NCBI RefSeq assembly: GCF_900163625.1
Contig: NZ_FUIE01000057.1
Location: forward strand, 1 to 64,000
Origin: Brevundimonas diminuta 3F5N
GTDB taxonomy: Bacteria > Pseudomonadota > Alphaproteobacteria > Caulobacterales > Caulobacteraceae
DNA: 64,000 nt
Direction of reading: 5' to 3'
Part shown: in pieces, positions 1 to 64,000 of the stretch
Layout of the letters: each line of letters opens with the position of its first letter
Position numbering within the stretch: the first letter of the stretch is position 1
Notes under the pieces: generated by a model
What the model was told of the DNA's origin: nothing
The model's database searches: none
What the model saw: the letters and a program-made list of their open reading frames with translations, nothing else
Program-made: the position numbers and the translations under genes

Positions 1-1
1 T

Positions 2-169
2 CCTTCTCCCCTTGAGGGAGAAGGTGGCAGGCGGAGCCTGACGGATGAGGGGTGTCGGCGCGATGGCAGACCATTGGCGACTTCGCGTAGTGCAGGTTTC
101 GGATAGGGCACGCTCACACCCCTCATCCGTCAGGCTCCGCCTGCCACCTTCTCCCTCAAGGGGAGAAGG
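2..169. repeat. 54-bp perfect inverted repeat with 60-bp spacer
   Basis: Positions 2-55 and 116-169 are exact reverse complements of each other over 54 bases. Each arm also contains a shorter palindrome (CCTTCTCCCCTTGAGGGAGA). The element lies just downstream of the mutY stop on the minus strand. It looks like a dispersed intergenic repeat, which may also act as a transcript end for mutY. No coding potential is evident in the spacer. Confidence 0.9.
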
Positions 170-184
170 GTTTGGACGGCGCGC

Positions 185-1228
185 TCAAGCCCTCTCCCGC
201 CGCGAGAGCATTCCCAGCCCCCGCTCCAGCGCCTTCCTGAAAACGGTCGGCAGGGCCTTCGCCGCCTCATCGACCGAGGTCCAGAGGAAGTCGCCGCCCT
301 GCCCCTCCGTTACATGCACATCCAGCGTCAGGCTGAAGTGGGTGAAGACGTGCTCGACGGATCCGGCCGCTCGCCAGTCGCCTTCCATCGGCGGAGCGAA
401 CTCTGGCGACGCGCCCCAATCCGAGGTCGGCAGGCCCGCCATGCCGCCCAGCAGCCCCTTGTCCGGCCGCCGCACCAGGGCGACGCGCCCCGCCTCATCG
501 GTCAGCACATAGGCGTGGCCGCGCCGATGCGGCCGCTCGGCCTTCTTCGTCTTCAACGGATAGCGTTCGGGCGCCCCCGTCTTCAGCGCCTCGCAGCCGA
601 AGGTCAAAGGACACTGGTCGCACAGCGGCGACCGGGGCCGACAGACGCCAGAGCCGAGGTCCATCAGCGCCTGCGCCCAGTCGCCGGGCCTGTGGTCGTC
701 GACGAACAGGGCGGCCAGGCGGCGCAGTTCAGGCCGGGCGGCGGGCAGAGGCGTTTCGACCGCGAACAGGCGGCTCATCACCCGCTCGACATTGCCGTCG
801 ACGACGTTGGCCGGCCGGTCGAAGGCGATGGCGGCGACGGCGGCGGCGGTATAGGCGCCCACCCCCGGCAGGGCCAGCAGCTCGGCCTCGGTCTGCGGGA
901 AGACCCCGCCGTGCTCGGCCGCCACAGCGCGGGCGCAGGCCAGCAGATTGCGCGCCCTGGCGTAGTAGCCCAGCCCCGCCCAGGCGGCCATCAGCTCGGC
1001 GTCCTCGACCGCCGCCAGGTCGCCGACCGTCGGCCAGCGCGTTGTGAACCGTTCGAAATAGGGCGCCGCGTGCGGCACCGTGGTCTGCTGCAGCATCACC
1101 TCAGACAGCCAGACGCGATAGGGCTCGGTCTTCGCCTTCGCCCTCGGCGGCGCGCGCCACGGCAGGCTGCGCGCATGGGCGTCATACCAATCGAGCAAGG
1201 CGGCGCGGAGAGAGGGGACGTCGGGCAT
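185..1228 (-). CDS. mutY: A/G-specific adenine DNA glycosylase MutY
   Basis: This base-excision repair enzyme removes adenine mispaired with 8-oxoguanine. The 347 residues carry the family landmarks in order: the catalytic Glu in SEVMLQQTT (E43), the helix-hairpin-helix LPGVGAYTAAA (about 120-130), the catalytic Asp in VVDGNVERV (D144), and the 4Fe-4S loop C196-x6-C203-x2-C206-x5-C212. The C-terminal third is a NUDIX-like 8-oxoG recognition domain. The length is normal for the family. It is transcribed away from the divergent DciA-like gene, with only 21 bp between the two start codons. The assignment is secure. Confidence 0.96.
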   Translation of the reverse strand: MPDVPSLRAALLDWYDAHARSLPWRAPPRAKAKTEPYRVWLSEVMLQQTTVPHAAPYFERFTTRWPTVGDLAAVEDAELMAAWAGLGYYARARNLLACARAVAAEHGGVFPQTEAELLALPGVGAYTAAAVAAIAFDRPANVVDGNVERVMSRLFAVETPLPAARPELRRLAALFVDDHRPGDWAQALMDLGSGVCRPRSPLCDQCPLTFGCEALKTGAPERYPLKTKKAERPHRRGHAYVLTDEAGRVALVRRPDKGLLGGMAGLPTSDWGASPEFAPPMEGDWRAAGSVEHVFTHFSLTLDVHVTEGQGGDFLWTSVDEAAKALPTVFRKALERGLGMLSRRERA

Positions 1229-1249
1229 GGGTCAGGCTATATAGGACGA

Positions 1250-1813
1250 ATGCGTCGTCCCCTGCCCACCGAAAGCGAAGCGCGCGAAATCCTGGCACGA
1301 CGCCGGACGCGCCCGCAGCTGCGCCCGCCGCCCCCGGCGGGGCGGTCGCTGGCGCCGCTGATCAAGAAGCTGGACGCCCAGTTCGGGCGCGGCGCCTCGG
1401 CGCTGGAGCCGCGCTGGGTCGAGATCGTGGGCGAGCGTCTGGCCCGCGTCACCCGCCCGCAGAAGCTGACCAAGGGGCGCGGCAATGCAGGCGGAACGCT
1501 GGAGCTGCGCGTCGCCGGTCCCGCCGCCCTGCTGGTCCAGCATCAGTCGGCCGACATCATCCAGCGCGTGAACCTGTTCCTGGGCGCAGGCTCCGTCGAG
1601 AAGCTGCGCATCGCCCAGGGGCCGGTGAAGCCCCTGCCTGTCGCCGGCGCCAAGTCCCGCCCGCGTGGTCGCGCGGTCCTGCCGCCCCTGCCCGCTGCGA
1701 CGGAAGCCGAACTGAAGGCCTCGGTCGAGGCGGCGCCGGACGGACTGAAGGCGGCGCTGAACAAGCTGGGCCGCGCCGTGCTGTCGCAGCCGCCGCGCGA
1801 CGAGGGGCGTTGA
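1250..1813 (+). CDS. DUF721/DciA family protein
   Basis: This 187-residue protein matches the DUF721/DciA pattern: a basic N-terminal half followed by the small domain containing LEPRWVEIVGERLARVTRP and LELRVAGPAALLVQHQSADI (about 65-110). DciA proteins help load the replicative helicase DnaB in bacteria that lack DnaC. The open frame extends far upstream antisense to mutY. The ATG at 1250 is chosen because the domain starts shortly after it and the upstream part is a mutY shadow. The alanine/proline-rich C-terminus is not recognised. Its role in helicase loading is inferred from the family only. Confidence 0.8.
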   Translation: MRRPLPTESEAREILARRRTRPQLRPPPPAGRSLAPLIKKLDAQFGRGASALEPRWVEIVGERLARVTRPQKLTKGRGNAGGTLELRVAGPAALLVQHQSADIIQRVNLFLGAGSVEKLRIAQGPVKPLPVAGAKSRPRGRAVLPPLPAATEAELKASVEAAPDGLKAALNKLGRAVLSQPPRDEGR

Positions 1814-1912
1814 CAAACCTTCGCCATCAGCGTTCTCGACAGTCAGACGATTTCGCCTGGGCGCGCGAATCGCGCGACGTTTCTGAATCTCATTTCTGAC
1901 AAGGACCAGCCG

Positions 1913-2551
1913 ATGGCCCCGATCTACAAATACGCCGCCATGAGCCGCCGTGCGGCCCTGTCCGCCGCCGCCCTGGCCTCAATGGCCGTGCTGGCGGGCT
2001 GCTCGGGCGGCGGCGCCGGCAGCGGCGAGGTCGCGGGCGACATGGCCAAGGGCGCGCCCGAGGGCGCCAAGGTCACGGTCGTGGAATACGCCTCCGTCAC
2101 CTGCGGCCACTGCGCCACCTGGAATGAGGAAGTCTGGCCCGAGTTCAAGACGAAGTATGTCGACAACAACAAGGTCCGCTTCGTCTTCCGCGAATTCCCG
2201 ACCCCGCCGCAGGACATCGCCGTCGCCGGCTTCCTGATCGCCCGCTGCGCCGGGCCGGACAAGTATTTCGACGTGGTCCACGACATCATGGCCAGCCAGA
2301 AGGAATGGCTGGCGGGCGTCCAGCCCCGCACGACCCTGTTCCGCGCCGGCCAGGCGGCGGGCCTCAGCGAGCAGCAGATCAACGACTGCATCCGCGACAA
2401 GGCCGCCATCGAGGCCATGGAGAAGCGCATCCAGGCCGGCATCAGCGCCGGCGTGACCGGCACGCCCTACTTCACCGTCAACGGCGTGAAGGTGGCCGAC
2501 AGCTCGCTCTCGGGCCTGTCCGAAGCCATCGACGCCGAGCTGGCGAAGTAA
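1913..2551 (+). CDS. DsbA-family thiol oxidoreductase, lipoprotein
   Basis: A 212-residue thioredoxin-fold protein of the DsbA/Com1-like (Thioredoxin_4) class. The N-terminus ends in the lipobox LAGC (C30), so it is predicted to be membrane-anchored in the periplasm. The redox motif is C64-G-H-C67 and the cis-Pro loop appears as GVTGTPYFTVNG near the C-terminus. The start at 1913 gives ten residues before a second ATG at 1940, which begins a cleaner signal peptide (MSRRAALSAAALAS). Either start is possible. A paralogue follows 4 bp after the stop, and smc follows that one. Substrates are unknown. Confidence 0.88.
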   Translation: MAPIYKYAAMSRRAALSAAALASMAVLAGCSGGGAGSGEVAGDMAKGAPEGAKVTVVEYASVTCGHCATWNEEVWPEFKTKYVDNNKVRFVFREFPTPPQDIAVAGFLIARCAGPDKYFDVVHDIMASQKEWLAGVQPRTTLFRAGQAAGLSEQQINDCIRDKAAIEAMEKRIQAGISAGVTGTPYFTVNGVKVADSSLSGLSEAIDAELAK

Positions 2552-2555
2552 GCCG

Positions 2556-3212
2556 ATGCTGCGGTCGCGCCTGACTCTCAAAGCCCTGTTAGGCGCAGCC
2601 GCCCTGGCGGCGGTCGCCGTCGCCAGCCCTTCGGCGGCGCTCGATCCGGCCGTAACGCGCGCCTCTGCGACGGCGGCCGTGCCCGCCGTCACGGCGGCCG
2701 ACCGCGTGCTCGGCCGGGCCGACGCCCCGGTGACGGTGATCGAGTACGCCTCCTTCACCTGCAACCACTGTGCGCATTGGACCAACGACGTCCTGCCGCA
2801 GTTCAAGGCGCGCTACATCGACACGGGCAAGGTGCGCCTGGTGTTCCGCGACATGCCCACGCCCCCGGCCCAGATCGCGGCGACGGCGGCGGGCATAGCG
2901 CGCTGCGCCGCCCCGAACCGCTTCTTCGACGTGGCTCACAGCCTGATGAGCGGCCAGGCCGCCGCCTTTGAAAGAGGCGACGCCCGCGACTGGTTCGCCG
3001 CCGCCATCGCCACCAGCGGCCGCAGCCAGGAGCAGATCGAAGCCTGCATGAAGAACCCCGCGACCAGCCAGGCTCTTCAGGCCGAGGTCGACGGCGCCGT
3101 GGCGGCAGGGGTGACGGGCACGCCGTCCTTCTTCGTCAACGGCAGGCGGGTCAGCGACCATTCGCTGGAAGCCCTGTCGGCGGCCATCGACCCGCTGATC
3201 CGGGCGCGCTGA
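2556..3212 (+). CDS. DsbA-family thiol oxidoreductase, secreted
   Basis: This is a paralogue of the preceding gene (218 residues). It has a Sec-type signal peptide without a lipobox (cleavage near residue 28), redox motif C69-N-H-C72, the shared stretch [16 protein letters not shown], and the cis-Pro loop [14 protein letters not shown]. The ATG lies 4 bp after the upstream stop, so the two are almost certainly co-transcribed. The pair differs in redox dipeptide (GH versus NH) and anchoring (lipid versus soluble), which suggests divided roles in periplasmic disulfide chemistry. smc begins 10 bp downstream. Confidence 0.88.
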
Positions 3213-3222
3213 TCGAGACGCG

Positions 3223-6200
3223 ATGCAGTTCCAGCGCCTCCGGCTCGTCGGCTTCAAATCCTTCGTCGACCCGGCCGAGGTGCAGATCGAGGCCGGACTG
3301 ACCGGCATCGTCGGGCCGAACGGTTGCGGCAAGTCGAACGTGCTGGAAAGCCTGCGCTGGGTCATGGGCGCCAACTCGGCCAAGGCCATGCGCGGTCAGG
3401 GCATGGAGGATGTGATCTTCGCGGGCGCCGCGGGCCGCCCGCCGCGCAACCACGCCGAAGTCCAGCTGACCATCGACAACGCCCAGAAGCGCGCGCCCCA
3501 GCCCTTTACCGACAGCCCCATGCTGGAAGTCTCGCGCCGGATCGAGCGCGGGCGCGGCTCGACCTATCGCATCAACGGCAAGGAGGTGCGGGCGCGCGAC
3601 GTGCAGTTGCTGTTCGCTGACGCCTCGACCGGCGCCAACAGCCCGGCCCTGGTGCGTCAGGGCCAGATCAGCGAACTGATCGCCGCCAAGCCTCAGAACC
3701 GTCGCCGCATCCTCGAAGAAGCCGGGGGCGTGGCGGGCCTGCACACCCGGCGCCATGAGGCGGAGCTACGGCTGCGAGCGGCTGAAACCAACCTCGACCG
3801 GCTGGACGACATCGGCAAGGAGCTGGAGTCGACGCTGAACAAGCTGAAGCGCGAGGCGCGTCAGGCGGAGAAGTACAAGAAGATCTCGGCCGAGATCCGC
3901 GCCCTGCAGGCGGCCTTGCTCTACGTCCGCTGGACGGACGCCAAGACGGCGGCCGAGACGGCGGCAGCTGAACTGCGCGAGGCCGACCGGCTGGTGGCCG
4001 AAACGACCACGGCGGCGGCGGCAGCGCAGACGGCGGCCCTGAACGCGCAGGAAGGCCTGAAGCCGGCGCGCGAGGAAGATGCGGTCGCCACCGCCCTGCT
4101 GAACCGCGCCATCATCGAGCGCGACCGGCTGGACATGGCCGAACAGGCCGCCCGTGCCGAGGTCGACCGCCTGAAGGCCGAGGTCGCCCGCATCGAGGCC
4201 GACCGCGTGCGCGAAGACGGCATGGCCGCCGACGCCGGGCGCGAGCTGGAACGGCTGGACCGCGAACTGGAAAAGCTGAAGGCCGAGATCGCCGCCGCCC
4301 CCGAGCGCGGCCCCGAACTGGAACGCGCCCTGCTGGAAGCCGAGGACGCGCGCAAGGCCGCCGACGCCGAGGTTGAGCGGCTGGCCGGGACGCTGGCCGC
4401 CGTCGAGGCCCGCGCCAACGCCGAAAGCGCGAGGAAGCGCGACGCCGAGGCCCGACTGGCGCGCGTGAAGGGTCAGCACGAACAGGCCCGCCGCGAACGC
4501 GAGGCCCTCGGCCCGCTGGAGACGCCCGAGATCGAAACCGCGCGCACGGCTCTGGAAACCGCTCAGGCCGAACTGGCCGCCGCGCGCGAAGCCGTTGAGG
4601 CCGCCGAGGCGAAACGCAGCGACATCGCCCGCGCCGAGCAGGACGCGCGCACCGCCGCCCGCGCCGCCGAGGACCGGCTGGGCCGTCTGCAGACCGAGGC
4701 GCGCGGGCTGGCGCAACTGCTGGTCACAGGCAAGCGCGAGCACCCTCCGGCGCTGGACAGGGTGTCGGCGGCCAAGGGGTATGAGGCCGCGCTGGCGGCG
4801 GCGCTGGGCGATGATCTGGACGCCGCGCTGGACGCCCGCGCTCCGGCGCACTGGGCAGGCGCCGAGGCCACGCCGCCGGACTGGCCGCAAGGGGTCGAGC
4901 CCCTGTCCGCCCATGTGACGGCGCCGGATCAACTGGCGGCGCGTCTGGCCTTCTGCGGCGTGGCCCCGCGCGAGCGGATCGCCGAACTGGCCCGCGCCCT
5001 GCCGCGCGGCGCGCGCCTGACCACGCTCGAGGGCGACCTCTATCGCTGGGACGGCTTCATCAGCCGCGCCGAGGCGCCCCGCCCCGCCGCCGTGCGTCTG
5101 GCCCAGCGCACCCGCCTGTCGGAGCTGGAAGCCGAGATCGACCTCGGCAAGCCTGCGCTGGAGACGGCGCAAGGCGCGCTGAAGGCCGCGGGCGAAGCCT
5201 TCCGCGCCGCCGAGGAAGAGGTGAAGGCCGCGCGCCTGCGCCCCTTCACCCTGGACAAGCAGGTCGTCTCCGCCCGCGACCGGCTGGAGTCCCTGATGCG
5301 CGATCAGGCCCGCAAGGAGGCCCGCGCCCAGTCGCTGGACGAGAGCGTCGCCCGGCTGGACGGCGAGGTGCAGGAGGCTGAAGCCGCCTTCGCCGAAGCC
5401 AGTTCGGTCGAGTCTTCCTCCGACGTCGTCGTCGGCCTGCGTCAGGAACTGACCGAGGCGCGCGGCGGCGCCGAACGCGCCCGTCTGGCGGCGCAGGCCG
5501 CCCGCTCGACCCGCGACGAGGAGGCCCGCGACCGCGCCATGCGGGAACAGCGGCTGGGCAGTCTGACCCGCGCCCGCGAGGGCTGGGTCACGCGATCCGG
5601 CGACAGCAGCGCCCGCCTCAAGACGCTGGAACGCGATGCGGAGAAGGCGCAAGGCGCCCTGACAAAAGCAGAGGCAGCCCCCGCCGGCTTCGCCGAGCAG
5701 CGCAACGCCCTGATGGACACTCTGGCCGAGGCCGAGAAGCGCAAGCAGGCGGCGACCGACGCCGTGGCCGTGACCGAAGCGGACGCGCAGGAGGCCGACC
5801 GCGCCGCGCGCGCCGCCGAGACCGCCGCCTCTCAGGCCCGCGAGAGCCGGGCGGGCCTGTCCGCCCGCGCCGAGGCCGCCGCCGAAAAACTGACCGAGAG
5901 CGCCGCCAACATCCGCGAGACGGCGCAGATGTCGCCCGAGGAGCTGGGCCGGAAGCTGACCGACGACGCCATCGCCCGCCCGCCCGACGCGGCGGGGGCC
6001 GAGAGCCTGCTCTACGGCCTTGAGCGCGAGCGCGAGGCGCTGGGCGCCGTCAACCTGCGCGCCGAGGAAGAGGCGGCCGAATACGGCGACCGGCTCAGCG
6101 CCATGAAGACCGAGCGCATCGACCTGACGCAGGCGATCGCGAAACTCAGGGACGGCATCGACGAACTGAACGCCGAGGGGCGCGAGCGGCTGATCGCCGC

Positions 6201-6663
6201 CTTCGACGTCATCAACACCAACTTCAAGACCCTGTTCGAGGCCCTGTTCGGCGGCGGTCAGGCCGAGCTGAAGCTGGTCGAGAGCGACGATCCGCTGGAG
6301 GCGGGGCTGGAGATCTACGCCTGCCCGCCCGGCAAGCGGCTGTCGGTGATGAGCCTGATGAGCGGCGGCGAGCAGGCCCTGACGGCGGCGGCGCTGATCT
6401 TCGGCGTCTTCCTGGCCAATCCGGCGCCGGTCTGCGTGCTGGACGAGGTGGACGCCCCGCTGGACGACGCCAATGTCGACCGCTTCTGCCGGATGCTGCA
6501 CGAGATGCGCTCGCGCACCGACACCCGCTTCATCGTCATCACCCACAACCCGGTGACCATGAGCCGAATGGACCGCCTCTACGGCGTCACCATGCCCGAA
6601 CGCGGCATGAGCCAGCTGGTCAGCGTCGACCTGGATCAGGCCGAAGAGATCGTGACGGCGTAG
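3223..6663 (+). CDS. smc: Chromosome segregation protein SMC
   Basis: The structural maintenance of chromosomes ATPase condenses and organises the chromosome with ScpA and ScpB. The 1146 residues show an N-terminal head with Walker [10 protein letters not shown] (31-39), two very long Ala/Glu/Arg-rich coiled coils (about 170-510 and 640-960), an intervening hinge, and a C-terminal head with the ABC signature [13 protein letters not shown] (about 1046) and Walker [13 protein letters not shown] (about 1070). Size and order are typical. The gene follows two dsbA-like genes with 10 bp spacing and ends before an inverted-repeat element. The long antisense frame inside it is a composition artefact. 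Confidence 0.97.
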
Positions 6664-6677
6664 GGCGCGGCGCCTCT

Positions 6678-6799
6678 CCTCCCCATGAAATGGGGAGGTG
6701 GATCGGCGGCGCAGCAGCCGAGACGGAGGGGCCGCTTGATTCCGCTGTCGCAAGGCCCCTCCACCGCTGCGCGGTCCCCCTCCCCATGAAATGGGGAGG
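6678..6799. repeat. Intergenic inverted-repeat element between smc and tagA-like gene
   Basis: Two copies of the palindrome CCTCCCCAT-GAA-ATGGGGAGG (6678-6698 and 6779-6799) flank about 80 bp that contain further complementary pieces (GGAGGGGCC against GGCCCCTCC). The element fills the gap between two convergent genes, so a transcript in either direction would fold into strong hairpins. It resembles a dispersed REP-like repeat and may serve as a bidirectional terminator. Confidence 0.85.
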
Positions 6800-6805
6800 A
6801 AAAAG

Positions 6806-7666
6806 TCAGTGCTTCCTGCGCCGCATGGCTGTGCGCACGTCGCCCAGCGCCGGGCCGATCAGGAACCACGGCTCGACGCAGTAGCGGGTGAACAGCCGCT
6901 TCGGATCGGCGAACAGGCGGAACAGCCATTCGACGCCCAGGCGCCCCATCCAGCGGGGCGCGGCCTTCTGCACCCCGGCCTCATAGTCGAAGGCGGCGCC
7001 GACCGGCAGGATCGGAACCGCCGGCAGGGAGGCCAGGTTGTCCGCGATCCACAGTTCCTGACGCGGCATCCCCATGCCGACGAACAGCACGGTCGGGGCG
7101 AAGTCCTTGATCGCCGCCAACACCGCCGTATTGCCCAAAGACCCCGGCGTGGCGTCGAAATAGCCGCTGAGCCCCTTCACCATCGCGCCCGGATAGCGGA
7201 CGGACAGCCGCCGCGCCGCCTCCTCGGCCACGCCGTCGGCCCCGCCGACATAGAGGATACGCCAGCCCTTGCGGTCGGCCAGGCTCCAGAAATGGTCGCG
7301 CCAATCCAGATAGGTGCAGCGGTGCTGCGGCCGCGCCGGATGGCCCAGCAGGCGAGCGAAATGGATCAGCGGCGTCGAGTCCAACTCGATCAGGTCGGCT
7401 GCGTCGTACAGGCGCCGCATCCCCGGCGTGCGCCGGATCAGATAGAGGCTGTGCAGGTTGTGGTTGGCGACGACGCTCTGCACGCCCGCCTCCACGCTGC
7501 GTTCGAGGTGCAGCAGCACCTCCTCCGGGCGCACCAGATCGACCGGCTCGCCCAGCAGGGTGATCCGTTCCTCGGGACGGCGCGTCTGACGAAACGGCGC
7601 ACGGGCTTGTCGCCTCCGGTCAGGCGGAGGGCCGAAAGGATCGAAACCGTGAGGCGCGTGATACAT
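6806..7666 (-). CDS. WecG/TagA/CpsF family glycosyltransferase
   Basis: These 286 residues match the GT26 family, which transfers sugars (often N-acetylmannosamine-type) to lipid-linked intermediates for surface polysaccharides. Landmarks are the early [13 protein letters not shown], the [19 protein letters not shown] region (about 120), the nucleotide-sugar part [20 protein letters not shown] and the strongly conserved [12 protein letters not shown]. The first 35 residues are low-complexity basic/proline and the true start could be a little later. No other polysaccharide genes are adjacent. In Caulobacter a member of this family (HfsJ) acts in holdfast synthesis. Whether this is HfsJ cannot be decided from the window. 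Confidence 0.88.
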
Positions 7667-7755
7667 GACGTCTGTCTAGCGCAGCCGTTTCAACGGCGGG
7701 TATGCGGACAGGGTTAACCGCCGCCGCCCGTTCGGTCATGTAAAAGGACGTCATC

Positions 7756-8208
7756 TTGCCCCTCGCCCTGCTGCTGACCGCCGCTCTCGCCGCCGCGCCC
7801 GCCCAGGAAACACCGACGATGGAGTTGGCCCTGACCGGCGTAGGGCGGTTCGCGGTCTTCGCGGATCGGGCGTCGATCGCGCCCGATGGCGACGGCGTGC
7901 GGATGCGATCGCTTCAGGTCAGCGAAGAAGACATGATGATCGGCGGCGTCGCCTATGTCGGCGGCTGGTCCTGGTGGCGGTTCGATTGCGCCGCGCGCAC
8001 GGCGGATCGCCTCGACTTCGCCTCCCTGCGGGCTGACGGGACGGAGGGTCCGCGCACGGCCGAAACCGCCCCGCCCTATCCTATTGCTCCTGGCGGCGAC
8101 GCAGATGAGCTGGCTGCTGCGGCCTGCAGTCCGATCACGCCATCGCCGACCGTTGGCAGCGCAGCGGAGGCCGTGCGCATCGGGCGAGCGCAGATGCTGG
8201 AAGACTAG
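7756..8208 (+). CDS. Hypothetical secreted protein
   Basis: A 150-residue protein with a short signal peptide (MPLALLLTAALAAAPAQ). I do not recognise its family. The mature part has the alternating hydrophobic/charged pattern of a small beta-rich domain, two cysteines (in FDCAA and AACSP) and a conserved-looking WWRFDCAARTAD stretch. The start is the TTG at 7756, supported by AAAGGA about 8 bp upstream. The only nearby ATG (7738) runs straight into a stop. It is convergent with mucR, with a hairpin terminator between them. Confidence 0.65.
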   Translation: MPLALLLTAALAAAPAQETPTMELALTGVGRFAVFADRASIAPDGDGVRMRSLQVSEEDMMIGGVAYVGGWSWWRFDCAARTADRLDFASLRADGTEGPRTAETAPPYPIAPGGDADELAAAACSPITPSPTVGSAAEAVRIGRAQMLED

Positions 8209-8248
8209 ACGTCTCGCTCTACGGGTCAGGAAGGTCGCCTGGCAGCAA

Positions 8249-8283
8249 AACGCCCGCCCTTCGATCGAAGAGCGGGCGTTTCA
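8249..8283. terminator. Bidirectional hairpin terminator
   Basis: The arms AACGCCCGC (8249-8257) and GCGGGCGTT (8272-8280) enclose a second perfect palindrome CTTCGATCGAAG (8259-8270), giving one long hairpin. A T run follows on both strands. It sits between the convergent gene ending at 8208 and mucR ending at 8305, and would stop transcription from both. Confidence 0.8.
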
Positions 8284-8304
8284 TGTCTTGATCGCGTAGA
8301 GGCG

Positions 8305-8733
8305 TTACTTACGCGAAGTGCGGGCCGGCTTGCGGCCGCCCTGGCCCAGGCCCATCTGCTTGGCCAGTTCCGAACGCGCCTTGGCGTAGTTCGGGGCGAC
8401 CATGGGATAGTCTTTCGGCAGACCCCATTTGGCGCGGTATTCTTCGGGGCTCATGTTGTATTTGGTGCGCAGGTGACGCTTCAGCGACTTGAACTTGCGG
8501 CCGTCTTCCAGGCAGATCAAGAAGTCAGGCGTAATCGACTTGCGAACCGGGACCGCCGGTTCCTGGGGCTCGGGCTCGGGCTCGACGGGAGCAACCGAAA
8601 CACCCGACAGAGCGGCGTGGATCTGAGCGATCAGGCCCGGCACGGCGTCAGCCGAAACGGTGTTGTTGCTGACATAGGCCGACACGATGTCAGCGGTCAT
8701 CTCGAGCAGTTCGGGTTTTTCTTCCATCTGCAT
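8305..8733 (-). CDS. mucR: MucR/Ros family transcriptional regulator
   Basis: A 142-residue regulator of the MucR/Ros family. In Caulobacter, MucR proteins act with SciP to repress CtrA-dependent genes and ctrA itself. The N-terminal region (3-45) is the conserved helical part. A Pro/Glu linker (50-63) leads to the DNA-binding domain with [16 protein letters not shown] and [19 protein letters not shown]. The classical zinc finger is incomplete: C74 and H87 remain, but the second Cys is D77 and the last His position is K91. The start is supported by AGAGG 6-8 bp upstream. A cell-cycle role is likely but inferred. Confidence 0.92.
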
Positions 8734-8891
8734 CAGCCTCTTGCATGCCCCAATTTCAATCGACTGATCTGAATCGACCTGCCGTCGATCAGTTTCATAC
8801 TTATGTTTTACATTGAAAGCAATGCAACGCTCGTTGCTCGCTCATGAGGCGAAATCAACGTCTGAATTCAGCCTCTACAGGCACGGCCATT

Positions 8892-10109
8892 TCAACGACC
8901 GAAGTTATCCGCCAGGGCGAGAGCCGCCGCACGCTCAGGCGCCGAGTATTCGTCGATCGCCTGGTCTTCCCCATCCCGGATCGCGCGCAACAAGGCCGGT
9001 GTCAGGGCCGATGACAGCGACCAGTTCCAGTAACGCAGCACTGTCTGAGCACGGTCGACCGCCAACATTTCATAGGTCAGCTGAACCCGATCCCAGTCGG
9101 GATGCACCGCGCCGTCAGCGGTCGTCTCGGGTCGACGCATGGATCGCCACAAGGCCAGAAGATTAGGCCGCGTCAGCCCCGTCGCCTTGCAAAGTATAGC
9201 CACGGGTTCTCCACCAGGGTCGCCCATGATCTTGGCGGCGGTCAGCGGTTTGACGCCGGACAGATACCCGATCTCACTGACCAGTTCGCGCGACAGACCC
9301 TGTGTCGCGGCGGCCGTCACGGCGGCTTCAAGATCAGTAAAGGGACTCTTCTCGATCGCTGCGCGGTTTCTCTGGCGCCGCTCGATGAACTGAAGGGCCT
9401 TGCGCGCCACAGGATCGTTCCAGCCTTCGGCGGCGGCCATGGCGAAGACATCCTCGACGCTGGTCTGCATCACTTCGCGCGAGACGGCGAAGCGTTGCAG
9501 GATAAGGCGTCGGTCGGCCGGCCCGCACCACCAGAACATGACATAGGCGCCGGAGGGCCGCATCTCGGGCCGCTTCAGCAGAGCCGCGCACAGGTCGCGC
9601 GACGAACGGCTGAGGGCGATCACGCCCTCGAGGCTGGTCTGGGTCAGACGCGCGGAAGGATTGGCCAGGACGGCGGCGATGACCGCTTCCTCGCCCCAGC
9701 TCAGAAGAGTGTCCGTCACAGCCTCGGACAGGTCGCGCCGCGCGGCCATCATCATGCGATGCTGGGTCGTGGCGTCTCGCGCGCAGCCGATCAGATCCGC
9801 GTCCGACAAAGCGGCGCAATCTTCCAGCAAGGGCGCCGCCACCTGAGGCTCGTCACGAATAAGCAGGCGTTTCAGCGCATCCGGCAACTCGCCCAGAGGC
9901 GCCAGCCGCAGGGACACGCGGCGGCGCTCCTCCAGCGGCGCCGGACGCAGGACATCGACCAGAAGATCGCCGGCCACCGCCCGCTCGAACGCATTGATCC
10001 GGCTGGCCGGCAGGCTGACGACATCGGCTAACCGGCGCAGCAGCACCTGCCGCGCCGTGCGGCTGCGAGGCGCATGCGCCTCTTCCAAACTGGCCTGGAT
10101 CTCGCCCAT
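8892..10109 (-). CDS. DUF2336 domain-containing protein
   Basis: A 405-residue soluble alpha-helical protein resembling the DUF2336 family, which is widespread in alphaproteobacteria and has no established function. Recurrent helical repeats appear, for example RLTQTSLEGVIALSRSSRDL and REVMQTSVEDVFAMAAAEG, consistent with a HEAT-like solenoid. The C-terminal section contains VKPLTAAKIMGDPGGEPVAI and a final acidic helix. There is no signal peptide. A single TTAACC half site lies about 25 bp upstream of the start, too weak alone to call a CtrA box. It is a monocistronic-looking gene between mucR and cysK. Confidence 0.78.
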   Translation of the reverse strand: MGEIQASLEEAHAPRSRTARQVLLRRLADVVSLPASRINAFERAVAGDLLVDVLRPAPLEERRRVSLRLAPLGELPDALKRLLIRDEPQVAAPLLEDCAALSDADLIGCARDATTQHRMMMAARRDLSEAVTDTLLSWGEEAVIAAVLANPSARLTQTSLEGVIALSRSSRDLCAALLKRPEMRPSGAYVMFWWCGPADRRLILQRFAVSREVMQTSVEDVFAMAAAEGWNDPVARKALQFIERRQRNRAAIEKSPFTDLEAAVTAAATQGLSRELVSEIGYLSGVKPLTAAKIMGDPGGEPVAILCKATGLTRPNLLALWRSMRRPETTADGAVHPDWDRVQLTYEMLAVDRAQTVLRYWNWSLSSALTPALLRAIRDGEDQAIDEYSAPERAAALALADNFGR

Positions 10110-10167
10110 GCCGGCAACCTAGAGCGTCAGCGGTTAACCAGCAGTGCAGTTGCGGCCGGAAGCGCCG

Positions 10168-11157
10168 TTACAGCCCTTCGAACAGGGCCGTCGACAGATA
10201 GCGCTCGGCGAAGCTGGGGATGATGGCCACAATGGTCTGGCCCGCATACTCATCCTGCGCCGCCAGACGGAAGGCCGCCGTCAGGGCCGCGCCCGAGCTG
10301 ATGCCGACCGGGATGCCTTCCTCGCGCGCGGCGCGGCGGGCCATGTCGAAGGCGTCCTCGTTCGTGACCTGCTCCACGCCGTCGATGACGGCGCGATCCA
10401 CCACCGCCGGAACGAAGCCCGCGCCGATGCCCTGAATCTTGTGCGGGCCGGGCGCGCCGCCCGACAACACGGGCGAGGCCGTCGGCTCGACCGCAATCAT
10501 CTTCACCGAGGGCTTCTTCGCCTTCAGCGCGTGGCCGACGCCGGTAATGGTGCCGCCGGTGCCGACGCCGGACACCACCACGTCCACGGCCCCCGCCGTG
10601 TCGTTCCAGATCTCCTCGGCCGTCGTGGCTTCATGGATCGCGGGGTTGGCCAGGTTCTCGAACTGGGCCGGACTGACCGAGCCGGGGATTTCCGCCAGCA
10701 ATTCCTCGGCGCGGGCGATGGCGCCCTTCATGCCCTTTTCGGCGGGCGTCAGCTCCAGCCGCGCGCCCAGCAGGGCCAGCATCTTGCGACGTTCGATCGA
10801 CATGCTCTCGGGCATGACCAGGATCAGCTTATAGCCCTTGGACGCCGCGACGAAGGCCAGGGCGATGCCGGTGTTGCCGCTGGTCGGCTCGATCAGGGTC
10901 GCGCCCGGCTTGATCCGGCCCAACTGCTCCAGCGCCTCGACCATGGCCACTCCGATGCGGTCCTTGACCGAAGCGATCGGGTTGAAGAACTCCAGCTTGG
11001 CCAGCACCGTGGCCTTGGGCTTCAGCGCCGCCGTCAGATTGGGCAGCCGCACCAGGGGGGTGTCGCCGATGGTGTCGACGATGCTGTCATAGACGCGGCC
11101 TCGGCCCGCCTTCTTGTGGCGGCTGGCGTCATAGGCGGCTTGAGAAGCGTCGGACAT
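10168..11157 (-). CDS. cysK: Cysteine synthase A (O-acetylserine sulfhydrylase)
   Basis: This PLP enzyme makes cysteine from O-acetylserine and sulfide. The 329 residues carry the Schiff-base lysine in ASVKDRIG (K65), the substrate loop [10 protein letters not shown] (about 91-100), and the phosphate-binding [13 protein letters not shown] short N-terminal extension (about 20 residues) precedes the conserved [14 protein letters not shown]. Length and motifs are standard. The gene stands alone, and a perfect ATAAG-T-CTTAT palindrome lies upstream of the start. CysK and CysM/CBS-type enzymes are hard to separate, but the motifs favour CysK. Confidence 0.94.
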
Positions 11158-11192
11158 GGGAAGGTCTCCGTGCGGCGGTGTCGGCTCAACAG

Positions 11193-11203
11193 ATAAGTCT
11201 TAT
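11193..11203. promoter_or_regulatory. Palindrome upstream of cysK
   Basis: ATAAG-T-CTTAT is a perfect 11-bp palindrome 36-46 bp upstream of the cysK start. Its AT-richness stands out against the GC-rich surroundings. It could be a repressor operator or overlap a -10 element. No binding protein can be named. Confidence 0.4.
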
Positions 11204-11258
11204 ACGCCGTGAGCAAAGCAGGCCCGCGCAGGAATTCTGACGCAGGCTTTAGACGATC

Positions 11259-11741
11259 TCATCGCGCCAGGGCGCGGCGGGCGGGATCGAAGTGCAGGAC
11301 TTCGCGGATCGAGATCAGGGTCTTGAAGGCCCGCACGCGCGCGTCGTCGTTCAGCATTTCGCGCGTGAAGACCTCATAGGCCTCCATCGTCGGCACCACG
11401 ACATAGAGGATCAGGTCGGTGTCCCCCGTCACATACCAGGCGGCCTGAACCTCGGGCCGGGCGGTCAGCTTGTCGATCAGGGCGTCCAGGACGGCCGTCC
11501 CCTCGCGCTCCATCTCGACCAGGACGTGCATGGTCAGGGCGCGGCCCAGCCGGGCCGGATCGATCACGGAGACGTCGGCGATGATGACCCCTTCGTCACG
11601 CAAGCGCCGCAGCCGTCGGGACACCGCCGATTCCGACAGGCCGACCTTTTCCGCCAGCACCCGCGCGGGCTGAAGATTGTCGCGCCGCACCAGGGCCAGC
11701 AGTCGACGATCAAAGGAATCGAGATCGATGTTTTCTTGCAT
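11259..11741 (-). CDS. Lrp/AsnC family transcriptional regulator
   Basis: A 160-residue regulator with the two usual parts: an N-terminal winged HTH (LDSFDRRLLALV, LAEKVGLSESAVSRRLRRL, DEGVIIAD) and a C-terminal ligand-binding RAM domain (LVEMEREGTAVLDAL, VQAAWYVTGDTDLILYV). I take the ATG at 11741 because Lrp proteins normally begin a few residues before the LDxxDRxLL helix. A longer frame opens at 11774 but lacks a ribosome site. It is divergent from an RhtA-like exporter. Paired TTGCAT sites between them suggest that it controls the exporter and itself in response to an amino acid. Confidence 0.92.
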   Translation of the reverse strand: MQENIDLDSFDRRLLALVRRDNLQPARVLAEKVGLSESAVSRRLRRLRDEGVIIADVSVIDPARLGRALTMHVLVEMEREGTAVLDALIDKLTARPEVQAAWYVTGDTDLILYVVVPTMEAYEVFTREMLNDDARVRAFKTLISIREVLHFDPARRALAR

Positions 11742-11771
11742 TTGATGCAAACATACGCCTGTTTCTTGCAT
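11732..11771. promoter_or_regulatory. Paired TTTCTTGCAT sites, candidate Lrp operator
   Basis: TTTCTTGCAT occurs at 11732-11741 and again at 11762-11771, exactly 30 bp apart (about three helical turns). The first copy is part of a perfect palindrome TTGCAT-TTG-ATGCAA (11736-11750) that overlaps the regulator's own start codon. Spacing and position fit an autoregulated AsnC/Lrp binding region shared with the divergent exporter. Confidence 0.6.
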
Positions 11772-11826
11772 CATGGCAGGTGAAATCAGCGAGAAATGCA
11801 GGCGGGTTTTGGCTAGGTTCCGCGCC

Positions 11827-12738
11827 ATGTCCTCCCTGACGCTCGCCCTTCGTACACCGCGCATCGCGGCCATTTTGCCCTATCTCGCCCTGATCGGCGG
11901 GATGGTGTCCCTTTCGGCCGGCACCTCCTTCGCCAAGACGCTGTATCCCATGGTCGGACCGGCCGGCACGGCGGCCCTGCGCGTGGGCCTGTCGGCCATA
12001 TTCCTCCTGATGGTCTTCCGCCCCTGGCGCAGCGCCTTCACCCGCAGCGACCTGCGCGCCCTGGCCATCTACGGCGGGGTCATGGGGTTGATGAACCTCA
12101 GCTTCTACATGGCGCTGAACACCATTCCACTGGGCGTGGCGCTGGCGATCGAGTTCATGGGGCCGTTGTCGGTCGCCCTGTTCAACTCGCGCCGCCTGAT
12201 CCACTTCGCCTGGGTCGGCCTGGCGGTTCTAGGCCTGGGCCTGCTGTTGCCGCTGGACGGCGGCGTGGCGACGCTGGACCCGGTCGGTTGCGCCTATGCA
12301 GCGGCGGCGGCGGTGTTCTGGGCCGGCTACATCGTCTTCGGCAAGCGCGTCAGCCATCTGCCCAGCGGCGCCACGGTCGCCATCGGCATGTCGGTGGCGG
12401 CCATGACCGTCGTGCCGTTCGGCATCGCCGGCGCGGGTCTGGCCTTGTTCGATCCGAAGATCCTGGTCCTCGGCCTGGTGGTCGCCCTGGTCTCCAGCGC
12501 CCTGCCCTATACGCTGGACATGATCGCCCTGCGCCACATTCCCAAGCGCACCTTCGGCGTGGCGGTCAGCGGCGATCCGGCCATCGGCGCCCTGGCGGGC
12601 CTGTTCGTCCTGGGCGAGCACCTCAGCACCCTGCAATGGCTGGCCATCGCCGCCATCATCACCGCCTCGGTCGGCGCCGTGCTGACCTCGCCTTCTGATG
12701 AGGCGCAGCCACTGCAAGATCCGGCCGCCCCCGCCTGA
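11827..12738 (+). CDS. EamA/RhtA-type amino-acid exporter
   Basis: A 303-residue inner-membrane protein of the drug/metabolite transporter superfamily, with about ten hydrophobic segments in two EamA repeats. Features such as GTSFAKTLYPMVGPAGTAALRVG near the start, FYMALNTIPLGVALAIEFMGPL and SSALPYTLDMIALRHIPKRTFG closely follow the RhtA (threonine/homoserine exporter) pattern. The ATG at 11827 is preferred over 11773 because the upstream residues are polar and lie in the operator region. Its divergent Lrp-type neighbour supports amino-acid export. The exact substrate is not visible. Confidence 0.87.
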   Translation: MSSLTLALRTPRIAAILPYLALIGGMVSLSAGTSFAKTLYPMVGPAGTAALRVGLSAIFLLMVFRPWRSAFTRSDLRALAIYGGVMGLMNLSFYMALNTIPLGVALAIEFMGPLSVALFNSRRLIHFAWVGLAVLGLGLLLPLDGGVATLDPVGCAYAAAAAVFWAGYIVFGKRVSHLPSGATVAIGMSVAAMTVVPFGIAGAGLALFDPKILVLGLVVALVSSALPYTLDMIALRHIPKRTFGVAVSGDPAIGALAGLFVLGEHLSTLQWLAIAAIITASVGAVLTSPSDEAQPLQDPAAPA

Positions 12739-12754
12739 CGACAGACGCGTTTCG

Positions 12755-12868
12755 ATGAAGTTCCTGCTGTCCCGGCTGCAACGGCCGATCCCGAACCTGA
12801 TCGCCTGTCTGGTCTTCGGCGCCGTTCTGGCCCTGCTGATGCGGGCGGCCGTGAAGCTGTTGTTCTAA
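12755..12868 (+). CDS. Small membrane protein, 37 residues
   Basis: A short frame starting 16 bp after the exporter stop encodes MKFLLSRLQRPIPNLIACLV followed by FGAVLALLMRAAVKLLF: a basic N-terminus and one transmembrane helix. Codon use is as GC-rich as its neighbours. It ends 4 bp before the end of the convergent chemoreceptor gene. No family is recognised. It could be a subunit-like partner of the exporter or an unrelated membrane peptide. Confidence 0.45.
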   Translation: MKFLLSRLQRPIPNLIACLVFGAVLALLMRAAVKLLF

Positions 12869-12872
12869 TCCC

Positions 12873-14369
12873 TTAGAACTCGGTCCACTCTTCCGTCTCC
12901 GGACCGTTGACCATGCGCAGGCGGGCGCGCTGCGCCTCCAGCGCCGGCGGCGGGCCGCCGCGTCCCGACGGCTCCGGCCGCTTCAGTTCACGCACCACGC
13001 CGTCGTTCGCGCCCGTGCGGAACCGGCCGACCAGTTCGGCCAGATGCTCGGCCTCGGTCTTCAGATTGGCAGCCGCCGCCGTCGTCTGCTCGACCATGGC
13101 CGCGTTCTGCTGCGTGACCAGGTCCATCTGGTTCACCGCCTGATTGACCTGACCCAGACCCGAGGCCTGCTCCTGAGCCGAGGCGGCGATTTCAGCGACT
13201 AGGCCGTCCATCTCATTGACCTGTTCCGCAATCGTCTGCAGGGCGCGGCCGGTCTCGGCGACCAGCTCCACCCCTTGCGCCACCTCGGCGCCCGAGGCGG
13301 CGATCAGGGTCTTGATCTCCTTGGCGGCCTCGGCCGAACGCTGGGCCAGGGCCCGCACCTCGGAAGCGACCACGGCGAAGCCGCGCCCGCTGTCGCCCGC
13401 CCGCGCCGCTTCGACCCCCGCATTGAGGGCCAGCAGATTGGTCTGGAAGGCGATCTCGTCGATCACGCCGACGATGTCGCTGATCTCGGCCGAGCGGCGG
13501 CTGATGCCGTCCATGGCGGCGACCGCGCGGCGCATCACCTCGCCCGAGCGGCCTGCTTCGGCATGCGCCCTGGACGCGACCGACGCCGCCTGACGAGCCC
13601 CTTCAGCGCTGCGCTGAACGGTGGCTGTGATCTGATCCAGCGCCGCCGCCGTCTCTTCCAGCGAAGCCGCCTGCTGTTCGGTGCGGCGCGACAGGTCGTC
13701 CGACGCCTGGCTGATCCCGTCCGAGCCGCCGCGCAGCGTCGTCACCGCCGCCAACACCTGCTCCAGCGCCGCCCTGAGGCTGGACACCGCGCCGTTGAAG
13801 TCCGCCCTCACGGCTTGATGGGCGCCTTCCATCTCCTGTTCGATGGCGGCGCGCAGATCGCCGTCCGACAGGCGTGAAAGCTGTTCGGCCAGGGCGCCGA
13901 CCAGACGGGCCTGCGCCGCCTCGGCCGCCATACGCGCCTGCTCCGCCCGCTGCGAAGCCTGTTCGGCCAGGGTGATGTCGACGGCCAGCTTGACCACCTT
14001 CAGCGGCCGCCCCGTCTCGTCCAGCACCGGATTGTAGGAAGCCTCCAGCCAGACCTCGCGCCCGCCCTTGGCCATGCGGCGGAACTTGCGGGCGACGAAG
14101 CGGCCCTCGTTCAATTCGCGCCAGAAGGCGGCGTAGTCAGACGTCGCCGCCTCGATCGGGTCCATGAACATCCGGTGATGCTGGCCCCGGATCTCATCCA
14201 TGCCATAGCCCATGGTCTGAAGCAGATTATCGTTGGCGTCACGGATCGTGCCGTCCAGATCGAACTCGATCACCGCCTGGGATCGACCGATCGCCGCCAT
14301 CCGGCGATCCAGTTCCTCGAGCCGCTGCAGATCAGCAGCCTGTTTTTGCCGACGACTTCCACTCAACAT
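12873..14369 (-). CDS. Soluble PAS-containing methyl-accepting chemotaxis protein
   Basis: A 498-residue chemoreceptor without transmembrane segments, so it should be cytoplasmic. A PAS domain (about 25-135) with MGYGMDEIRGQHHRMFMDP and WLEASYNPVLDETGRPLKVV resembles aerotaxis/Aer-type sensors. A HAMP-like linker (about 160-205) precedes the signalling domain, whose hairpin tip is EIAFQTNLLALNAGVEAARAG followed by RGFAVVASEVRALAQRSAEA. Glu/Gln pairs in flanking helices could be methylated. A C-terminal tail ends in EEWTEF and may act as a CheR tether. No che genes are adjacent. fliI lies divergently upstream. Confidence 0.92.
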   Translation of the reverse strand: MLSGSRRQKQAADLQRLEELDRRMAAIGRSQAVIEFDLDGTIRDANDNLLQTMGYGMDEIRGQHHRMFMDPIEAATSDYAAFWRELNEGRFVARKFRRMAKGGREVWLEASYNPVLDETGRPLKVVKLAVDITLAEQASQRAEQARMAAEAAQARLVGALAEQLSRLSDGDLRAAIEQEMEGAHQAVRADFNGAVSSLRAALEQVLAAVTTLRGGSDGISQASDDLSRRTEQQAASLEETAAALDQITATVQRSAEGARQAASVASRAHAEAGRSGEVMRRAVAAMDGISRRSAEISDIVGVIDEIAFQTNLLALNAGVEAARAGDSGRGFAVVASEVRALAQRSAEAAKEIKTLIAASGAEVAQGVELVAETGRALQTIAEQVNEMDGLVAEIAASAQEQASGLGQVNQAVNQMDLVTQQNAAMVEQTTAAAANLKTEAEHLAELVGRFRTGANDGVVRELKRPEPSGRGGPPPALEAQRARLRMVNGPETEEWTEF

Positions 14370-14487
14370 CCGAACCGCTCCCCTTCAGAATAACGGCGAT
14401 GGATTAGTTACGTCTGCGGATAACAACGGCGCTTCAAAGGTTTCATCTTTATTACCCGCAATCATAAGTTGAAAAATTATGCCCGAC

Positions 14488-14502
14488 TTCACCGCCCATT
14501 AA
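14488..14502 (+). promoter_or_regulatory. Candidate CtrA box upstream of fliI
   Basis: TTCA-N7-TTAA followed by CCAT differs from the CtrA consensus TTAA-N7-TTAA by one base and keeps the favoured TTAACCAT half site. It lies about 60 bp before the fliI start. Class II flagellar genes in Caulobacter are CtrA-controlled, which fits. Confidence 0.45.
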
Positions 14503-14560
14503 CCATGATGAGGCATGTTCGCGGGGAACGGCTGCGCATCCGGCGGCCCAGGGGTCTTCT

Positions 14561-15904
14561 TTGCGCAATCTTGTCGCCGCCGTCGAAGCGATCGACCCGC
14601 TGGTCGTCACCGGCAAGGTGGCGGGCGTCAGCGGTCTGCTGATCGAGTCACGCGGCGGCCTGTCCCGTCTGGCTGTCGGCGCCCGCGCCGAGATCGAGCG
14701 GCGCGGCCAGCCGCCCCTGCCCGCCGAGGTCGTCGGCTTCCGCGAGGCCAAAGCCCTGCTGATGCCCTTCGGCCCGGTCGAGGGCGTGGCGCCCGGCGCC
14801 GACATCCGCATCATCAACGCCGCCGCCAGCGTGCGCCCGACGACCGCCTGGCTGGGCCGCATCATCGATTCCTTCGGCGAGCCGATCGACGGCCTGGGGC
14901 CGCTGACGCCGGGCCTTGTCCCCTATCCCCTGCGCGCGCCGCCGCCGCCCGCCCATTCGCGCGGCCGGGTGGGCGAACGGCTGGATCTGGGCGTGCGGGC
15001 GATGGATGTCTTCACCACCACCAGCCGGGGCCAGCGCCTGGGCATCTTCGCCGGTTCGGGCGTGGGCAAGTCGGTGCTGCTGTCCATGCTGGCGCGCCAG
15101 GCGACCTGTGATGTCGTGGTGGTCGGCCTGATCGGCGAGCGGGGCCGCGAGGTCCGCGAGTTCATTGAGGAGACTCTGGGCGAAGAAGGCCTGAAACGCG
15201 CCGTCGTCGTGGTCGCCACCAGTGACGAGCCCGCGCTGAAGCGGCGTCAGGCGGCCTATATGACCATGGCCGTGGCCGAGTTCTTCCGCGATCAGGGGCT
15301 GGAGGTGCTGTGCCTGATGGACAGCGTCACCCGCTTCGCCATGGCCCAGCGTGAGATCGGCCTGGCGGCGGGCGAACCGCCGACGACCAAGGGCTACACC
15401 CCCACCGCCTTCACCGAACTGCCCAAGTTGCTGGAGCGCGCCGGGCCGGGACCGATCCGGCCGGACGGGACCGAGGCGGGGCCGATCACCGCCCTGTTCA
15501 CCGTGCTGGTGGACGGGGGCGACCATGACGAGCCGATCGCCGACGCCGTACGCGGTATTCTGGACGGCCACATCGTCATGGACCGCAAGATCGCGGAGCG
15601 CGGCCGCTTCCCCGCCATCGACGTGCTGAAATCCGTCAGCCGCACCATGCCCGGCAACCAGTCCCCGCCCGAGCGCGAACTGAACCGCCGCGCGCGCCAG
15701 TGCCTGAGCGCCTATTCCAACATGGAAGAGCTGATCCGCATCGGCGCCTATCGCACCGGGGCCGACCCCATCGTCGACCGCGCCATCGCCCTGAATCCGG
15801 CCCTGGAAGGCTTCTTGACCCAGGACAAGGACGACGTGACGCGGCTGGCCGACAGTTTCGACAGACTTGAAACCATCCTGAACCAGGGCATGGTGGACCA
15901 ATGA
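14561..15904 (+). CDS. fliI: Flagellar export ATPase FliI
   Basis: The ATPase energises the flagellar type III export apparatus at the cytoplasmic face of the membrane. The 447 residues show Walker A GSGVGKS (165-171), the [10 protein letters not shown] element, Walker B in [20 protein letters not shown], and the export-ATPase C-terminus. The N-terminus ([20 protein letters not shown]) matches caulobacterial FliI, which fixes the TTG at 14561 as start. No in-frame ATG precedes it and the ribosome site is poor. fliJ follows 16 bp later. A near-consensus CtrA box lies upstream. Confidence 0.96.
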
Positions 15905-15920
15905 TCGCGAGAGACGACGC

Positions 15921-16328
15921 ATGACGGCCTGGGCCCAATCCCTGATCCGCATCTCCAACTATGAGGTCGAGACGCTGCAGAAGCGCCTGGCCGAGATCAG
16001 CGCCCGCAAGGCCGAGGCCGAGGTGCGCGTCGCCGTGCTGGACGCCGAGGCCGAGATCGAACGTGAAAATGCGCGCCATGACCCGTCCTCCGGCATGATG
16101 CTGCAGGCCTATCTCAACGGCTGGAAACAGCGCCGCGCCGACGCCGAGGCCGAGGTCGCCGCCGTCGCCGCCGAAGAGGACGGCGCTCGCGACGCCCTGA
16201 CCGGCGCCTTCGAGGAACTGAAGAAGTTCGAGCATGTCGCCGAGACCACCCGGCTGAACAAGCTGATGGCCGCCGCCAAGCGCGAGGCCGCCGCCTATGA
16301 CGAAATGGGCCTGCGCCGCCGTGGCTGA
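15921..16328 (+). CDS. fliJ: Flagellar export protein FliJ
   Basis: A 135-residue, nearly all-helical coiled-coil protein encoded immediately after fliI. FliJ binds the FliI hexamer and FlhA as a central stalk of the export ATPase. Heptad-like stretches such as YEVETLQKRLAEISARKAEAE and the small-residue-rich second half fit, as does the length. Sequence alone is weakly diagnostic for this family, so the call rests mainly on gene order and coiled-coil character. Confidence 0.88.
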   Translation: MTAWAQSLIRISNYEVETLQKRLAEISARKAEAEVRVAVLDAEAEIERENARHDPSSGMMLQAYLNGWKQRRADAEAEVAAVAAEEDGARDALTGAFEELKKFEHVAETTRLNKLMAAAKREAAAYDEMGLRRRG

Positions 16329-16344
16329 GACAGCCGCAGCTTGT

Positions 16345-16364
16345 CCCTCCGCTTCACGGGAGGG
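16345..16364 (+). promoter_or_regulatory. Hairpin covering the xylanase ribosome-binding site
   Basis: CCCTCC (16345-16350) can pair with GGAGGG (16359-16364). The latter is the only strong Shine-Dalgarno sequence before the xylanase ATG at 16374, with 9 bp spacing. A transcript reading through from fliJ would therefore hide the site in a hairpin. Confidence 0.5.
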
Positions 16365-16373
16365 AGAGGCGTC

Positions 16374-17444
16374 ATGATCGACCGTCGCGCCCTGCTGGCC
16401 TCGACCCTCGCGCTCGCGTCATGCGGCGCGGGCGAGGCGCCGCCATCCGCCCCGACCGGCCCCATCCGCGCGCTGAAAGCCATCGCCCCCTTCCCCGTCG
16501 GCACTGTCGCCATGTCCGGCCAGTTGTCGGATCAGGCCTGGTTCCAGCTGGTCTCCACCCACTTCTCCCAGCTCACGCCCGAGTGGGAGATGAAGATGGA
16601 GTACATCCTCCAGGACGACGGCTCCCTGCGCTTCGACGCGCCCGACCGCATCGCCTATTTCGCGCGTGATCTGGGCGTCCGCCTCTTCGGCCACGCCCTG
16701 ATCTGGTACGCGCAGGACCACCCGTGGTTCACCGCCATCGTCGATGACCGGGCGCGCTTCATCGCCGAGCATGACCGCTATATCGCCGAGGTGGCCGGGC
16801 GCTGGCGCAGCCAAATCGTCGGCTGGGACGTGGTCAACGAGCCGGTCGAGGATGACGGAAGCGGCTATCGCGACTGCGTCTGGAGCCGGGGTCTGGGCGG
16901 GATCGACGCCTATATCATCCGCGCCTTCGAACAGGCCCGCATCGCCGCGCCCGAGGCGGCCCTGTTCCTGAACGACTACAACCTCGAAAACACGCCCAAG
17001 AAAGGCGCGGCCTTCCTGCGCCTGGTCGAGCGGCTGCTGAAGGCGGGCGCCCCGGTGCAGGGCATCGGCATCCAGTCCCACCTCGACATCGAAATCCCCA
17101 AGGGCCAGATCGCAGGCTTCATGCATGAAGCCCGCCAGTTCGGCTTGCCGATCCATGTCTCTGAACTGGACGCCTCCATGGTTCGCGGCGGGCGCCTGCC
17201 TGACCTGCGCTCCCGCGCCCAGCGCCGCGAGCAGCAGACGGCGCGCGTGGCGGAACTGGCCGAGGCCTTCATGGACCTGCCGCCCGCCCAGCGGTTCGCC
17301 TTCACCGTCTGGGGCGTGCGCGACAGCGACTCCTGGCTGCGTCGCGGCGAGAACGATGACGGCCGGGACAGTCCCCTGCTGTTCAACGATGAGGGTCGGC
17401 CGAACCCGCTGTTCGGCGTCCTGTCCGGCGCCTTCGACGCCTGA
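16374..17444 (+). CDS. GH10 endo-1,4-beta-xylanase, lipoprotein
   Basis: A 356-residue glycoside hydrolase family 10 enzyme expected to cleave the xylan backbone. The N-terminus MIDRRALLASTLALASC carries a lipobox (LASC), so the enzyme should be lipid-anchored. The TIM-barrel landmarks are present: TPEWEMKMEY, GHALIWYAQDHPWF, the acid/base Glu in WDVVNEPV (E156), LNDYN, GIGIQSHLDI and the nucleophile in HVSELDA (E264), plus VWGVRDSDSW. The start at 16374 is fixed by the signal and the GGAGGG. It stands alone with no other xylan genes, 45 bp after fliJ. It might be read through from the flagellar operon. Confidence 0.93.
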   Translation: MIDRRALLASTLALASCGAGEAPPSAPTGPIRALKAIAPFPVGTVAMSGQLSDQAWFQLVSTHFSQLTPEWEMKMEYILQDDGSLRFDAPDRIAYFARDLGVRLFGHALIWYAQDHPWFTAIVDDRARFIAEHDRYIAEVAGRWRSQIVGWDVVNEPVEDDGSGYRDCVWSRGLGGIDAYIIRAFEQARIAAPEAALFLNDYNLENTPKKGAAFLRLVERLLKAGAPVQGIGIQSHLDIEIPKGQIAGFMHEARQFGLPIHVSELDASMVRGGRLPDLRSRAQRREQQTARVAELAEAFMDLPPAQRFAFTVWGVRDSDSWLRRGENDDGRDSPLLFNDEGRPNPLFGVLSGAFDA

Positions 17445-17461
17445 CGACAGCCCGCGACAAG

Positions 17462-17496
17462 AAAAAGGGGCCGCGAGACCCAGGTCCCGCAACCCC
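17462..17496 (-). terminator. Rho-independent terminator of the lipoprotein operon
   Basis: Read on the minus strand, GGGGTTGCGGGACC pairs with GGTCTCGCGGCCCC (with G-U pairs), followed directly by TTTTTC. It lies about 50 bp after the stop of the minus-strand lipoprotein gene and also ends the convergent xylanase region. Confidence 0.7.
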
Positions 17497-17545
17497 TATC
17501 TGTCTGCGTCGATGAACGCCCCTCCCCTTAAGGAGAAGGCGTCGT

Positions 17546-17926
17546 CTACAGGCTGATCGGGTTGATCACCCGGACCGGCTGGCCCGTTTCCAGACCCAGT
17601 TCGGCATAGGTCCAGCTGACCGTCACGCCTTCGGGCACGAGCGCGCGGCACATGTCGGGCGTGCGGCGCACCAGCGTCAGCTCAGCCGGATCAGAGTCCT
17701 TGATCTGCACTTCGAAGCTCGACGCCTCGGTGCATCCGTTGGACCCGACGACGACATTCAGGCGCTGCCCGTCGAAGTCGACGCGGCGCACCGCCTCCAC
17801 GGCTTCGGTCTTGACCGTATCGCGATCCGTAATGACCGAGACCTTCTCGCCGCCCTCATTGGAATAGATGACGCACCCGCCCAGCAAGGGCAGCAGGACG
17901 CCGACGGCCAGCAGAGCGCCGCGCAT
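17546..17926 (-). CDS. SNGCT-family lipoprotein, unknown function
   Basis: A 126-residue lipoprotein (lipobox LGGC, C18). I know no named family for it. The mature part shares a clear pattern with the protein encoded at 20613-21008: SNGCT, QxKDS, LTLxRR, DxC, GVxxxWTxxELGL, GxxVxVxNP. Two cysteines (C65, C93) are conserved in both and probably form a disulfide. The start codon overlaps the stop of a 42-residue lipoprotein gene upstream by one base, so translation is coupled. A good terminator follows. Confidence 0.75.
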   Translation of the reverse strand: MRGALLAVGVLLPLLGGCVIYSNEGGEKVSVITDRDTVKTEAVEAVRRVDFDGQRLNVVVGSNGCTEASSFEVQIKDSDPAELTLVRRTPDMCRALVPEGVTVSWTYAELGLETGQPVRVINPISL

Positions 17927-18054
17927 CAGGCGCCTTCCGCCGGCGGCGTATGAATGACGCGCGTGGTCGGCTTCTCAGTGGCGATGATGATGCAACCCGA
18001 CAGAGCCGGCGCGGCGACGGCCGCCAAGGCCAGGGCGATGATGATGCGGCGCAT
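17926..18054 (-). CDS. Small 42-residue lipoprotein
   Basis: A short gene encoding MRRIIIALALAAVAAPALSG, then C-III-ATEKPTTRVIHTPPAEGA. It has a basic start, a hydrophobic core and the lipobox LSGC at residue 21. Only about 21 residues remain after processing, resembling small entericidin-like or lysis-type lipoproteins in size though not in sequence. Its TGA overlaps the next ATG (TGATG), indicating coupled translation with the SNGCT lipoprotein. No homologue is recognised. Confidence 0.65.
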   Translation of the reverse strand: MRRIIIALALAAVAAPALSGCIIIATEKPTTRVIHTPPAEGA

Positions 18055-18142
18055 GAGACGCGTCCCTTTTCTTTAACTTGGCCGGACCCTGCCAGCGCCC
18101 GGTCGCAGGGTCATGTGAATAATCAGCAAGGATCGCCGCCCA

Positions 18143-20497
18143 TCACGCGGCGGTCGCCGTCTCCTGCAGATCGATCCAGGCCGCGCCGTGGGTCAGGGCG
18201 TCGGCCTCAGGCTGAGGCCGACCCAGCAGGTAGCCCTGCACCTCATTGCAGCCCTGGGCGCGCAGGAAGGCCAACTGCTCTGCGGTCTCGACGCCTTCGG
18301 CCAGCACCGGGATCGACAGGCTTTCGCCGATGGTCAGGACAGCGCGGATGATGGCCCGCGACTGCGGCGCCTCGCCGTCCAGTTCGGTCATGAAGGAGCG
18401 ATCCAGCTTGATCTTGTCGAAGGGGAAGGCCTTCAGCGTCGACAGCGAGGAATAGCCCGTGCCGAAGTCGTCCATTGCGATGCTCACGCCCAGCGCCTTC
18501 AGCTGGCGCAGCACATGGGTGGTGCGCGCCATGTCGGTGATCATGGCCGTTTCGGTGATCTCCAGCTCCAGGCGTGACGGCGACAGGCCGGTCTCCAGCA
18601 GGATCTGATGCACCAGACGGGGCAGATCGACGTGGCTCAACTGGACCGGCGACAGGTTGACCGCGATGCGATGCGGCTCGTCCCAGGCGGCGGCCTGGCG
18701 GCAGGCCTGGCGCAGAACCCATTCGCCGATCGGCAGGATCAGGCCGTTCTCCTCGGCCACGGGAATGAAGTCGGCCGGCGAGATGTAGCGGCCTTCATCG
18801 TTCTTCCAGCGCAGCAGGACTTCATAGCCGGTGGCCTTGCCGGTGCTGACCGAAGCCTGGACCTGATAGTGCAGCTCGAACCGCTCGTTTTCGAGCGCTT
18901 CACGCAAGGCCTGGGTCACACGACGGCGGGCGCGGACCGCCTGGTCCATGTCCGCCTCATAGAAGCAGACGTCCTGGGTCAGCGACGCCTTGGCCCGGTA
19001 CATGGCCAGGTCGGCGTTGTTGATCAGAGTCGACACGTCATGGGCGTCTTCCGGCCACAGCGACACGCCGATGCTGGCACCGCACGACACGTCGGCATGG
19101 TCGAGAGTCACGGTCTGAACAACGGCCTGACGCAGGCGCTCCGCCACCGCGCGAGCTTCATCGCGGGTCGCCACCGAGGCCAGGGCCAGGAATTCGTCCC
19201 CGCCCTGACGCGCGATGAATTCGCCTTCTCGCAGAACGCCCTTCATACGCTCGGCGATGATGCACAGAAGCTGGTCGCCGACCGCGTGGCCGTACAGGTC
19301 GTTGACCTCCTTGAACCGATCCAGGTCCAGGGCGAACAGAGCCAGGGTCTCGCCCTCGGCCGCCGTCTGCTTCTGGCGCGTCAACCGCTCCAGGAAGGAG
19401 GCGCGGTTGGGCAGGCCGGTCAGGCTGTCGTTGCGGGCCAGGTGCGCGATGCGGCGTTCCTGGGCCATGCGGGCGCGCAGGTCGCGCACGGCGTAGATCA
19501 TGGTGCGGCCGCGCGCCGTCAGGTCGCGGCGGGCCGACAGTTCGACGGGAATCTCTTCGCCGCCGGCTATCAGTATGGTCTGGGTCACAGCGCCGTCGTC
19601 GAGACGGTGGGCGTCCTGCACCCAGTCCCCCAGGTCGGCGCCGATCAGGCTGTCGCGGTCGGTTCCGGCCAGCTCGGCTAGGACTTCGTTGACGGCCACG
19701 ATGACGCCGTCGCGCTCGATCGCCATGCCGTCGACGCCGGTCTCGAGCAGATACTGCAGACGCTCGCGGTTCAGCGCCAGGGCTTCCCGATCCAGGGCGT
19801 GGCTGGCGGCGCCGGCGCCTAGCACCAGCAGGCCGACGCCGGCGACGCCCAGCGCCAGAACATGGCGCGCGTCCTCGCCGGTCAGCATCCCATCCAGCGG
19901 TCCCAGCGGGATGACGGTCATCGCCGCCATGGCCGTGAAATGCAGGCAGACGATGCCCAGCACCATGGCCGCCCCGCCCTTCAGCCGCGCGAAACGATCG
20001 TCAGCCGACGCCAGACGGAAGGCCAGGGCGCCGAAAACCACCGAACCGACGATGGAGACCGCCAGATAGACGGCCGACCAATGGACCACGCCCTCGACCG
20101 ACAGGGCGGCCATGCCGACGAAGTGCATCCCGGCCACAGCCATGCCGAACAGGGAGCCGCCCGCCTCGACGGCGAAACGGCGGCGCATGGAGGCCGTCGC
20201 CAGGGCCAGGCCGACGCCCAGGATCGCCACCGCCAGGGAGACGCCCGTCAACATCGGCTCATAGGCCGTCTCGACGCCCGGTCGATAGGCGATCATGGCC
20301 ACGAAATGGGTGCACCAGATCGTCGCCCCGCCCGCGACGGCCCCCAGGAACAGCCACGAAAGGCGCGACAGCCCTCCGTTTTCCCTGATCCGTCTCAACA
20401 ACCCTGTGGTGATGAAGCTGCCCAGCAGGCAGATCAGGGCAGCCAGGGCGACGAGCCCCAGATGATGCTCGTCGGTCAGACAGGTCAGGACACGCAT
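18143..20497 (-). CDS. MHYT-PAS-GGDEF-EAL cyclic di-GMP protein
   Basis: A 784-residue membrane protein. The N-terminal MHYT sensor (about 1-225) has seven hydrophobic helices with three His/Met motifs (CTHFVAMIA, GMHFVGMAA, CLHFTAMAAM) thought to bind copper and sense oxygen, CO or NO. A PAS domain (about 240-345) is followed by GGDEF with the intact RQGGDEF (about 431) and an EAL domain with DDFGTGYSSL, KLDRSF and AEGVET. The EAL signature itself reads EVL (about 558), a tolerated variant. It probably both makes and degrades c-di-GMP, tuning motility or attachment. SNGCT lipoprotein genes flank it. Confidence 0.93.
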   Translation of the reverse strand: MRVLTCLTDEHHLGLVALAALICLLGSFITTGLLRRIRENGGLSRLSWLFLGAVAGGATIWCTHFVAMIAYRPGVETAYEPMLTGVSLAVAILGVGLALATASMRRRFAVEAGGSLFGMAVAGMHFVGMAALSVEGVVHWSAVYLAVSIVGSVVFGALAFRLASADDRFARLKGGAAMVLGIVCLHFTAMAAMTVIPLGPLDGMLTGEDARHVLALGVAGVGLLVLGAGAASHALDREALALNRERLQYLLETGVDGMAIERDGVIVAVNEVLAELAGTDRDSLIGADLGDWVQDAHRLDDGAVTQTILIAGGEEIPVELSARRDLTARGRTMIYAVRDLRARMAQERRIAHLARNDSLTGLPNRASFLERLTRQKQTAAEGETLALFALDLDRFKEVNDLYGHAVGDQLLCIIAERMKGVLREGEFIARQGGDEFLALASVATRDEARAVAERLRQAVVQTVTLDHADVSCGASIGVSLWPEDAHDVSTLINNADLAMYRAKASLTQDVCFYEADMDQAVRARRRVTQALREALENERFELHYQVQASVSTGKATGYEVLLRWKNDEGRYISPADFIPVAEENGLILPIGEWVLRQACRQAAAWDEPHRIAVNLSPVQLSHVDLPRLVHQILLETGLSPSRLELEITETAMITDMARTTHVLRQLKALGVSIAMDDFGTGYSSLSTLKAFPFDKIKLDRSFMTELDGEAPQSRAIIRAVLTIGESLSIPVLAEGVETAEQLAFLRAQGCNEVQGYLLGRPQPEADALTHGAAWIDLQETATAA

Positions 20498-20612
20498 GGA
20501 AGACGCCGTGGAGGAAAGGAGTCCACAGTCCTAAAAGCCAAGGCGTTAACCCTGGCTGTCTCGATATGAATAATGAAGTTTGAAGAAAACGGCCCTTAAG
20601 CCGTCTAAGCCC

Positions 20613-21008
20613 TTACTGGCTGACGGCCACGGCCTCGCCGTCCATCATGTAAGGATTGTTGACCAGAACGTTGGCGCCGGGCGGAAGGCCCAGTTCCTGG
20701 AAGGTCCACTCCATCTGCACCCCGCCCTTGACCGGACGGCTGCAGCGATCCTCGTCCAGACGGCGCAGGGTGATGACCGCCGAGTCCTTGAGCTGGGTGA
20801 TGAAGGGCTTCACGTCGCTCTTGTCGGTGCAGCCGTTCGAGCTGACGCGGAACACGGCCAGGTCGCGGGTGAAGGCGGCGGCGTGAATCGGCTCCAGCTG
20901 ACCCGGCATCCCTTCCGTCCGCACCAGAGCGCCCGGCTTCGGGGCGCATCCGGTCAGGGCGGCGACAGACAGCGCCACGACGGCGCAGAAAGCGATCCGA
21001 TATCTCAT
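20613..21008 (-). CDS. SNGCT-family lipoprotein paralogue
   Basis: A 131-residue lipoprotein (lipobox LTGC, C21), paralogous to the protein at 17546-17926. It shares SNGCT, QLKDS, LRR, DxC, GGVxxxWTxxELGLPPG and VxVNNP, with two matching cysteines (C60, C89). The open frame begins at 21050, but ATG 21008 starts a proper signal peptide (MRYRIAFCAVVALSVAAL) and is preferred. It lies between the MHYT protein and rpsD and is transcribed in the same direction as both. Function is unknown; a periplasmic-facing outer-membrane anchor is likely. Confidence 0.73.
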   Translation of the reverse strand: MRYRIAFCAVVALSVAALTGCAPKPGALVRTEGMPGQLEPIHAAAFTRDLAVFRVSSNGCTDKSDVKPFITQLKDSAVITLRRLDEDRCSRPVKGGVQMEWTFQELGLPPGANVLVNNPYMMDGEAVAVSQ

Positions 21009-21091
21009 CTCGGCCTCCCGCGGCTCGATCCTGACAGCAAAAGGAACCATGCCTTGGTTTGGCCCAAAAGGGAACCGCCGCTGTGCCTCAT

Positions 21092-21125
21092 TAAAAAAGA
21101 GGCCCCGGCGAGCCGGAGCCTCTTT
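21092..21125 (-). terminator. rpsD terminator
   Basis: AAAGAGGC-C-CCGG and CCGG-A-GCCTCTTT form a strong hairpin with a CGAG loop and a single mismatch. The minus strand continues with a run of six T. It lies about 45 bp after the rpsD stop. The T-rich flank on the plus strand could make it work both ways. Confidence 0.8.
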
Positions 21126-21170
21126 CTTGTCTTGAACCGCAACCCGACGGATCGGGCGGGATCGTCGAAC

Positions 21171-21788
21171 TTACGAGGAGTAGTATTCGACGACCAGGTT
21201 CGGCTCCATCTTCACCGGATAGGGCACGTCGGACAGTTCCGGCACGCGGCCGTAACGAACCGAGAAACCACGATCGCCCAGTTCCAGATAGTCAGGCAGG
21301 TCACGCTCGCTCGACTGCTGGGCTTCGAGCACCAGCGCCATGTTGCGCGACTTTTCCTTGACCTCGATGACCTGGCCCGGCTTGACGCGGTACGAACCGA
21401 TGTCGACCTTCTTGCCGTCGACGGTCACGTGGCCGTGCGAGACGAACTGGCGAGCAGCCCAGACGGTCGGCACGAACTTGGCGCGGTAGACGATGGCGTC
21501 CAGACGCGATTCCAGCAGACCGATCAGGTTTTCCGAGGTGTTGCCCTTACGACGGGCGGCTTCAGCGTAGGTCGCCGCGAATTGCTTCTCGGTGATGTTG
21601 CCGTAGTAGCCCTTCAGCTTCTGCTTGGCCTTCAGCTGCAGACCAAAGTCCGAGACCTTGGACTTGCGGCGCTGGCCGTGCTGGCCGGGGCCGTAGGAAC
21701 GCTTGTTGACGGGAGACTTGGCGCGACCCCACAGGTTTTCACCCATGGCCCGGTCGAGTTTGTACTTGGCGCTATGGCGCTTGGACAT
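21171..21788 (-). CDS. rpsD: 30S ribosomal protein S4
   Basis: A primary 16S rRNA-binding protein that nucleates small-subunit assembly. The 205 residues are full length, with the S4 N-terminal part ([38 protein letters not shown]) and an S4 RNA-binding domain ([33 protein letters not shown]). As in most alphaproteobacteria it stands alone rather than in the alpha operon. A 259-bp intergenic region upstream separates it from the divergent amidohydrolase, and a clear terminator follows. Confidence 0.98.
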
Positions 21789-22047
21789 GTGTCACTCTTC
21801 ATCATGATGCGGCCCGGCTGCTCCCCGATTGGAGCGGCGATCTCAACGGCGGTTCACGCATCGTCCGTAGTCAATTCGCGCCTCGGGCGGGACCCGATGC
21901 GAGAAGGGCGCGCTTATGAAGGCGGCGAGGCCAGGAGTCAATGTCGGCGGCCTTTCATCCCAGTATGACAGAAAGGAAACTTGAGCCGCCAACCTCTGTC
22001 CGTGCAGTTGCCGACGATAAGAAGACACGGCTCGGGAGGCCTTCGGC

Positions 22048-23520
22048 ATGACTCGCAAACTCTGGCTCACGGCGGCGACGGCCCTGGCCGTTCTGGCGGC
22101 GACGACGGCGCAAGCGCACGACGCCAACCGGCCCTCCGCCTTGGTGGTTTCCGGTCGGATCATCGACGGCTCGGGCGCCGCGCCGATCATCGGGGGCCGG
22201 GTAGTGGCCGTGGACGGCGTCATCACCTGTGTCGGCCGGGCGGCCGACTGCCCGACGCCGCAAGACGCCGCCGTCATCGACGCCGGCGACGGCAGCATCA
22301 TCCCCGGCTTGATCGATCTGCATGTCCATCCGCGCCCGCATTATTACGGCTGGTTCCTGGCTTCCGGCGTGACGACGGTGCGATCGGCCAACACCACCGT
22401 AGAGATGGCCCGCGCCCTGAACGCCCTGCCCGCGCCGCGTGCGCGACTGGTCTGGGCCGGGCCGATGCTGGACGGCGAGAACAGCATCATCAAACGCTTC
22501 TATCCCGAGGCGAAGCCCGGCGCGCCCTCGCCCGCCCGCGCCGCCGACGGCCTTTCGCTGGAAGGGATAGAGCTGCTCATCGCCGCGACGCCCGAGCAGG
22601 CCGTCGTCGCCGTCGACGCCCTGGCGGCCGAAGGGGCCGACTGGATCAAGCTGTACGAGCAGCTTCCGCCCGACGCCTTCGCCGCCGCCGTCCGACGTGC
22701 GAAAGCGCTGGGCCTGCCGACAATGGCCGACCTGGGCATGGCCTCGACCCGCGGCCTCACCAGCGCGCACGTCGATTTGCTCCAGGCGGCCGCTCTGGGT
22801 CTGGATAGCCTTGAACACGCCAGCGGCGCAGCCCTGGCCTATCGCCGACTGGGCGGCGACCTGGAAGCGGAAAGCCTGGATCCTGCGCTGATCGATCAGA
22901 TAGCCCGCGCCCTGCTGGCGGCGGATACGGCCCTGGTCCCCACCCTGTCCGTCTCTCATTTCACCGCCGAGACGCAGTCGCCCGATCCGGTGTTGGCCGA
23001 CCTGCCGCTGGGCGATGCGGCAGGGACGGTCCGCGACGGCCTGGATCAGCAATGGCGCGGCGTTCATCAGCATTTCCACGCCAATGCCGAGAGCAACAAC
23101 AAGGCGAGGCAGGACGCCCGCATCGGCGCGGCCGTGATGACGCGCCTGGCCCAACTGGGCGGCCGCATCGGCGCCGGGTCGGACACGCCCGCCGGCGCCT
23201 ACAACCTGCCCGGCGGGGGCCTGCATCTGGAGATGGAGCTGATGACCCGCGCGGGCCTCAGCCCCCTGCAGGCGCTGTCGGCCGCGACGGGAACGGCGGC
23301 CGACATCCTGAAGCGCGACGACATCGGCCGCATCGCCGTGGGCCGCCGCGCCGACCTGCTGATCGTCGACGGCGACCCGTCGCGGGACATTCGCGACACC
23401 CGACGTCTGCGTCACATCATCCTGGACGGCCGCGCCTACGCGCCGGACGCCCTGAAGCGCCAGGCGATCACGGACGGCGAGGCGCGGCTGGCGACGCTTC
23501 TGGCGGAAGAAGGCGGCTGA
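22048..23520 (+). CDS. Secreted amidohydrolase
   Basis: A 490-residue metal-dependent hydrolase of the amidohydrolase superfamily (imidazolonepropionase/prolidase-like branch). A Sec signal peptide (MTRKLWLTAATALAVLAATTAQA) places it in the periplasm. Metal-binding features are DLHVHPRPH near the start of the barrel, a later EHASG and GSDTPAG, and the closing GRIAVGRRADLLIVDGDP typical of the small beta-sandwich domain. The substrate cannot be told from sequence; secreted relatives often act on cyclic dipeptides or amide drugs. It is convergent with a metallo-beta-lactamase-fold lipoprotein, with only 7 bp between stops. Confidence 0.87.
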   Translation: MTRKLWLTAATALAVLAATTAQAHDANRPSALVVSGRIIDGSGAAPIIGGRVVAVDGVITCVGRAADCPTPQDAAVIDAGDGSIIPGLIDLHVHPRPHYYGWFLASGVTTVRSANTTVEMARALNALPAPRARLVWAGPMLDGENSIIKRFYPEAKPGAPSPARAADGLSLEGIELLIAATPEQAVVAVDALAAEGADWIKLYEQLPPDAFAAAVRRAKALGLPTMADLGMASTRGLTSAHVDLLQAAALGLDSLEHASGAALAYRRLGGDLEAESLDPALIDQIARALLAADTALVPTLSVSHFTAETQSPDPVLADLPLGDAAGTVRDGLDQQWRGVHQHFHANAESNNKARQDARIGAAVMTRLAQLGGRIGAGSDTPAGAYNLPGGGLHLEMELMTRAGLSPLQALSAATGTAADILKRDDIGRIAVGRRADLLIVDGDPSRDIRDTRRLRHIILDGRAYAPDALKRQAITDGEARLATLLAEEGG

Positions 23521-23527
23521 CCGCCGA

Positions 23528-24484
23528 TCAGGCGGCGGGCGCCGCCTCCGCGACCCAGACGTAGCCCTCGCCCCGGCGCTCGATCCGCCCTAGGCCAGGA
23601 AAGGGGAAGTGAACGCCGTACAGACGCAACTGCTCCGTCGCGCCGCGCTTGAGGATGTCCTGGCGCGTGGCGACGCCCGCAGCCCGGTCGCTGTCCCAGA
23701 CCAGGGCCAGGTCAGGACGAGGCACCGAAATGATGGAGCTGTGCAGGGCGTCGCCGAGATAGAGCAGACGCTCGGAGCCGGAGGCGATCTCATAGCCGGA
23801 GTGGCCCGGCGTGTGCCCCTTCAACGGCACGGCGCGGATCGAGGGCGTCACCTGCGCGCCCGGCTGGAAGGTTTCGACCTTCGGCGTGATCGCCGCCACC
23901 AGTGGCCCGGCCCCGTGCGCTTCGGCCCCAGCCTGGGCCGCGTCCCATTCCAGCGCGCTCATGCGGATGATCGCATTGGGAAAGACCAGGGCGCCCTCAG
24001 CGTCGACCAGGCCGCCGACATGATCGCCGTGGGCGTGCGAGATCAGAATGTCCGTCACCTGGGCCGGCTCGACGCCGGCGGCCCGCAGCGAACCGACCAG
24101 CAGATTGGCCGTGCCCATCTGACCGCCCGCCCCGGCGTCGATCAGCACCACCCGATCGCCGTCGCGCACCAGCAACGGCTGCAGCGGCAGATGGACCGCG
24201 TCCGTCGGCGCGCCGCCCGCCGTCAGCAGCTCGCGAACCTGCTCCGCCGTCGCGCCCGCCTGGACCCACGGACTTTCAGCCACGGGCACGACGATCACCC
24301 CGTCGCGCAGGGCCGCCAGGCGCAGCGCCCCGACGGTGAAGAGACGAACATCGGCGGACGCCGGGGCGACCGTCGCCTCCTGGCTCGCCTTGTCCGCCGT
24401 CTCCGGCTGGCGCTGGCATCCGCCCGCACCGACAAGAGCCGCCAGGATCAAGCCCGAGACGGCCAGTTTCAAGGTTGGCGTCAT
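23528..24484 (-). CDS. MBL-fold metallohydrolase, probable lipoprotein
   Basis: A 318-residue zinc hydrolase of the metallo-beta-lactamase superfamily. The signature SHAHGDHVGG is intact, with upstream LIDAGAGGQMG and downstream GHTPGHSGYEI and YLGDALHS supplying the other ligands. The N-terminus has a signal peptide ending near GAGGC, so a lipid anchor is plausible. The layout resembles quorum-quenching lactonases and other exported MBL proteins, but the substrate is unknown. ATG 24484 is chosen over the upstream TTG at 24499 because the GGGGGG then serves as ribosome site. Confidence 0.85.
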   Translation of the reverse strand: MTPTLKLAVSGLILAALVGAGGCQRQPETADKASQEATVAPASADVRLFTVGALRLAALRDGVIVVPVAESPWVQAGATAEQVRELLTAGGAPTDAVHLPLQPLLVRDGDRVVLIDAGAGGQMGTANLLVGSLRAAGVEPAQVTDILISHAHGDHVGGLVDAEGALVFPNAIIRMSALEWDAAQAGAEAHGAGPLVAAITPKVETFQPGAQVTPSIRAVPLKGHTPGHSGYEIASGSERLLYLGDALHSSIISVPRPDLALVWDSDRAAGVATRQDILKRGATEQLRLYGVHFPFPGLGRIERRGEGYVWVAEAAPAA

Positions 24485-24506
24485 GATCGTCCCCCCCAAA
24501 AGAAAA

Positions 24507-24537
24507 ACGCCCCGCCGAGATCGGCGGGGCGTCTGGT
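24507..24537 (-). terminator. sodB terminator
   Basis: Perfect 11-bp arms ACGCCCCGCCG (24507-24517) and CGGCGGGGCGT (24522-24532) with a four-base loop. On the minus strand a TTTTTCTTTT run follows. It lies just after the sodB stop and immediately before the next minus-strand gene's ribosome site, so it should insulate the two. Confidence 0.88.
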
Positions 24538-24542
24538 CTGCA

Positions 24543-25157
24543 TCAGCCCTTAGCGGCTTCGTACAGTTCGTTGACCTTGTTCCAGTTCACCACCGACCAG
24601 AAGGCCTTGAGGTAGTCGACCCGGCGGTTCTGGTACTTGAGGTAGTAGGCGTGCTCCCACACGTCGGCGGCCAGCAGGACAGCGCCCTTCTCGGCCGCGT
24701 CGTCCATCAGGGGGTTGTCCTGGTTCGGGGTCGAGGTGACCTTCAGCTTGCCGTCCTGAAGGATCAGCCAGGCCCAGCCCGAACCGAACTGACCGGCGCC
24801 GGCGGCGTCGAAGTCGGCCTTGAACTTGTCCATGCCGCCCAGTTCAGCGTCGATCTTGGCGGCCAGTTCAGCCGAGGGCTCGCCGCCCGTGCCGACCGGG
24901 GCCAGCAGTTCCCAGAACAGGCTGTGGTTCCACACGCCGCCGCCGTTGTTGCGGATCGGCTTCGGCAGCTTCGACATGATCGCGAAGATGTCTTCCAGCG
25001 ACTTGCCTTGCGCCTCGGGCGTGGCGTCGACGAACTTGTTCAGGTTGTCGACATAGGTCTGATGGTGCTTGTCGTGGTGGAAGGTCATCGTCTCCTTGTC
25101 GATGGCCGGCTCCAGCGCGTCATAGGCGTAGGGCAGCGGGGGCAGGGTGAAGGCCAT
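24543..25157 (-). CDS. sodB: Superoxide dismutase (Fe/Mn)
   Basis: A 204-residue superoxide dismutase that disproportionates superoxide. The conserved ligands are visible: His in [16 protein letters not shown] (H27 region), His in [16 protein letters not shown], and Asp/His in [25 protein letters not shown] carries the Gln-adjacent stretch that favours the iron type, although metal choice cannot be settled by reading. There is no signal peptide, so it is cytoplasmic. It is transcribed alone with a strong terminator. Confidence 0.96.
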
Positions 25158-25349
25158 GGGAGACTCCTCTTTACGGCGTTTGATTCCTCTGGACCCTATC
25201 TAGGGCCGCGCGCGCCATACCCAAGCCTTGAACGTCGCCTTTGTTCACAATTCTCGAAGTGAACCCGCTTTTCGGAACCCAAAGCGCGAAACAGCCGTTT
25301 CCCACACGCCCCAGACCGTCTTTCAGGTCGTTTATCAGGGGGATGCGCC

Positions 25350-25538
25350 ATGTCTGATCGCGCTTCTTCGCGAAACGCGCTGCTGTCGGACGCCGAGGCA
25401 GAGAGTCTGCGCCTGCAATTGCTGGAAGTGATTCCGCGCCTTCGACGCCATCATCTGCTGGACCTCGCCGACACCCTGCACGAAGCCGCGCGAGAGCGGC
25501 GGATGGGCGAGCCGCGTCAATTCGACGTTAGAATATAA
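25350..25538 (+). CDS. Small conserved-looking protein, 62 residues
   Basis: A 62-residue acidic/basic helical protein starting MSDRASSRNALLSDAEAESL and containing LEVIPRLRRHHLLDLADTLHEA. No family is recognised. A GGGGG ribosome-like site lies about 8 bp upstream and codon use is GC-biased like its neighbours, which supports a real gene. The protein is probably cytoplasmic and could be a small regulatory or binding peptide. It precedes a small lipoprotein gene by 82 bp. Confidence 0.55.
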   Translation: MSDRASSRNALLSDAEAESLRLQLLEVIPRLRRHHLLDLADTLHEAARERRMGEPRQFDVRI

Positions 25539-25620
25539 GCTCACCCCGTCAAAGCCTCCGCTTGCGCAGCGCTCGAAGTCGGGCAAAGTCGCTGAACGAG
25601 AAATTGCGAGGAGATCCGTC

Positions 25621-25878
25621 ATGTTCCGATGCTGCGTCGTCGTGACGGCGGCATTGACGCTGTCAGCCTGTTCGACGGGCCCGCTTGAACCTGTGCGGTC
25701 CGCAGACGCCGTTTCCGCCGACACGCGATGCCGCACTACGCCGCAGCCGGACGGCGGCTCATCCGTTGGCTGCACCCTGTGGGAGCGGACCACGACAACA
25801 ACGACCACCACAACCGTCCTGCCAAGCGGGGAAAGCGCCACAACAGTGCAACGCACGCGAACGGGCGACGACCGCTAG
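25621..25878 (+). CDS. Small Thr-rich lipoprotein
   Basis: An 85-residue lipoprotein (MFRCCVVVTAALTLSAC, lipobox LSAC at C17). The start has an excellent GAGGAG 8 bp upstream. The mature part has two cysteines and a run of nine threonines encoded by a mix of all ACN codons, so the run is not simple DNA slippage. It is convergent with cckA, with a 29-bp gap. Function is unknown; it is probably an envelope protein with a flexible Thr linker. Confidence 0.7.
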   Translation: MFRCCVVVTAALTLSACSTGPLEPVRSADAVSADTRCRTTPQPDGGSSVGCTLWERTTTTTTTTTVLPSGESATTVQRTRTGDDR

Positions 25879-25907
25879 CCCAGCCAAGCGACGCGCCTTT
25901 CGAGTCC

Positions 25908-28055
25908 TCACCCCGCGTGCAGTTCCTGCTTCACGCGCTCGGCCAGGGTCTTGATGTCCAGCGGTTTGGGCAGGAAGGACACCCCGACCTCGTCCTGCAA
26001 CAGGTCCGAGAAGTCGCTTTCGGCGTAACCCGAAATGAACATGACCGGGGCGTCGCCGAGGAAGGGCCGCGCCTTTCTCAGCAGCGACGGCCCGTCCAGA
26101 CCCGGCATGATGACGTCCGAGATGAGCATGTCGATCTGGCCCGCCCATTCCTCGGCCAGGATCAGGGCCTCCTCGCCGTCAGCGGCCTCGATCACCTCAT
26201 AGCCGCGCTGGCGCAGCAGGCGGGCGGCGATGCCGCGCACGGCCGCCTCGTCCTCAACGAACAGGATGCGGCCCGCGCCCGACAGGTCGCGCGGCGCCTT
26301 GACGACCTTCTCAACCACGGGGGCCTCGACCAGCTCCTCGGCCGTGGCGGCGGGCAGAAAGATGCGGAAGGCGGCCCCCGCGTTTTCCAGATTGGCGACC
26401 GTGATATGGCCGCCCGCCTGCTGGGCGATGCCGTAGACGGTGGCCAGGCCCATGCCCGTCCCCTCGTTCACCGCCTTGGTGGTGAAGAAGGGCTCAAAAA
26501 TCTTGTCCAGCAGCGCCGTCGGCACGCCGGGGCCGGTGTCCGACACCTCGATCAGGGCGACCTCATCCGTCGCCTCGCGCCAGCCCAGGTCGCGCGCCTG
26601 GGCGCCCGTCAGGCGGCGGGTGCGGATGGTGACGACGCCCGCGCCCGGTTCGACCACGCCGCGCATGGCGTCGCGGGCGTTGACAGCCAGGTTCATCACC
26701 GCCGTCTCCAACTGGCTCTTGTCGGCCAGCACCAGCGGCAGGTCGCGGCCGTAGTCGGTCTCCAGCCGCACGTCCTCGCGCAGCAGGCGGCGCAGCAGCA
26801 CCGCGAACTCGCCGACCAGTTCGCCCAGGTCCAGCCGCTCGCGCCGCACCGTCGACTTGCGCGAGAAGGCCAGCAGCTTGCGCACCAGATCGGCGGCGCG
26901 GATGGCCGTCTGGCGGATTTCGTTCAGCCCCTCATAGGAGGGATCGCCGACCGGGTGCCGCTCCAGCAGGCCCGACAGTTGCAGCTGGATGGCCGTCAGC
27001 AGGTTGTTGAAGTCGTGCGCCACCCCGCCCGCCAGCTGGCCCACGGCCTGCATCTTCTGGGCCTGCGACAGCTGCAGCTCCATCGACTTCTGCGCCGCCA
27101 CATCGAACAACCAGACGCGGCGCTTGTCGCCTTCCAGCGCGACATAGAGGTGCAGTTGCCGATCCGGGTGGGCGCGGGCGATCAGCTCGATCGGGCCGGA
27201 CGATCCGGCCTCCAGCTTGGTTCTGGCCTCGGCCACGCCGGCCGGGTCGAACAGATGGCCGAAGGCCGCGTCGCCCGAGGCCGCCGGGCCGGTCAGCAAG
27301 GCCAGCGCCGCGTTGGGCTCCTCGACCCGGCCCGCGAACAGGTCTTCGCCGCCGATCACCGCCGAACCGAAGGGCGCGCCGGCGGCCATGGCGCGCGCCT
27401 CGCCCGTCGGGGCGAGGGGTTGGGGCGCGGCGGGCGCGCTCGGGGCCAGCGGCAGAACGGCTTCGGGCGCGGCGCGAACCAGGAAGCGCCCCTCCCCCGC
27501 CTGACCGATCAGCACCTCGATCTCACGCGCGCCGATCTGGACGATGGCGCGGCCCTGATGCCCTCCGCGCGCCTGGGCGAAGGCCATGTAGAGGGCTTGC
27601 GCCGACTTGCCGCCCCCCTTGCCGGCTCTGGGCAGGGTGGTGACGGTCCCGTTTTCCTCGGCCCAGGCGGCGTTGTAGGCGAGCACCTGACCCGACGGCT
27701 GCACCAGGGCGGCAGGCTCGGCCATGGCGTCCAGCATCTCGACCGCCGCATCGCCCGAGGCGGGCCGCCGCTCGGACCGGCCGAAGGCGGACAGCCAGAT
27801 CAGCGCCGTCGCCCCCGCCGCGAAGATCAGGATCAGCCCCGGCGCGGTGAAGGCGCTGGCGCGGAACGCCGGATAGGCGATGGCCGCGATCGCCAGGGCG
27901 AAGCCGACCGCCATCACGACCAGCCACGGGTCAAAGCGCGGACGGCGCGCGGCGCGGGCCTTCTGGCGGTCTTGCGGTCGGGAAATGGTCATGGCGTCTC
28001 GCCCGCGCGAATCAGGGTTCGTCAGCATACGCCGTTCCTCCGCCGCCGCCTTCAT
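25908..28055 (-). CDS. cckA: Cell-cycle hybrid histidine kinase CckA
   Basis: CckA phosphorylates ChpT, which passes phosphate to CtrA and CpdR in Caulobacterales. The 715 residues have two N-terminal transmembrane segments (about 45-90), a PAS-like sensory region (about 105-325), HisKA with [20 protein letters not shown] (H347), HATPase ([30 protein letters not shown]) and a C-terminal receiver ([36 protein letters not shown]). The DHp helix and the stretch [20 protein letters not shown] match Caulobacter CckA almost word for word. The start overlaps the flhB stop as ATGA; an alternative ATG lies at 27992. Confidence 0.95.
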
Positions 28056-29128
28056 CGCCGCTTCCTCTGCTGCATGACGAAGCCGATGACCTTGGCCGCC
28101 GCCTCGAAGTGGTCGCGCGGGATGATGTCGTCCACCTCGACCGCCGCATAGAGGGCGCGGGCCAGGGGCACGTTCTCGACAACGGGCACATTGTGCTCCC
28201 TGGCCACCTCGCGGATGCGCAAGGCCAGGGCGTCGACGCCCTTGGCCACGCAGACCGGCGCGCCGTCGCCTTGGTCCGGCTCATAGCGTAGGGCGACCGA
28301 ATAGTGAGTCGGGTTGGTGATGATGACGGTGGCGTCGGGCACGGCCTGCATCATCCGCTGACGGCCGCGCTGCATACGGATCTGGCGCAGCTTGGCCTTG
28401 ACGTGCGGGTCGCCGTCGGACTGCTTGAAGTCTTCCTTCAGCTCTTCCTTGGTCATCCGCATCCGCTTGGCGAAGCGTATGCGCTGCCACAGGTAGTCGG
28501 CCCCCGCCGTCAGCGCCAGGAAGACCAGGGCCGACACCATCAGCGCCAGCGCCAGATCGCGCGCGAACGGCAGGATCATCGCCGGGCTCATGGCCGCCAG
28601 GTTCTCCAGCTCGCGCGTATGCGGCTTCAGCACCATCCAGCAGACGGCGCCGATGGCGACCAGTTTGATGAAGGTCTTGAGGAACTGCACCAGGCCGTCC
28701 GGGCCGAAGATGCGCTTGATCCCTTCCAGCGGGCTCACCTTCGACCATTTGGGCTTGATCTTATCGGCGGTGAAGATGAGGCCCGACTGAGCCAGATTGC
28801 CGCCGACCCCGCCCAGGATGACGGCGAACATCAGGGCCGCCAGAAAGGGCGCGGCGGCCCAGACAGCCTGCATCCCGATCTCGACGCCGGCGCCAGCCTC
28901 CAGGCCTCCGATCATGGCGTGCGGTTGGGCCAGAAAGGGGGTCAGTCCCTCGGCGATCTGGGTCGAGAACCAGCCGCCGCCCGCCAGCAGCACCCCTGCC
29001 GCGCCCGCCAGCGACAGCGCCGCCGCCACGTCCGGCGACTTGGCGACGTCGCCCTTTTTCCGCGCCTCTTCGAGTTTTCGCGGGGTGGCGTCTTCTGTTT
29101 TCGACTCGGGATCGGGGCCGTCAGCCAA
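28052..29128 (-). CDS. flhB: Flagellar export gate protein FlhB
   Basis: FlhB is part of the membrane export gate and switches substrate class from rod/hook to filament. The 358 residues begin with DPESKTEDATPRKLEEARKKGD, continue with four transmembrane helices, and end in a cytoplasmic domain containing the autocleavage motif NPTH (about 272) within ITNPTHYSVAL. The C-terminus ([19 protein letters not shown]) is typical. It overlaps fliR upstream by 8 bp and cckA downstream by 4 bp, indicating one translationally coupled operon. Confidence 0.97.
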   Translation of the reverse strand: MADGPDPESKTEDATPRKLEEARKKGDVAKSPDVAAALSLAGAAGVLLAGGGWFSTQIAEGLTPFLAQPHAMIGGLEAGAGVEIGMQAVWAAAPFLAALMFAVILGGVGGNLAQSGLIFTADKIKPKWSKVSPLEGIKRIFGPDGLVQFLKTFIKLVAIGAVCWMVLKPHTRELENLAAMSPAMILPFARDLALALMVSALVFLALTAGADYLWQRIRFAKRMRMTKEELKEDFKQSDGDPHVKAKLRQIRMQRGRQRMMQAVPDATVIITNPTHYSVALRYEPDQGDGAPVCVAKGVDALALRIREVAREHNVPVVENVPLARALYAAVEVDDIIPRDHFEAAAKVIGFVMQQRKRR

Positions 29129-29891
29129 CGGCGCCTCCCGTGAAGAAGGCCGCCACCGAACGGTAGCGGTCGATGAAGACGGTCCCCACCACGCCCAGGC
29201 TGAGCGCGAACACCGACAGGCCCAGGATGACGCTCAAGGGCGCGGCGGCGAAATAGACCTGGAAGCTGGGCATGACCCGCGCCACCAGCCCCGAGGCCAG
29301 GTTGAAGATCAGGGCGAACACCAGCACGGGCGCCGCCAGTTGCACCCCCAGCATGAAGCTCTGGCTCAGAGTCTTCACCGCCATCGTCGTGAAGTCCGAG
29401 ACGATCAACGGCTTGGCCGGGGCGATGGCCTCATACGACCCGACCATGCCGCCGATGAACAGGTGGTGGGTGTTGGTGGCGAACACCAGCGTCACCCCCA
29501 GCAGCATGAGGAAGGCCGACAGGGTCGTGCCCGGCTGGGCCTGCATGGGATTGGCGGTCTGGGAAAAACCCAGCGTCGTCTGCAGGGAGACGATCTCGCC
29601 CGCCGTGGTCAGGGCGGTCATGAAGCTGCGCAGGATGGCGCCGATGGCCAGGCCGGTCAGCACCTCGCGGATCACCCAGCCGACGGTGGCGCCCAGGGTC
29701 GCAGGCAGGGCCGGCAGGGCGCCGCCCACGATGGGCCACAACGCCAGCGACAGCACCAGGGCCAGCGACAGGCGGACCCTCGGCGGCACATAGGATTCGC
29801 CGAAGCCGGGCAGCATCATCAGGATCGCGCCGACGCGCGCGAAGATCAGCCCACCGGCCCAGACCTGTTCCGCCGTGGCGTAAGGCTCCAT
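29121..29891 (-). CDS. fliR: Flagellar export gate protein FliR
   Basis: A 256-residue inner-membrane protein with about six hydrophobic segments, part of the FliP-FliQ-FliR export pore. Characteristic stretches include ARVGAILMMLPGFGESYVPPRVRL near the start and GEIVSLQTTLGFSQTANP in the middle. Gene order fliQ-fliR-flhB confirms it. The start is 22 bp after the fliQ stop and its end overlaps flhB. Confidence 0.96.
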   Translation of the reverse strand: MEPYATAEQVWAGGLIFARVGAILMMLPGFGESYVPPRVRLSLALVLSLALWPIVGGALPALPATLGATVGWVIREVLTGLAIGAILRSFMTALTTAGEIVSLQTTLGFSQTANPMQAQPGTTLSAFLMLLGVTLVFATNTHHLFIGGMVGSYEAIAPAKPLIVSDFTTMAVKTLSQSFMLGVQLAAPVLVFALIFNLASGLVARVMPSFQVYFAAAPLSVILGLSVFALSLGVVGTVFIDRYRSVAAFFTGGAVG

Positions 29892-29913
29892 GTTCCTGCC
29901 CTACAACCCCGCC

Positions 29914-30177
29914 CTACATGCCCGCGATGCGAGCGGCGATCTCGCGCATGAAGCCGCCCAGCAGGGCGCCCATCAGCGGCAGGAACAGCAGCAACGACAC
30001 GAAGATGGCGATGATCTTGGGCGCATAGACCAGGGTCTGCTCCTGGATCTGCGTCAGGGCCTGGAACAGGCCGATGGCCACGCCGACAACCAGGGCCACG
30101 ATCAGGGCCGGCAGGCACAGCTGGATCGTCAGCCACAGGGCGTCGCGACCCACATCCAGAACTTCCGCGCCGCTCAT
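29914..30177 (-). CDS. fliQ: Flagellar export gate protein FliQ
   Basis: An 87-residue protein with two long transmembrane helices (about 15-40 and 52-75), including LPALIVALVVGVAIGLFQALTQ and the conserved QEQTLVYAPKIIAIF. The open frame extends further upstream but ATG 30177 gives the family length. It is the first gene of the fliQ-fliR-flhB-cckA run. A CtrA box lies 66 bp upstream. Confidence 0.95.
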   Translation of the reverse strand: MSGAEVLDVGRDALWLTIQLCLPALIVALVVGVAIGLFQALTQIQEQTLVYAPKIIAIFVSLLLFLPLMGALLGGFMREIAARIAGM

Positions 30178-30242
30178 CGCCGATCCCCGAGACGCCCCGA
30201 ACACACGCGCGGGACAGTGGGCAGAAAATGCCGACAGGATGG

Positions 30243-30257
30243 TTAACGCGACGTTAG
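30243..30257 (-). promoter_or_regulatory. CtrA box upstream of fliQ
   Basis: On the minus strand the sequence is CTAA-CGTCGCG-TTAA followed by CCAT: 7-bp spacing and one mismatch to TTAA-N7-TTAA, with the preferred TTAACCAT half site. It lies 66 bp before the fliQ ATG, the normal place for a CtrA-activated class II flagellar promoter. Confidence 0.7.
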
Positions 30258-30368
30258 GACGATGGAATGAGACCGATGTTCCGGTCGATGCGGTTTCACG
30301 TGATTGACAACAGCGGCGACTAGACGAACGTTTTCGGCCTCCCCCGATCAACGCCTGAAGGATGCCTC

Positions 30369-31358
30369 ATGAAACCGTTCCTGCGTCTCGCCTCCGTCCT
30401 GATGGTCGCGGCCTCGGCCTCACTGGTCGCCGCGTGCGACAACAAGGCGTCGGAGCCGGCTGAGACGGCGGCGGCCCCCGCGGCGGCGAACGAAGCGGCG
30501 GGCGCGTTCGACGTGAACAGCGTGGCGCTGTCGACCGCTAGCCTGGGCGACTTCCCCTATCTGCGCCTGCCCGACGGCTACAAGCCGCAGAACAGCGAAA
30601 CGCACGACTTCGCCGACTTCCCCTTCTGGACCGGCGCCGGCTTCCAGATGGTCGAAGGCCGCGTCCACCAGACCCAGATCACCAACGACAGCGGCAAGAG
30701 CTTCTCGCGGCTGGAGCTGCTGCGAAACATGGAGCACGCGCTGAAGGAGGCGGGCGCCGTTCGCATCTTCGACGGCCAGATTCCCAATGAAGCCGCCCAC
30801 GCCTTGCCCGAGGCGGTGCAGATGGCGGCCCTGAACGGCATCGGCGACATCTACAACAACCCGTCGCAGACCTGGATCATCCGACAGGCTGACCGCACCG
30901 TCTGGGTTCACCTCTATGTCGGCAGCGCGCAAGGCGCGATGGCGGTGGCCGAGGTCAAGGCCCTGGCGCCGACCGCCGGCCTGCTGCCAGCCAGCGAACT
31001 GGCGCGCAAGATCGCCGCGGACGGCCGCGTCGCCGTGCCGGTCGAGTTCGCACTGGACAAGGCCGACATCCTGGATGTCTCGCGCCCTCAGGTCGACGCC
31101 GTGGCCCAACTGCTGAAGGGTGACGCCGCCCTGCGCCTGTCCGTCGAGGGGCACACCGACAACACCGGCGCCCCGGCCCGCAACCGTCCCCTGTCCGAGG
31201 AACGCGCCCGCGCCGTGGTCGCCGCCCTGACGCAGCAGGGGATCGACGCCAAGCGGCTGGAGGCCAAGGGCTTCGGCGCCGACAAGCCGGTGGCCGACAA
31301 CGCCAGCGACGAGGGCCGCGCCCGCAACCGCCGCGTCGAACTGGTCCGCCTGTCCTGA
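30369..31358 (+). CDS. OmpA-family lipoprotein
   Basis: A 329-residue outer-membrane lipoprotein (lipobox VAAC, C23). Residues 24-45 are an Ala/Glu-rich linker. The middle region (about 50-205) is unrecognised, with YLRLPDGYKPQNSETHDF and VEGRVHQTQIT. The C-terminal 115 residues form an OmpA peptidoglycan-binding domain: VEFALDKADILDVSRPQVD, VEGHTDNTGAPARNRPLS, GFGADKPVADNASDEGRARN-RRVEL. It probably links the outer membrane to the cell wall. It is divergent from fliQ across a region holding the CtrA box, which might influence both genes. Confidence 0.88.
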   Translation: MKPFLRLASVLMVAASASLVAACDNKASEPAETAAAPAAANEAAGAFDVNSVALSTASLGDFPYLRLPDGYKPQNSETHDFADFPFWTGAGFQMVEGRVHQTQITNDSGKSFSRLELLRNMEHALKEAGAVRIFDGQIPNEAAHALPEAVQMAALNGIGDIYNNPSQTWIIRQADRTVWVHLYVGSAQGAMAVAEVKALAPTAGLLPASELARKIAADGRVAVPVEFALDKADILDVSRPQVDAVAQLLKGDAALRLSVEGHTDNTGAPARNRPLSEERARAVVAALTQQGIDAKRLEAKGFGADKPVADNASDEGRARNRRVELVRLS

Positions 31359-31433
31359 TCAGCAAACTGGCCTGATCGGGACGGAAGCAGTTTTAAACAG
31401 CGGCGCCGTTTCCAAAACCTGCGCGGGGGAGGT

Positions 31434-32036
31434 ATGCAGCCTGTCATGAGCGACCAGACCCCCTCCTCCCCCGCCGTTTCCCAGGAAGAAGCCGAAGCCG
31501 CCGTCCGCACCCTGATCCGCTGGGCCGGCGACAATCCTGCGCGCGAAGGCCTGATCGAAACGCCCAAGCGCGTGGCCAAGTCCTATCGCGAACTGTTCCA
31601 GGGCTATGAGGTCGAACCGCGCGACTATCTGGAGAAGACGTTCGAGGAAGTCGGCGGCTACGACGAGCTGGTGGTCCTGAAGGACATCCGTTTCGTCAGC
31701 TTCTGCGAGCACCACATGCTGCCGGTGGTGGGCAAGGCGCACGTCGCCTATCTGCCGACCGACCGGGTCGTCGGCATCTCCAAGCTGGCCCGCGTAGTGC
31801 GCGGCTACGCCCGCCGCCTGCAGATCCAGGAGAAGATGACGTCCGAAATCGCCAACGCCATCCAGGACGTGCTGCGTCCCCACGGCGTCGGCGTGGTCAT
31901 CGAGGCCGAACATAGCTGCATGACCATGCGCGGCGTCGATGTCCCCGGCGCCAGCCTGATCACCAGCTGCCTGCTGGGCGTCGTCCGTGAAGACCCGCGT
32001 ACGCGCGAGGAATTCCTGCGGCTGGTGCGGGGCTAG
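31434..32036 (+). CDS. folE: GTP cyclohydrolase I
   Basis: The first enzyme of tetrahydrofolate (and queuosine-type) precursor synthesis, converting GTP to dihydroneopterin triphosphate. The 200 residues contain the zinc/catalytic motif [19 protein letters not shown] (C91, H93, H94), [35 protein letters not shown] and the C-terminal SCLLGVV. Length is typical. ATG 31434 is very close to the GGGGGAGG; ATG 31446 is an alternative start that would remove four residues. Confidence 0.96.
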
Positions 32037-32060
32037 GCCAGACCCGCAGACCGGCGAGCC

Positions 32061-32951
32061 TTACGGGTTCGCCGGCTTCTCCGCCTCGCCGGGCAACGGC
32101 CTCACGATCACCGGGGCCACCGGCGGCCGTCCCGCCTCCAGCCCGTCGATATAGGCGAGTTGCGCCTTGGCGGATCGATCCTCGGGGTCCAGCTTCAACG
32201 CCTCGTCATAGGCGGCGCGCGCCTCGGGCAGTCGCTTCAATTCAATCAGGCTGAAGCCCCGACTGCGATGCAGAGCTCCGGCGTTCAACGTGATACGGAT
32301 GGAATCGGACGCCAGCGCCTCGGTCGCCAGGCTTAAGGCCTCTTCATTGCGCCCCGCCGCCTGCAGGGCCGACGCCTTTTCCTTGATCAGCACCCAGTCG
32401 TCCGGCTGGCGGGCCAGGCCCTGATCCAGCACGGCGATCGCCTCGTCCAGACGCCCGCGCTCGACCGCCTCGCTGCCCAGCATCAGGGCGATCAGAGGAT
32501 AGACGTTGGGCTGCTGCCGCACGGTTACGTTGGAGGCGCCGGCTTCCACCGCTGAGGCCTGGAGCACCGTCGCCATCACCATGGTTTCGGCGATGTCCAG
32601 CGTGCGCACGATCCAGTCGTTCGCCGCTCGCTTCTCCGTATGCGGATAGATCGCGGGCGCGCGCTCCATCGCACGTCGGAGCGCAGGCAAATGGCGATCC
32701 ATACCGGCGTAGCCGCGCGCCTGCATGTCGCGCATCGCCCGCTCCAGCAGATCGAAGTCCCGCTTCTCCTGGCCCGCGAGATCCCCGCTCACGATATTGA
32801 CGGTCACCGTGGGCCGCGCCTCCTGGAGCGTCCCCGCCTTGATCGCCCCTGCCGGGGGCGATGAAGCCTGCTGGGCGCTGACGCCGCCCGGCGCCGCCAG
32901 CATCAAGGCCAGGGCGGTCGCGCCGCCGATCATTGCAAAAGCCTTTTTCAC
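32061..32951 (-). CDS. Secreted TPR-repeat protein
   Basis: A 296-residue protein with a signal peptide (MKKAFAMIGGATALALMLAAPGGVSAQ). The C-terminal half holds tetratricopeptide repeats, for example LDEAIAVLDQGLARQPDDWV, NEEALSLATEALASDSIRI and LPEARAAYDEALKLDPEDRS. The first part (about 40-165) is not recognised. TPR domains mediate protein contacts, so a scaffold or chaperone-like role in the periplasm is likely. It is divergent from an acyltransferase gene and convergent with folE. Confidence 0.82.
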   Translation of the reverse strand: MKKAFAMIGGATALALMLAAPGGVSAQQASSPPAGAIKAGTLQEARPTVTVNIVSGDLAGQEKRDFDLLERAMRDMQARGYAGMDRHLPALRRAMERAPAIYPHTEKRAANDWIVRTLDIAETMVMATVLQASAVEAGASNVTVRQQPNVYPLIALMLGSEAVERGRLDEAIAVLDQGLARQPDDWVLIKEKASALQAAGRNEEALSLATEALASDSIRITLNAGALHRSRGFSLIELKRLPEARAAYDEALKLDPEDRSAKAQLAYIDGLEAGRPPVAPVIVRPLPGEAEKPANP

Positions 32952-33089
32952 GGTCGCCCCTCTCGCTCCGCCATCGAGATTTCGTCGTTATACCAGATGC
33001 AAAGCGCAGCGCCAGCGACAGATTCATCCAGGAGGCCGGGGGGGCCCGGCCCCATTCTTGCGTAACAACATTCGAACAAGGGGGCCGTG

Positions 33090-34235
33090 ATGCTGCAAGC
33101 TGTGTTTTCGTCCCGGAATGAGCCGCCGCCGATCATGCGCGGCGGCTGGCTGGACGCGCTGCGCTTCATCGTGGCCGCCCTGATCATCCTGCATCACTTC
33201 CAGATGTCGGCGCCCGTCCCCCTGGCCGAGGGGCTGCATCCCGTGTTCGAGCGGGGCGGCTTCCTGCTGACCAACTTCTTCCTGATCGACAGCGGCTATG
33301 TGCTGATGCGGGTCTATGGCCGCGCCGTCGGCTCGGGCCGGATGTCGAAGAGCGACTTCTTCATCAAGCGGGCCTTGAGGGTCTATCCGGCGCACCTGAT
33401 CGTGCTGGGTCTGCTGGTGGCGCTGGTGCTGGCGGCGACCGCTGCGGGCATGCCGCCCAGCCATCCCGAGTGGTTCGCCTGGGATCAGCTTCCCGCCCAG
33501 GCGGCCCTGGTGCAGTCGTTCGGCGTTCACGGCGGCCTGGGCTGGAACGCCCCAACATGGTCGATCTCGGCGCTTCTGGGCTGCTACGTCGCCTTCCCCT
33601 TCGTGCTGCGGGGCCTCAGCCGGATCGGGCCGTGGACGGCGCTGACCCTGGTCGTCGTCGGCTATCTGGCCGCCAATGAGCTGAGCTGGGCGATCCTGAA
33701 GTATCCGGTCTATCAGATGCCGCTGAACCTGGGCATCTGGCGCGCCCTGCCCCTGTTCATCCTGGGCATGGGACTGGCCTGGTTCGCGCAAGGCGTGTGG
33801 ATCAACGCCCGCATCGCCGGCTGGGCCGGGGTGCTGGCCGCCGTTGGTCTGGCCGTGGCCCAGTATTTCGACAAGAACGCCCTGCTGTCGCTGTTCTTCA
33901 TCTCCGTCATCATCCTGGCGGCGGGCGCCGTGCCGACCAAGCGGCCGTCGAAGCTGGTCGAGGCGGCGGCCATGGTCTCCTTCTCCATGTTCATCTCGAA
34001 CGAAGTGGTGCGCATCGCCTGGTTCGGCCTGGCCGAGGCCTTCGCAAACAAGCTGGCGCTGGGCGAGGCCTGGCGCTGGGGCTTGTGGGTTCTGGGCGTG
34101 CTGGCGGCCTTCGTCTTCGCCTTCGGCCTGCACTATCTGATCGATCAGCCGATCCAGAACCGCATCCGAGCCTGGCTGAAGGCGCGCGGCAAGGGCGCCG
34201 CCGTCAGCCAGCCGGTCGTGTCGCTGGAAGGCTAG
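33090..34235 (+). CDS. Acyltransferase family 3 membrane protein
   Basis: A 381-residue integral membrane protein of the acyltransferase-3 family, which moves acyl groups onto surface sugars such as O-antigen or exopolysaccharide. It has about ten hydrophobic helices. The family signature appears near the start: WLDALRFIVAALIILHHF with the catalytic His-x5-Glu-type region after it, and later FFIKRALRVYPAHL. ATG 33090 follows an out-of-favour GTG at 33087. It ends in a 4-bp overlap with the convergent glyoxalase-fold gene. The acceptor is unknown. Confidence 0.9.
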   Translation: MLQAVFSSRNEPPPIMRGGWLDALRFIVAALIILHHFQMSAPVPLAEGLHPVFERGGFLLTNFFLIDSGYVLMRVYGRAVGSGRMSKSDFFIKRALRVYPAHLIVLGLLVALVLAATAAGMPPSHPEWFAWDQLPAQAALVQSFGVHGGLGWNAPTWSISALLGCYVAFPFVLRGLSRIGPWTALTLVVVGYLAANELSWAILKYPVYQMPLNLGIWRALPLFILGMGLAWFAQGVWINARIAGWAGVLAAVGLAVAQYFDKNALLSLFFISVIILAAGAVPTKRPSKLVEAAAMVSFSMFISNEVVRIAWFGLAEAFANKLALGEAWRWGLWVLGVLAAFVFAFGLHYLIDQPIQNRIRAWLKARGKGAAVSQPVVSLEG

Positions 34236-34615
34236 GCGCCGCCCGCCCCGCCGACCAGGTGCAGGATGTTGCCGTCCGGGTCCTTGAACCAGGCCAGGCG
34301 AAGCGGCCCTGCGACATGGACGTCGCCGTCATGCGCCATGCCGTCATAGCGTTCAAAGACGACGCCCTTGGCTTTCAGGTCGGCGACGATGTCGTCCACC
34401 TCGACGCCCACGTCCCAAGTCACAGCGTTGGCCTGGTTCGTCCCGGCAAAGTCCGAGCGATAGACCGTCAGCCATGTGCCGCCGGTGCGATAACCCAGCA
34501 CCCCGTCCATGCCGGTGTCCGCCAGGTTCAGACCCAGTACATCGGAGTAGAAGGCCCTGGCCCGCTCCAGATCCTTCACCGCCACGATGGCTGAGGAGTT
34601 CTTGTTCTTGAGCAT
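34232..34615 (-). CDS. VOC/glyoxalase-fold protein
   Basis: A 127-residue vicinal-oxygen-chelate fold protein. It has the typical opening (SSAIVAVKDLERARAFYSDVLGL) and closing (RLAWFKDPDGNILHLVG) strands. Members include glyoxalases, dioxygenases and antibiotic-resistance proteins, so activity cannot be assigned. ATG 34615 gives the normal domain start; the longer frame upstream lacks support. Its stop overlaps the stop of the convergent acyltransferase gene. Confidence 0.85.
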   Translation of the reverse strand: MLKNKNSSAIVAVKDLERARAFYSDVLGLNLADTGMDGVLGYRTGGTWLTVYRSDFAGTNQANAVTWDVGVEVDDIVADLKAKGVVFERYDGMAHDGDVHVAGPLRLAWFKDPDGNILHLVGGAGGA

Positions 34616-34760
34616 GGTGCGTCTCCCTTGTGGGGAGACAACCAACCGCAGGCGAGGTCGATCCCTGCCGCGTCGCCCGCGCTTAACATTACCGGCGTTT
34701 CATTTGACACAGAAGTCGTGTCGGTTCTCTTTTTCCGACCCCTTGAGAGCAGGAAAATCC

Positions 34761-35732
34761 ATGCGCCGACTGGCTTTGACGATCACCTTGGGCCTCAGCC
34801 TGCTGGCGACCGGCGCAACGGCCCAATCGGGATCATCGCCGATCCAGTTGGAAGACAGCGACGTCGCCCGTTTCTGGACGGCCTACGACGCCGTCCGCGC
34901 GGAAACGTCGCCGGAGGCCCAGAAGGCGGCGTTCCAAAGGCTCTATATCGACGCCGGAACGCCAGGCCTGACCGCCTTCATGGAGGCCAAGGGCTATACG
35001 GCGGACACCTATCTTCAGGCCATCCGCGCCTATCCGTCCTATTGGGACTCGGTGCGGCCCCGCACGGCGCTGGCCGCCGGGGCCCTGACGCGGCTCGAGG
35101 GGCATCTGGAACGGTTCCGCGCCCTCTATCCCGACCTGCGTCCCGCCGGCATCTATTTCGAGGTCGGCGCCTTGCGATCCGCCGGGACGACGCAGGGCGA
35201 CAAGGTTCTGCTGGGCGTCGAAATGGCCACCGGCGACGAGAGCGTCGACACCTCCGAGATGCCGGCCGGGCTTCAGCGCTTCTTCGCCTCCTACTTCGCC
35301 AGCAAGCCGCTGGAGAACCTGGACCTGCTGGCGGTGCATGAGGTGGTCCACACCCAGCAAAGAGGCGAGCGGCCGAACCTGCTGGCCCAGGCCGTCTATG
35401 AGGGCGTGGCCGACTTCGTCGCCGAACAGGTGACGGGCCGGACGCCGGACTTGGCCTATGTGGCCTATGGCCCGGCGCACGACGAGGCGATCAAGACGGC
35501 CTTCCGTCGCGACATGGCGGGCGAGGACTTCAGCGGCTGGCTCTACAACAGCGCAGACAACGCCTTCGGCGTTCGCGATCTCGGCTACTACGTCGGCTAT
35601 GCGATCACGCGCGGCTACCATGATCGCGCGCCGGACAAGGCGGCGGCGCTGAAGGCCATGCTCGAACTGGATTACTCGGACCCGGCGGCCGTCCAGGCCT
35701 TCGTCGACGCCTCGGGCTATTTCGCCGACTAG
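34761..35732 (+). CDS. Secreted HExxH protein, probable zinc peptidase
   Basis: A 323-residue exported protein with a signal peptide (MRRLALTITLGLSLLATGATAQ). A zinc-peptidase pattern H193-E194-V-V-H197 is followed 17 residues later by E214 in YEGVADFVAEQV, as in gluzincin metallopeptidases and DUF2268-like proteins. Other stretches (YPSYWDSVRPR, GIYFEVGALRSAGTTQGDKVL) are not familiar. Activity is an inference from these ligands. AGCAGGA lies upstream of the ATG. A strong bidirectional terminator separates it from the convergent cold-shock gene. Confidence 0.72.
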   Translation: MRRLALTITLGLSLLATGATAQSGSSPIQLEDSDVARFWTAYDAVRAETSPEAQKAAFQRLYIDAGTPGLTAFMEAKGYTADTYLQAIRAYPSYWDSVRPRTALAAGALTRLEGHLERFRALYPDLRPAGIYFEVGALRSAGTTQGDKVLLGVEMATGDESVDTSEMPAGLQRFFASYFASKPLENLDLLAVHEVVHTQQRGERPNLLAQAVYEGVADFVAEQVTGRTPDLAYVAYGPAHDEAIKTAFRRDMAGEDFSGWLYNSADNAFGVRDLGYYVGYAITRGYHDRAPDKAAALKAMLELDYSDPAAVQAFVDASGYFAD

Positions 35733-35763
35733 CCGCCCAGCAGAAAGGCGAGGCCCAATAAAA

Positions 35764-35800
35764 AAGACGCGGAGGTCGCCCTCCGCGTCTTCTTCTTTTT
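35764..35800. terminator. Bidirectional terminator
   Basis: The arms AAGACGCGGAGG and CCTCCGCGTCTT (35764-35775 and 35779-35790 region) form a GC-rich hairpin. T-rich tracts flank it on both strands (TCTTCTTTTTC on plus, TTTTTTA on minus). It serves the HExxH gene and the cold-shock gene, which converge here. Confidence 0.88.
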
Positions 35801-35825
35801 CACGAACCAGAAGGTTCGTAAGGCC

Positions 35826-36029
35826 TTAGAGGAGCTTGAGATCCACAGCCGAGGTCTTGCCGCGCTGGGATTCCAGCTCGTACTCGACCTTGGCGTTGTC
35901 ATCGAGACCCACCAGACCCGCCTTTTGCACTGCGGTGATGTGGACGAAAACGTCCGCGCCGCCCGTGTCGGGTTGAATGAAGCCGAAGCCCTTCGTGGGG
36001 TTGAACCACTTGACCGTGCCGGTCGCCAT
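35826..36029 (-). CDS. Cold-shock domain protein
   Basis: A 67-residue CspA-family protein: a single five-strand OB-fold that binds single-stranded nucleic acid and melts RNA structure. RNP motifs are intact (GTVKWFNPTKGFGFI and DVFVHITAV). Length and sequence are standard. A long upstream gap (about 370 bp) with strong palindromes may form a structured 5' leader, as known for several csp genes. Whether it is cold-induced is not visible. Confidence 0.96.
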   Translation of the reverse strand: MATGTVKWFNPTKGFGFIQPDTGGADVFVHITAVQKAGLVGLDDNAKVEYELESQRGKTSAVDLKLL

Positions 36030-36398
36030 ATTGCGTCTCCGTAAACGCGCTTTTCCAGGCGGACGTCCTAGCAGGAGCGCCCGTCAGCCCATCTGGACAA
36101 GCTCGTTCAGGCGAAGGAGCAAGACGCGGGTTTGGACCCCACGTGAAATCCGGGCTGCGGCGATGTTGTCACCCGACTATCCACAGCGGTCAACTGTAAA
36201 GCGAAATCGAGCTTACAAGCTTTACAGTTAATTTCGCCGCAGCACGCGCAGCTTGCGTCCCGCAGCGCCCGGCCGACTGCGCACCGGCGCGCAGTGTTAT
36301 AGTCCGACGACTGCACATGACCGAACAGGCGACGCTCCATCTCGCGCAAACGCCGAAGAAACGCCGCTCCTGATGCGCAGAAGGCGCCGGGGCGGCGC
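36030..36398. other. 369-bp gene-free region with nested palindromes
   Basis: No credible gene is seen. The stretch 36185-36240 is markedly AT-richer and holds AACTGTAAAGC (36192-36202) with its exact inverse GCTTTACAGTT (36219-36229). Inside and around it are competing pairs GCGAAAT/ATTTCGC (36201-36207 with 36231-36237) and AGCTT-AC-AAGCT (36210-36221). These could be alternative RNA folds in a csp leader, or an operator. The remainder shows no motif I can name. Confidence 0.55.
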
Positions 36399-37496
36399 TC
36401 AGACACGCAGCATTTCCATAGCCAGGGCCTGACAGGCCGGGCCGCCGCGCCCGCCGTCGTTCGCCAGGCCGAAGACCGCCCGTCCGCCCGCCGGATCCAC
36501 CAGGACGATGGCGTGCCACAGGGTGTTCGAACCCTCATGGGCGATCACCGGCCCCTTGGCCCAGGGCTGGGACGGCAGGACGATCCAGCCGTGAGCGTAG
36601 TTGCGCCCCTCGCTCGGCGTGACCAGACGCCGCACCGTCTCGGGCTTCAGCCAGCCGCCGCCCTCGGTCAGGAAGACCTGAAGGAAGCGAGCGTAGTCAG
36701 CCGCCGTCATGTGAACCGTCCCCGCCGGACCGAGCGCCAGAGGATTGTCCGAACCCGGATCAGCCGGATCCATCGGCGCCGCCGTCTCGCCCATGCGGCG
36801 GTGGCCCCAGGCGTTATCGCTTCCGGCCGGAGCGCCGAACCCCGCCGAGGCCAGGCCCAGCGGCCCAAACACCTCGGCCTGCATGGCCTCTTCCCACGAG
36901 CCGCCGGTGATGGCCTCGATCGCCGCCCCGACCAGCACATAGTTGGCGTTGCCATAGGCGAACGTCCCGCGCGGACCCGTCGGCGGCGCCGCCAGCGCCT
37001 TCTCGACGATCGCACGACGCTGCTCCACCAGGGATTGAGGATCGGCGCGGGCCGTCATCAGCCAGGCCATGCCCATGACCGCCTCGTCCTTCAGCCCCGC
37101 CGTGTGGGTCATGAAGTCGTCCAGGGTCGCGCCGTCCCACCCCGCGTCGATCGTCATGCCGGAAAAGGCCTCGGTCAGCGGCATAGCCCAGCGCGCCCGT
37201 CCCTGCTCGACCAGACGGGCGAAAAGCGCCGCCGTCATCGCCTTGGTGTTGGAGCCCAGGTGCCAGCGGTCGTCCGTCGTCGCCGGATCGTCCCGCCCTG
37301 CGCGCCGCGCGCCGCGCACGCCGGACCAGGCCAGACCTTGAGCCGTCGCCACCCCGCCCGCCAGGGCGACCGGCTTGACCGTCTCGAAGGCTGTCGTCAG
37401 GGCGGCGTCGAACGCCGCCTCGTCTTGCGCACGCGCCGCCGAAGGCGCAACCGCGACCGCCGCGCCGACGGCCAGGACATGACGACGATTGATCAT
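36399..37496 (-). CDS. Secreted serine hydrolase (beta-lactamase/class C fold)
   Basis: A 365-residue protein of the serine beta-lactamase/DD-peptidase/esterase family (Pfam Beta-lactamase). It has a twin-arginine-like N-terminus (MINRRHVLAVGAAVAVAPSAARA), the active-site S82-N-T-K85, a Tyr-x-Asn motif in FAYGNANYVLVG and a late HEGSN in place of the KTG box, as in esterase-like members. It probably hydrolyses a peptide or ester in the periplasm; true beta-lactamase activity is not implied. PPK2 is divergent 95 bp away. Confidence 0.87.
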   Translation of the reverse strand: MINRRHVLAVGAAVAVAPSAARAQDEAAFDAALTTAFETVKPVALAGGVATAQGLAWSGVRGARRAGRDDPATTDDRWHLGSNTKAMTAALFARLVEQGRARWAMPLTEAFSGMTIDAGWDGATLDDFMTHTAGLKDEAVMGMAWLMTARADPQSLVEQRRAIVEKALAAPPTGPRGTFAYGNANYVLVGAAIEAITGGSWEEAMQAEVFGPLGLASAGFGAPAGSDNAWGHRRMGETAAPMDPADPGSDNPLALGPAGTVHMTAADYARFLQVFLTEGGGWLKPETVRRLVTPSEGRNYAHGWIVLPSQPWAKGPVIAHEGSNTLWHAIVLVDPAGGRAVFGLANDGGRGGPACQALAMEMLRV

Positions 37497-37591
37497 TTTC
37501 GGCTCCTTTTGCGTTGCACCCTGAACGGCGAGGCTGGCGACGCCAGTGAATTCGCCGCAAGGTTCGCCGATCGCGACACAAGGACACGCCC

Positions 37592-38335
37592 ATGGCCAAG
37601 GACGACTACGCCGACATCCTGGAAGCCCTGCAGATCCAGATGGTCGAGACCCAGGCCTGGGCCATCGAACAAGGCCTGAAGGTCGTCATCGTCTTCGAGG
37701 GGCGCGACGCCGCCGGCAAGGACGGGGCGATCAAGCGCATGACCGAATACATGGCGCCGCGGCAGACGCGGGTCGTCGCCCTGCCCAAGCCGACCGACCG
37801 CGAGACGAGCCAGTGGTATTTCCAGCGCTACGCCGCCCATCTGCCGGCGGCGGGCGAAATCGTGATCTTCAACCGCTCCTGGTACAACCGGGCCGGGGTC
37901 GAGCCGGTCATGGGCTTCTGCACGCCCGAACAGCATGAGCGCTTCCTGCACGACGCCCCGCACTTCGAGCGGATGCTGACCCAGTCGGGCGTCATCCTGA
38001 TCAAGCTGTGGCTGGACATCAGCCGCGACGAACAGGCCCGCCGCCTGGAGGAGCGCGTCGACCACCCGCTGAAGCGGTTCAAGGTCTCGCCCCTGGACGC
38101 CGAGGCCCAGGCCCGCTGGAGCGCCTATTCCGCCGCTCGCGACGAGATGCTGAAGCGCACCCATGTCGACTATGCGCCCTGGACCGTGGTGGCGACCGAC
38201 AAGAAGAAGACGGCGCGCCTGAACATCCTGCGCCACGTCCTGCGTCGCCTGAACCGGCCCGGCCTGGAGTGCAGGGAGCAGGACCCGGACGTGGTCTTCC
38301 CCGGCGATGAGACGCAGGGGCGGCTAGCGGAATAG
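37592..38335 (+). CDS. ppk2: Polyphosphate kinase 2 family protein
   Basis: A 247-residue single-domain PPK2, which uses polyphosphate to phosphorylate nucleoside diphosphates. Walker A is FEGRDAAGKDGAIKR (about 47-61), Walker B FNRSWYNRAGVEPVMGF, and the lid DHPLKRFKVSPLD. Domain size fits class I, which favours NDP substrates, though subclass is a guess. The ATG at 37592 has no strong ribosome site. It is convergent with a DUF2238-type membrane gene, with 6 bp between stops. Confidence 0.93.
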   Translation: MAKDDYADILEALQIQMVETQAWAIEQGLKVVIVFEGRDAAGKDGAIKRMTEYMAPRQTRVVALPKPTDRETSQWYFQRYAAHLPAAGEIVIFNRSWYNRAGVEPVMGFCTPEQHERFLHDAPHFERMLTQSGVILIKLWLDISRDEQARRLEERVDHPLKRFKVSPLDAEAQARWSAYSAARDEMLKRTHVDYAPWTVVATDKKKTARLNILRHVLRRLNRPGLECREQDPDVVFPGDETQGRLAE

Positions 38336-38341
38336 CCGTCC

Positions 38342-38986
38342 TCAACCGTCGCCGAACAGGCGGCGGTTCTTGGCGATGAAGGCGCGGATCGCCCCGACCA
38401 GCGGTCCGCCTTCGCGTCCCTTCAGGTAGGCCCAGCCCGCGCTCGCCCCGATCAGGGCGCCGACAGCGTCGACGATCAGGTCCCACATGGTGTCGACCAG
38501 GCCGGACTTCTGGGTGTTCAGGCCGAACAGCTGGTCGAGGGTGAACTCCCAGATCTCCCACAGGGCGCCGACCGTCACAGCGAAGCAGAAGGCGAAGAAT
38601 GCCACGGTGATCGGCGCGGCGGTCAGGCGCTCGCCGCGCACCAGCATGAGCATCAGCAGAGAGCCCACCAGGCCGAACCCGATCGCCGAGCCGCCGTGCA
38701 GGACCACGTCCCACCACCAGTACCGCTCGTAGAAATCGCCGACCTCGCCCAGAAACAGGGTCGCGCACAGGAAGGCGGCGATGGCGCTGACGAAGGCGGT
38801 CGGCAGGGCGACGCCGATCTTCTCGCCCAGCCACATGGGAACCAGCGACAGCAACAAGGTCCCCACGGCCACGAAGGTCACGCTGAAGGCGTCGGTCATG
38901 AAGCCGATGACCGCCGCCCCGATCAGGATGATCCAGGTCAGATAGAGGATGATCGGCGGGCGCCGGTCCTGGGGCTTGTAGTCCAT
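38342..38986 (-). CDS. DUF2238/YjdF-like membrane protein
   Basis: A 214-residue integral membrane protein with about six hydrophobic segments. The conserved loops WWWDVVLHGGSAIGFG, GALWEIWEFTLD and GLVDTMWDLIVDAVGAL, with paired His, Glu and Asp residues, resemble the DUF2238 (YjdF) family. Function is unknown; the residues suggest a metal-binding or enzymatic membrane core. It lies between PPK2 and an acyltransferase, transcribed with the latter's strand and 34 bp downstream of it. Confidence 0.75.
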   Translation of the reverse strand: MDYKPQDRRPPIILYLTWIILIGAAVIGFMTDAFSVTFVAVGTLLLSLVPMWLGEKIGVALPTAFVSAIAAFLCATLFLGEVGDFYERYWWWDVVLHGGSAIGFGLVGSLLMLMLVRGERLTAAPITVAFFAFCFAVTVGALWEIWEFTLDQLFGLNTQKSGLVDTMWDLIVDAVGALIGASAGWAYLKGREGGPLVGAIRAFIAKNRRLFGDG

Positions 38987-39020
38987 GCCGCGTCGCTCCT
39001 GCGCCTTGCGTCGGCTCAGA

Positions 39021-40256
39021 CTACGGCCTGACCGGCTTTGTCAGCAAGGCGGACGGGCGACGCGGCCGGACGCCCAGCAACAGGCCCAAGGGCCCCAGGC
39101 GACGTGCGACTTCATAGGCGCCCCAGCAGCCGCCGAAGGTGACGGCGATCAGCAGCCCCGCCTCCAGCCCCTGCGGCAGGCCTAGCTTCGACAGGTGATA
39201 GGCCGCGACCACGGTGACGGTCTGGTGCACGATATAGAAGCAGAAGACGCCGCCGGTCAGATAACGCAGCCATGGCCCGCCCCGGTTCAGGTAGCGCGCG
39301 CCATAGCCCAGCACGGCGGCGATGAAGGCCCACTGATCCAGCGCATAGACAAGACGCATGGCGGCCCTCAGCGCCTCGGGCGGGCTTCCGCCGTCGCGAT
39401 AGGTCCAGGCATAGGCCGCCCATCCCGCCCAGGCGCACAGGGCCAGCACCAGCGCCGGTCGCCGCAGCCGCTCATAGACTTGCTTCAGCACCGCCGAGCG
39501 CACGCTGAGAAAGCCGAACAGGAAGGCGCTGAACGACACCGCGTGGTTGTACCAGTCGTCGGTCAGGGCGTGGGTCGTCGGAAAGATCCGCGCCAGGGTC
39601 CAGCGCAGCAGGAACAGCCACAGCACCGGCCAGATCAGCAGGCCCCAGCCCTTCAAGGCGCGCTCCAGCCCTGACTGGATCACAGGCAGCCAGACGCGTC
39701 CGAAAACCAGCAGCCCCGCCAGCACAAGGCTGTAGACGAGCAGATAGGCCACGAACCACATGTGGTTCCACGTCGGCGTGGTCAGGCAGCCGTCGGCGTC
39801 GCACCAGCCGCCGGTCCCCGTGGCGTATTTCACCCAGAAGTCGGCCAGCCAGGGCGAGTTCGCCGGATCGACCACGCCCAGCCCCTGCGCCGCCTCGACC
39901 ACTTCGTAGTAGGATTGCGGCGGCACGATCACGAACATGGCGAACAGCAGCGGCGGCAACAGGCGCCAGGTCCGCGATCCGGCGAAACGCCGCGCGGCGC
40001 CCTTCCCTTCTCGCTGGAAGCTGTCGAACAGGAAACGGGTCGCGGCGCCCGAGACCAGAAACAGCAGGGTCAGCCGCCAGGGGTTGGTCAACTGCATCAC
40101 CGGCTCCAGCCATTCGACCGGCTGCGGGCTGTTCACATGCCAGTCCCAGGGCACGTAGAACATGCCGACGTGATAGAGGATCAGCAGCAGGAAGGCCCCG
40201 ACCCGGATCCAGTCCAGGTCATGGCGGCGGGCGACGGCGAGGGCTTCTGAGGACAT
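39021..40256 (-). CDS. Acyltransferase family 3 (OpgC-like) membrane protein
   Basis: A 411-residue membrane protein with about ten helices of the acyltransferase-3 class. RRHDLDWIRVGAFLLLILYHVGMFYVPWDWHVNSP at the start contains the conserved Arg/Asp and His, and later FLVSGAATRFLFDSF, TPTWNHMWFVAYLLVYSLVLA and FCFYIVHQTVTVVAAYHL follow the OpgC/OatA-like pattern. It likely acylates a glycan at the membrane. ATG 40256 is chosen because the domain starts there. Only 12 bp separate it from the divergent LytTR regulator, suggesting linked control. Confidence 0.88.
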   Translation of the reverse strand: MSSEALAVARRHDLDWIRVGAFLLLILYHVGMFYVPWDWHVNSPQPVEWLEPVMQLTNPWRLTLLFLVSGAATRFLFDSFQREGKGAARRFAGSRTWRLLPPLLFAMFVIVPPQSYYEVVEAAQGLGVVDPANSPWLADFWVKYATGTGGWCDADGCLTTPTWNHMWFVAYLLVYSLVLAGLLVFGRVWLPVIQSGLERALKGWGLLIWPVLWLFLLRWTLARIFPTTHALTDDWYNHAVSFSAFLFGFLSVRSAVLKQVYERLRRPALVLALCAWAGWAAYAWTYRDGGSPPEALRAAMRLVYALDQWAFIAAVLGYGARYLNRGGPWLRYLTGGVFCFYIVHQTVTVVAAYHLSKLGLPQGLEAGLLIAVTFGGCWGAYEVARRLGPLGLLLGVRPRRPSALLTKPVRP

Positions 40257-40268
40257 GGACAACCTGAA

Positions 40269-41195
40269 ATGACGGAAACGACGCCATCCGCCGTGCCCCC
40301 GACGCCGCGCGCCCGGCAAGGCGCAGGGGCCGTTCGGTCAGGCTCAGGGGCCGGATCGCGGAGCGCCGGGACGAACGGCGCGCCTGCCGGGTCGAACGGG
40401 GCGGACCGGCGCGACCTGCTGACCGGCGGGCCGATCATCATCGCCCTCACCCTGGGGTTTCTGGTGGTCAACGCCCTCACGGTGCAGGCTGACTGGCCCG
40501 GCCTGCGGTCATGGGCGCCGTGGGTGTGGGAGGGCTCCAGCGCCCTGGCGCTGGCGCTGGTGATCTGGTTGCCGTGGCTGGCGGCGGGCGCGGCGCCGTC
40601 ATCACTGTTGCAGGAAGGGTGGCGGGCGCGGGGATGCTTCCTGGCCCTGCATCTGGGCGCCGCCTGCCTCTACAGCCTGCTGCACGTCGTGCTGATGGTG
40701 GCGATGCGGCATGGCGTCTACACCCTGTTGGGCGAGGTCTATGACTATGGCCCGCCGGTCGAGAAGTTCATCTATGAGCTGCGCAAGGACCTGCTCAGCT
40801 ACACCCTGTTCATCGGCGTCTTCTGGGGCGTGCGCAGCCTGCGGCAGGCCCGCGAAACGCCGCTGAGGCCCGTCAGCTTCGACATCCGCGACGGGGCGCG
40901 GCTGATCCGGGCGCCGCTGGACGACATTCTGGCCGCGACCTCGGCGGGCAACTACGTCGAGTTCGTTCTGGCCGATGGACGCAGGCCGTTGATGCGCGTC
41001 ACCCTGGCGGCGGTCGAGGGCGAGCTGGCGCGCTTCGGCTTCGTGCGGACGCACCGAGGCTGGCTGGTCAACGCCGCGCGGATGACCGGACTGCGGCCGG
41101 AAGGCTCAGGCGACTGGACGGTGGAGCTGGGCGTTCTGGAAGCCCCGCTGTCGCGCCGTTATTCCGAAGCGCTGGAGCGGCTGCGCGCCGCCTGA
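40269..41195 (+). CDS. Membrane-bound LytTR transcriptional regulator
   Basis: A 308-residue protein with a disordered Ala/Gly-rich N-terminus (1-48), four transmembrane helices (about 52-195) and a C-terminal LytTR DNA-binding domain (about 210-308) with IRAPLDDILAATSAGNYVEF, RVTLAAVEGELARFGFVRTHRGWLVN and APLSRRYSE. Membrane LytTR proteins couple an envelope signal directly to promoters without a separate kinase. Divergent from the acyltransferase with 12 bp between starts, so it probably controls that gene. Its 3' end overlaps the convergent MFS gene by 37 bp. Confidence 0.9.
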   Translation: MTETTPSAVPPTPRARQGAGAVRSGSGAGSRSAGTNGAPAGSNGADRRDLLTGGPIIIALTLGFLVVNALTVQADWPGLRSWAPWVWEGSSALALALVIWLPWLAAGAAPSSLLQEGWRARGCFLALHLGAACLYSLLHVVLMVAMRHGVYTLLGEVYDYGPPVEKFIYELRKDLLSYTLFIGVFWGVRSLRQARETPLRPVSFDIRDGARLIRAPLDDILAATSAGNYVEFVLADGRRPLMRVTLAAVEGELARFGFVRTHRGWLVNAARMTGLRPEGSGDWTVELGVLEAPLSRRYSEALERLRAA

Positions 41196-42355
41196 AGCCG
41201 CATCCAGCCCGCGATGCCCAGGGCGCAGACGAGGCTCAACACCGCGCCGACCGCAAAGGTCGCCTGCGGTCCGAAGCCGTCCCACAGCAGGCCCGCCGCC
41301 ACATTGCCCAGCAAGGCGATCAGACCCGAGATCAGGGCGAACAGGCCGAAGGCTGAGCCGCGCAGATGGGCGGGCGCCGCATCGGCGATCAGGGTCATCA
41401 GCAAGCCTTGCGAGAAGCCCATATGCAGGCCCCACAAGGCTACGCCCAGGTAGAAGACGACCTGATTCCCGGCCAGCGCCAGCGCCACGTCGGCGGCGGC
41501 CAGGAAGACCAGGCTGAGCAGCAGCAGGGAGGTGCGGCCGATGCGGTCCGACAGCGCCCCCACCGGGAAGGCGGCTAGGCCGAACACCAGGTGCAGCAGG
41601 ACGATGGCCGCCGGCGCGAACGCGGCGGGGACGCCGACGTCCAGCCCCTTCATCAACAGGAAGGACTCGCTGAACCGCGCAAGGCCGATCACCGCCGTCA
41701 GGGCGATCATGGTCCAGGTGGCGGCGTCCAAACGCAGCGCCCCTTTCAGGCTGGGCGGCTTCTTGGCGGCCTCGTCCGGGCGCGGCGGGTCGGACACGCC
41801 GCCGACCAGCAAGACCACGGCCAAGAAGGCCGGAATGGAGGCTAGCCAGAACACCGCCTTGATGTCGTTCGCCAGCACCACCATCAACCCGATGGCCAGC
41901 AGCGGACCGACGAAGCCGCCGACCGTATCCAGCGACTTTCTCAGGCCGAAGGCGCGTCCGCGAATGTCCGGCGGCGTCACCGCCGCAACCAGGGCGTCGC
42001 GCGGCGCGGTGCGGATGCCCTTACCGATCCGGTCCACCCCCTTGGCCAGCAAAACTCCCTCGACCGAGGCCGCCAGAGGGAAGATCGGCTTGGATAGGGC
42101 CGCCAACCCATAGCCCGCGACCGCCAGCCACTTGGGCCGCGAAATGCGATCCGACCAGAAGCCCGACAGGAATTTCACCGCCGTCGCCACGACGACGGAA
42201 AAGCCTTCGACCAGACCGATCATCACCGCCGATGCGCCCAGTCCGACCACCAGATAGATGGGCAGAAGCGTCTGGATCATCTCTGACGAGACATCCATCA
42301 ACAGGCTGACCACGCCCAGAATCCAGACGCTGCGGGGGATGGAGCTGCGAGCCAT
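41159..42355 (-). CDS. MFS transporter
   Basis: A 398-residue major facilitator superfamily protein with twelve predicted helices. It carries the between-helix loop pattern SGFWSDRISRPKWLAVAGYG and a second PVGALSDRIGRTSLLLL. VDRIGKGIRTAPRDALVA and RGRAFGLRKSLDTVGGFVGPL occur in a group of MFS proteins of unknown substrate. ATG 42355 is used since the upstream extension is polar. The C-terminal codons overlap the LytTR gene antisense. Confidence 0.88.
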   Translation of the reverse strand: MARSSIPRSVWILGVVSLLMDVSSEMIQTLLPIYLVVGLGASAVMIGLVEGFSVVVATAVKFLSGFWSDRISRPKWLAVAGYGLAALSKPIFPLAASVEGVLLAKGVDRIGKGIRTAPRDALVAAVTPPDIRGRAFGLRKSLDTVGGFVGPLLAIGLMVVLANDIKAVFWLASIPAFLAVVLLVGGVSDPPRPDEAAKKPPSLKGALRLDAATWTMIALTAVIGLARFSESFLLMKGLDVGVPAAFAPAAIVLLHLVFGLAAFPVGALSDRIGRTSLLLLSLVFLAAADVALALAGNQVVFYLGVALWGLHMGFSQGLLMTLIADAAPAHLRGSAFGLFALISGLIALLGNVAAGLLWDGFGPQATFAVGAVLSLVCALGIAGWMRLQAARSRSSASE

Positions 42356-42452
42356 TCGCGCCCAGTGGCGGATACCGTGCTCACTGTCCAGCCTAGGCCG
42401 CAAACTTCATAAATCTGAGACTTTGCCTTTCCGCCAGATGGCGGTCAGAGCG

Positions 42453-42668
42453 CTATTTCAGTCCGTCTTCCGCCAGGGTGTGCGCCACAAGGGCGTTGGC
42501 GTGGCCGTGCCCCATGTCGTGCTCATCCTTCAGCATGGACACCAGTTCCATGTGCTTGGCCGGGTACTGGGCGCGGATCTCCGCCTTCCACTCGGCGACG
42601 GGGCGGCCATACTTTTTCTCGATGGATGGGAAATAGGACGCGGGTCCCTTGATCGGCGCTTCGGTCAT
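42453..42668 (-). CDS. DUF4287 domain-containing protein
   Basis: A 71-residue helical protein matching the DUF4287 pattern: KGPASYFPSIEKKYGRPVAEW, HMELVSMLKDEHDMGHGHANALVAHTL. The family is common in proteobacteria and actinobacteria, sometimes fused to DUF5655, without assigned function. The short ATG at 42668 is preferred to the longer frame from 42725. It is divergent from ubiA. Confidence 0.82.
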   Translation of the reverse strand: MTEAPIKGPASYFPSIEKKYGRPVAEWKAEIRAQYPAKHMELVSMLKDEHDMGHGHANALVAHTLAEDGLK

Positions 42669-42794
42669 CGGCGGCTCGCTTCTCTGTTTCGGCGTCAGTA
42701 AAGGCGGCCTGACGCGCCGATGCAACGCCTTGCAGATCGCCGTTTCAACGCTCCCTCTTCACCCGCGCCGCCATCAAGGTCTAAGACCCATCGC

Positions 42795-43814
42795 ATGAAC
42801 ACAGCCCCGCTTCCCGACGCCGCCGGCCAGAACTGGGTCGACCGCCATGCGCCCGAGCGCCTGAAGCCCTGGCTGAAGCTGGGCCGCTTCGATCGGCCGA
42901 TCGGGACGTGGCTGCTGCTGCTGCCCGGCTGGCAGGGGATTATGCTGGCGCTGAACCAGTATGATCGGCCGTTCGGCGGCTATGAGCTGTGGCTGATCGT
43001 CGGCTTCGCCATCGGTGCCGCCCTGATGCGCGGGGCGGGCTGCGCGGTGAACGACATCGTCGACCGCGACTTCGACGCCCAGGTGGCCCGTACCGCCCTG
43101 CGCCCCATTCCGGCCGGCCAGATCAGCGTCAAGCAGGCCTGGGCCTTCGTCGGCGGCCTCAGCCTCATCAGCCTGTGCATCCTGCTGACGATGAACCTGA
43201 TGTCGGTGCTGCTGGGCGCCCTGTCGCTGGGGCTGGTGGCGGCCTATCCCTTCATGAAGCGCATCACCTGGTGGCCGCAGGCGTGGCTGGGCCTGACCTT
43301 CAACTGGGGCGCCCTGCTGGGTTTCGCCGCCGCGACGGGCGGGCTGTTCGCGCTGGGCTGGCTCTATGTGCTGCAGGTCAAGATCAGCGGCGACAGCTTC
43401 TGGATGGCCGAGGGTCTGAACCGCATGGGGAACCTCGCCCTGTCGGCGGGGCTGCTCTATGCGGGCGGGATCTTCTGGACGCTGGGCTACGACACCATCT
43501 ACGCGCTTCAGGACATCGAGGACGACGTCATGGCCGGGGTGAAGTCGTCGGCGCGGGCGCTGGGCGGCAAGGTGAAGGAAGGCGTGGCCGTCTTTTACAT
43601 CCTGGCCGTGGTCCTGGCGGGCGCGGCGGGCTACGTGGCGGGTCTGGGGCCGCTCTTCTATGTCGGTCTGGCGCTCTACGCCCTGCATTTCGTCTGGCAG
43701 GTGTGGCGGTTGCGGCCGGACGACCCGAAACTGTCCCTGCGTCTTTTCAAGTCAAATCGCGATGCGGGGTTGATCCTTCTGGCCGCCATCGCGTTCAACG
43801 GCCTAGCTTTCTGA
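42795..43814 (+). CDS. ubiA: 4-hydroxybenzoate polyprenyltransferase UbiA
   Basis: An inner-membrane enzyme that attaches the polyprenyl tail to 4-hydroxybenzoate in ubiquinone synthesis. The 339 residues have eight to nine helices and both Asp-rich motifs: NDIVDRDFDAQVARTALRP (about 90) and DIEDD in YALQDIEDDVMAGVKSSAR (about 245). The start at 42795 follows the translation expected for the family. It stands upstream of a DUF3298 lipoprotein in the same direction with 25 bp spacing. Confidence 0.96.
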   Translation: MNTAPLPDAAGQNWVDRHAPERLKPWLKLGRFDRPIGTWLLLLPGWQGIMLALNQYDRPFGGYELWLIVGFAIGAALMRGAGCAVNDIVDRDFDAQVARTALRPIPAGQISVKQAWAFVGGLSLISLCILLTMNLMSVLLGALSLGLVAAYPFMKRITWWPQAWLGLTFNWGALLGFAAATGGLFALGWLYVLQVKISGDSFWMAEGLNRMGNLALSAGLLYAGGIFWTLGYDTIYALQDIEDDVMAGVKSSARALGGKVKEGVAVFYILAVVLAGAAGYVAGLGPLFYVGLALYALHFVWQVWRLRPDDPKLSLRLFKSNRDAGLILLAAIAFNGLAF

Positions 43815-43839
43815 TCGAACCGTTCCCAAGGAGCCCGGC

Positions 43840-44694
43840 ATGATCCCTTCGCGCCCCCTTCGCGCCCTTCTCGTCACCGCCGCCGTCGCGGCCTCGCTGA
43901 GCGCCGCCTTGGCAGCGTGCCAGCGCAATGAGAAGAAGGAGACGCCCGCCGCGCCGACCGCCTCCGCCCACGCCGTCGAGGGGCCGCTGAAGTACGACAG
44001 CGCCACGCCCTACGCCAAGGTCAGCCTGAGCCTGCCCGAGGCCGTGCTGTCCTATCCGGCGCTCTACACCCCGCTGTATCGCGACGAGGTGGCCAAGCTG
44101 AAGGAATACGCCGAGGGCGCCCAGGCCGACCGCACCGAAGCCGGTTCGACCGAGGGGATGCCGCCCTATGAGAAGACCATCGTCTACGGCGCCCCGATCG
44201 AGACCGGCCGCCTGTTCAGCCTGATGCGGACCGACTTCGACTATTCGGGCGGCGCCCATCCGAACACGGTGGCCACCGGCCTGCTGTGGGACAAGGCCGA
44301 GACCCGCCGCATCGCCGCGTCCGACCTGTTCGCCGACAAGGCCGACACGACCAATCTGGAGCGCGCCCTGTGTCAGGCGGTGAACACCGCCAAGACCAAG
44401 CGCCCAGGCGCCGAGCCAGTCTCGACCAGCGGCGAGATGTGGGCCTGCCCGAAGCTGAAGGACGTGGCCGTGGCCCTGGCGCCGGGCTCGGTTCCGGGCA
44501 AGGCGGGCGGCCTGACCTTCCTGCTCGACGCCTATGCGGTCGGTCCCTACGTCGAGGGCGCCTACTACCTGACCCTGCCTCTGACAGCCTTCCAGAGCGC
44601 CCTGGCGCCGGAATATGCGGGCGAGTTCGCGGGCGCGCCGACCAAGGCGGGCGACGTCACCGACGACCTGCGGTTGAAGGCGCCGGCCGCCTGA
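43840..44694 (+). CDS. DUF4163/DUF3298 lipoprotein
   Basis: A 284-residue lipoprotein (lipobox LAAC, C27). It resembles proteins with an N-terminal DUF4163 domain and C-terminal DUF3298 (RsiV-like): TDFDYSGGAHPNTVATGLLWD and the later GLTFLLDAYAVGPYVEGAYYLTLPL are typical. RsiV relatives bind lysozyme and control sigma factors, but no sigma gene is adjacent here. AAGGAG lies 7 bp before the ATG. Convergent with an alpha/beta hydrolase, with the two stops inside a short palindrome. Confidence 0.82.
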   Translation: MIPSRPLRALLVTAAVAASLSAALAACQRNEKKETPAAPTASAHAVEGPLKYDSATPYAKVSLSLPEAVLSYPALYTPLYRDEVAKLKEYAEGAQADRTEAGSTEGMPPYEKTIVYGAPIETGRLFSLMRTDFDYSGGAHPNTVATGLLWDKAETRRIAASDLFADKADTTNLERALCQAVNTAKTKRPGAEPVSTSGEMWACPKLKDVAVALAPGSVPGKAGGLTFLLDAYAVGPYVEGAYYLTLPLTAFQSALAPEYAGEFAGAPTKAGDVTDDLRLKAPAA

Positions 44695-44701
44695 TCCGCG
44701 A

Positions 44702-45631
44702 TCAGTCCGCGCCCGTCAGGAAGGCGTCGGCCAGGACGTTTAGCCGTTCAGGCTGATCGATCATGATGAAGTGCCGGGCGTCGTCGACGCGTTTCAGCGT
44801 CACGCCCGGCAAGGCGGCGTATTCGCGGCTCCACAGGGCGTCGGCCATGGCGGCAGGCGCGCCGCCGTCTGCGTCTGAGGCGTAGACGGCCCAGACCGGC
44901 GTGGTCATGGCCGCCAGGCCAGGCCGCGCGTCGGTGGTCATCACCTCGCGGATGGCCGAGGCCATCGCCTGCCGGTCAGAGGCCATCGACCAGTCGACCA
45001 TGGCGGCGCGTCCGGCCTCGTCGCGCATCATGCCGACAGCGGTGCGTTCCTGCTGAACGCGGAAGGCCGCCTCGTCCGCGTTCAGGATGGAGGCGGCGGC
45101 CTGATCGGCGAAGGGCCGCGCCGTCTGCGGCGTGACCTGCGGGCCGAACATGGCGCTGAAGAAGGGTAAGCTGTCGACGCTCATCACGCGGCTGACCGCC
45201 TCGGGATGCTGCTGCGCCAACAGAAGACCGCTGAGCCCGCCCATCGAATGGCCGATGACGGCGGGTCGATTCAACGTCGCGGCATAACGCGCCAGTTCAT
45301 CGACGGCAGGCTGAACGAAGGCGCCATCGCCGTGCGTCCACGCTTCGCCCGCAAAGCCCGCCAATTGCACCAAGTGGACGCGATGCGTCGTCGACAGACG
45401 CTGCGCCAGCGGCCGCCACACCTCGCGCGAGGAGGCGAAGCCGGGGATCAGGATCACATCCGCTCCCTGCCCGATCACCTCGACCGACAGGCGGTCGGAG
45501 ACGAAGGCGGGCGCCTCGGCGCGGGCCGGTTCGGCCTGAGCGGGGGAGACGATGCTGGCGGCGCTGAAACCGACGGCGGCGGCCAGGATGAAGGCGCGCA
45601 GGGTCTTGGCGGGCGCGGAGATCTTGGTCAT
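44702..45631 (-). CDS. Secreted alpha/beta hydrolase
   Basis: A 309-residue exported hydrolase with a signal peptide (to about residue 33). The nucleophile elbow is GHSMGG (S129), the oxyanion region LIPGFASSREVW, and the catalytic His near the end is in VDDARHFIMIDQP. The substrate is unknown (ester, lactone or epoxide types share this pattern). It lies downstream of the XRE/membrane-protein pair on the same strand, 125 bp away. Confidence 0.88.
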   Translation of the reverse strand: MTKISAPAKTLRAFILAAAVGFSAASIVSPAQAEPARAEAPAFVSDRLSVEVIGQGADVILIPGFASSREVWRPLAQRLSTTHRVHLVQLAGFAGEAWTHGDGAFVQPAVDELARYAATLNRPAVIGHSMGGLSGLLLAQQHPEAVSRVMSVDSLPFFSAMFGPQVTPQTARPFADQAAASILNADEAAFRVQQERTAVGMMRDEAGRAAMVDWSMASDRQAMASAIREVMTTDARPGLAAMTTPVWAVYASDADGGAPAAMADALWSREYAALPGVTLKRVDDARHFIMIDQPERLNVLADAFLTGAD

Positions 45632-45742
45632 GGCGTTTCCTTTTGTGTTGGCCCTGCCCGCGGTTCAGCGCGCAGCAGGATTCGCCTCTCGGATCAGGCC
45701 CGAGGATGACGGCGATGAAGCGAAACAGGCGAGTAAGGTTTT

Positions 45743-45761
45743 CCTGACTTTACGCGTCAGG
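45743..45761. promoter_or_regulatory. CCTGAC-N7-GTCAGG inverted repeat
   Basis: A perfect 6-bp inverted repeat overlapping the 3' end of the XRE regulator gene. It contains CCTGACTTT, the same 9-mer found three times at the pair's promoter (46372, 46420, 46441), and follows a GTAAGG like that in the promoter palindrome. It may be an additional operator upstream of the hydrolase gene. Confidence 0.45.
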
Positions 45762-45954
45762 CGTGCGGGTTCTCGAAGATATCCTCGACCGGCCGCTCGA
45801 ACAGGGCGGCGATGCGATAGGCCAGGTCGAGCGAAGGATCGTGCTTCTCGGTCTCCAGGGCGTTGACCGCCTGACGCGACACCCCCAGCGCCTGGCCCAG
45901 CTGCTCCTGGGTCCAGTTGCGCTCGACGCGCAGCAATTTCAGCCGGTTCTTCAT
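45757..45954 (-). CDS. XRE-family HTH regulator
   Basis: A 65-residue Cro/CI-type DNA-binding protein: LKLLRVERNWTQEQLGQALG, VSRQAVNALETEKHDPSLDL and ALFERPVEDIFENP. It is a minimal HTH_3 domain. The ATG overlaps the stop of the upstream membrane-protein gene (TGATG), so the two are translated together. This architecture (small XRE protein with a small membrane protein) recurs in bacteria. CCTGACTTT repeats and a GTAAGG palindrome at the shared promoter look like its operators. Confidence 0.93.
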   Translation of the reverse strand: MKNRLKLLRVERNWTQEQLGQALGVSRQAVNALETEKHDPSLDLAYRIAALFERPVEDIFENPHA

Positions 45955-46361
45955 CAGTTCGACGACCGGATGAAGGGCGAAACCAGACCAAAGGCGGCCC
46001 AGAACAAGGGGTAGATCAGCCAGGCCGGCAGATGCGGCGCGCCGGCGAAGCTCTCGCCGAAGCCCCAGAAGGTCGCGACCGCCATCGCCAGGCCGGAAGC
46101 GATGATGAACTGCTTGGCCGTGACCATACGCACGAACTCATCGCTTTCACGCATCAGCGCCAACGTCGCCCAGATCTGGCCGACGACCGGAGCCGCCACG
46201 GCGGCCGCCAGCACCCAACCTGCAGGCCGCCCCATCACGCCGTCGAAGGCGTCGGTCGTCATCATCGCCACGCAGATCGCCACATAGGGGACCATGAAGG
46301 CGAAGGTCCGCAGAACGTAGCGGCGCCCTGCGGGGGTCTGCTGTTTGGAAAGGGTCAACAT
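45954..46361 (-). CDS. Small membrane protein partnered with XRE regulator
   Basis: A 135-residue membrane protein with four hydrophobic helices (about 19-39, 47-68, 84-102 and 110-130). RESDEFVRMVTAKQF between helices 2 and 3 is a charged cytoplasmic loop. I know no named function. Its coupled regulator suggests the membrane protein senses a condition or modulates the regulator. CAGGAA before the ATG is a ribosome site embedded in an AAAGTCAGG repeat. Confidence 0.72.
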   Translation of the reverse strand: MLTLSKQQTPAGRRYVLRTFAFMVPYVAICVAMMTTDAFDGVMGRPAGWVLAAAVAAPVVGQIWATLALMRESDEFVRMVTAKQFIIASGLAMAVATFWGFGESFAGAPHLPAWLIYPLFWAAFGLVSPFIRSSN

Positions 46362-46371
46362 GGCAGGCGTT

Positions 46372-46449
46372 CCTGACTTTGTGTAAGGACAACCTTACAT
46401 CGCCAATATGTCATGTCAACCTGACTTTTTATCAGCCTGTCCTGACTTT
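46372..46449 (-). promoter_or_regulatory. Promoter with repeated CCTGACTTT sites and GTAAGG palindrome
   Basis: The 9-mer CCTGACTTT occurs at 46372, 46420 and 46441, the last two 21 bp apart. On the minus strand AAAGTCAGG directly abuts TTGACA (46419-46414), a good -35, and the perfect palindrome GTAAGG-ACAA-CCTTAC (46383-46398) covers the expected -10 region. The arrangement fits an autorepressed promoter for the membrane protein/XRE pair. Confidence 0.6.
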
Positions 46450-46485
46450 GTTGCCAGCCGCTTCGGCGGCCCCTAGCTTGTCGTC

Positions 46486-47061
46486 ATGCGTAGCCTTCCC
46501 GCCTTCGTCCTCGCCGTCCTGACGGCCGTCGCGCCGCTTGCCGCGTCCGCCGCCTCGCCTGCCCCGCCCCCGGTCGAGCAGGACGTGCGGGGCGCGCGCG
46601 ACCATGACGACCTGCCGCGCATGGACGGCGCGCGCATTCGCGCCTGGCGTCAGTTGTCGGTGGCCGAGATCACCCTGCCGACCGGCGCAGTGGCCGAAGG
46701 CGCCGCCCCGGAGAACGCTCTGCGCCTGCAGGGTCAGATCAGCCACCTGGACTATGTGATCCGTCCCGCCGTCGCGCCGATCGACATGGCGCGCCACTAT
46801 GAAGAGGCCCTGCGCGAGGGGGGCTATGAAACCGTCTTCGCCTGCACCGGCATCGCGCGCTGCGGCTCGGGCATGGGCGCGCTGATCCTGCTGAGCGACG
46901 CCGTGGCGCCTGCGGGGTTCGCCGACGGCGTGTTCAACGATCAGTTGCGGGTCGTCGTGGCGCGCAAGGGGTCGACCTGGGTGCTGCTGCACATGACGCG
47001 CGGACCGGATCGGTCTCTGGTCTATCAGGCCGTGATCGAGGGCGCCCGTGAGCTCGACTAG
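46486..47061 (+). CDS. DUF4892-like secreted protein
   Basis: A 191-residue protein with a signal peptide (MRSLPAFVLAVLTAVAPLAASA). It resembles the DUF4892 pattern: DHDDLPRMDGARIRAWRQLS, LPTGAV, ARHYEEALREGGYETVFAC-TGIARCGSG. Function is unknown; related proteins often sit next to OmpA-like domains. Two cysteines in ACTGIARCG may pair. Its end overlaps the next gene's GTG start by 14 bp, so the two are likely coupled. Confidence 0.7.
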   Translation: MRSLPAFVLAVLTAVAPLAASAASPAPPPVEQDVRGARDHDDLPRMDGARIRAWRQLSVAEITLPTGAVAEGAAPENALRLQGQISHLDYVIRPAVAPIDMARHYEEALREGGYETVFACTGIARCGSGMGALILLSDAVAPAGFADGVFNDQLRVVVARKGSTWVLLHMTRGPDRSLVYQAVIEGARELD

Positions 47062-47713
47062 ACGGATCGCCGACCCCGCCCGTTTCATCCGCGACAACAC
47101 CCGCCTTCAGCCCGTTTCGCACACGCCCGAGATTTCCCTGTGGCTGGCCGATGAGGTCACGCCCATCTGGAAGCTGACCGAGGAAGAGCTGGGCGAGATG
47201 GGCCTGCCGCCGCCGTTCTGGGCCTTCGCCTGGGCGGGCGGTCAGGCGCTGGCGCGCTGGCTGCTGGACCACCCCAGGGAAGTCGCGGGACGCCGGGTGC
47301 TGGACCTGGCGACGGGTTCGGGCCTGGTGGCGATCGCGGCGATGAGGGCGGGCGCCGCCTCGGTGCTGGCTGCCGATATCGATCCCTTCTGCGCGGCGGC
47401 GGTGGCGGCGAACGCCCAGGCCAACGGCGTCGAGATCGCCTTCACCGCCGACAACCTGCTGGAGGCGCCGCCTGCGGCCTTCGACCTGATCTGCGCCGGC
47501 GACGTCTTCTATGAAGGGCCGATGGCCGAGGCGATGTTGGCCTGGCTGAAGCAGGCGCGCGCGGCGGGAGCCAGCGTGCTGGTCGGCGATCCGGGCCGCA
47601 CCTACTTCCCGAAAGAGGGCCTCAGCCTGCTGGCCGAATACCGCGTGCCGACCACGCGTGAGCTGGAGGACCAGGAGGTCAAGCGCACGCGGGTCTGGTC
47701 GCTGGACGCCTGA
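47048..47713 (+). CDS. METTL20-like protein N-lysine methyltransferase
   Basis: A 221-residue class I SAM methyltransferase. The N-terminal FIRDNTRLQPVSHTPEISLWLADE and GLPPPFWAFAWAGGQALARWLLDHP, motif I VLDLATGSGLVAIAA and the DxxY-type GDVFYEGPMAEAML match the ETFB-lysine methyltransferase (METTL20) family, which modifies electron-transfer flavoprotein beta. GTG start at 47048. The ETF genes are not in the window, so the target is inferred from the family. Confidence 0.87.
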   Translation: MSSTRRIADPARFIRDNTRLQPVSHTPEISLWLADEVTPIWKLTEEELGEMGLPPPFWAFAWAGGQALARWLLDHPREVAGRRVLDLATGSGLVAIAAMRAGAASVLAADIDPFCAAAVAANAQANGVEIAFTADNLLEAPPAAFDLICAGDVFYEGPMAEAMLAWLKQARAAGASVLVGDPGRTYFPKEGLSLLAEYRVPTTRELEDQEVKRTRVWSLDA

Positions 47714-47729
47714 CGCCGCCTCAGGCGTC
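47705..47729. terminator. Palindrome spanning both stops of convergent genes
   Basis: GACGCCTGA (47705-47713) and TCAGGCGTC (47721-47729) are perfect inverses. Each arm is the last two codons (Asp-Ala) plus stop of its gene. A 7-bp loop results. It may serve as a shared terminator hairpin, though no T run follows. Confidence 0.5.
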
Positions 47730-48293
47730 GCGCGGCAGGACGGTCAGCACCCGCGCCATGTGCTGATGGAAAGCTTCCATATAGTCGCGCAGGAACTGTT
47801 CAGTGCTGGCGACAGTGACGTTGCCGTCATCGTCGATCAGGCCCGGCGTCATCTGGATATAGGCTTCGACAGTGTTCATCTGCGGCGCTTGCAGAAAGCC
47901 CAGGACCGGACGCAGGGCCTGCTGGGCCACCGCCGTGCCGATCGAGCCGGGCGAGGCGCCGATCACCGCCGTCGGCTTGTTCTTGAAGGCGTTGGTTCCA
48001 TAGGGGCGGCTGGCCCAGTCCAGGGCGTTCTTCAGCCCGCCGGGCATGGAGCGGTTGTATTCCGGCGTGACGATCAGGATAGCGTCCGAGCGCTTGATCG
48101 CCGCCTTGAAGGTCTCGGCCACGGCCGGATAGTCGGCGTCGTAGTCGTAGGAATAGAGCGGCAGGTCGGCGAAGCCGATCTCGTGGAAATGCAGCTTCTC
48201 GGGCGCCAGCTTGACCAGGGCCTTGGCCAGCTTGCGGTTGATCGAGCCCTTGGACAGGCTGCCGATGATGTAGCCGACGTTATAGGTGGTCAT
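47721..48293 (-). CDS. NADPH-dependent FMN reductase family protein
   Basis: A 190-residue flavodoxin-fold reductase. The FMN phosphate loop is GSLSKGSINRKLAKAL (about 11-26) and the second signature PEYNRSMPGGLKNALDWASRP (about 77-97). Such enzymes reduce quinones, azo dyes or chromate, or supply reduced flavin. ATG 48293 gives a normal start; the extended frame upstream is unsupported. Confidence 0.92.
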   Translation of the reverse strand: MTTYNVGYIIGSLSKGSINRKLAKALVKLAPEKLHFHEIGFADLPLYSYDYDADYPAVAETFKAAIKRSDAILIVTPEYNRSMPGGLKNALDWASRPYGTNAFKNKPTAVIGASPGSIGTAVAQQALRPVLGFLQAPQMNTVEAYIQMTPGLIDDDGNVTVASTEQFLRDYMEAFHQHMARVLTVLPRDA

Positions 48294-48373
48294 GAAAGAC
48301 GTCCCGCTGAAGTTAAGGGCGGCGTCCGCCGCCGCTGATAGCCAAATGTCCAACCAAGCTTAGCGGTTCCGTC

Positions 48374-49684
48374 TCAGACGCGCACCACCCGCCGCCCTCG
48401 CCCCGCCTCGCCGAAAACGCGCAGATAGCGTTCGATCTCGGCCCGGTCGCCGGTGGCCTTTTCGACGTTGTCCGACAGCTTGACCGCCGGGCGGCCCGCC
48501 GCCTGCGTCACCTTGCACACCAGCGACAGGGGCAGCAATTCGGGCGCCTCGACCGGAGCGCAGTCGCGGAAGTCATTGGTCAGATTGGTGCCCCAGCCGA
48601 AACTGGTCCGCACCCGACCCTTGAAGTGGGCATGGGCCGCCTCGATGCCGTCCACGTCCAGCCCGTCGGCCAGGACCAGCAGCCGTTCGCGAGGGTCGCG
48701 CCCCTTGGACGCCCACCAGGCCATGATGGTCTCGCCGCCCTCGATCGGCGGAGCCGAATCGGGGCGGAAGCCCTTCCAGTCGGCCAGCCAGTCAGGCGCA
48801 TCGTTCAGGAAGGCTTGCGTGCCGAAGGCGTCCGGCAGGGCGATCAGCAGATTGCCGTCATAGGCCGCCCGCCATTCCTCCAGCACCCGATAGGGCGCCG
48901 CGCGCAAGGCCGCCTCGTCCTCGCCCGCCATGGCGGCCAGCACCATGGGCAGTTCGTGGCCGTTGGTGCCGATGGCCTCAAGATCGTTGTTCATGGCCAG
49001 CAGCACGTTTGAGGTGCCGATGAAGGCGCCGCCCAGCCCCTCCTTCAGCGCCTCGACGCACCAGCCCTGCCACAGGAAGCCGTGGCGCCGCCGGGTGCCG
49101 AAATCGGACAGGGCCAGCGGCTCCAGCTTTCGCAGGCGCTCGATCTTGCTCCACAGCTTGGTCTTGGCGCGCGAATAGAGGATGTCCAGCTCGAACCGAC
49201 CCATGCGGCGCAGGGCGCGGCGGCTGCGCAGTTCGTTCAGGATCGACAGAGCAGGGATTTCCCACAGCGTCGTCTCGGCCCAGCCGCCCGAGAACTCCAG
49301 CCGATACTGGCCGTCCGCGCTGCGCGACAGGTCGTATTCGGGCAGCCGGTACTCGGCCAGCCACGCCAGAAAGTCCGGGCTGAAGATCGACTTCACCCCA
49401 TAGAAGGTGTTGCCGCCCAGCCAGATCAGCTCCCGGTTGGTGAAGCGCAGGGATCGGGCGTGGTCCAGTTGGGCGCGCAGTTCGGCCTCGTCCACTTCCT
49501 CGGCCAGACGCACCGAAGTCGTGCGGTTGATGACCGAGAAGGTCACGGGCACGTCGCGGAACCGGCGCCAGATCAGTTGCAGCATCAGCAGCTTGTAGAA
49601 GTCGGTGTCGAGCAGACTGCGAACGATAGGGTCCAGGCGCCAGCCGTGGTCATAGGCCCGCTTGGCCAGGTCGATGCTCGCCAT
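48374..49684 (-). CDS. pncB: Nicotinate phosphoribosyltransferase
   Basis: A 436-residue enzyme of NAD salvage, joining nicotinate to PRPP. Conserved stretches include [17 protein letters not shown] near the start, [14 protein letters not shown] (about 190), [10 protein letters not shown] and the late [30 protein letters not shown] region. Full length. It lies between the FMN reductase and the antiporter on the same strand, 6 bp after the antiporter stop in transcription order. Confidence 0.95.
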
Positions 49685-49690
49685 GCCGGA

Positions 49691-51556
49691 TCAGTCCGCC
49701 TTCTGCGCAGCCGGCTCGATGACGGCCTCGGGCGGGGCCTCGTCCTCATTGACCAGGCGACCCTCGCGATGCGGCTTGATGTAGGGCGTCGGCTGCGGCG
49801 TCGGCATATTGCCCCGCATCAAGGCGGCGCCGGCCTTCAGTCCGCCGGTCAGATCCAGGTCCAGGCGCGCCTCGTCGCGACGGCGCACGTCGGCGATGAC
49901 GTCAGCGACCTCATCCTCCGGCAGGCCCAACTCCTCCAGCACGGCCTGGCCGAACCTGAGTGCGGACTCAAAGGTTTCGCGCACCTGATAATCGACCCCC
50001 GCCTGGATCAGACGCAGCGAATGGCCGCGGTCGAAAGCCCGCACCATCAGCTTCACGCCGGGGAACTCGGACTTGACCAGTTGCACGATCTTGTCGGCGG
50101 CCTCCGGTTTGTCGACGCAGACCAGCACCGCCTCGGCCTTGCCCGCGCCCGAGGCCCTGAGCGTATCGAGGCGCGTCCCGTCGCCGTAGTAAACCTTGAA
50201 GCCGAAGTTCCCGGCGGCCTGGATCATCTCCACGTCGTTCTCGATGATCGACACGTCCACGTCGCGCGCCAGCAGCGGCTGCGACACCACCTGGGCGAAG
50301 CGGCCGAAGCCGATGATCAGCACCTGACCGCGCAGACCGTCAGCGGCGTCCACGCCCTCGGCGTCTTCCGGCGACAGGCCGACCTCCTTGGGCAGAAAGC
50401 GTTTCAGCGCCAGGGTCGTCAGCGGCGTCAGCGCCATGGACAGGATGACGATGGCCGTCAGCGCCGCCCCCGCCTGTGCGTCGATCACTCCCGCCGTAGC
50501 GGCGGCGCTGTAGAGGACGAAGGCGAACTCGCCGCCCTGAGCGAACAGGGCCGCGCGCTCGATCGCCTCATGGTGACGCGCCTTGAACAGGCGGGCGACG
50601 ACATAGATGACCAGAGCCTTCACCACCATGAAGGCCGCCAGACCCGCCACGACGATGCGCCAGTCGTTGATGACCACGCCGATATCCAGCGCCATGCCGA
50701 CCGACAGGAAGAACAGGCCCAGCAGGATGGCGCGGAACGGCTCCACATCGGCTTCAAGCTGATGCCGGAACGTCGAGTCCGACAGCAGCACCCCGGCCAG
50801 GAAGGCGCCCATGGCCATCGACAGGCCGGCCCCGTCCATGATCCAGGCCGTGCCCGCCACCACCAGCAAGGCGGCGGCCGTCATCACCTCGCGCCCGCCG
50901 TTGCGGGCCAGGAAACGGAACACCGGATTGATGGCGTAGATGCCCACCGCCAGCACGCCCGCCAGCGCCGCCAGCGCCAGACCGATCGACTGCCACAGCG
51001 GCGTCGTGCTTTCCGCCGACTGCCCCATCGAGGCCCCCAACAGGGCGACGATGGCCAGCAGGGGCACGATCGCCAGATCCTCGAACAGCAGGATGGACAC
51101 CGCGCGCTGGCCGCTGGGCGTCGGCAGGTCGCCGCGCTCTTCCAGCATCTGCACGATGACGGCGGTCGAGGACATGACAAAGCCCATAGCCCCGACAAAG
51201 GCCACCGGCGCCGACACGCCCGCCGCCATGGCGACCAGCGTCAACGCCAGGCCCGCCAGACCGACCTGGGCCGACCCCAGGCCGAAGATTTCCTTGCGCA
51301 TCCCCCACAGCCGCTTGGGCCGCATCTCCAGGCCGATGATGAACAGGAAGATGACCACGCCGAACTCGGCGACATGCAGGATCGTCTGCGGCTCGCGGAA
51401 CAGGGCCAGGCCGAAGGGACCGATGGCGACGCCCGCCGCCAGATAGCCGAGCACAGAGCCCAATCCGAGCTTGCGGAAGATCGGCACGGCCACCACGCCC
51501 GCCGCCAGCAGGGCCGCCACATGGCCCAGTTCCAATCCCGTCGCAGCCTCAGCCAT
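49691..51556 (-). CDS. KefB/KefC-type cation:proton antiporter
   Basis: A 621-residue CPA2-family antiporter. The N-terminal 390 residues hold about 12 helices (for example LGSVLGYLAAGVAIGPFGLALF and FEDLAIVPLLAIVALLG). A RCK/TrkA-N domain follows (GQVLIIGFGRFAQVVSQPLL, about 410), then an acidic/Pro-rich tail. It is likely a K+/H+ efflux system. No separate KefF/KefG-type ancillary subunit is adjacent, although an FMN reductase lies two genes downstream. Confidence 0.93.
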   Translation of the reverse strand: MAEAATGLELGHVAALLAAGVVAVPIFRKLGLGSVLGYLAAGVAIGPFGLALFREPQTILHVAEFGVVIFLFIIGLEMRPKRLWGMRKEIFGLGSAQVGLAGLALTLVAMAAGVSAPVAFVGAMGFVMSSTAVIVQMLEERGDLPTPSGQRAVSILLFEDLAIVPLLAIVALLGASMGQSAESTTPLWQSIGLALAALAGVLAVGIYAINPVFRFLARNGGREVMTAAALLVVAGTAWIMDGAGLSMAMGAFLAGVLLSDSTFRHQLEADVEPFRAILLGLFFLSVGMALDIGVVINDWRIVVAGLAAFMVVKALVIYVVARLFKARHHEAIERAALFAQGGEFAFVLYSAAATAGVIDAQAGAALTAIVILSMALTPLTTLALKRFLPKEVGLSPEDAEGVDAADGLRGQVLIIGFGRFAQVVSQPLLARDVDVSIIENDVEMIQAAGNFGFKVYYGDGTRLDTLRASGAGKAEAVLVCVDKPEAADKIVQLVKSEFPGVKLMVRAFDRGHSLRLIQAGVDYQVRETFESALRFGQAVLEELGLPEDEVADVIADVRRRDEARLDLDLTGGLKAGAALMRGNMPTPQPTPYIKPHREGRLVNEDEAPPEAVIEPAAQKAD

Positions 51557-51738
51557 CGCTCACCCTTATGCTTGATCCGTCATAGTGGGGGCGAAAACGC
51601 TCAATGGCGAGGGGGTTCCTCACCACAACATCTGCGCCACAGGGCGACGACGAGGCGCCCGAGCGAAGAACCTTCGCCTTAGTTCCGCCGAACATCGTCA
51701 TTCTTCATGGGCAGGACAGGGTTGGAGGAGATTGATCA

Positions 51739-53550
51739 ATGCCCCAGCATCCACGGCGCCGCGCCGCCGGATTCCAGCGTCGCCCGGCGAGCCTGACGCT
51801 GGTCGCCGCCGCCGCCCTCATGACCGCCGCCCCAGTCGGCGCCGCGCCCGTTCCGCCCCCTGTGGTTCAGGACGGAACGCCCAGCCCGGCCGCCTGTCGC
51901 GAGTTCGGCTTCGACCTGTCGCCGCCGTCCTCGGTGCGACCGCCCCACCTGCGATCACGGCCGCCTCAGCCCGCGCCGCCTCCACCCGTCACCCTGTCGA
52001 TCGAAGCGACCAAGAAGGAAGACCGGGTCGAATACGCCGCCCCTCCCGCCACGGCGAACGGCGTGGTCGTCAGCGGATCGCGCATCGGTCCCTATCCTCC
52101 CGGCTCTCCCATGCCGCCGCGGCCCGTCGATACCGAACGCTATCCTGACGCCACGCCCAATGCAGTGAAACGCACGGCGGATCAGCCAGTCTCGACCTTT
52201 TCCATCGACGTGGACACCGCCGCCTACGCCAACGTCCGCCGCTTCATCGATCAGGGCCGGACGCCGCCGCGCGACGCCATACGGGTCGAGGAGATGATCA
52301 ACTATTTCGACTACGGCTACGCCCGCCCGACCTCGGCGGCTCGGCCCTTCGCCGTCACCACGAGCACCACCGCCTCGCCCTGGGCCGAAGGGCGCCGGAT
52401 CGTCCATATCGGCTTGCAGGGCTATGAACTGCCCGAGGGGCAGCGCCGCCCGCTGAACCTGACCTTCCTGGTCGACGTATCCGGCTCGATGAACAGTCCG
52501 GACAAGCTGGAGCTGGCCCAACAGTCGATGAATCTGATCATCGACCGTCTGCGACCCCAGGACCGCGTCGCCGTGGCCTATTACGCCGAAGGCGCGGGCA
52601 CGACCCTGGCCCCCACCGCCGGGACGCAAAAGCTGAAGCTGCGCTGCGCCGTCGCCTCCTTGCGGGCTTCGGGCGGCACGGCCGGGGCCACCGGCATGAC
52701 CAACGCCTATGACCAGGCCCAGGCCAGCTTCGGCCGGGACAAGGTCAACCGCATCCTGATGTTCACCGACGGCGACTTCAACGTCGGCGTCACCGACGAC
52801 AAGCGGCTGGAGGACTACGTCGCCGACAAGCGCAAGACCGGCGTCTACCTGTCCGTCTACGGCTTCGGACGCGGCAACTATCAGGACGCCCGGATGCAGG
52901 CGATCGCCCAGGCAGGCAACGGAACGGCGGCCTATGTCGACGACCTGAACGAAGCGCGTCGCCTGTTCGGGCCGATGTTCGACCGAGGCGCCTTTCCCAT
53001 CGCCGACGACGTGAAGATCCAGGTCGAGTTCAACCCGGCCCGCGTCGCCGAATGGCGGCTGATCGGCTATGAAACCCGCCTGCTGAACGAGGAAGACTTC
53101 AACAACGACGCCGTCGATGCGGGCGAGGTCGGCTCCGGCGCTTCCGTCACGGCCTTGTATGAGATCACGCCTGTCGGCGGGCCGACCCAGATTCCCGAGC
53201 GCCGCTATCCTGACAATCGCCTTGCGACCGGGGACGGCGACCCGAACGGCGAGATCGGCTTCATCCAGGTGCGCTACAAACAGCCGGGACGGGATCGTTC
53301 GGAGTTGATCCAGCAACCGCTGACCGACCGCGCGAACGCCGCTCCGCCCGAGGCGACGCGCTGGGCCCTGGCCGTCGCCGCCTTCGGCCAGAAGCTGCGC
53401 GGCGATCCGTGGATGGCGCCGACCTACGGCTGGGATCAGGTGCTGAACCAGGCCCAGGGCGCGCGCGGCGCCGATCCTTACGGCGAACGGGCCGAGTTCG
53501 TGCAGTTGGTCCGCGCCGCCCAGAGCCTGCCCGAACGCCGCGAACCCTAG
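51739..53550 (+). CDS. Secreted von Willebrand factor A domain protein (YfbK-like)
   Basis: A 603-residue exported protein with a long basic/hydrophobic signal sequence (about 1-38). A Pro-rich linker leads to the VWF_A N-terminal domain (VSTFSIDVDTAAYANVRRFI, RVEEMINYFDY), the VWA domain with MIDAS motif LVDVSGSMNSPDKLEL and TDGDFNVGVTDD, and a C-terminal DUF3520 (VEFNPARVAEWRLIGYETR, GAGEVGSGASVTALYEI-type). YfbK-like proteins have no firm function. GGAGGAG 8 bp upstream sets the start. Confidence 0.91.
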   Translation: MPQHPRRRAAGFQRRPASLTLVAAAALMTAAPVGAAPVPPPVVQDGTPSPAACREFGFDLSPPSSVRPPHLRSRPPQPAPPPPVTLSIEATKKEDRVEYAAPPATANGVVVSGSRIGPYPPGSPMPPRPVDTERYPDATPNAVKRTADQPVSTFSIDVDTAAYANVRRFIDQGRTPPRDAIRVEEMINYFDYGYARPTSAARPFAVTTSTTASPWAEGRRIVHIGLQGYELPEGQRRPLNLTFLVDVSGSMNSPDKLELAQQSMNLIIDRLRPQDRVAVAYYAEGAGTTLAPTAGTQKLKLRCAVASLRASGGTAGATGMTNAYDQAQASFGRDKVNRILMFTDGDFNVGVTDDKRLEDYVADKRKTGVYLSVYGFGRGNYQDARMQAIAQAGNGTAAYVDDLNEARRLFGPMFDRGAFPIADDVKIQVEFNPARVAEWRLIGYETRLLNEEDFNNDAVDAGEVGSGASVTALYEITPVGGPTQIPERRYPDNRLATGDGDPNGEIGFIQVRYKQPGRDRSELIQQPLTDRANAAPPEATRWALAVAAFGQKLRGDPWMAPTYGWDQVLNQAQGARGADPYGERAEFVQLVRAAQSLPERREP

Positions 53551-53557
53551 CCTGCCT

Positions 53558-53593
53558 CGCGCCGCCGGAACCGCGACCGGCGGCGCGGGTTCC
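53558..53593 (+). terminator. Hairpin after the VWA gene
   Basis: Perfect 11-bp arms CGCGCCGCCGG (53558-53568) and CCGGCGGCGCG (53577-53587) lie just after the stop and before the CBS gene. Only a weak T stretch (GTTCCTT) follows, so termination may be partial, allowing read-through to the CBS gene. Confidence 0.6.
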
Positions 53594-53633
53594 TTAAGGC
53601 CAGGCCGCAACGGCCGCGCCAAGGGAGATGGCC

Positions 53634-54050
53634 ATGAAGATTCGCGACGTGATGAGCAAGGACGTGCAGGTCGCCCGCCCCGAAGACACCCTTCAAAACG
53701 TCGCCGGGCGGATGGCGGCGGGGGATTTCGGCTTCATCCCCGTGGCCGACGGCGACCGGCTGATCGGCGCCCTGACCGACCGCGACATCGTGGTGCGCGG
53801 CGTCGCCTCGGGCGCCGGGCCTGAAGCGCGCGTGCTGGACGTCCTGTCGCGCGACGCCCTGGTGGTCCGGGCCGACGACGACCTGAAGGTCGCGCTGGAC
53901 CTGATGTCCTCACGCCAGATTCGTCGCCTGCCGGTTGTGGACAAGGACGGCCGCCTGGTCGGCGTGGTGTCGCTGGGCGACCTGTCGACGCGGGTCAAGG
54001 AACGCTACGCCGGCGAGGCGTTGGAAGAGATTTCCCGTCCCCAGGGTTAA
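53634..54050 (+). CDS. CBS-domain pair protein
   Basis: A 138-residue protein made of two CBS motifs: MKIRDVMSKDVQVARPEDTL with GDFGFIPVADGDRLIGALTD, then VLSRDALVVRADDDLKVALD with RQIRRLPVVDKDGRLVGVVS. CBS pairs bind adenosine nucleotides and act as energy sensors. ATG 53634 fits the GGGAG spacing better than 53628. Its TAA stop overlaps a CtrA box that serves the next gene. Confidence 0.93.
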   Translation: MKIRDVMSKDVQVARPEDTLQNVAGRMAAGDFGFIPVADGDRLIGALTDRDIVVRGVASGAGPEARVLDVLSRDALVVRADDDLKVALDLMSSRQIRRLPVVDKDGRLVGVVSLGDLSTRVKERYAGEALEEISRPQG

Positions 54051-54061
54051 ATCGCCGCTAA
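54047..54061 (+). promoter_or_regulatory. CtrA box before the 54132 gene and pleC-like kinase
   Basis: TTAA-ATCGCCG-CTAA followed by CCAT: correct 7-bp spacing and one mismatch to TTAA-N7-TTAA, with the TAACCAT half site. It overlaps the CBS gene stop and lies 71 bp before the next start, the usual promoter distance. Confidence 0.65.
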
Positions 54062-54131
54062 CCATTTCGCGGAACCCGGCGATAACGGCCGGGACCGCAT
54101 CCTTCCCTTCTTTGCACGAGGGAAGTTCGGA

Positions 54132-54707
54132 ATGGCGCGCGCCCAGTTCCAGAAAGGCCAGAAGGTCTGGGTCGAGAGCGTCGGCGTCTGGGCCCAGGTC
54201 GAAAAGGTCATGCCGGTCTGGGCCAAGGGTTTCGACGAGCCGGTCCGCATCACCTACGACGTGGGCCTGGGGCGTGAATTCGCAGCCGGAGAACTGCAGG
54301 TCTCATCCGAGGACCCCGCCGCCGAGGCCCTGGGCGGCTGGCGCATCCTGCGGGCGCGCAACAAGTGGCAGGATCCGGCCGACTGCGCCCACCATCCCTT
54401 TCCCGGCAGCTATCCGGTCGTCGTCACCGACAAGGCGGACTGGGGCGGCTGGCGTGTGCCTGGCGCCGAATACGACCGTGACCCGCAACGGGTGGAGTTC
54501 CAGGCGCGCCTGATCGCGGCGGGGCCGGATCTGATGGACCTGGCGCGCGAACTGATGGCCTCGGTGGCCGAAGCCCCGGACGACGCCCCGCCGGAGTCCC
54601 TGCGTCTGGCGCGCAAAGCCCAGTCCATCCTGCGCCGCATGACCGAAATCCCCGCCCCGCCCCCCGTGCGCACGGCCTCGGGCGACGTTGTCGGGACAGA
54701 AGCCTAA
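54132..54707 (+). CDS. Conserved hypothetical protein
   Basis: A 191-residue cytoplasmic protein beginning with an SH3-like, Trp-rich section (FQKGQKVWVESVGVWAQVEK, VMPVWAKGFDEPVRITYDVG) and ending in a helical part (LMDLARELMASVAEAPDDAP, LARKAQSILRRMTEI). I do not recognise a named family. A GAGGGAAG lies upstream of the ATG. It sits behind a CtrA box and 76 bp before the PleC-like kinase, so the two may form one cell-cycle-controlled unit. Confidence 0.75.
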   Translation: MARAQFQKGQKVWVESVGVWAQVEKVMPVWAKGFDEPVRITYDVGLGREFAAGELQVSSEDPAAEALGGWRILRARNKWQDPADCAHHPFPGSYPVVVTDKADWGGWRVPGAEYDRDPQRVEFQARLIAAGPDLMDLARELMASVAEAPDDAPPESLRLARKAQSILRRMTEIPAPPPVRTASGDVVGTEA

Positions 54708-54783
54708 GACCGGGGCGCGCCCCCTCGACGGATTCCGCGACGCAGCCTAGATTCCCTGTCGAACCATCACAGGAGAATCGCCC

Positions 54784-57168
54784 TTGCGGGGCACTGAGCG
54801 CCGCAGTTACGGCTCTGGCCGTCGGGCCACGGACCATCAGGCCGCGCGCTCCGCGCCCTGGGTTCGCATCCTTGCGCTCGCCGTGGCGCTGGCGCTGGCC
54901 GCCTATGTCATGCTGTTCGCGCGCGAGAACAGCCGTCCTAGCCGCGAAGTCGAGGCCGCCCGGCTGGAAACCCTGATGCTGGAAGCCCGCCTGGCCGCCG
55001 CCCAGGTCGAGGCCCGCGCCGCTCGAACCGACCGCGCCCTGGACGCCGCCGCCCGCATCCTGGCCCAGACGCCCGCCCAGCCGGTGCAGGCGCTGGACAG
55101 CGCCCGACTGGAAGACCCCCAGGCCGCCCTGCTGATCGCCGACGCCGACGGCCGCGCCCTGGCGGCGCGCGGCGCCCGCCTGGGCGCCGACGCGACGGCG
55201 GGGCTGTCGATCGGAGAAGACGGCCTGACCACGCGCCGGACGACGCCGGGCAGTCACGTCCTGATCGCCCGCACGCCCCTGCCGATTTTGAAGCCGACGC
55301 TCGCGCAGACCAGCCTCAGCGTCCTGCCGTCAGGTCAGGCGCCCGCCACGCCGGATCAGGCGGTCAAGGGGCCGGACGGCCGTCCCCGCACCGCCGCCGT
55401 GGCCCCGATCGGCGACACCGGCCTGTCGGTCGTAGCGAGCCTGCCTCGACCCGACGCCTTCGCCGCCTGGCTGGACGACGCCTGGATGCTGGCCGCGCCT
55501 CTGCTGCTGGTGGTGCTGATGCTGGCGGTGATCGCGGTGCAGAACTGGCGCCAGATGCGAGCCAGCCGACGCTGGGCCGACACCGAACGGCGCTTCCGGG
55601 TGGCTGTCGAGGCCGCACGCTGCGGCGTGTGGGAATGGGATCTGGCCAAGGGCGAAGCAACCCTGTCCGACTATATGGCCGCCTTGCTGGAGGTAGAGAC
55701 CGGAACCGTCCTGACCACCCAGGCCATGATCGAACGGGTCCACCCGCGCTATCGCCAGCTGATGATCGAGGCCCTGGACAACGCCATGGCCGACGGGGTG
55801 TTCGAGGCCGCCTTCCCCGTGCCGCTGAGCAACGGCGGCGTGCGCTGGATCGACGCGCGCGGCCAGTCGCGCCAGTCGCGTCGCGACAGCGGCTATGACA
55901 GCCTGATGGGCGTGGCGCTGGACGTCACAGAAGCGCGCCGTACCAAGGCCCAGGCCCAGGCCGCCGAGAGCCGCCTGCGCGACGCCATCGAAAGCGTGTC
56001 CGACGCCTTCGTCCTGTTCGACCGACGCGGACGGCTGATCCTGTGGAACCAGGGCTTCCAGGACGCCTTCGCCTTCCCCGAGGGCGTGGTGCGGCCCGGC
56101 GCGCAGAAGGACGAGCTGAACCGCATCGCCGCCGAGGCGATCAAGGCCGAGCACCCCTCGGCCAGCGGCCGCGCCGGGGTGCGTGAGGTCGAGCTGAAGG
56201 ACGGCCGCTGGCTGCAGATGGCCGAACGCTTCACCGGCGACGGCGGCACGGTGGTGATCTGCGCCGACATCACCGTCATCCGCCGCCAGGAGGCCGAGCG
56301 CCGCCGCGCCGCCGACGAACTGCGCGCCATGGTGGCCGAGCTGGAGGCCAGCCAGGCGAACCTGGCCCTGCTGGCGCGCAAATATGAAGTCGCCATGACC
56401 CGCGCCGAAGCCGCCAACCAGGCCAAGTCCGAGTTCCTGGCCAATATGAGCCATGAGTTGCGCACCCCCCTGAACGCCATCAACGGCTTCTCGGAGATCA
56501 TGGCGGCCGAAATGTTCGGCCCCCTGGGCGATCGTCGCTACAAGGGCTACGCCGCCGACATCCACGGCTCGGGCCAGCATCTGCTCAGCCTCATCAACGA
56601 CATCCTCGACATGGCCAAGATCGAGGCGGGCAAGCTGACCCTGCATTATGAGCCGATGGCGCTGGACATCCTGTGCGCCGAGGCCGTGCGGCTCATGCGC
56701 GGCAAGGCGCAGGAGGCGCAGCTGGCCCTGACGCTGGACTGCCCCGAGGACCTGCATATCGAGGCCGATCAGCGCGGTCTGAAACAGGTGCTGCTGAACC
56801 TGATCTCCAATGCGGTGAAGTTCACGCCAGAGGGCGGCGCCGTATCGGTGACGGTCGCGCCGCGCGATGCAGACACCGTGCGCGTCTCGGTCGTCGACAC
56901 CGGCATCGGCATCGCCGCCAAGGACCTGGAGCGACTGGCCCAGCCGTTCGAACAGGTCGAGGGCCAGCACTCCAAATCGACGCAAGGAACGGGCCTGGGT
57001 CTGGCCCTGACCAAGTCGCTGATCGAACTGCACGGCGGCGCCCTGACCATCGAAAGCGAACCGGGACGCGGCACGACCGTCTGGTTCGACCTGCCGACCC
57101 GCGCGCCCGAAGGCGCCATGGCCCCCGTCGGCGCTCCGGTGCAGCGCGTTCAGGCCCGCGCGGCCTAG
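54784..57168 (+). CDS. PAS-containing sensor histidine kinase, PleC-like
   Basis: A 794-residue kinase with a transmembrane segment near 28-48, a periplasmic region, a second segment near 235-255, two PAS domains (about 265-385 and 400-505), a coiled coil, HisKA with EFLANMSHELRTPLNAINGF (H557) and a HATPase domain (NLISNAVKFTPEGG, DTGIGIA, QGTGLGLALTKSLIELHGG). The layout and DHp sequence match the PleC/DivJ group controlling DivK and PleD; PleC seems the closer fit. TTG start, supported by AGGAGA 7 bp upstream. Confidence 0.85.
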   Translation: MRGTERRSYGSGRRATDHQAARSAPWVRILALAVALALAAYVMLFARENSRPSREVEAARLETLMLEARLAAAQVEARAARTDRALDAAARILAQTPAQPVQALDSARLEDPQAALLIADADGRALAARGARLGADATAGLSIGEDGLTTRRTTPGSHVLIARTPLPILKPTLAQTSLSVLPSGQAPATPDQAVKGPDGRPRTAAVAPIGDTGLSVVASLPRPDAFAAWLDDAWMLAAPLLLVVLMLAVIAVQNWRQMRASRRWADTERRFRVAVEAARCGVWEWDLAKGEATLSDYMAALLEVETGTVLTTQAMIERVHPRYRQLMIEALDNAMADGVFEAAFPVPLSNGGVRWIDARGQSRQSRRDSGYDSLMGVALDVTEARRTKAQAQAAESRLRDAIESVSDAFVLFDRRGRLILWNQGFQDAFAFPEGVVRPGAQKDELNRIAAEAIKAEHPSASGRAGVREVELKDGRWLQMAERFTGDGGTVVICADITVIRRQEAERRRAADELRAMVAELEASQANLALLARKYEVAMTRAEAANQAKSEFLANMSHELRTPLNAINGFSEIMAAEMFGPLGDRRYKGYAADIHGSGQHLLSLINDILDMAKIEAGKLTLHYEPMALDILCAEAVRLMRGKAQEAQLALTLDCPEDLHIEADQRGLKQVLLNLISNAVKFTPEGGAVSVTVAPRDADTVRVSVVDTGIGIAAKDLERLAQPFEQVEGQHSKSTQGTGLGLALTKSLIELHGGALTIESEPGRGTTVWFDLPTRAPEGAMAPVGAPVQRVQARAA

Positions 57169-57174
57169 AGCCGC

Positions 57175-57708
57175 TTAACCCGCCGGCTTAGGCGGCGTCG
57201 TCGACTTGATCGCCGCATCCGCCGTCGTGGGCGCGCCTTTCGACGGTTCCTTCGACCTGGACTTATGGCGCGACAGGATGGGCGCCAGGGCGGCGCGATC
57301 CGACGGGCTGAGGCGGCTCAAGGTCTCCACCGCGCCCGATTCCAGCCGCGCCCGGCCGCGCATCTCCGACGCGCGGGATCGTTCCAGCAGGGCGGCGACC
57401 GCCACGGCGTCGAACTGATCCGAGCGGGTCAGGGCGATGGCTTCGCGTCGGGCCGCGCGGGCCTCCTCGAAGTCGGGCCGGGCCTCAAGGGCCGTGGCGC
57501 GCATCTCACGCTTGATCTGGTCACGCACGGCGGGCGGTCGGGCTTCGACCACCGCCCAGACGGGCTCGCTGCGGCCCGGCTGACGCGCCTCGGCCGTCAC
57601 CTCCTTGACCCGTTTGGCCGCCATCCAGGCCGCGCCCGCGCCCGCCACGGCGAAGATGTTCAACGCCACCGACGCCGCCAGGGCGATCTTCAGGCCTCTT
57701 CCGCTCAT
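57175..57708 (-). CDS. Membrane-anchored Spy/CpxP-like protein
   Basis: A 177-residue protein with an N-terminal anchor (LKIALAASVALNIFAVAGAGAAW) and a highly helical Arg/Glu-rich periplasmic part, with VRDQIKREMRATALEARPDFE, RREAIALTRSDQFDAVAVAA and LSRLSPSDRAALAPIL. This is the pattern of heavy-metal-resistance/Spy-CpxP-like sensors and chaperones (periplasmic heavy-metal sensor class). Its start overlaps the end of the upstream anti-sigma-like gene by 4 bp (ATGA), placing it in the ECF operon. Confidence 0.78.
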   Translation of the reverse strand: MSGRGLKIALAASVALNIFAVAGAGAAWMAAKRVKEVTAEARQPGRSEPVWAVVEARPPAVRDQIKREMRATALEARPDFEEARAARREAIALTRSDQFDAVAVAALLERSRASEMRGRARLESGAVETLSRLSPSDRAALAPILSRHKSRSKEPSKGAPTTADAAIKSTTPPKPAG

Positions 57709-58151
57709 CCGCCCAGAACCTCCGTGTCGTCCGCGCCGGTCAGGCTGGCCTGGTACAGCACGGTGTCGGCGCGGATATCCGCCGTCATCTGCCCGGTCAG
57801 GACCACGCCGAAGACGGCGCCCGCGCAGGCCGCCGCCGCCCAACCGGCGCCCGACAGCCAGGCCATCACGCCGAACCCTTCGCGTCGACGACGACCCAGG
57901 CCCGCGCTGGCCGCCGCCGCGATCACCTGTTCGCGCAGGGCGTGGGACGCGACCACGCGCGGCGCGGCGTCCAGCAAGGCGTCCAGCCCGTCCGCCTCAC
58001 GCAACAGGGTCGCCGCCTGAAGGTCCGTCGCCGCCAGGGCGCGCGCCGCCTCACGCTCGGTCTCGGGCCAGCGGCGCAGGTCGCCGCCATAGGCGTCGGC
58101 CAGATATTCAAAGCGTTCTCGGGTCATCGTCGTCATCTCGTCCCCCGCCAT
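57705..58151 (-). CDS. Probable membrane anti-sigma factor
   Basis: A 148-residue protein whose N-terminal part (RFEYLADAYGGDLRRWPETE) is typical of small proteins encoded after ECF sigma genes in Caulobacterales. One transmembrane helix (MAWLSGAGWAAAACAGAVFG, about 95-115) follows, then a short periplasmic tail. It overlaps the sigma gene by 19 bp and the Spy-like gene by 4 bp. Anti-sigma function is inferred from context and topology. ATG 58136 (MTTMTRERF) is an alternative start. Confidence 0.75.
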   Translation of the reverse strand: MAGDEMTTMTRERFEYLADAYGGDLRRWPETEREAARALAATDLQAATLLREADGLDALLDAAPRVVASHALREQVIAAAASAGLGRRRREGFGVMAWLSGAGWAAAACAGAVFGVVLTGQMTADIRADTVLYQASLTGADDTEVLGG

Positions 58152-58765
58152 AGCCGTTCGGCGCGCTGTGCGGCGCCCCCTCGCTCACCGTGTCGCCCAT
58201 CCTGCCGCGCCTTTGCATGCGGCGCGATGTCCGCCAGAGCGGCCCGCAAGGCGCGACGCCCCCGCGACAACAGGCTTTCCAGCGCTTCCACGCTGACCTC
58301 CATCAGGGCGGCGGCCTCGATATTGCCCAGCTCCTGATAGTGACAAAGGACAATGGCCTCGCGCTGCCGTTCCGGCAGACGCGCCAAGGCCGCCTGGACC
58401 TGAACGCCCGTCTCGGCGGCCAACAGGCCCCGGTCCGGCGCCGGGCCGTCGTCGATGCGGTCGGGCAGCACATCCGTCGCGATCTCGCGTCGACGCCGCA
58501 GCCGATCATAGCAAAGGTTCAAGCCCACCCTGTGCAGCCAGGTGTCGAAGCGCGCCTGGCCGGGGGTCCAGCGCGGCGCCTGCCTCCAGGCTCTGAGCAT
58601 CGCTTCCTGGGCCACGTCCTCAGCCTCCGCCGCGTCGCCAAGCATTCGCTGGGCGAGCGACAACATGCGCGGCAGCTTGCGCGCGACCATGGCCTGAATG
58701 GCCGCAGGGTCGCCTTCGCCCACGCGGCGCACCAGATCCTCGTCGGGGTCGACGCTTGTCGCCAA
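58133..58765 (-). CDS. ECF-family RNA polymerase sigma factor
   Basis: A 210-residue sigma-70 family ECF factor. Region 2 is LSLAQRMLGDAAEAEDVAQEAMLRAWR followed by FDTWLHRVGLNLCYDRLRRRR; region 4 is LARLPERQREAIVLCHYQELGNIEAAALMEVSVEALESLLSRGRRAL. TTG start at 58765 with AGAGG just upstream; a stop codon in frame excludes longer versions. It heads or sits within a run with an anti-sigma-like protein, a Spy-like protein and an upstream EF-hand protein, suggesting an envelope or metal stress response. Confidence 0.92.
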   Translation of the reverse strand: MATSVDPDEDLVRRVGEGDPAAIQAMVARKLPRMLSLAQRMLGDAAEAEDVAQEAMLRAWRQAPRWTPGQARFDTWLHRVGLNLCYDRLRRRREIATDVLPDRIDDGPAPDRGLLAAETGVQVQAALARLPERQREAIVLCHYQELGNIEAAALMEVSVEALESLLSRGRRALRAALADIAPHAKARQDGRHGERGGAAQRAERLWRGTR

Positions 58766-58827
58766 TCCAGCCTCTTTGGCTCAATCCACAAAGGTCGGGC
58801 GGTCGGACCGCCTTCCCCGACATCACC

Positions 58828-59487
58828 CTACTCCGAAGCGGGCGCCGAAGGCGACGCCGCCGGCGTGCGCGCGCGGCGTTGTTCGTGCCTCTGGCGCATG
58901 TCCGCGCGATTGGCGCGCATGGCGGCGCGGCGCTCGTCCTGCGTCAGCACGCCGTCGCTGTTGGCGTCCATGCGAGCAAAAGCCTCATTCGCCCGGCGTT
59001 CAACATCGGCGATGACGATAGGGAAGCGGCTTTCGCCGCCTCGAGCCATGTGGCGCGTGTTCGCCCCTCCATGACCGCCCCGATGATTGCGGCCGCCGGC
59101 ATGACGTCCGGCCATGCCTTCACCGCGTTCGCCGCGCGCGCGAGGCGTATTGAACTCATCACGGTCGAGCACGCCGTCCTTGTTCGCGTCCAGTCGATCG
59201 AAGCGCGCGGCCTGCCGTTCGGCGCGGCGCGCCTGGGCGTAGGCACGCATTTCCTCGGCCGTCACCTGACCATCGCCATTCGCGTCCGCAGCGCGCAGGC
59301 GCTCGATGCGGCGCTGCACGAAGTCCGCCTTGCTGACCGGTTCGGCCATCTGCGCGTGGTGCGGACGCGCATCCGGCGCCTGAGTCCGAGCCGGGGCCTG
59401 AATCTGGGTCTGGGTCTGGGCCATGGCTCCGCCGCTGACGGCGAAAGCCAAGGCAAGGGCGGCGGCGCCGCTGAAAGTCGTTTTCAT
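58828..59487 (-). CDS. Secreted EF-hand calcium-binding protein
   Basis: A 219-residue exported protein (signal MKTTFSGAAALALAFAVSGGAMAQ). Three EF-hand loops are clear: DANGDGQVTAEE, DANKDGVLDRDE and DANSDGVLTQDE, spaced along the mature part, with a His/Arg/Gly-rich linker between the second and third. Prokaryotic EF-hand proteins bind calcium in the periplasm. ATG 59487 is preferred to 59502 because GGAGA precedes it suitably. It lies 62 bp upstream of the ECF sigma gene on the same strand. Confidence 0.9.
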   Translation of the reverse strand: MKTTFSGAAALALAFAVSGGAMAQTQTQIQAPARTQAPDARPHHAQMAEPVSKADFVQRRIERLRAADANGDGQVTAEEMRAYAQARRAERQAARFDRLDANKDGVLDRDEFNTPRARGERGEGMAGRHAGGRNHRGGHGGANTRHMARGGESRFPIVIADVERRANEAFARMDANSDGVLTQDERRAAMRANRADMRQRHEQRRARTPAASPSAPASE

Positions 59488-59554
59488 CTCGATGTTCTCC
59501 ATCCGGCCCGAAGGCCGTGAAGCATCCCCGTCGGGAAATAGAACGCCGCCCGGA

Positions 59555-62440
59555 TCAGATTCCGTCGCGCAATGACGGCAGGGCCGTTTCGAAAGCCCGC
59601 CGCGCCCGCAGTCGCAGATCGATCAGGCGTGCTTTCAAGGTGTCGAAATCGGGCGCCCCGGCCGCGCGGGCCAGCCGCATCTGGAAGCCGGACGGCTCCT
59701 GATCCGGGTCGCCGCCGTTCTCGAAGGCGCAGGCCATCAACTGGCCCAGTTGCTGATGCGTGCGCCAACTTTCGGCCAGCACCGGATCGCCGACCAACGC
59801 CTCCAGCGTCGAGACGGTCAGCGGCGCTCCCGTCTGAGCCGCCATCAGCTGGCGATACTGGGCTGTGAACTCGGCGTCGACCTGGGCGCCCGCCGACAGC
59901 TTCAGGTCCCAGAAGCCCTTGGGCCGCCGCTCGCGGTCCATCAGATCGCGCATGGCCCGCACGTCCTGGGCGATATCGACGCCGGGGCGCGGTCGCCGCA
60001 AGGCCGCCTCCAGCGCCTGCGCCACGCGCGCGCCGAAGCCCTGCTCGCTGGCCCAGACCACTCGTCCGCGCGTCAGGGCCATGAACTCCCAGGTGTCCGC
60101 CTCCTGCGCATAATAGGCGTCCATCGCCTCCAGCCGCACCGACACCGGCCCCTTGGACCCGGTCGGCCGCAGCCGCATATCGACCTCATACAACCCGCCC
60201 TCGGCGGTGTGGGCGGACAGGGCGGCGATGAACCGCTGGGTGAAACGGCCGTAGAAGGTCTCGGCGCTCCAGCCGCGCCCGGCCGAGACCGCCTCGGGCG
60301 GCGCCGCATAGACGGTCATCAGGTCCAGGTCCGATCCCGCCGTCATCTCACGCGACCCGGCCTTGCCCAGGGCCACCACGGCGACCGCGCCGTCGAAGGC
60401 CCCGCCCATCCGCTCGGCCTCAGCCAGAGCCGCCGGGGCCAGCCCCTTCATGCAGGCGTCGGCCAGGGAGGTATAGGTCAGTCCGGCCTGCTCGGCCGTG
60501 GTCCGGCCGGTGACGACATGCATGCCGATGCGGAAGGTCTGTTCGCGGTGCAGGCGGCGCACGGCGTTCATGGCCCCTTCGAAATCGCCGGCTTCATGCG
60601 CCTCGCGCACCACCTGGTCAGCCAGGCCGGTGTCGGTGCCCAGGGCCGTCATGAAGCGCGCGTCCAGCACCCCGTCCAGCGCCTGCGGCTGACGCCCCAG
60701 CGCCCGCGCCAGTCGCGGCGCGAAGGCCATGACCCCGACCACCAGGTCGAACAGCTTGGGCTGATTGAGGAACAACGCCTGCACCTGCACCCCGGCGCTA
60801 AGGCCCGAGAAGAAGACGGCGAACCGGCGGAAGGCCGCGTCCGGCGCCCCCGTCTTGGCCACCGCCGTCAGCAGTTGCGGCGCCAGGCGCGTGAACAGTT
60901 CACGTCCCCGCGCCGTGCGCGTGGCCTGGATGCGGCCGTGGTGCCAGCTGCGGATCGTGTCCGACACCGTGGCGGGCTCGGAAAAGCCCATGCGCGCCAG
61001 CGTCTCCAGCGTGCCGGGGTCGTTCTCCACCCCCGTGAACACCAGACTGCCGTAGGGCGAGGACAGGTCTTCGCCGCCCTCGAACAGTTCGCCATAGCGG
61101 GCGTTGACCCGCATCAGCAGGCGCTCGATCTCCGTATCGAAGGCGGCCAGATCGCCCTGCCCCGCCAGAGCCGCCACATCGGCGCGCCGTTCGGGATCGA
61201 CGGGCAGGATATGCGTCTGCTCGTCCGCCAGCATCTGCGCCCGATGCTCCAGCGCGCGCAGCTCGACATAGGCGGCGCGCAGTTCGTCACGCGCTTCGGG
61301 TGCGACGTGGCCGGCCTCGGTCAGGGCGTCCAGCGCCTCCAGGGTGCGCGGCGAGCGCAAGGACCGGTCGCGGCCGCCCAGGATCAGCTGCTGGGTCTGG
61401 ACGTAGAACTCGATCTCACGGATGCCGCCCCGGCCCAGCTTCAGATTGGCGCCCGCCGCCTCCAAGCCCTCGCCGGTCTTGTGGACGTGGATCTGTTTCT
61501 TGATCGACTGGATGTCGAGCACGGCCTGATAATCCAGGCTGCGACGCCAGATGTAGGGGACCAGCGCCTTCAGGAAATCAGCGCCCTCGACCGCATCCCC
61601 GGCGCAGACGCGGGCCTTGATGAAGGCCGCCCGCTCCCAGTTCTGGCCGACAGATTCGTAGTAGGCCAGCGCCATCGGCGCCGCGACCACGGGCGGGGTC
61701 GAGGACGGGTCGGGCCTCAGCCGCAGATCGACGCGGAAGACGTAGCCGTCCGCCGTCCGCTCGGCCAACAGGGCCGTCACCCCCTGCGCCAGGCGGTTGA
61801 CGAAGCCCTGCATCTCGACGCCCTCGGACAGGGCGGTTTCCAGCGTCTCCGGCTCGTAGAACAGCGACAGGTCGATGTCCGAGGAATAGTTCAACTCGAA
61901 CGCCCCGCCCTTGCCCATGGCCAGGACGAACAGGCCCGGAACCGGCCCGCGCGGATCGTCGGGCGTCGCGATCAACCGCCCGCGTCTGCGCCAGTCGTCG
62001 GCCGTGATCCTCAGCGCCGCCCGCGCCGCTGCATCGGCGAACCGCGACAGGGCGCCCGTCACCTGATCCAGATCCCAGACGCCGCCCAGGTCGCACAGGG
62101 CGGTCAAAAGATGCAGTTCCGCCTTCAGCCAGCGCAGCGGCGCCTTGGCCTCGTCCGGGGCGGCCGTCAGGGCGTCGCTGGCGGCCAGAATCTCCGCCAG
62201 CAGCGCCTCGGGATCGCTGTCCAGCGTCCGCCGCAGCCGATCCGGCCAGCGCCGCGCCAAGCCCGCCAGATAAGGCGAGGCGGCGAAGACGGGCTCCAGC
62301 GCCGCCCATGCCGCGTCCAGCGTCGCGCGCCAGCCGTCAGCGTCCGCCGTCTCGGCCAGCCGCTCGTGCAGGCGAGCCGCCGCATCGGCGTCACGCACGG
62401 GGCCGCACGGCTGCAACCGCGTCGCCAGAGCTTCGCTCAC
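59555..62440 (-). CDS. glnE: Bifunctional glutamine-synthetase adenylyltransferase/deadenylase
   Basis: GlnE adds or removes AMP on glutamine synthetase in response to PII, controlling nitrogen assimilation. The 961 residues contain two nucleotidyltransferase domains, with ELNYSSDIDLSLFYE (about 193) and EMTAGSDLDLMTVY (about 707), each followed by helical regulatory segments (for example RGGIREIEFYVQTQQLILGG). Full length. The GTG start overlaps the upstream kinase stop (GTGA), so it is translationally coupled to a two-component system. Confidence 0.97.
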   Translation of the reverse strand: MSEALATRLQPCGPVRDADAAARLHERLAETADADGWRATLDAAWAALEPVFAASPYLAGLARRWPDRLRRTLDSDPEALLAEILAASDALTAAPDEAKAPLRWLKAELHLLTALCDLGGVWDLDQVTGALSRFADAAARAALRITADDWRRRGRLIATPDDPRGPVPGLFVLAMGKGGAFELNYSSDIDLSLFYEPETLETALSEGVEMQGFVNRLAQGVTALLAERTADGYVFRVDLRLRPDPSSTPPVVAAPMALAYYESVGQNWERAAFIKARVCAGDAVEGADFLKALVPYIWRRSLDYQAVLDIQSIKKQIHVHKTGEGLEAAGANLKLGRGGIREIEFYVQTQQLILGGRDRSLRSPRTLEALDALTEAGHVAPEARDELRAAYVELRALEHRAQMLADEQTHILPVDPERRADVAALAGQGDLAAFDTEIERLLMRVNARYGELFEGGEDLSSPYGSLVFTGVENDPGTLETLARMGFSEPATVSDTIRSWHHGRIQATRTARGRELFTRLAPQLLTAVAKTGAPDAAFRRFAVFFSGLSAGVQVQALFLNQPKLFDLVVGVMAFAPRLARALGRQPQALDGVLDARFMTALGTDTGLADQVVREAHEAGDFEGAMNAVRRLHREQTFRIGMHVVTGRTTAEQAGLTYTSLADACMKGLAPAALAEAERMGGAFDGAVAVVALGKAGSREMTAGSDLDLMTVYAAPPEAVSAGRGWSAETFYGRFTQRFIAALSAHTAEGGLYEVDMRLRPTGSKGPVSVRLEAMDAYYAQEADTWEFMALTRGRVVWASEQGFGARVAQALEAALRRPRPGVDIAQDVRAMRDLMDRERRPKGFWDLKLSAGAQVDAEFTAQYRQLMAAQTGAPLTVSTLEALVGDPVLAESWRTHQQLGQLMACAFENGGDPDQEPSGFQMRLARAAGAPDFDTLKARLIDLRLRARRAFETALPSLRDGI

Positions 62441-63873
62441 GCCTCGGCCTCAAGCGCCCGACTGGCGGCGGGCAGGATCAGGGCCACGCGCAAGCCCGGT
62501 CCGCGTCCGTCATAGGCGCCCGGCCCTTCGTCCAGCTGGATGCGGCCGCCATGCGCCTCGGCCACCGCGGTGACCAGCGACAGGCCCAGGCCCGAACCCG
62601 GCTCGGTGCGGCTGTTGTCCAGACGCACGAAGCGTTGCAGCACGCGCTCGCGATCCTCGTCCGGCACGCCGGGTCCGTTGTCCGTGACCGAGAACTCCAC
62701 ATCGCCCGAAGAGCGCCGCCGTGCGCGGAACATCACCGCCCCGCCCTCGGGCGTATATTTGATGGCGTTGTCGATCAGATTGGCCAGCGCCTGGGCCAGG
62801 AAGGGCTGGTTGCCCTCGATCATCAGCCCCTTCTGGATTTCGGCGGCGAACTCCAGCCCCTTGTCCTCGCCCGCCGGTTCGTAGAGCTCGGCCATGTCAG
62901 AGGCCAGGTCGGCGGCGTCGAACACCTTGGGATCGGGCGCCCCGCCCGCCTGCAACCGGGCGATGGCCAGCACGGTGTTGAAGGTCTTCAGCAAAGCGTC
63001 CGCCTCGTCCAGCGCCACGCCCAGGGCGTCCACGCCCGACGTCCGCCCCGCCTCGGCGTCGATCAGGGCGACCTCCATCTTGGCCTTCATCCGGTTCAGC
63101 GGCGTGCGCAGGTCGTGGGCGATGGCGTCCCCGGCGTGGCGGATCGAGGCCATGGAGCCTTCCAGCCGGTCCAGCATCCCGTTCAGGCCCTCGGCCAGCT
63201 CGTCCAGCTCGTCGCCGGAATGGCGGATCGGCACGCGCGTCTTCAGATCGCCCTCCTGCACCGCCGCCACAACGCGGTTCAGGCCGGCCATGGCCCGTTC
63301 GACGCCTCGGCTGATCCACAGCCCGCCGCCGACGCCCAGCACCAGCACCATGACCATCGCCCCCCACAGGGCCTGGGTCAGCCGCGCCAGATAGGCCTCG
63401 ATGTCGCCGATGTCCTCGCCGACGAACAGGTGTTCGCCGCCAGACAGAGTGGTTTCCACGCCGATGGCGCCGCGACGGCGCACGCGCCCGTCCTCGTCCG
63501 TGTCGGTCAGGCGAAAGTCATCCCAGCGCGCCGTCGATGGCGGCGCATCCGCCTTGGGCGGGTCCAGCGGCGATTCCGAGACATTGCCGGTGATGACAGA
63601 ACGATCCGGCGCCATCAGCAGATAGAGGTAGGGGCCGCCCTTCAGCGTGCGTTCGACCAGCACCTGGTTCAAGGCGTCGCGGCCCCGCGTGCGATAGACG
63701 GCGGTCAGCCCCTCGACCTCGGCCTTGACGCTGGCCTCCGCCCGCGCCCGCGCCTCGGACGCCGAGGCGAAATAGACATAGGCCAGCACCGCACTGGCCG
63801 TCGCCACGAACAGCGCCAGAAACAACAGCGTCAGCCGGAAGGGCGTACGGCGGAAGAGCGAGGGGAGTTTCAT
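62437..63873 (-). CDS. HAMP sensor histidine kinase
   Basis: A 478-residue inner-membrane kinase: transmembrane segment near 13-35, periplasmic domain (to about 165), second segment (LWGAMVMVLVLGVGGGLWIS), HAMP (about 190-245), HisKA with AIAHDLRTPLNRMKAKMEVAL and HATPase with ALANLIDNAIKYTPEGGAV, TDNGPGVPDED, GSGLGLSLV. Its partner response regulator lies 9 bp upstream; glnE overlaps downstream. The signal is unknown. Confidence 0.94.
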   Translation of the reverse strand: MKLPSLFRRTPFRLTLLFLALFVATASAVLAYVYFASASEARARAEASVKAEVEGLTAVYRTRGRDALNQVLVERTLKGGPYLYLLMAPDRSVITGNVSESPLDPPKADAPPSTARWDDFRLTDTDEDGRVRRRGAIGVETTLSGGEHLFVGEDIGDIEAYLARLTQALWGAMVMVLVLGVGGGLWISRGVERAMAGLNRVVAAVQEGDLKTRVPIRHSGDELDELAEGLNGMLDRLEGSMASIRHAGDAIAHDLRTPLNRMKAKMEVALIDAEAGRTSGVDALGVALDEADALLKTFNTVLAIARLQAGGAPDPKVFDAADLASDMAELYEPAGEDKGLEFAAEIQKGLMIEGNQPFLAQALANLIDNAIKYTPEGGAVMFRARRRSSGDVEFSVTDNGPGVPDEDRERVLQRFVRLDNSRTEPGSGLGLSLVTAVAEAHGGRIQLDEGPGAYDGRGPGLRVALILPAASRALEAEA

Positions 63874-63882
63874 GCCGGGGCC

Positions 63883-64000
63883 TTACGCCTCCAGCCGGTA
63901 CCCCGCGCCGCGCACGGTCTGCAGCATGGCCTTGTCGAAGCCCTTGTCGATCTTCGAGCGCAGGCGGCTGATGTGCACGTCGATGACGTTGGTCTGAGGG
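63883..64000 (-). CDS. OmpR-family response regulator (C-terminal part only)
   Basis: Truncated by the window end. The visible 37 codons encode the end of an OmpR/PhoB-type winged helix: [20 protein letters not shown] and [13 protein letters not shown] before the stop. It is the probable cognate regulator of the following histidine kinase (9-bp gap) and thus the first visible gene of a regulator-kinase-glnE run. Confidence 0.9.

Follow-up and report, generated by a model that had tools for sequence, protein, structure and literature searches.

Several described systems resemble the locus studied here. In Brevundimonas subvibrioides, a member of the same genus, cckA has been reported to belong to both the GcrA and the CcrM regulons and to rank in the top 50 genes by conserved GANTC motifs, and fliQ, fliR and flhB are reported not to be GcrA-regulated; the latter three genes are called GcrA targets in Caulobacter crescentus (PMC7987155). 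According to the available part of PMC3751295, the C. crescentus fliQ promoter is a class II, CtrA-activated promoter whose footprinted site is CTAA-N7-TTAACCA (Table 2), and a fliQ reporter was largely unchanged in a mutant with less CtrA. In the same organism, ctrA is served by a GcrA/CcrM promoter, P1, with GANTC at -29, followed by CtrA input at P2, and promoters firing at 40-60 min have GANTC between -10 and -35 (PMC4287350, available portion). In another order, the Rhodobacterales, the idea that CtrA controls the gene of its own kinase was predicted from sites before cell-cycle genes (PMC2877005). In Ruegeria KLH11, however, cckA expression was unchanged by added CtrA despite upstream CtrA-like sites, as far as the accessible text of PMC3692519 goes. 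In a literature search covering few subscription papers, we found no statement or test of cckA co-transcription with fliQ-fliR-flhB.

In the window, i.e., the 64,000 nucleotides of Brevundimonas diminuta 3F5N analyzed here, four genes identified from the ORF list, Pfam and NCBIfam follow one another:

29914 to 30177, minus strand: fliQ
29121 to 29891, minus strand: fliR
28052 to 29128, minus strand: flhB, with a TTG start
25908 to 27992, minus strand: cckA, from the start codon backed by relatives; the ORF extends to 28055

These identities agree with those proposed in an earlier note on this DNA. The CckA product scored 1092 bits against the NCBIfam CckA equivalog NF046026 (cut-off 1000) and contains HisKA, HATPase_c and receiver domains (three Pfam domains). 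The tight packing described previously was also recovered, with a 22-bp gap between fliQ and fliR and, provided that flhB starts at TTG 29128, an 8-bp overlap between fliR and flhB. The flhB and cckA ORFs do share an ATGA (28055-28052), but this is probably not the cckA start, since only 4 of 73 loci have it in frame with cckA; relatives favor the ATG at 27992-27990, which puts 59 bases between the flhB stop and cckA. For the B. diminuta group, placing the cckA start at the ATGA calls for caution. Translational coupling of flhB and cckA via the ATGA was rejected on the same count, and because stops or frame shifts lie between the ATGA and the supported start in many relatives. No terminator-like site was found on the minus strand between 27700 and 30420, and cckA lies on the same strand as fliQ-fliR-flhB at short spacing, all as expected of a member of the fliQ operon. 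Elsewhere the genome encodes CtrA (87% over 127 residues of an approximate query sequence), two GcrA-family proteins matching PF07750, and one protein with a RAMA domain above cut-off, which from this domain and its ORF length appears to be CcrM-like.

Two elements lie ahead of fliQ:

30239 to 30257 (core 30243-30257), minus strand: CtrA-type box CTAACGTCGCGTTAACCAT, conserved, with a counterpart footprinted in C. crescentus
30219 to 30233, minus strand: near-invariant CGGCATTTTCTGCCC, a GGCA-N5-TGCC dyad at the position of the fliQ -10 region (105 promoters compared)

The box, which the earlier note had already seen, has the form CTAA-N7-TTAACCAT, one mismatch from TTAA-N7-TTAA, and its TTAA end (30243) is 65 bases from the fliQ ATG (30177). 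Judged from the window alone it has weak evidence: a window-wide scan allowing one mismatch gave 3 matches against 0.57 expected, and 3 were reached in 2 of 100 shuffles. The evidence is strong because the box is conserved among Brevundimonas, in which 101/105 loci (69/73 and 32/32) have one within 130 bp of fliQ, with about 1.3 expected from Markov shuffles. No CtrA box was found upstream of fliR or of flhB (0/105 loci each). Beyond the genus the fliQ box is less well kept: half of the 20 loci from other Caulobacteraceae (10) have it, and none of 24 outgroup upstream regions does, although other genes may precede fliQ there. The dyad, presumably an ftr-like (FlbD) element, is near-invariant after the box in Brevundimonas, whereas a search for the pattern in four Caulobacter loci (L023, L026, L028 and L029) gave no match. 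CtrA control of fliQ, as the earlier note had proposed, is well supported by the conserved box together with its match to the C. crescentus site, which has the same CTAA-N7-TTAACCA sequence before the same gene (PMC3751295, available part).

The earlier note overlooked a conserved promoter-like element within the 59 bases after the flhB stop:

28024 to 28029, minus strand: TATGCT, a -10-like hexamer of the promoter proposed for cckA, from templates picked after viewing the sequences
28008 to 28014, minus strand: TGATTCG, a CcrM (GANTC) site in the extended GcrA form YGAKTCK, conserved across loci

The GATTC (28013-28009) is at about +5 relative to the predicted cckA transcription start, which would fall near 28017. 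GANTC was present between -110 and -20 of a CckA anchor in all 104 Brevundimonas loci, 73/73 linked and 31/31 other. In fixed 80-bp windows it occurred in 72/73 loci at the element and in 4, 1, 7, 8 and 3 of 73 in neighboring windows, and the extended form, on the forward strand only, in 65/73 linked and 28/31 other loci. A hexamer agreeing with the -10 templates at 5 or more of 6 positions was found in 84/102 loci against 86/730 control windows, a comparison to be read with the post hoc templates and the relatedness of the loci in mind; the 102-locus analysis of starts and -10 hexamers omitted L092 and L152, which have no start at the expected distance. The 3.25-Mb genome contains a single TATGMT-N10-GATTCG. 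An extended GANTC site near the start, its conservation, and gcrA and ccrM-like genes in the genome are all as expected of a GcrA/CcrM promoter. Outside Brevundimonas, GANTC enrichment is modest (18/21 vs 11.4 expected; 20/26 vs 12.9 expected). A generic sigma70 scan of 27700-30420 found no promoter, so the element is without a recognizable -35. Since the GANTC lies downstream of the -10-like hexamer rather than between -10 and -35, the element is not classed as a ctrA P1-type promoter, its position of about +5 differing from the -29 given for P1 in the available portion of PMC4287350. A CtrA box with at most one mismatch was sought at the junction and rejected, none being found in the 73 Brevundimonas loci; 2 of 26 outgroup loci have one (L069, Devosia; L080, Kordiimonas).

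Gene order was compared in 121 Brevundimonas genomes, both genes being placed at the thresholds used in 106 (15 left out). The flhB and cckA genes lie within 400 bp in 68/106, but are apart in 30 and separated by an opposite-strand ORF in 5 (of the photolyase family in L135), with 3 undecided. Linkage of cckA to the fliQ operon is thus not conserved throughout the genus. The presence of flhB upstream of cckA in 26/44 outgroup loci indicates that the linkage is old. Thirty-three genomes were first classed as not linked, but in three of them (G040, G058 and G119) cckA lies where a contig ends. In G058 the contig carrying cckA opens with the end of flhB, so that the two genes appear linked there; the G058 locus, L172, was counted among 31 “separated” loci, of which 30 are truly separate. 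The cckA DNA of G040 and G119 and the flhB DNA of G040 were left out, and the tree labels L222 (G058) as linked and L221 (G119) as separate, though ambiguous. In the 30 separated genomes no TTAACC-type CtrA box was found in the DNA covered upstream of cckA; in G085 about 1.9 kb was covered, and a long insertion is possible. In L009 (B. lenta), for example, the 5 kb upstream of cckA contain no flhB. When the genes part, each keeps its own element, cckA the GANTC site and fliQ the CtrA box. In G078, possibly B. subvibrioides, a gene on the opposite strand sits between flhB and cckA; if G078 is that species, it differs from the window, in which the two genes abut.

Taken together, the data favor, with a probability of roughly 0.7, two promoters serving the cluster: a CtrA-activated PfliQ and a methylation-linked promoter belonging to cckA. 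At PfliQ, a class II flagellar promoter, CtrA~P would bind 30243-30257 and activate fliQ-fliR-flhB, as the box and the footprinted C. crescentus site suggest. The cckA promoter would comprise the -10-like TATGCT and the CcrM site ahead of the start codon at 27992, with GcrA and sigma70 polymerase firing it depending on how the site is methylated; such GcrA/CcrM control is suggested by the conserved motif and by the B. subvibrioides data (PMC7987155), although the extended GcrA motif is not preferred in that species (section 9). Because flhB and cckA are so close and no terminator-like site was detected, some CtrA-driven transcripts may enter cckA, a possible input that would be optional and not conserved.

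A more elaborate version, which we consider rather unlikely, is that where flhB and cckA abut, cckA combines its GcrA/CcrM promoter with late, FlbD-silenced CtrA read-through, FlbD at the ftr-like element ending the read-through once the flagellum is built. This would match C. crescentus ctrA in outline, P1 first and CtrA input second, but the P2-like input is for cckA only possible read-through. If true, the supply of CckA would track that of CtrA in the same order, and only the CtrA part would have been lost from lineages in which flhB and cckA split.

It is improbable that the GATTC is kept for another reason, for example as CckA N-terminal codons, as another protein's site or for reasons at the mRNA level. 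In-frame coding is possible in 35/102 Brevundimonas loci, the site falls just past a possible start codon in several Phenylobacterium-type loci, and LexA sites may overlap GANTC (PMC7987155, section 11). Coding, however, does not explain it, since 37/102 loci lack an in-frame start upstream, a stop intervenes in 17/102 and 13/102 are outside the GAT frame; the site cannot be coding in 54/102. The reported GcrA and CcrM dependence of B. subvibrioides cckA (PMC7987155) also argues against it.

Similarly improbable is the positive feedback put forward in the earlier note, most components of which are already known, whereby cckA is transcribed mainly from PfliQ and CtrA~P drives its own kinase. 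The common strand, tight packing and lack of a minus-strand terminator-like site, the conserved box before fliQ, and the retained and apparently old flhB-cckA linkage are in its favor. Against it, 30 genomes have cckA away from flhB and 5 have an opposite-strand ORF in between, separated cckA genes have no CtrA-type box of their own, and the box is missing before outgroup fliQ (24/24), which need not lead its operon. The B. subvibrioides regulon data (PMC7987155) and the unresponsive Ruegeria KLH11 cckA (PMC3692519, accessible text) likewise speak against it, and the near-constant C. crescentus fliQ reporter implies that the box poorly senses modest CtrA changes (PMC3751295, available part). 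A separate strong cckA promoter with no read-through was named beforehand as evidence against the loop; the promoter-like element at the junction (GANTC in 104/104) may be such a separate promoter. Since cckA keeps its own methylation-site element in related genomes, the loop would be at most a secondary input: CtrA input to fliQ is supported and read-through is possible, CtrA as the main control of cckA is improbable, and CtrA may make a minor contribution to cckA in B. diminuta. It is very unlikely that the box acts on the divergent gene of the OmpA family (30369 onward, plus strand) and not on fliQ. The box does sit between divergent genes, and in Rhodobacter sphaeroides two divergent promoters share one CtrA site (PMC6180460, available part), but the OmpA-family gene was matched only in L016 among named loci, the fliQ box persists without it, and the -10-like element conserved here is found toward fliQ.

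The two-promoter reading turns a guess about CtrA driving its own kinase via a flagellar operon into a testable architecture, in which the methylation-site promoter element before cckA survives gene rearrangement, and natural flhB/cckA splits provide ready-made controls for CtrA read-through. If true, methylation-dependent firing would tie new CckA to replication fork passage, linking CckA production to replication via GcrA/CcrM, a system to which ctrA is subject as well.

The fliQ, fliR, flhB and cckA genes, each assigned by its NCBIfam model, lie in order on one strand of the window:

30177-29914, minus strand, fliQ (FliQ by NCBIfam)
29891-29121, minus strand, fliR (FliR by NCBIfam)
29128-28052, minus strand, flhB (FlhB by NCBIfam)
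28055-25908, minus strand, cckA open reading frame (CckA by NCBIfam)
25157-24543, minus strand, superoxide dismutase gene, further downstream of cckA

CckA scored 1092 bits (cut-off 1000), the match starting at residue 41; the nearest named relative found was Brevundimonas diminuta ATCC 11568, at 99% over the best segment of CckA. Elsewhere in the window's genome, G000, lies another, distant homologue of FlhB (G000:C89:9898-10914, 35% identity), and second copies occurred in 4 of 121 genomes (G000, G007, G069, G074). Of 73 flhB-linked loci, 4 have the ATGA of the earlier note's flhB-cckA overlap in frame with cckA; the supported start is ATG 27992, preceded by CGTATGCTGACGAACCCTGATTCGCG.

This start follows a conserved GANTC (CcrM) site. 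GANTC was present at -110 to -20 of the CckA anchor in all 73 linked loci and in 31/31 loci of the separated group, and an in-frame ATG or GTG followed 15-31 nt past it in 102/104. In fixed 80-bp windows it occupied the element position in 72/73 and 30/31 loci, with neighbouring windows at 4, 1, 7, 8 and 3 of 73, and at 9/30, 11/30, then 4, 1 and 5 of 31. The higher upstream values in the latter group are due to a second site, since two GANTC 44-54 bp apart preceded cckA in 24/31 unlinked loci versus 0/73 linked ones. The site could be coding in 35 of 102 loci; in the remainder, 37 had no in-frame start upstream, 17 had an intervening stop and 13 were out of the GAT frame. Of the 102 loci, 84 showed a -10-like hexamer (5 or more of 6 positions, templates picked after the sequences were seen), in 71 of these 15-16 nt ahead of GANTC, compared with 86/730 windows inside flhB; as the loci are related, neither hexamer nor GANTC counts are independent. 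The 3.25-Mb genome has a single TATGMT-N10-GATTCG, and the window holds 67 GANTC, 7 of the extended form. In the flhB-cckA gap of five loci (L088, L102, L118, L141, L143), long inverted repeats with abundant CTCCCTCCCC / GGGGAGGGAG could be seen by eye.

This putative promoter, PcckA, would be acted on by GcrA/CcrM. The genome encodes GcrA-family, RAMA-domain and CtrA genes, ctrA having four GANTC sites 133-165 bp upstream. There were two GcrA-family matches (G000:C46:2132-2602 and G000:C89:86587-87030), the weaker sharing a contig with the second FlhB; the Pfam GcrA model also exceeded its cut-off in Sulfolobus acidocaldarius, a control. In B. subvibrioides the CcrM and GcrA regulons are reported both to include cckA, no preference for the extended GcrA motif was found, and GcrA is said not to regulate fliQ, fliR and flhB, although all three are its targets in C. 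crescentus (PMC7987155). The cckA GANTC lies past the -10 (~+5), unlike that of C. crescentus ctrA P1 (-29) and unlike the C. crescentus promoters described as firing at 40-60 min (PMC4287350), so that methylation could have an effect of either sign.

The earlier note's observation was partly borne out, its CtrA box before fliQ being confirmed. The window by itself gives the box weak support (3 matches, 0.57 expected). Across Brevundimonas, a box lay within 130 bp of fliQ in 69/73 and 32/32 loci (~1.3 expected from Markov shuffles), the other four keeping the TTAAC half, and none was found upstream of fliR (0/105) or flhB (0/105). Other Caulobacteraceae carried it in 10/20 loci. The window's box reads CTAACGTCGCGTTAACCA, as against CTAACGCCCTGTTAACCA at the footprinted C. 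crescentus fliQ site (PMC3751295, Table 2). CtrA would activate the fliQ promoter, PfliQ; the same source reports a C. crescentus fliQ reporter largely unaffected by reduced CtrA.

In 105 aligned Brevundimonas fliQ promoters the box was followed by near-invariant CGGCATTTTCTGCCC (window 30219-30233, minus strand), starting thirteen bases past the first T of TTAAC, at the expected -10 place. Its dyad resembles FlbD ftr sites, and it is possibly such a site. The genome's one other TTAAC-spacer-dyad (L232) lies between flgB-flgC-fliE and fliO-fliP, flanked by Pfam matches to FliE, FliO, FliP and two rod proteins. C. crescentus FlbD is described as repressing early flagellar genes at ftr sites (PMC3930126).

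Among 121 genomes searched, 106 had both flhB and cckA placed, contig ends being judged by hand. cckA lay within 400 bp after flhB in 68, behind insertions of 1.3-3.5 kb in 5 and elsewhere in 30, with 3 contig-end cases. The longest insertion ORF faced the opposite way in 5/5; of the two scanned, that of L135 is a photolyase-family gene and that of L153 gave a below-cut-off pentapeptide match alone. On the flhB tree, separation required 7 changes, of which well-supported branches force at least 4; insertion required 3. In separated loci the GANTC element stays at cckA and the CtrA box at fliQ, with no TTAACC-type box upstream of cckA (0/31; 1.9-2.5 kb examined, contig-end case excepted). The promoter-like element and the CtrA box were shown to be independent of flhB-cckA linkage. 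flhB also preceded cckA in 26/44 outgroup loci. No outgroup locus had a CtrA box before fliQ (0/24). The gene order thus seems not to hang on regulation of fliQ by CtrA, with the caveat that in these loci other genes may precede fliQ. The four-gene order was also seen in Bradyrhizobium (where GANTC occurs two or three times at several junctions), Afipia, Pseudovibrio, Devosia and Kordiimonas and, by locus numbers PHZ_c0930-0933, in P. zucineum (PMC2529317); a 2025 paper names a fliQ-fliR-flhB operon without cckA (PMC12421884).

Where flhB and cckA abut, cckA might have two inputs, a GcrA/CcrM promoter and late CtrA read-through that FlbD switches off, though we consider this unlikely. The loop proposed earlier, in which PfliQ transcription of cckA lets CtrA drive its own kinase, is a possibility and not likely the main control. 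CtrA control of cckA is predicted for Rhodobacterales (PMC2877005), but added CtrA is reported to leave cckA expression unchanged in Ruegeria KLH11 (PMC3692519), and R. capsulatus ctrA deletion, as cited there, left cckA expression unchanged, yet CckA protein fell. We favour, at a probability of about 0.70, a methylation-linked GcrA/CcrM promoter of cckA's own, with CtrA acting at PfliQ and any CtrA read-through into cckA optional; the GANTC position and the extended-motif result lowered our confidence in this reading and in that of two inputs.
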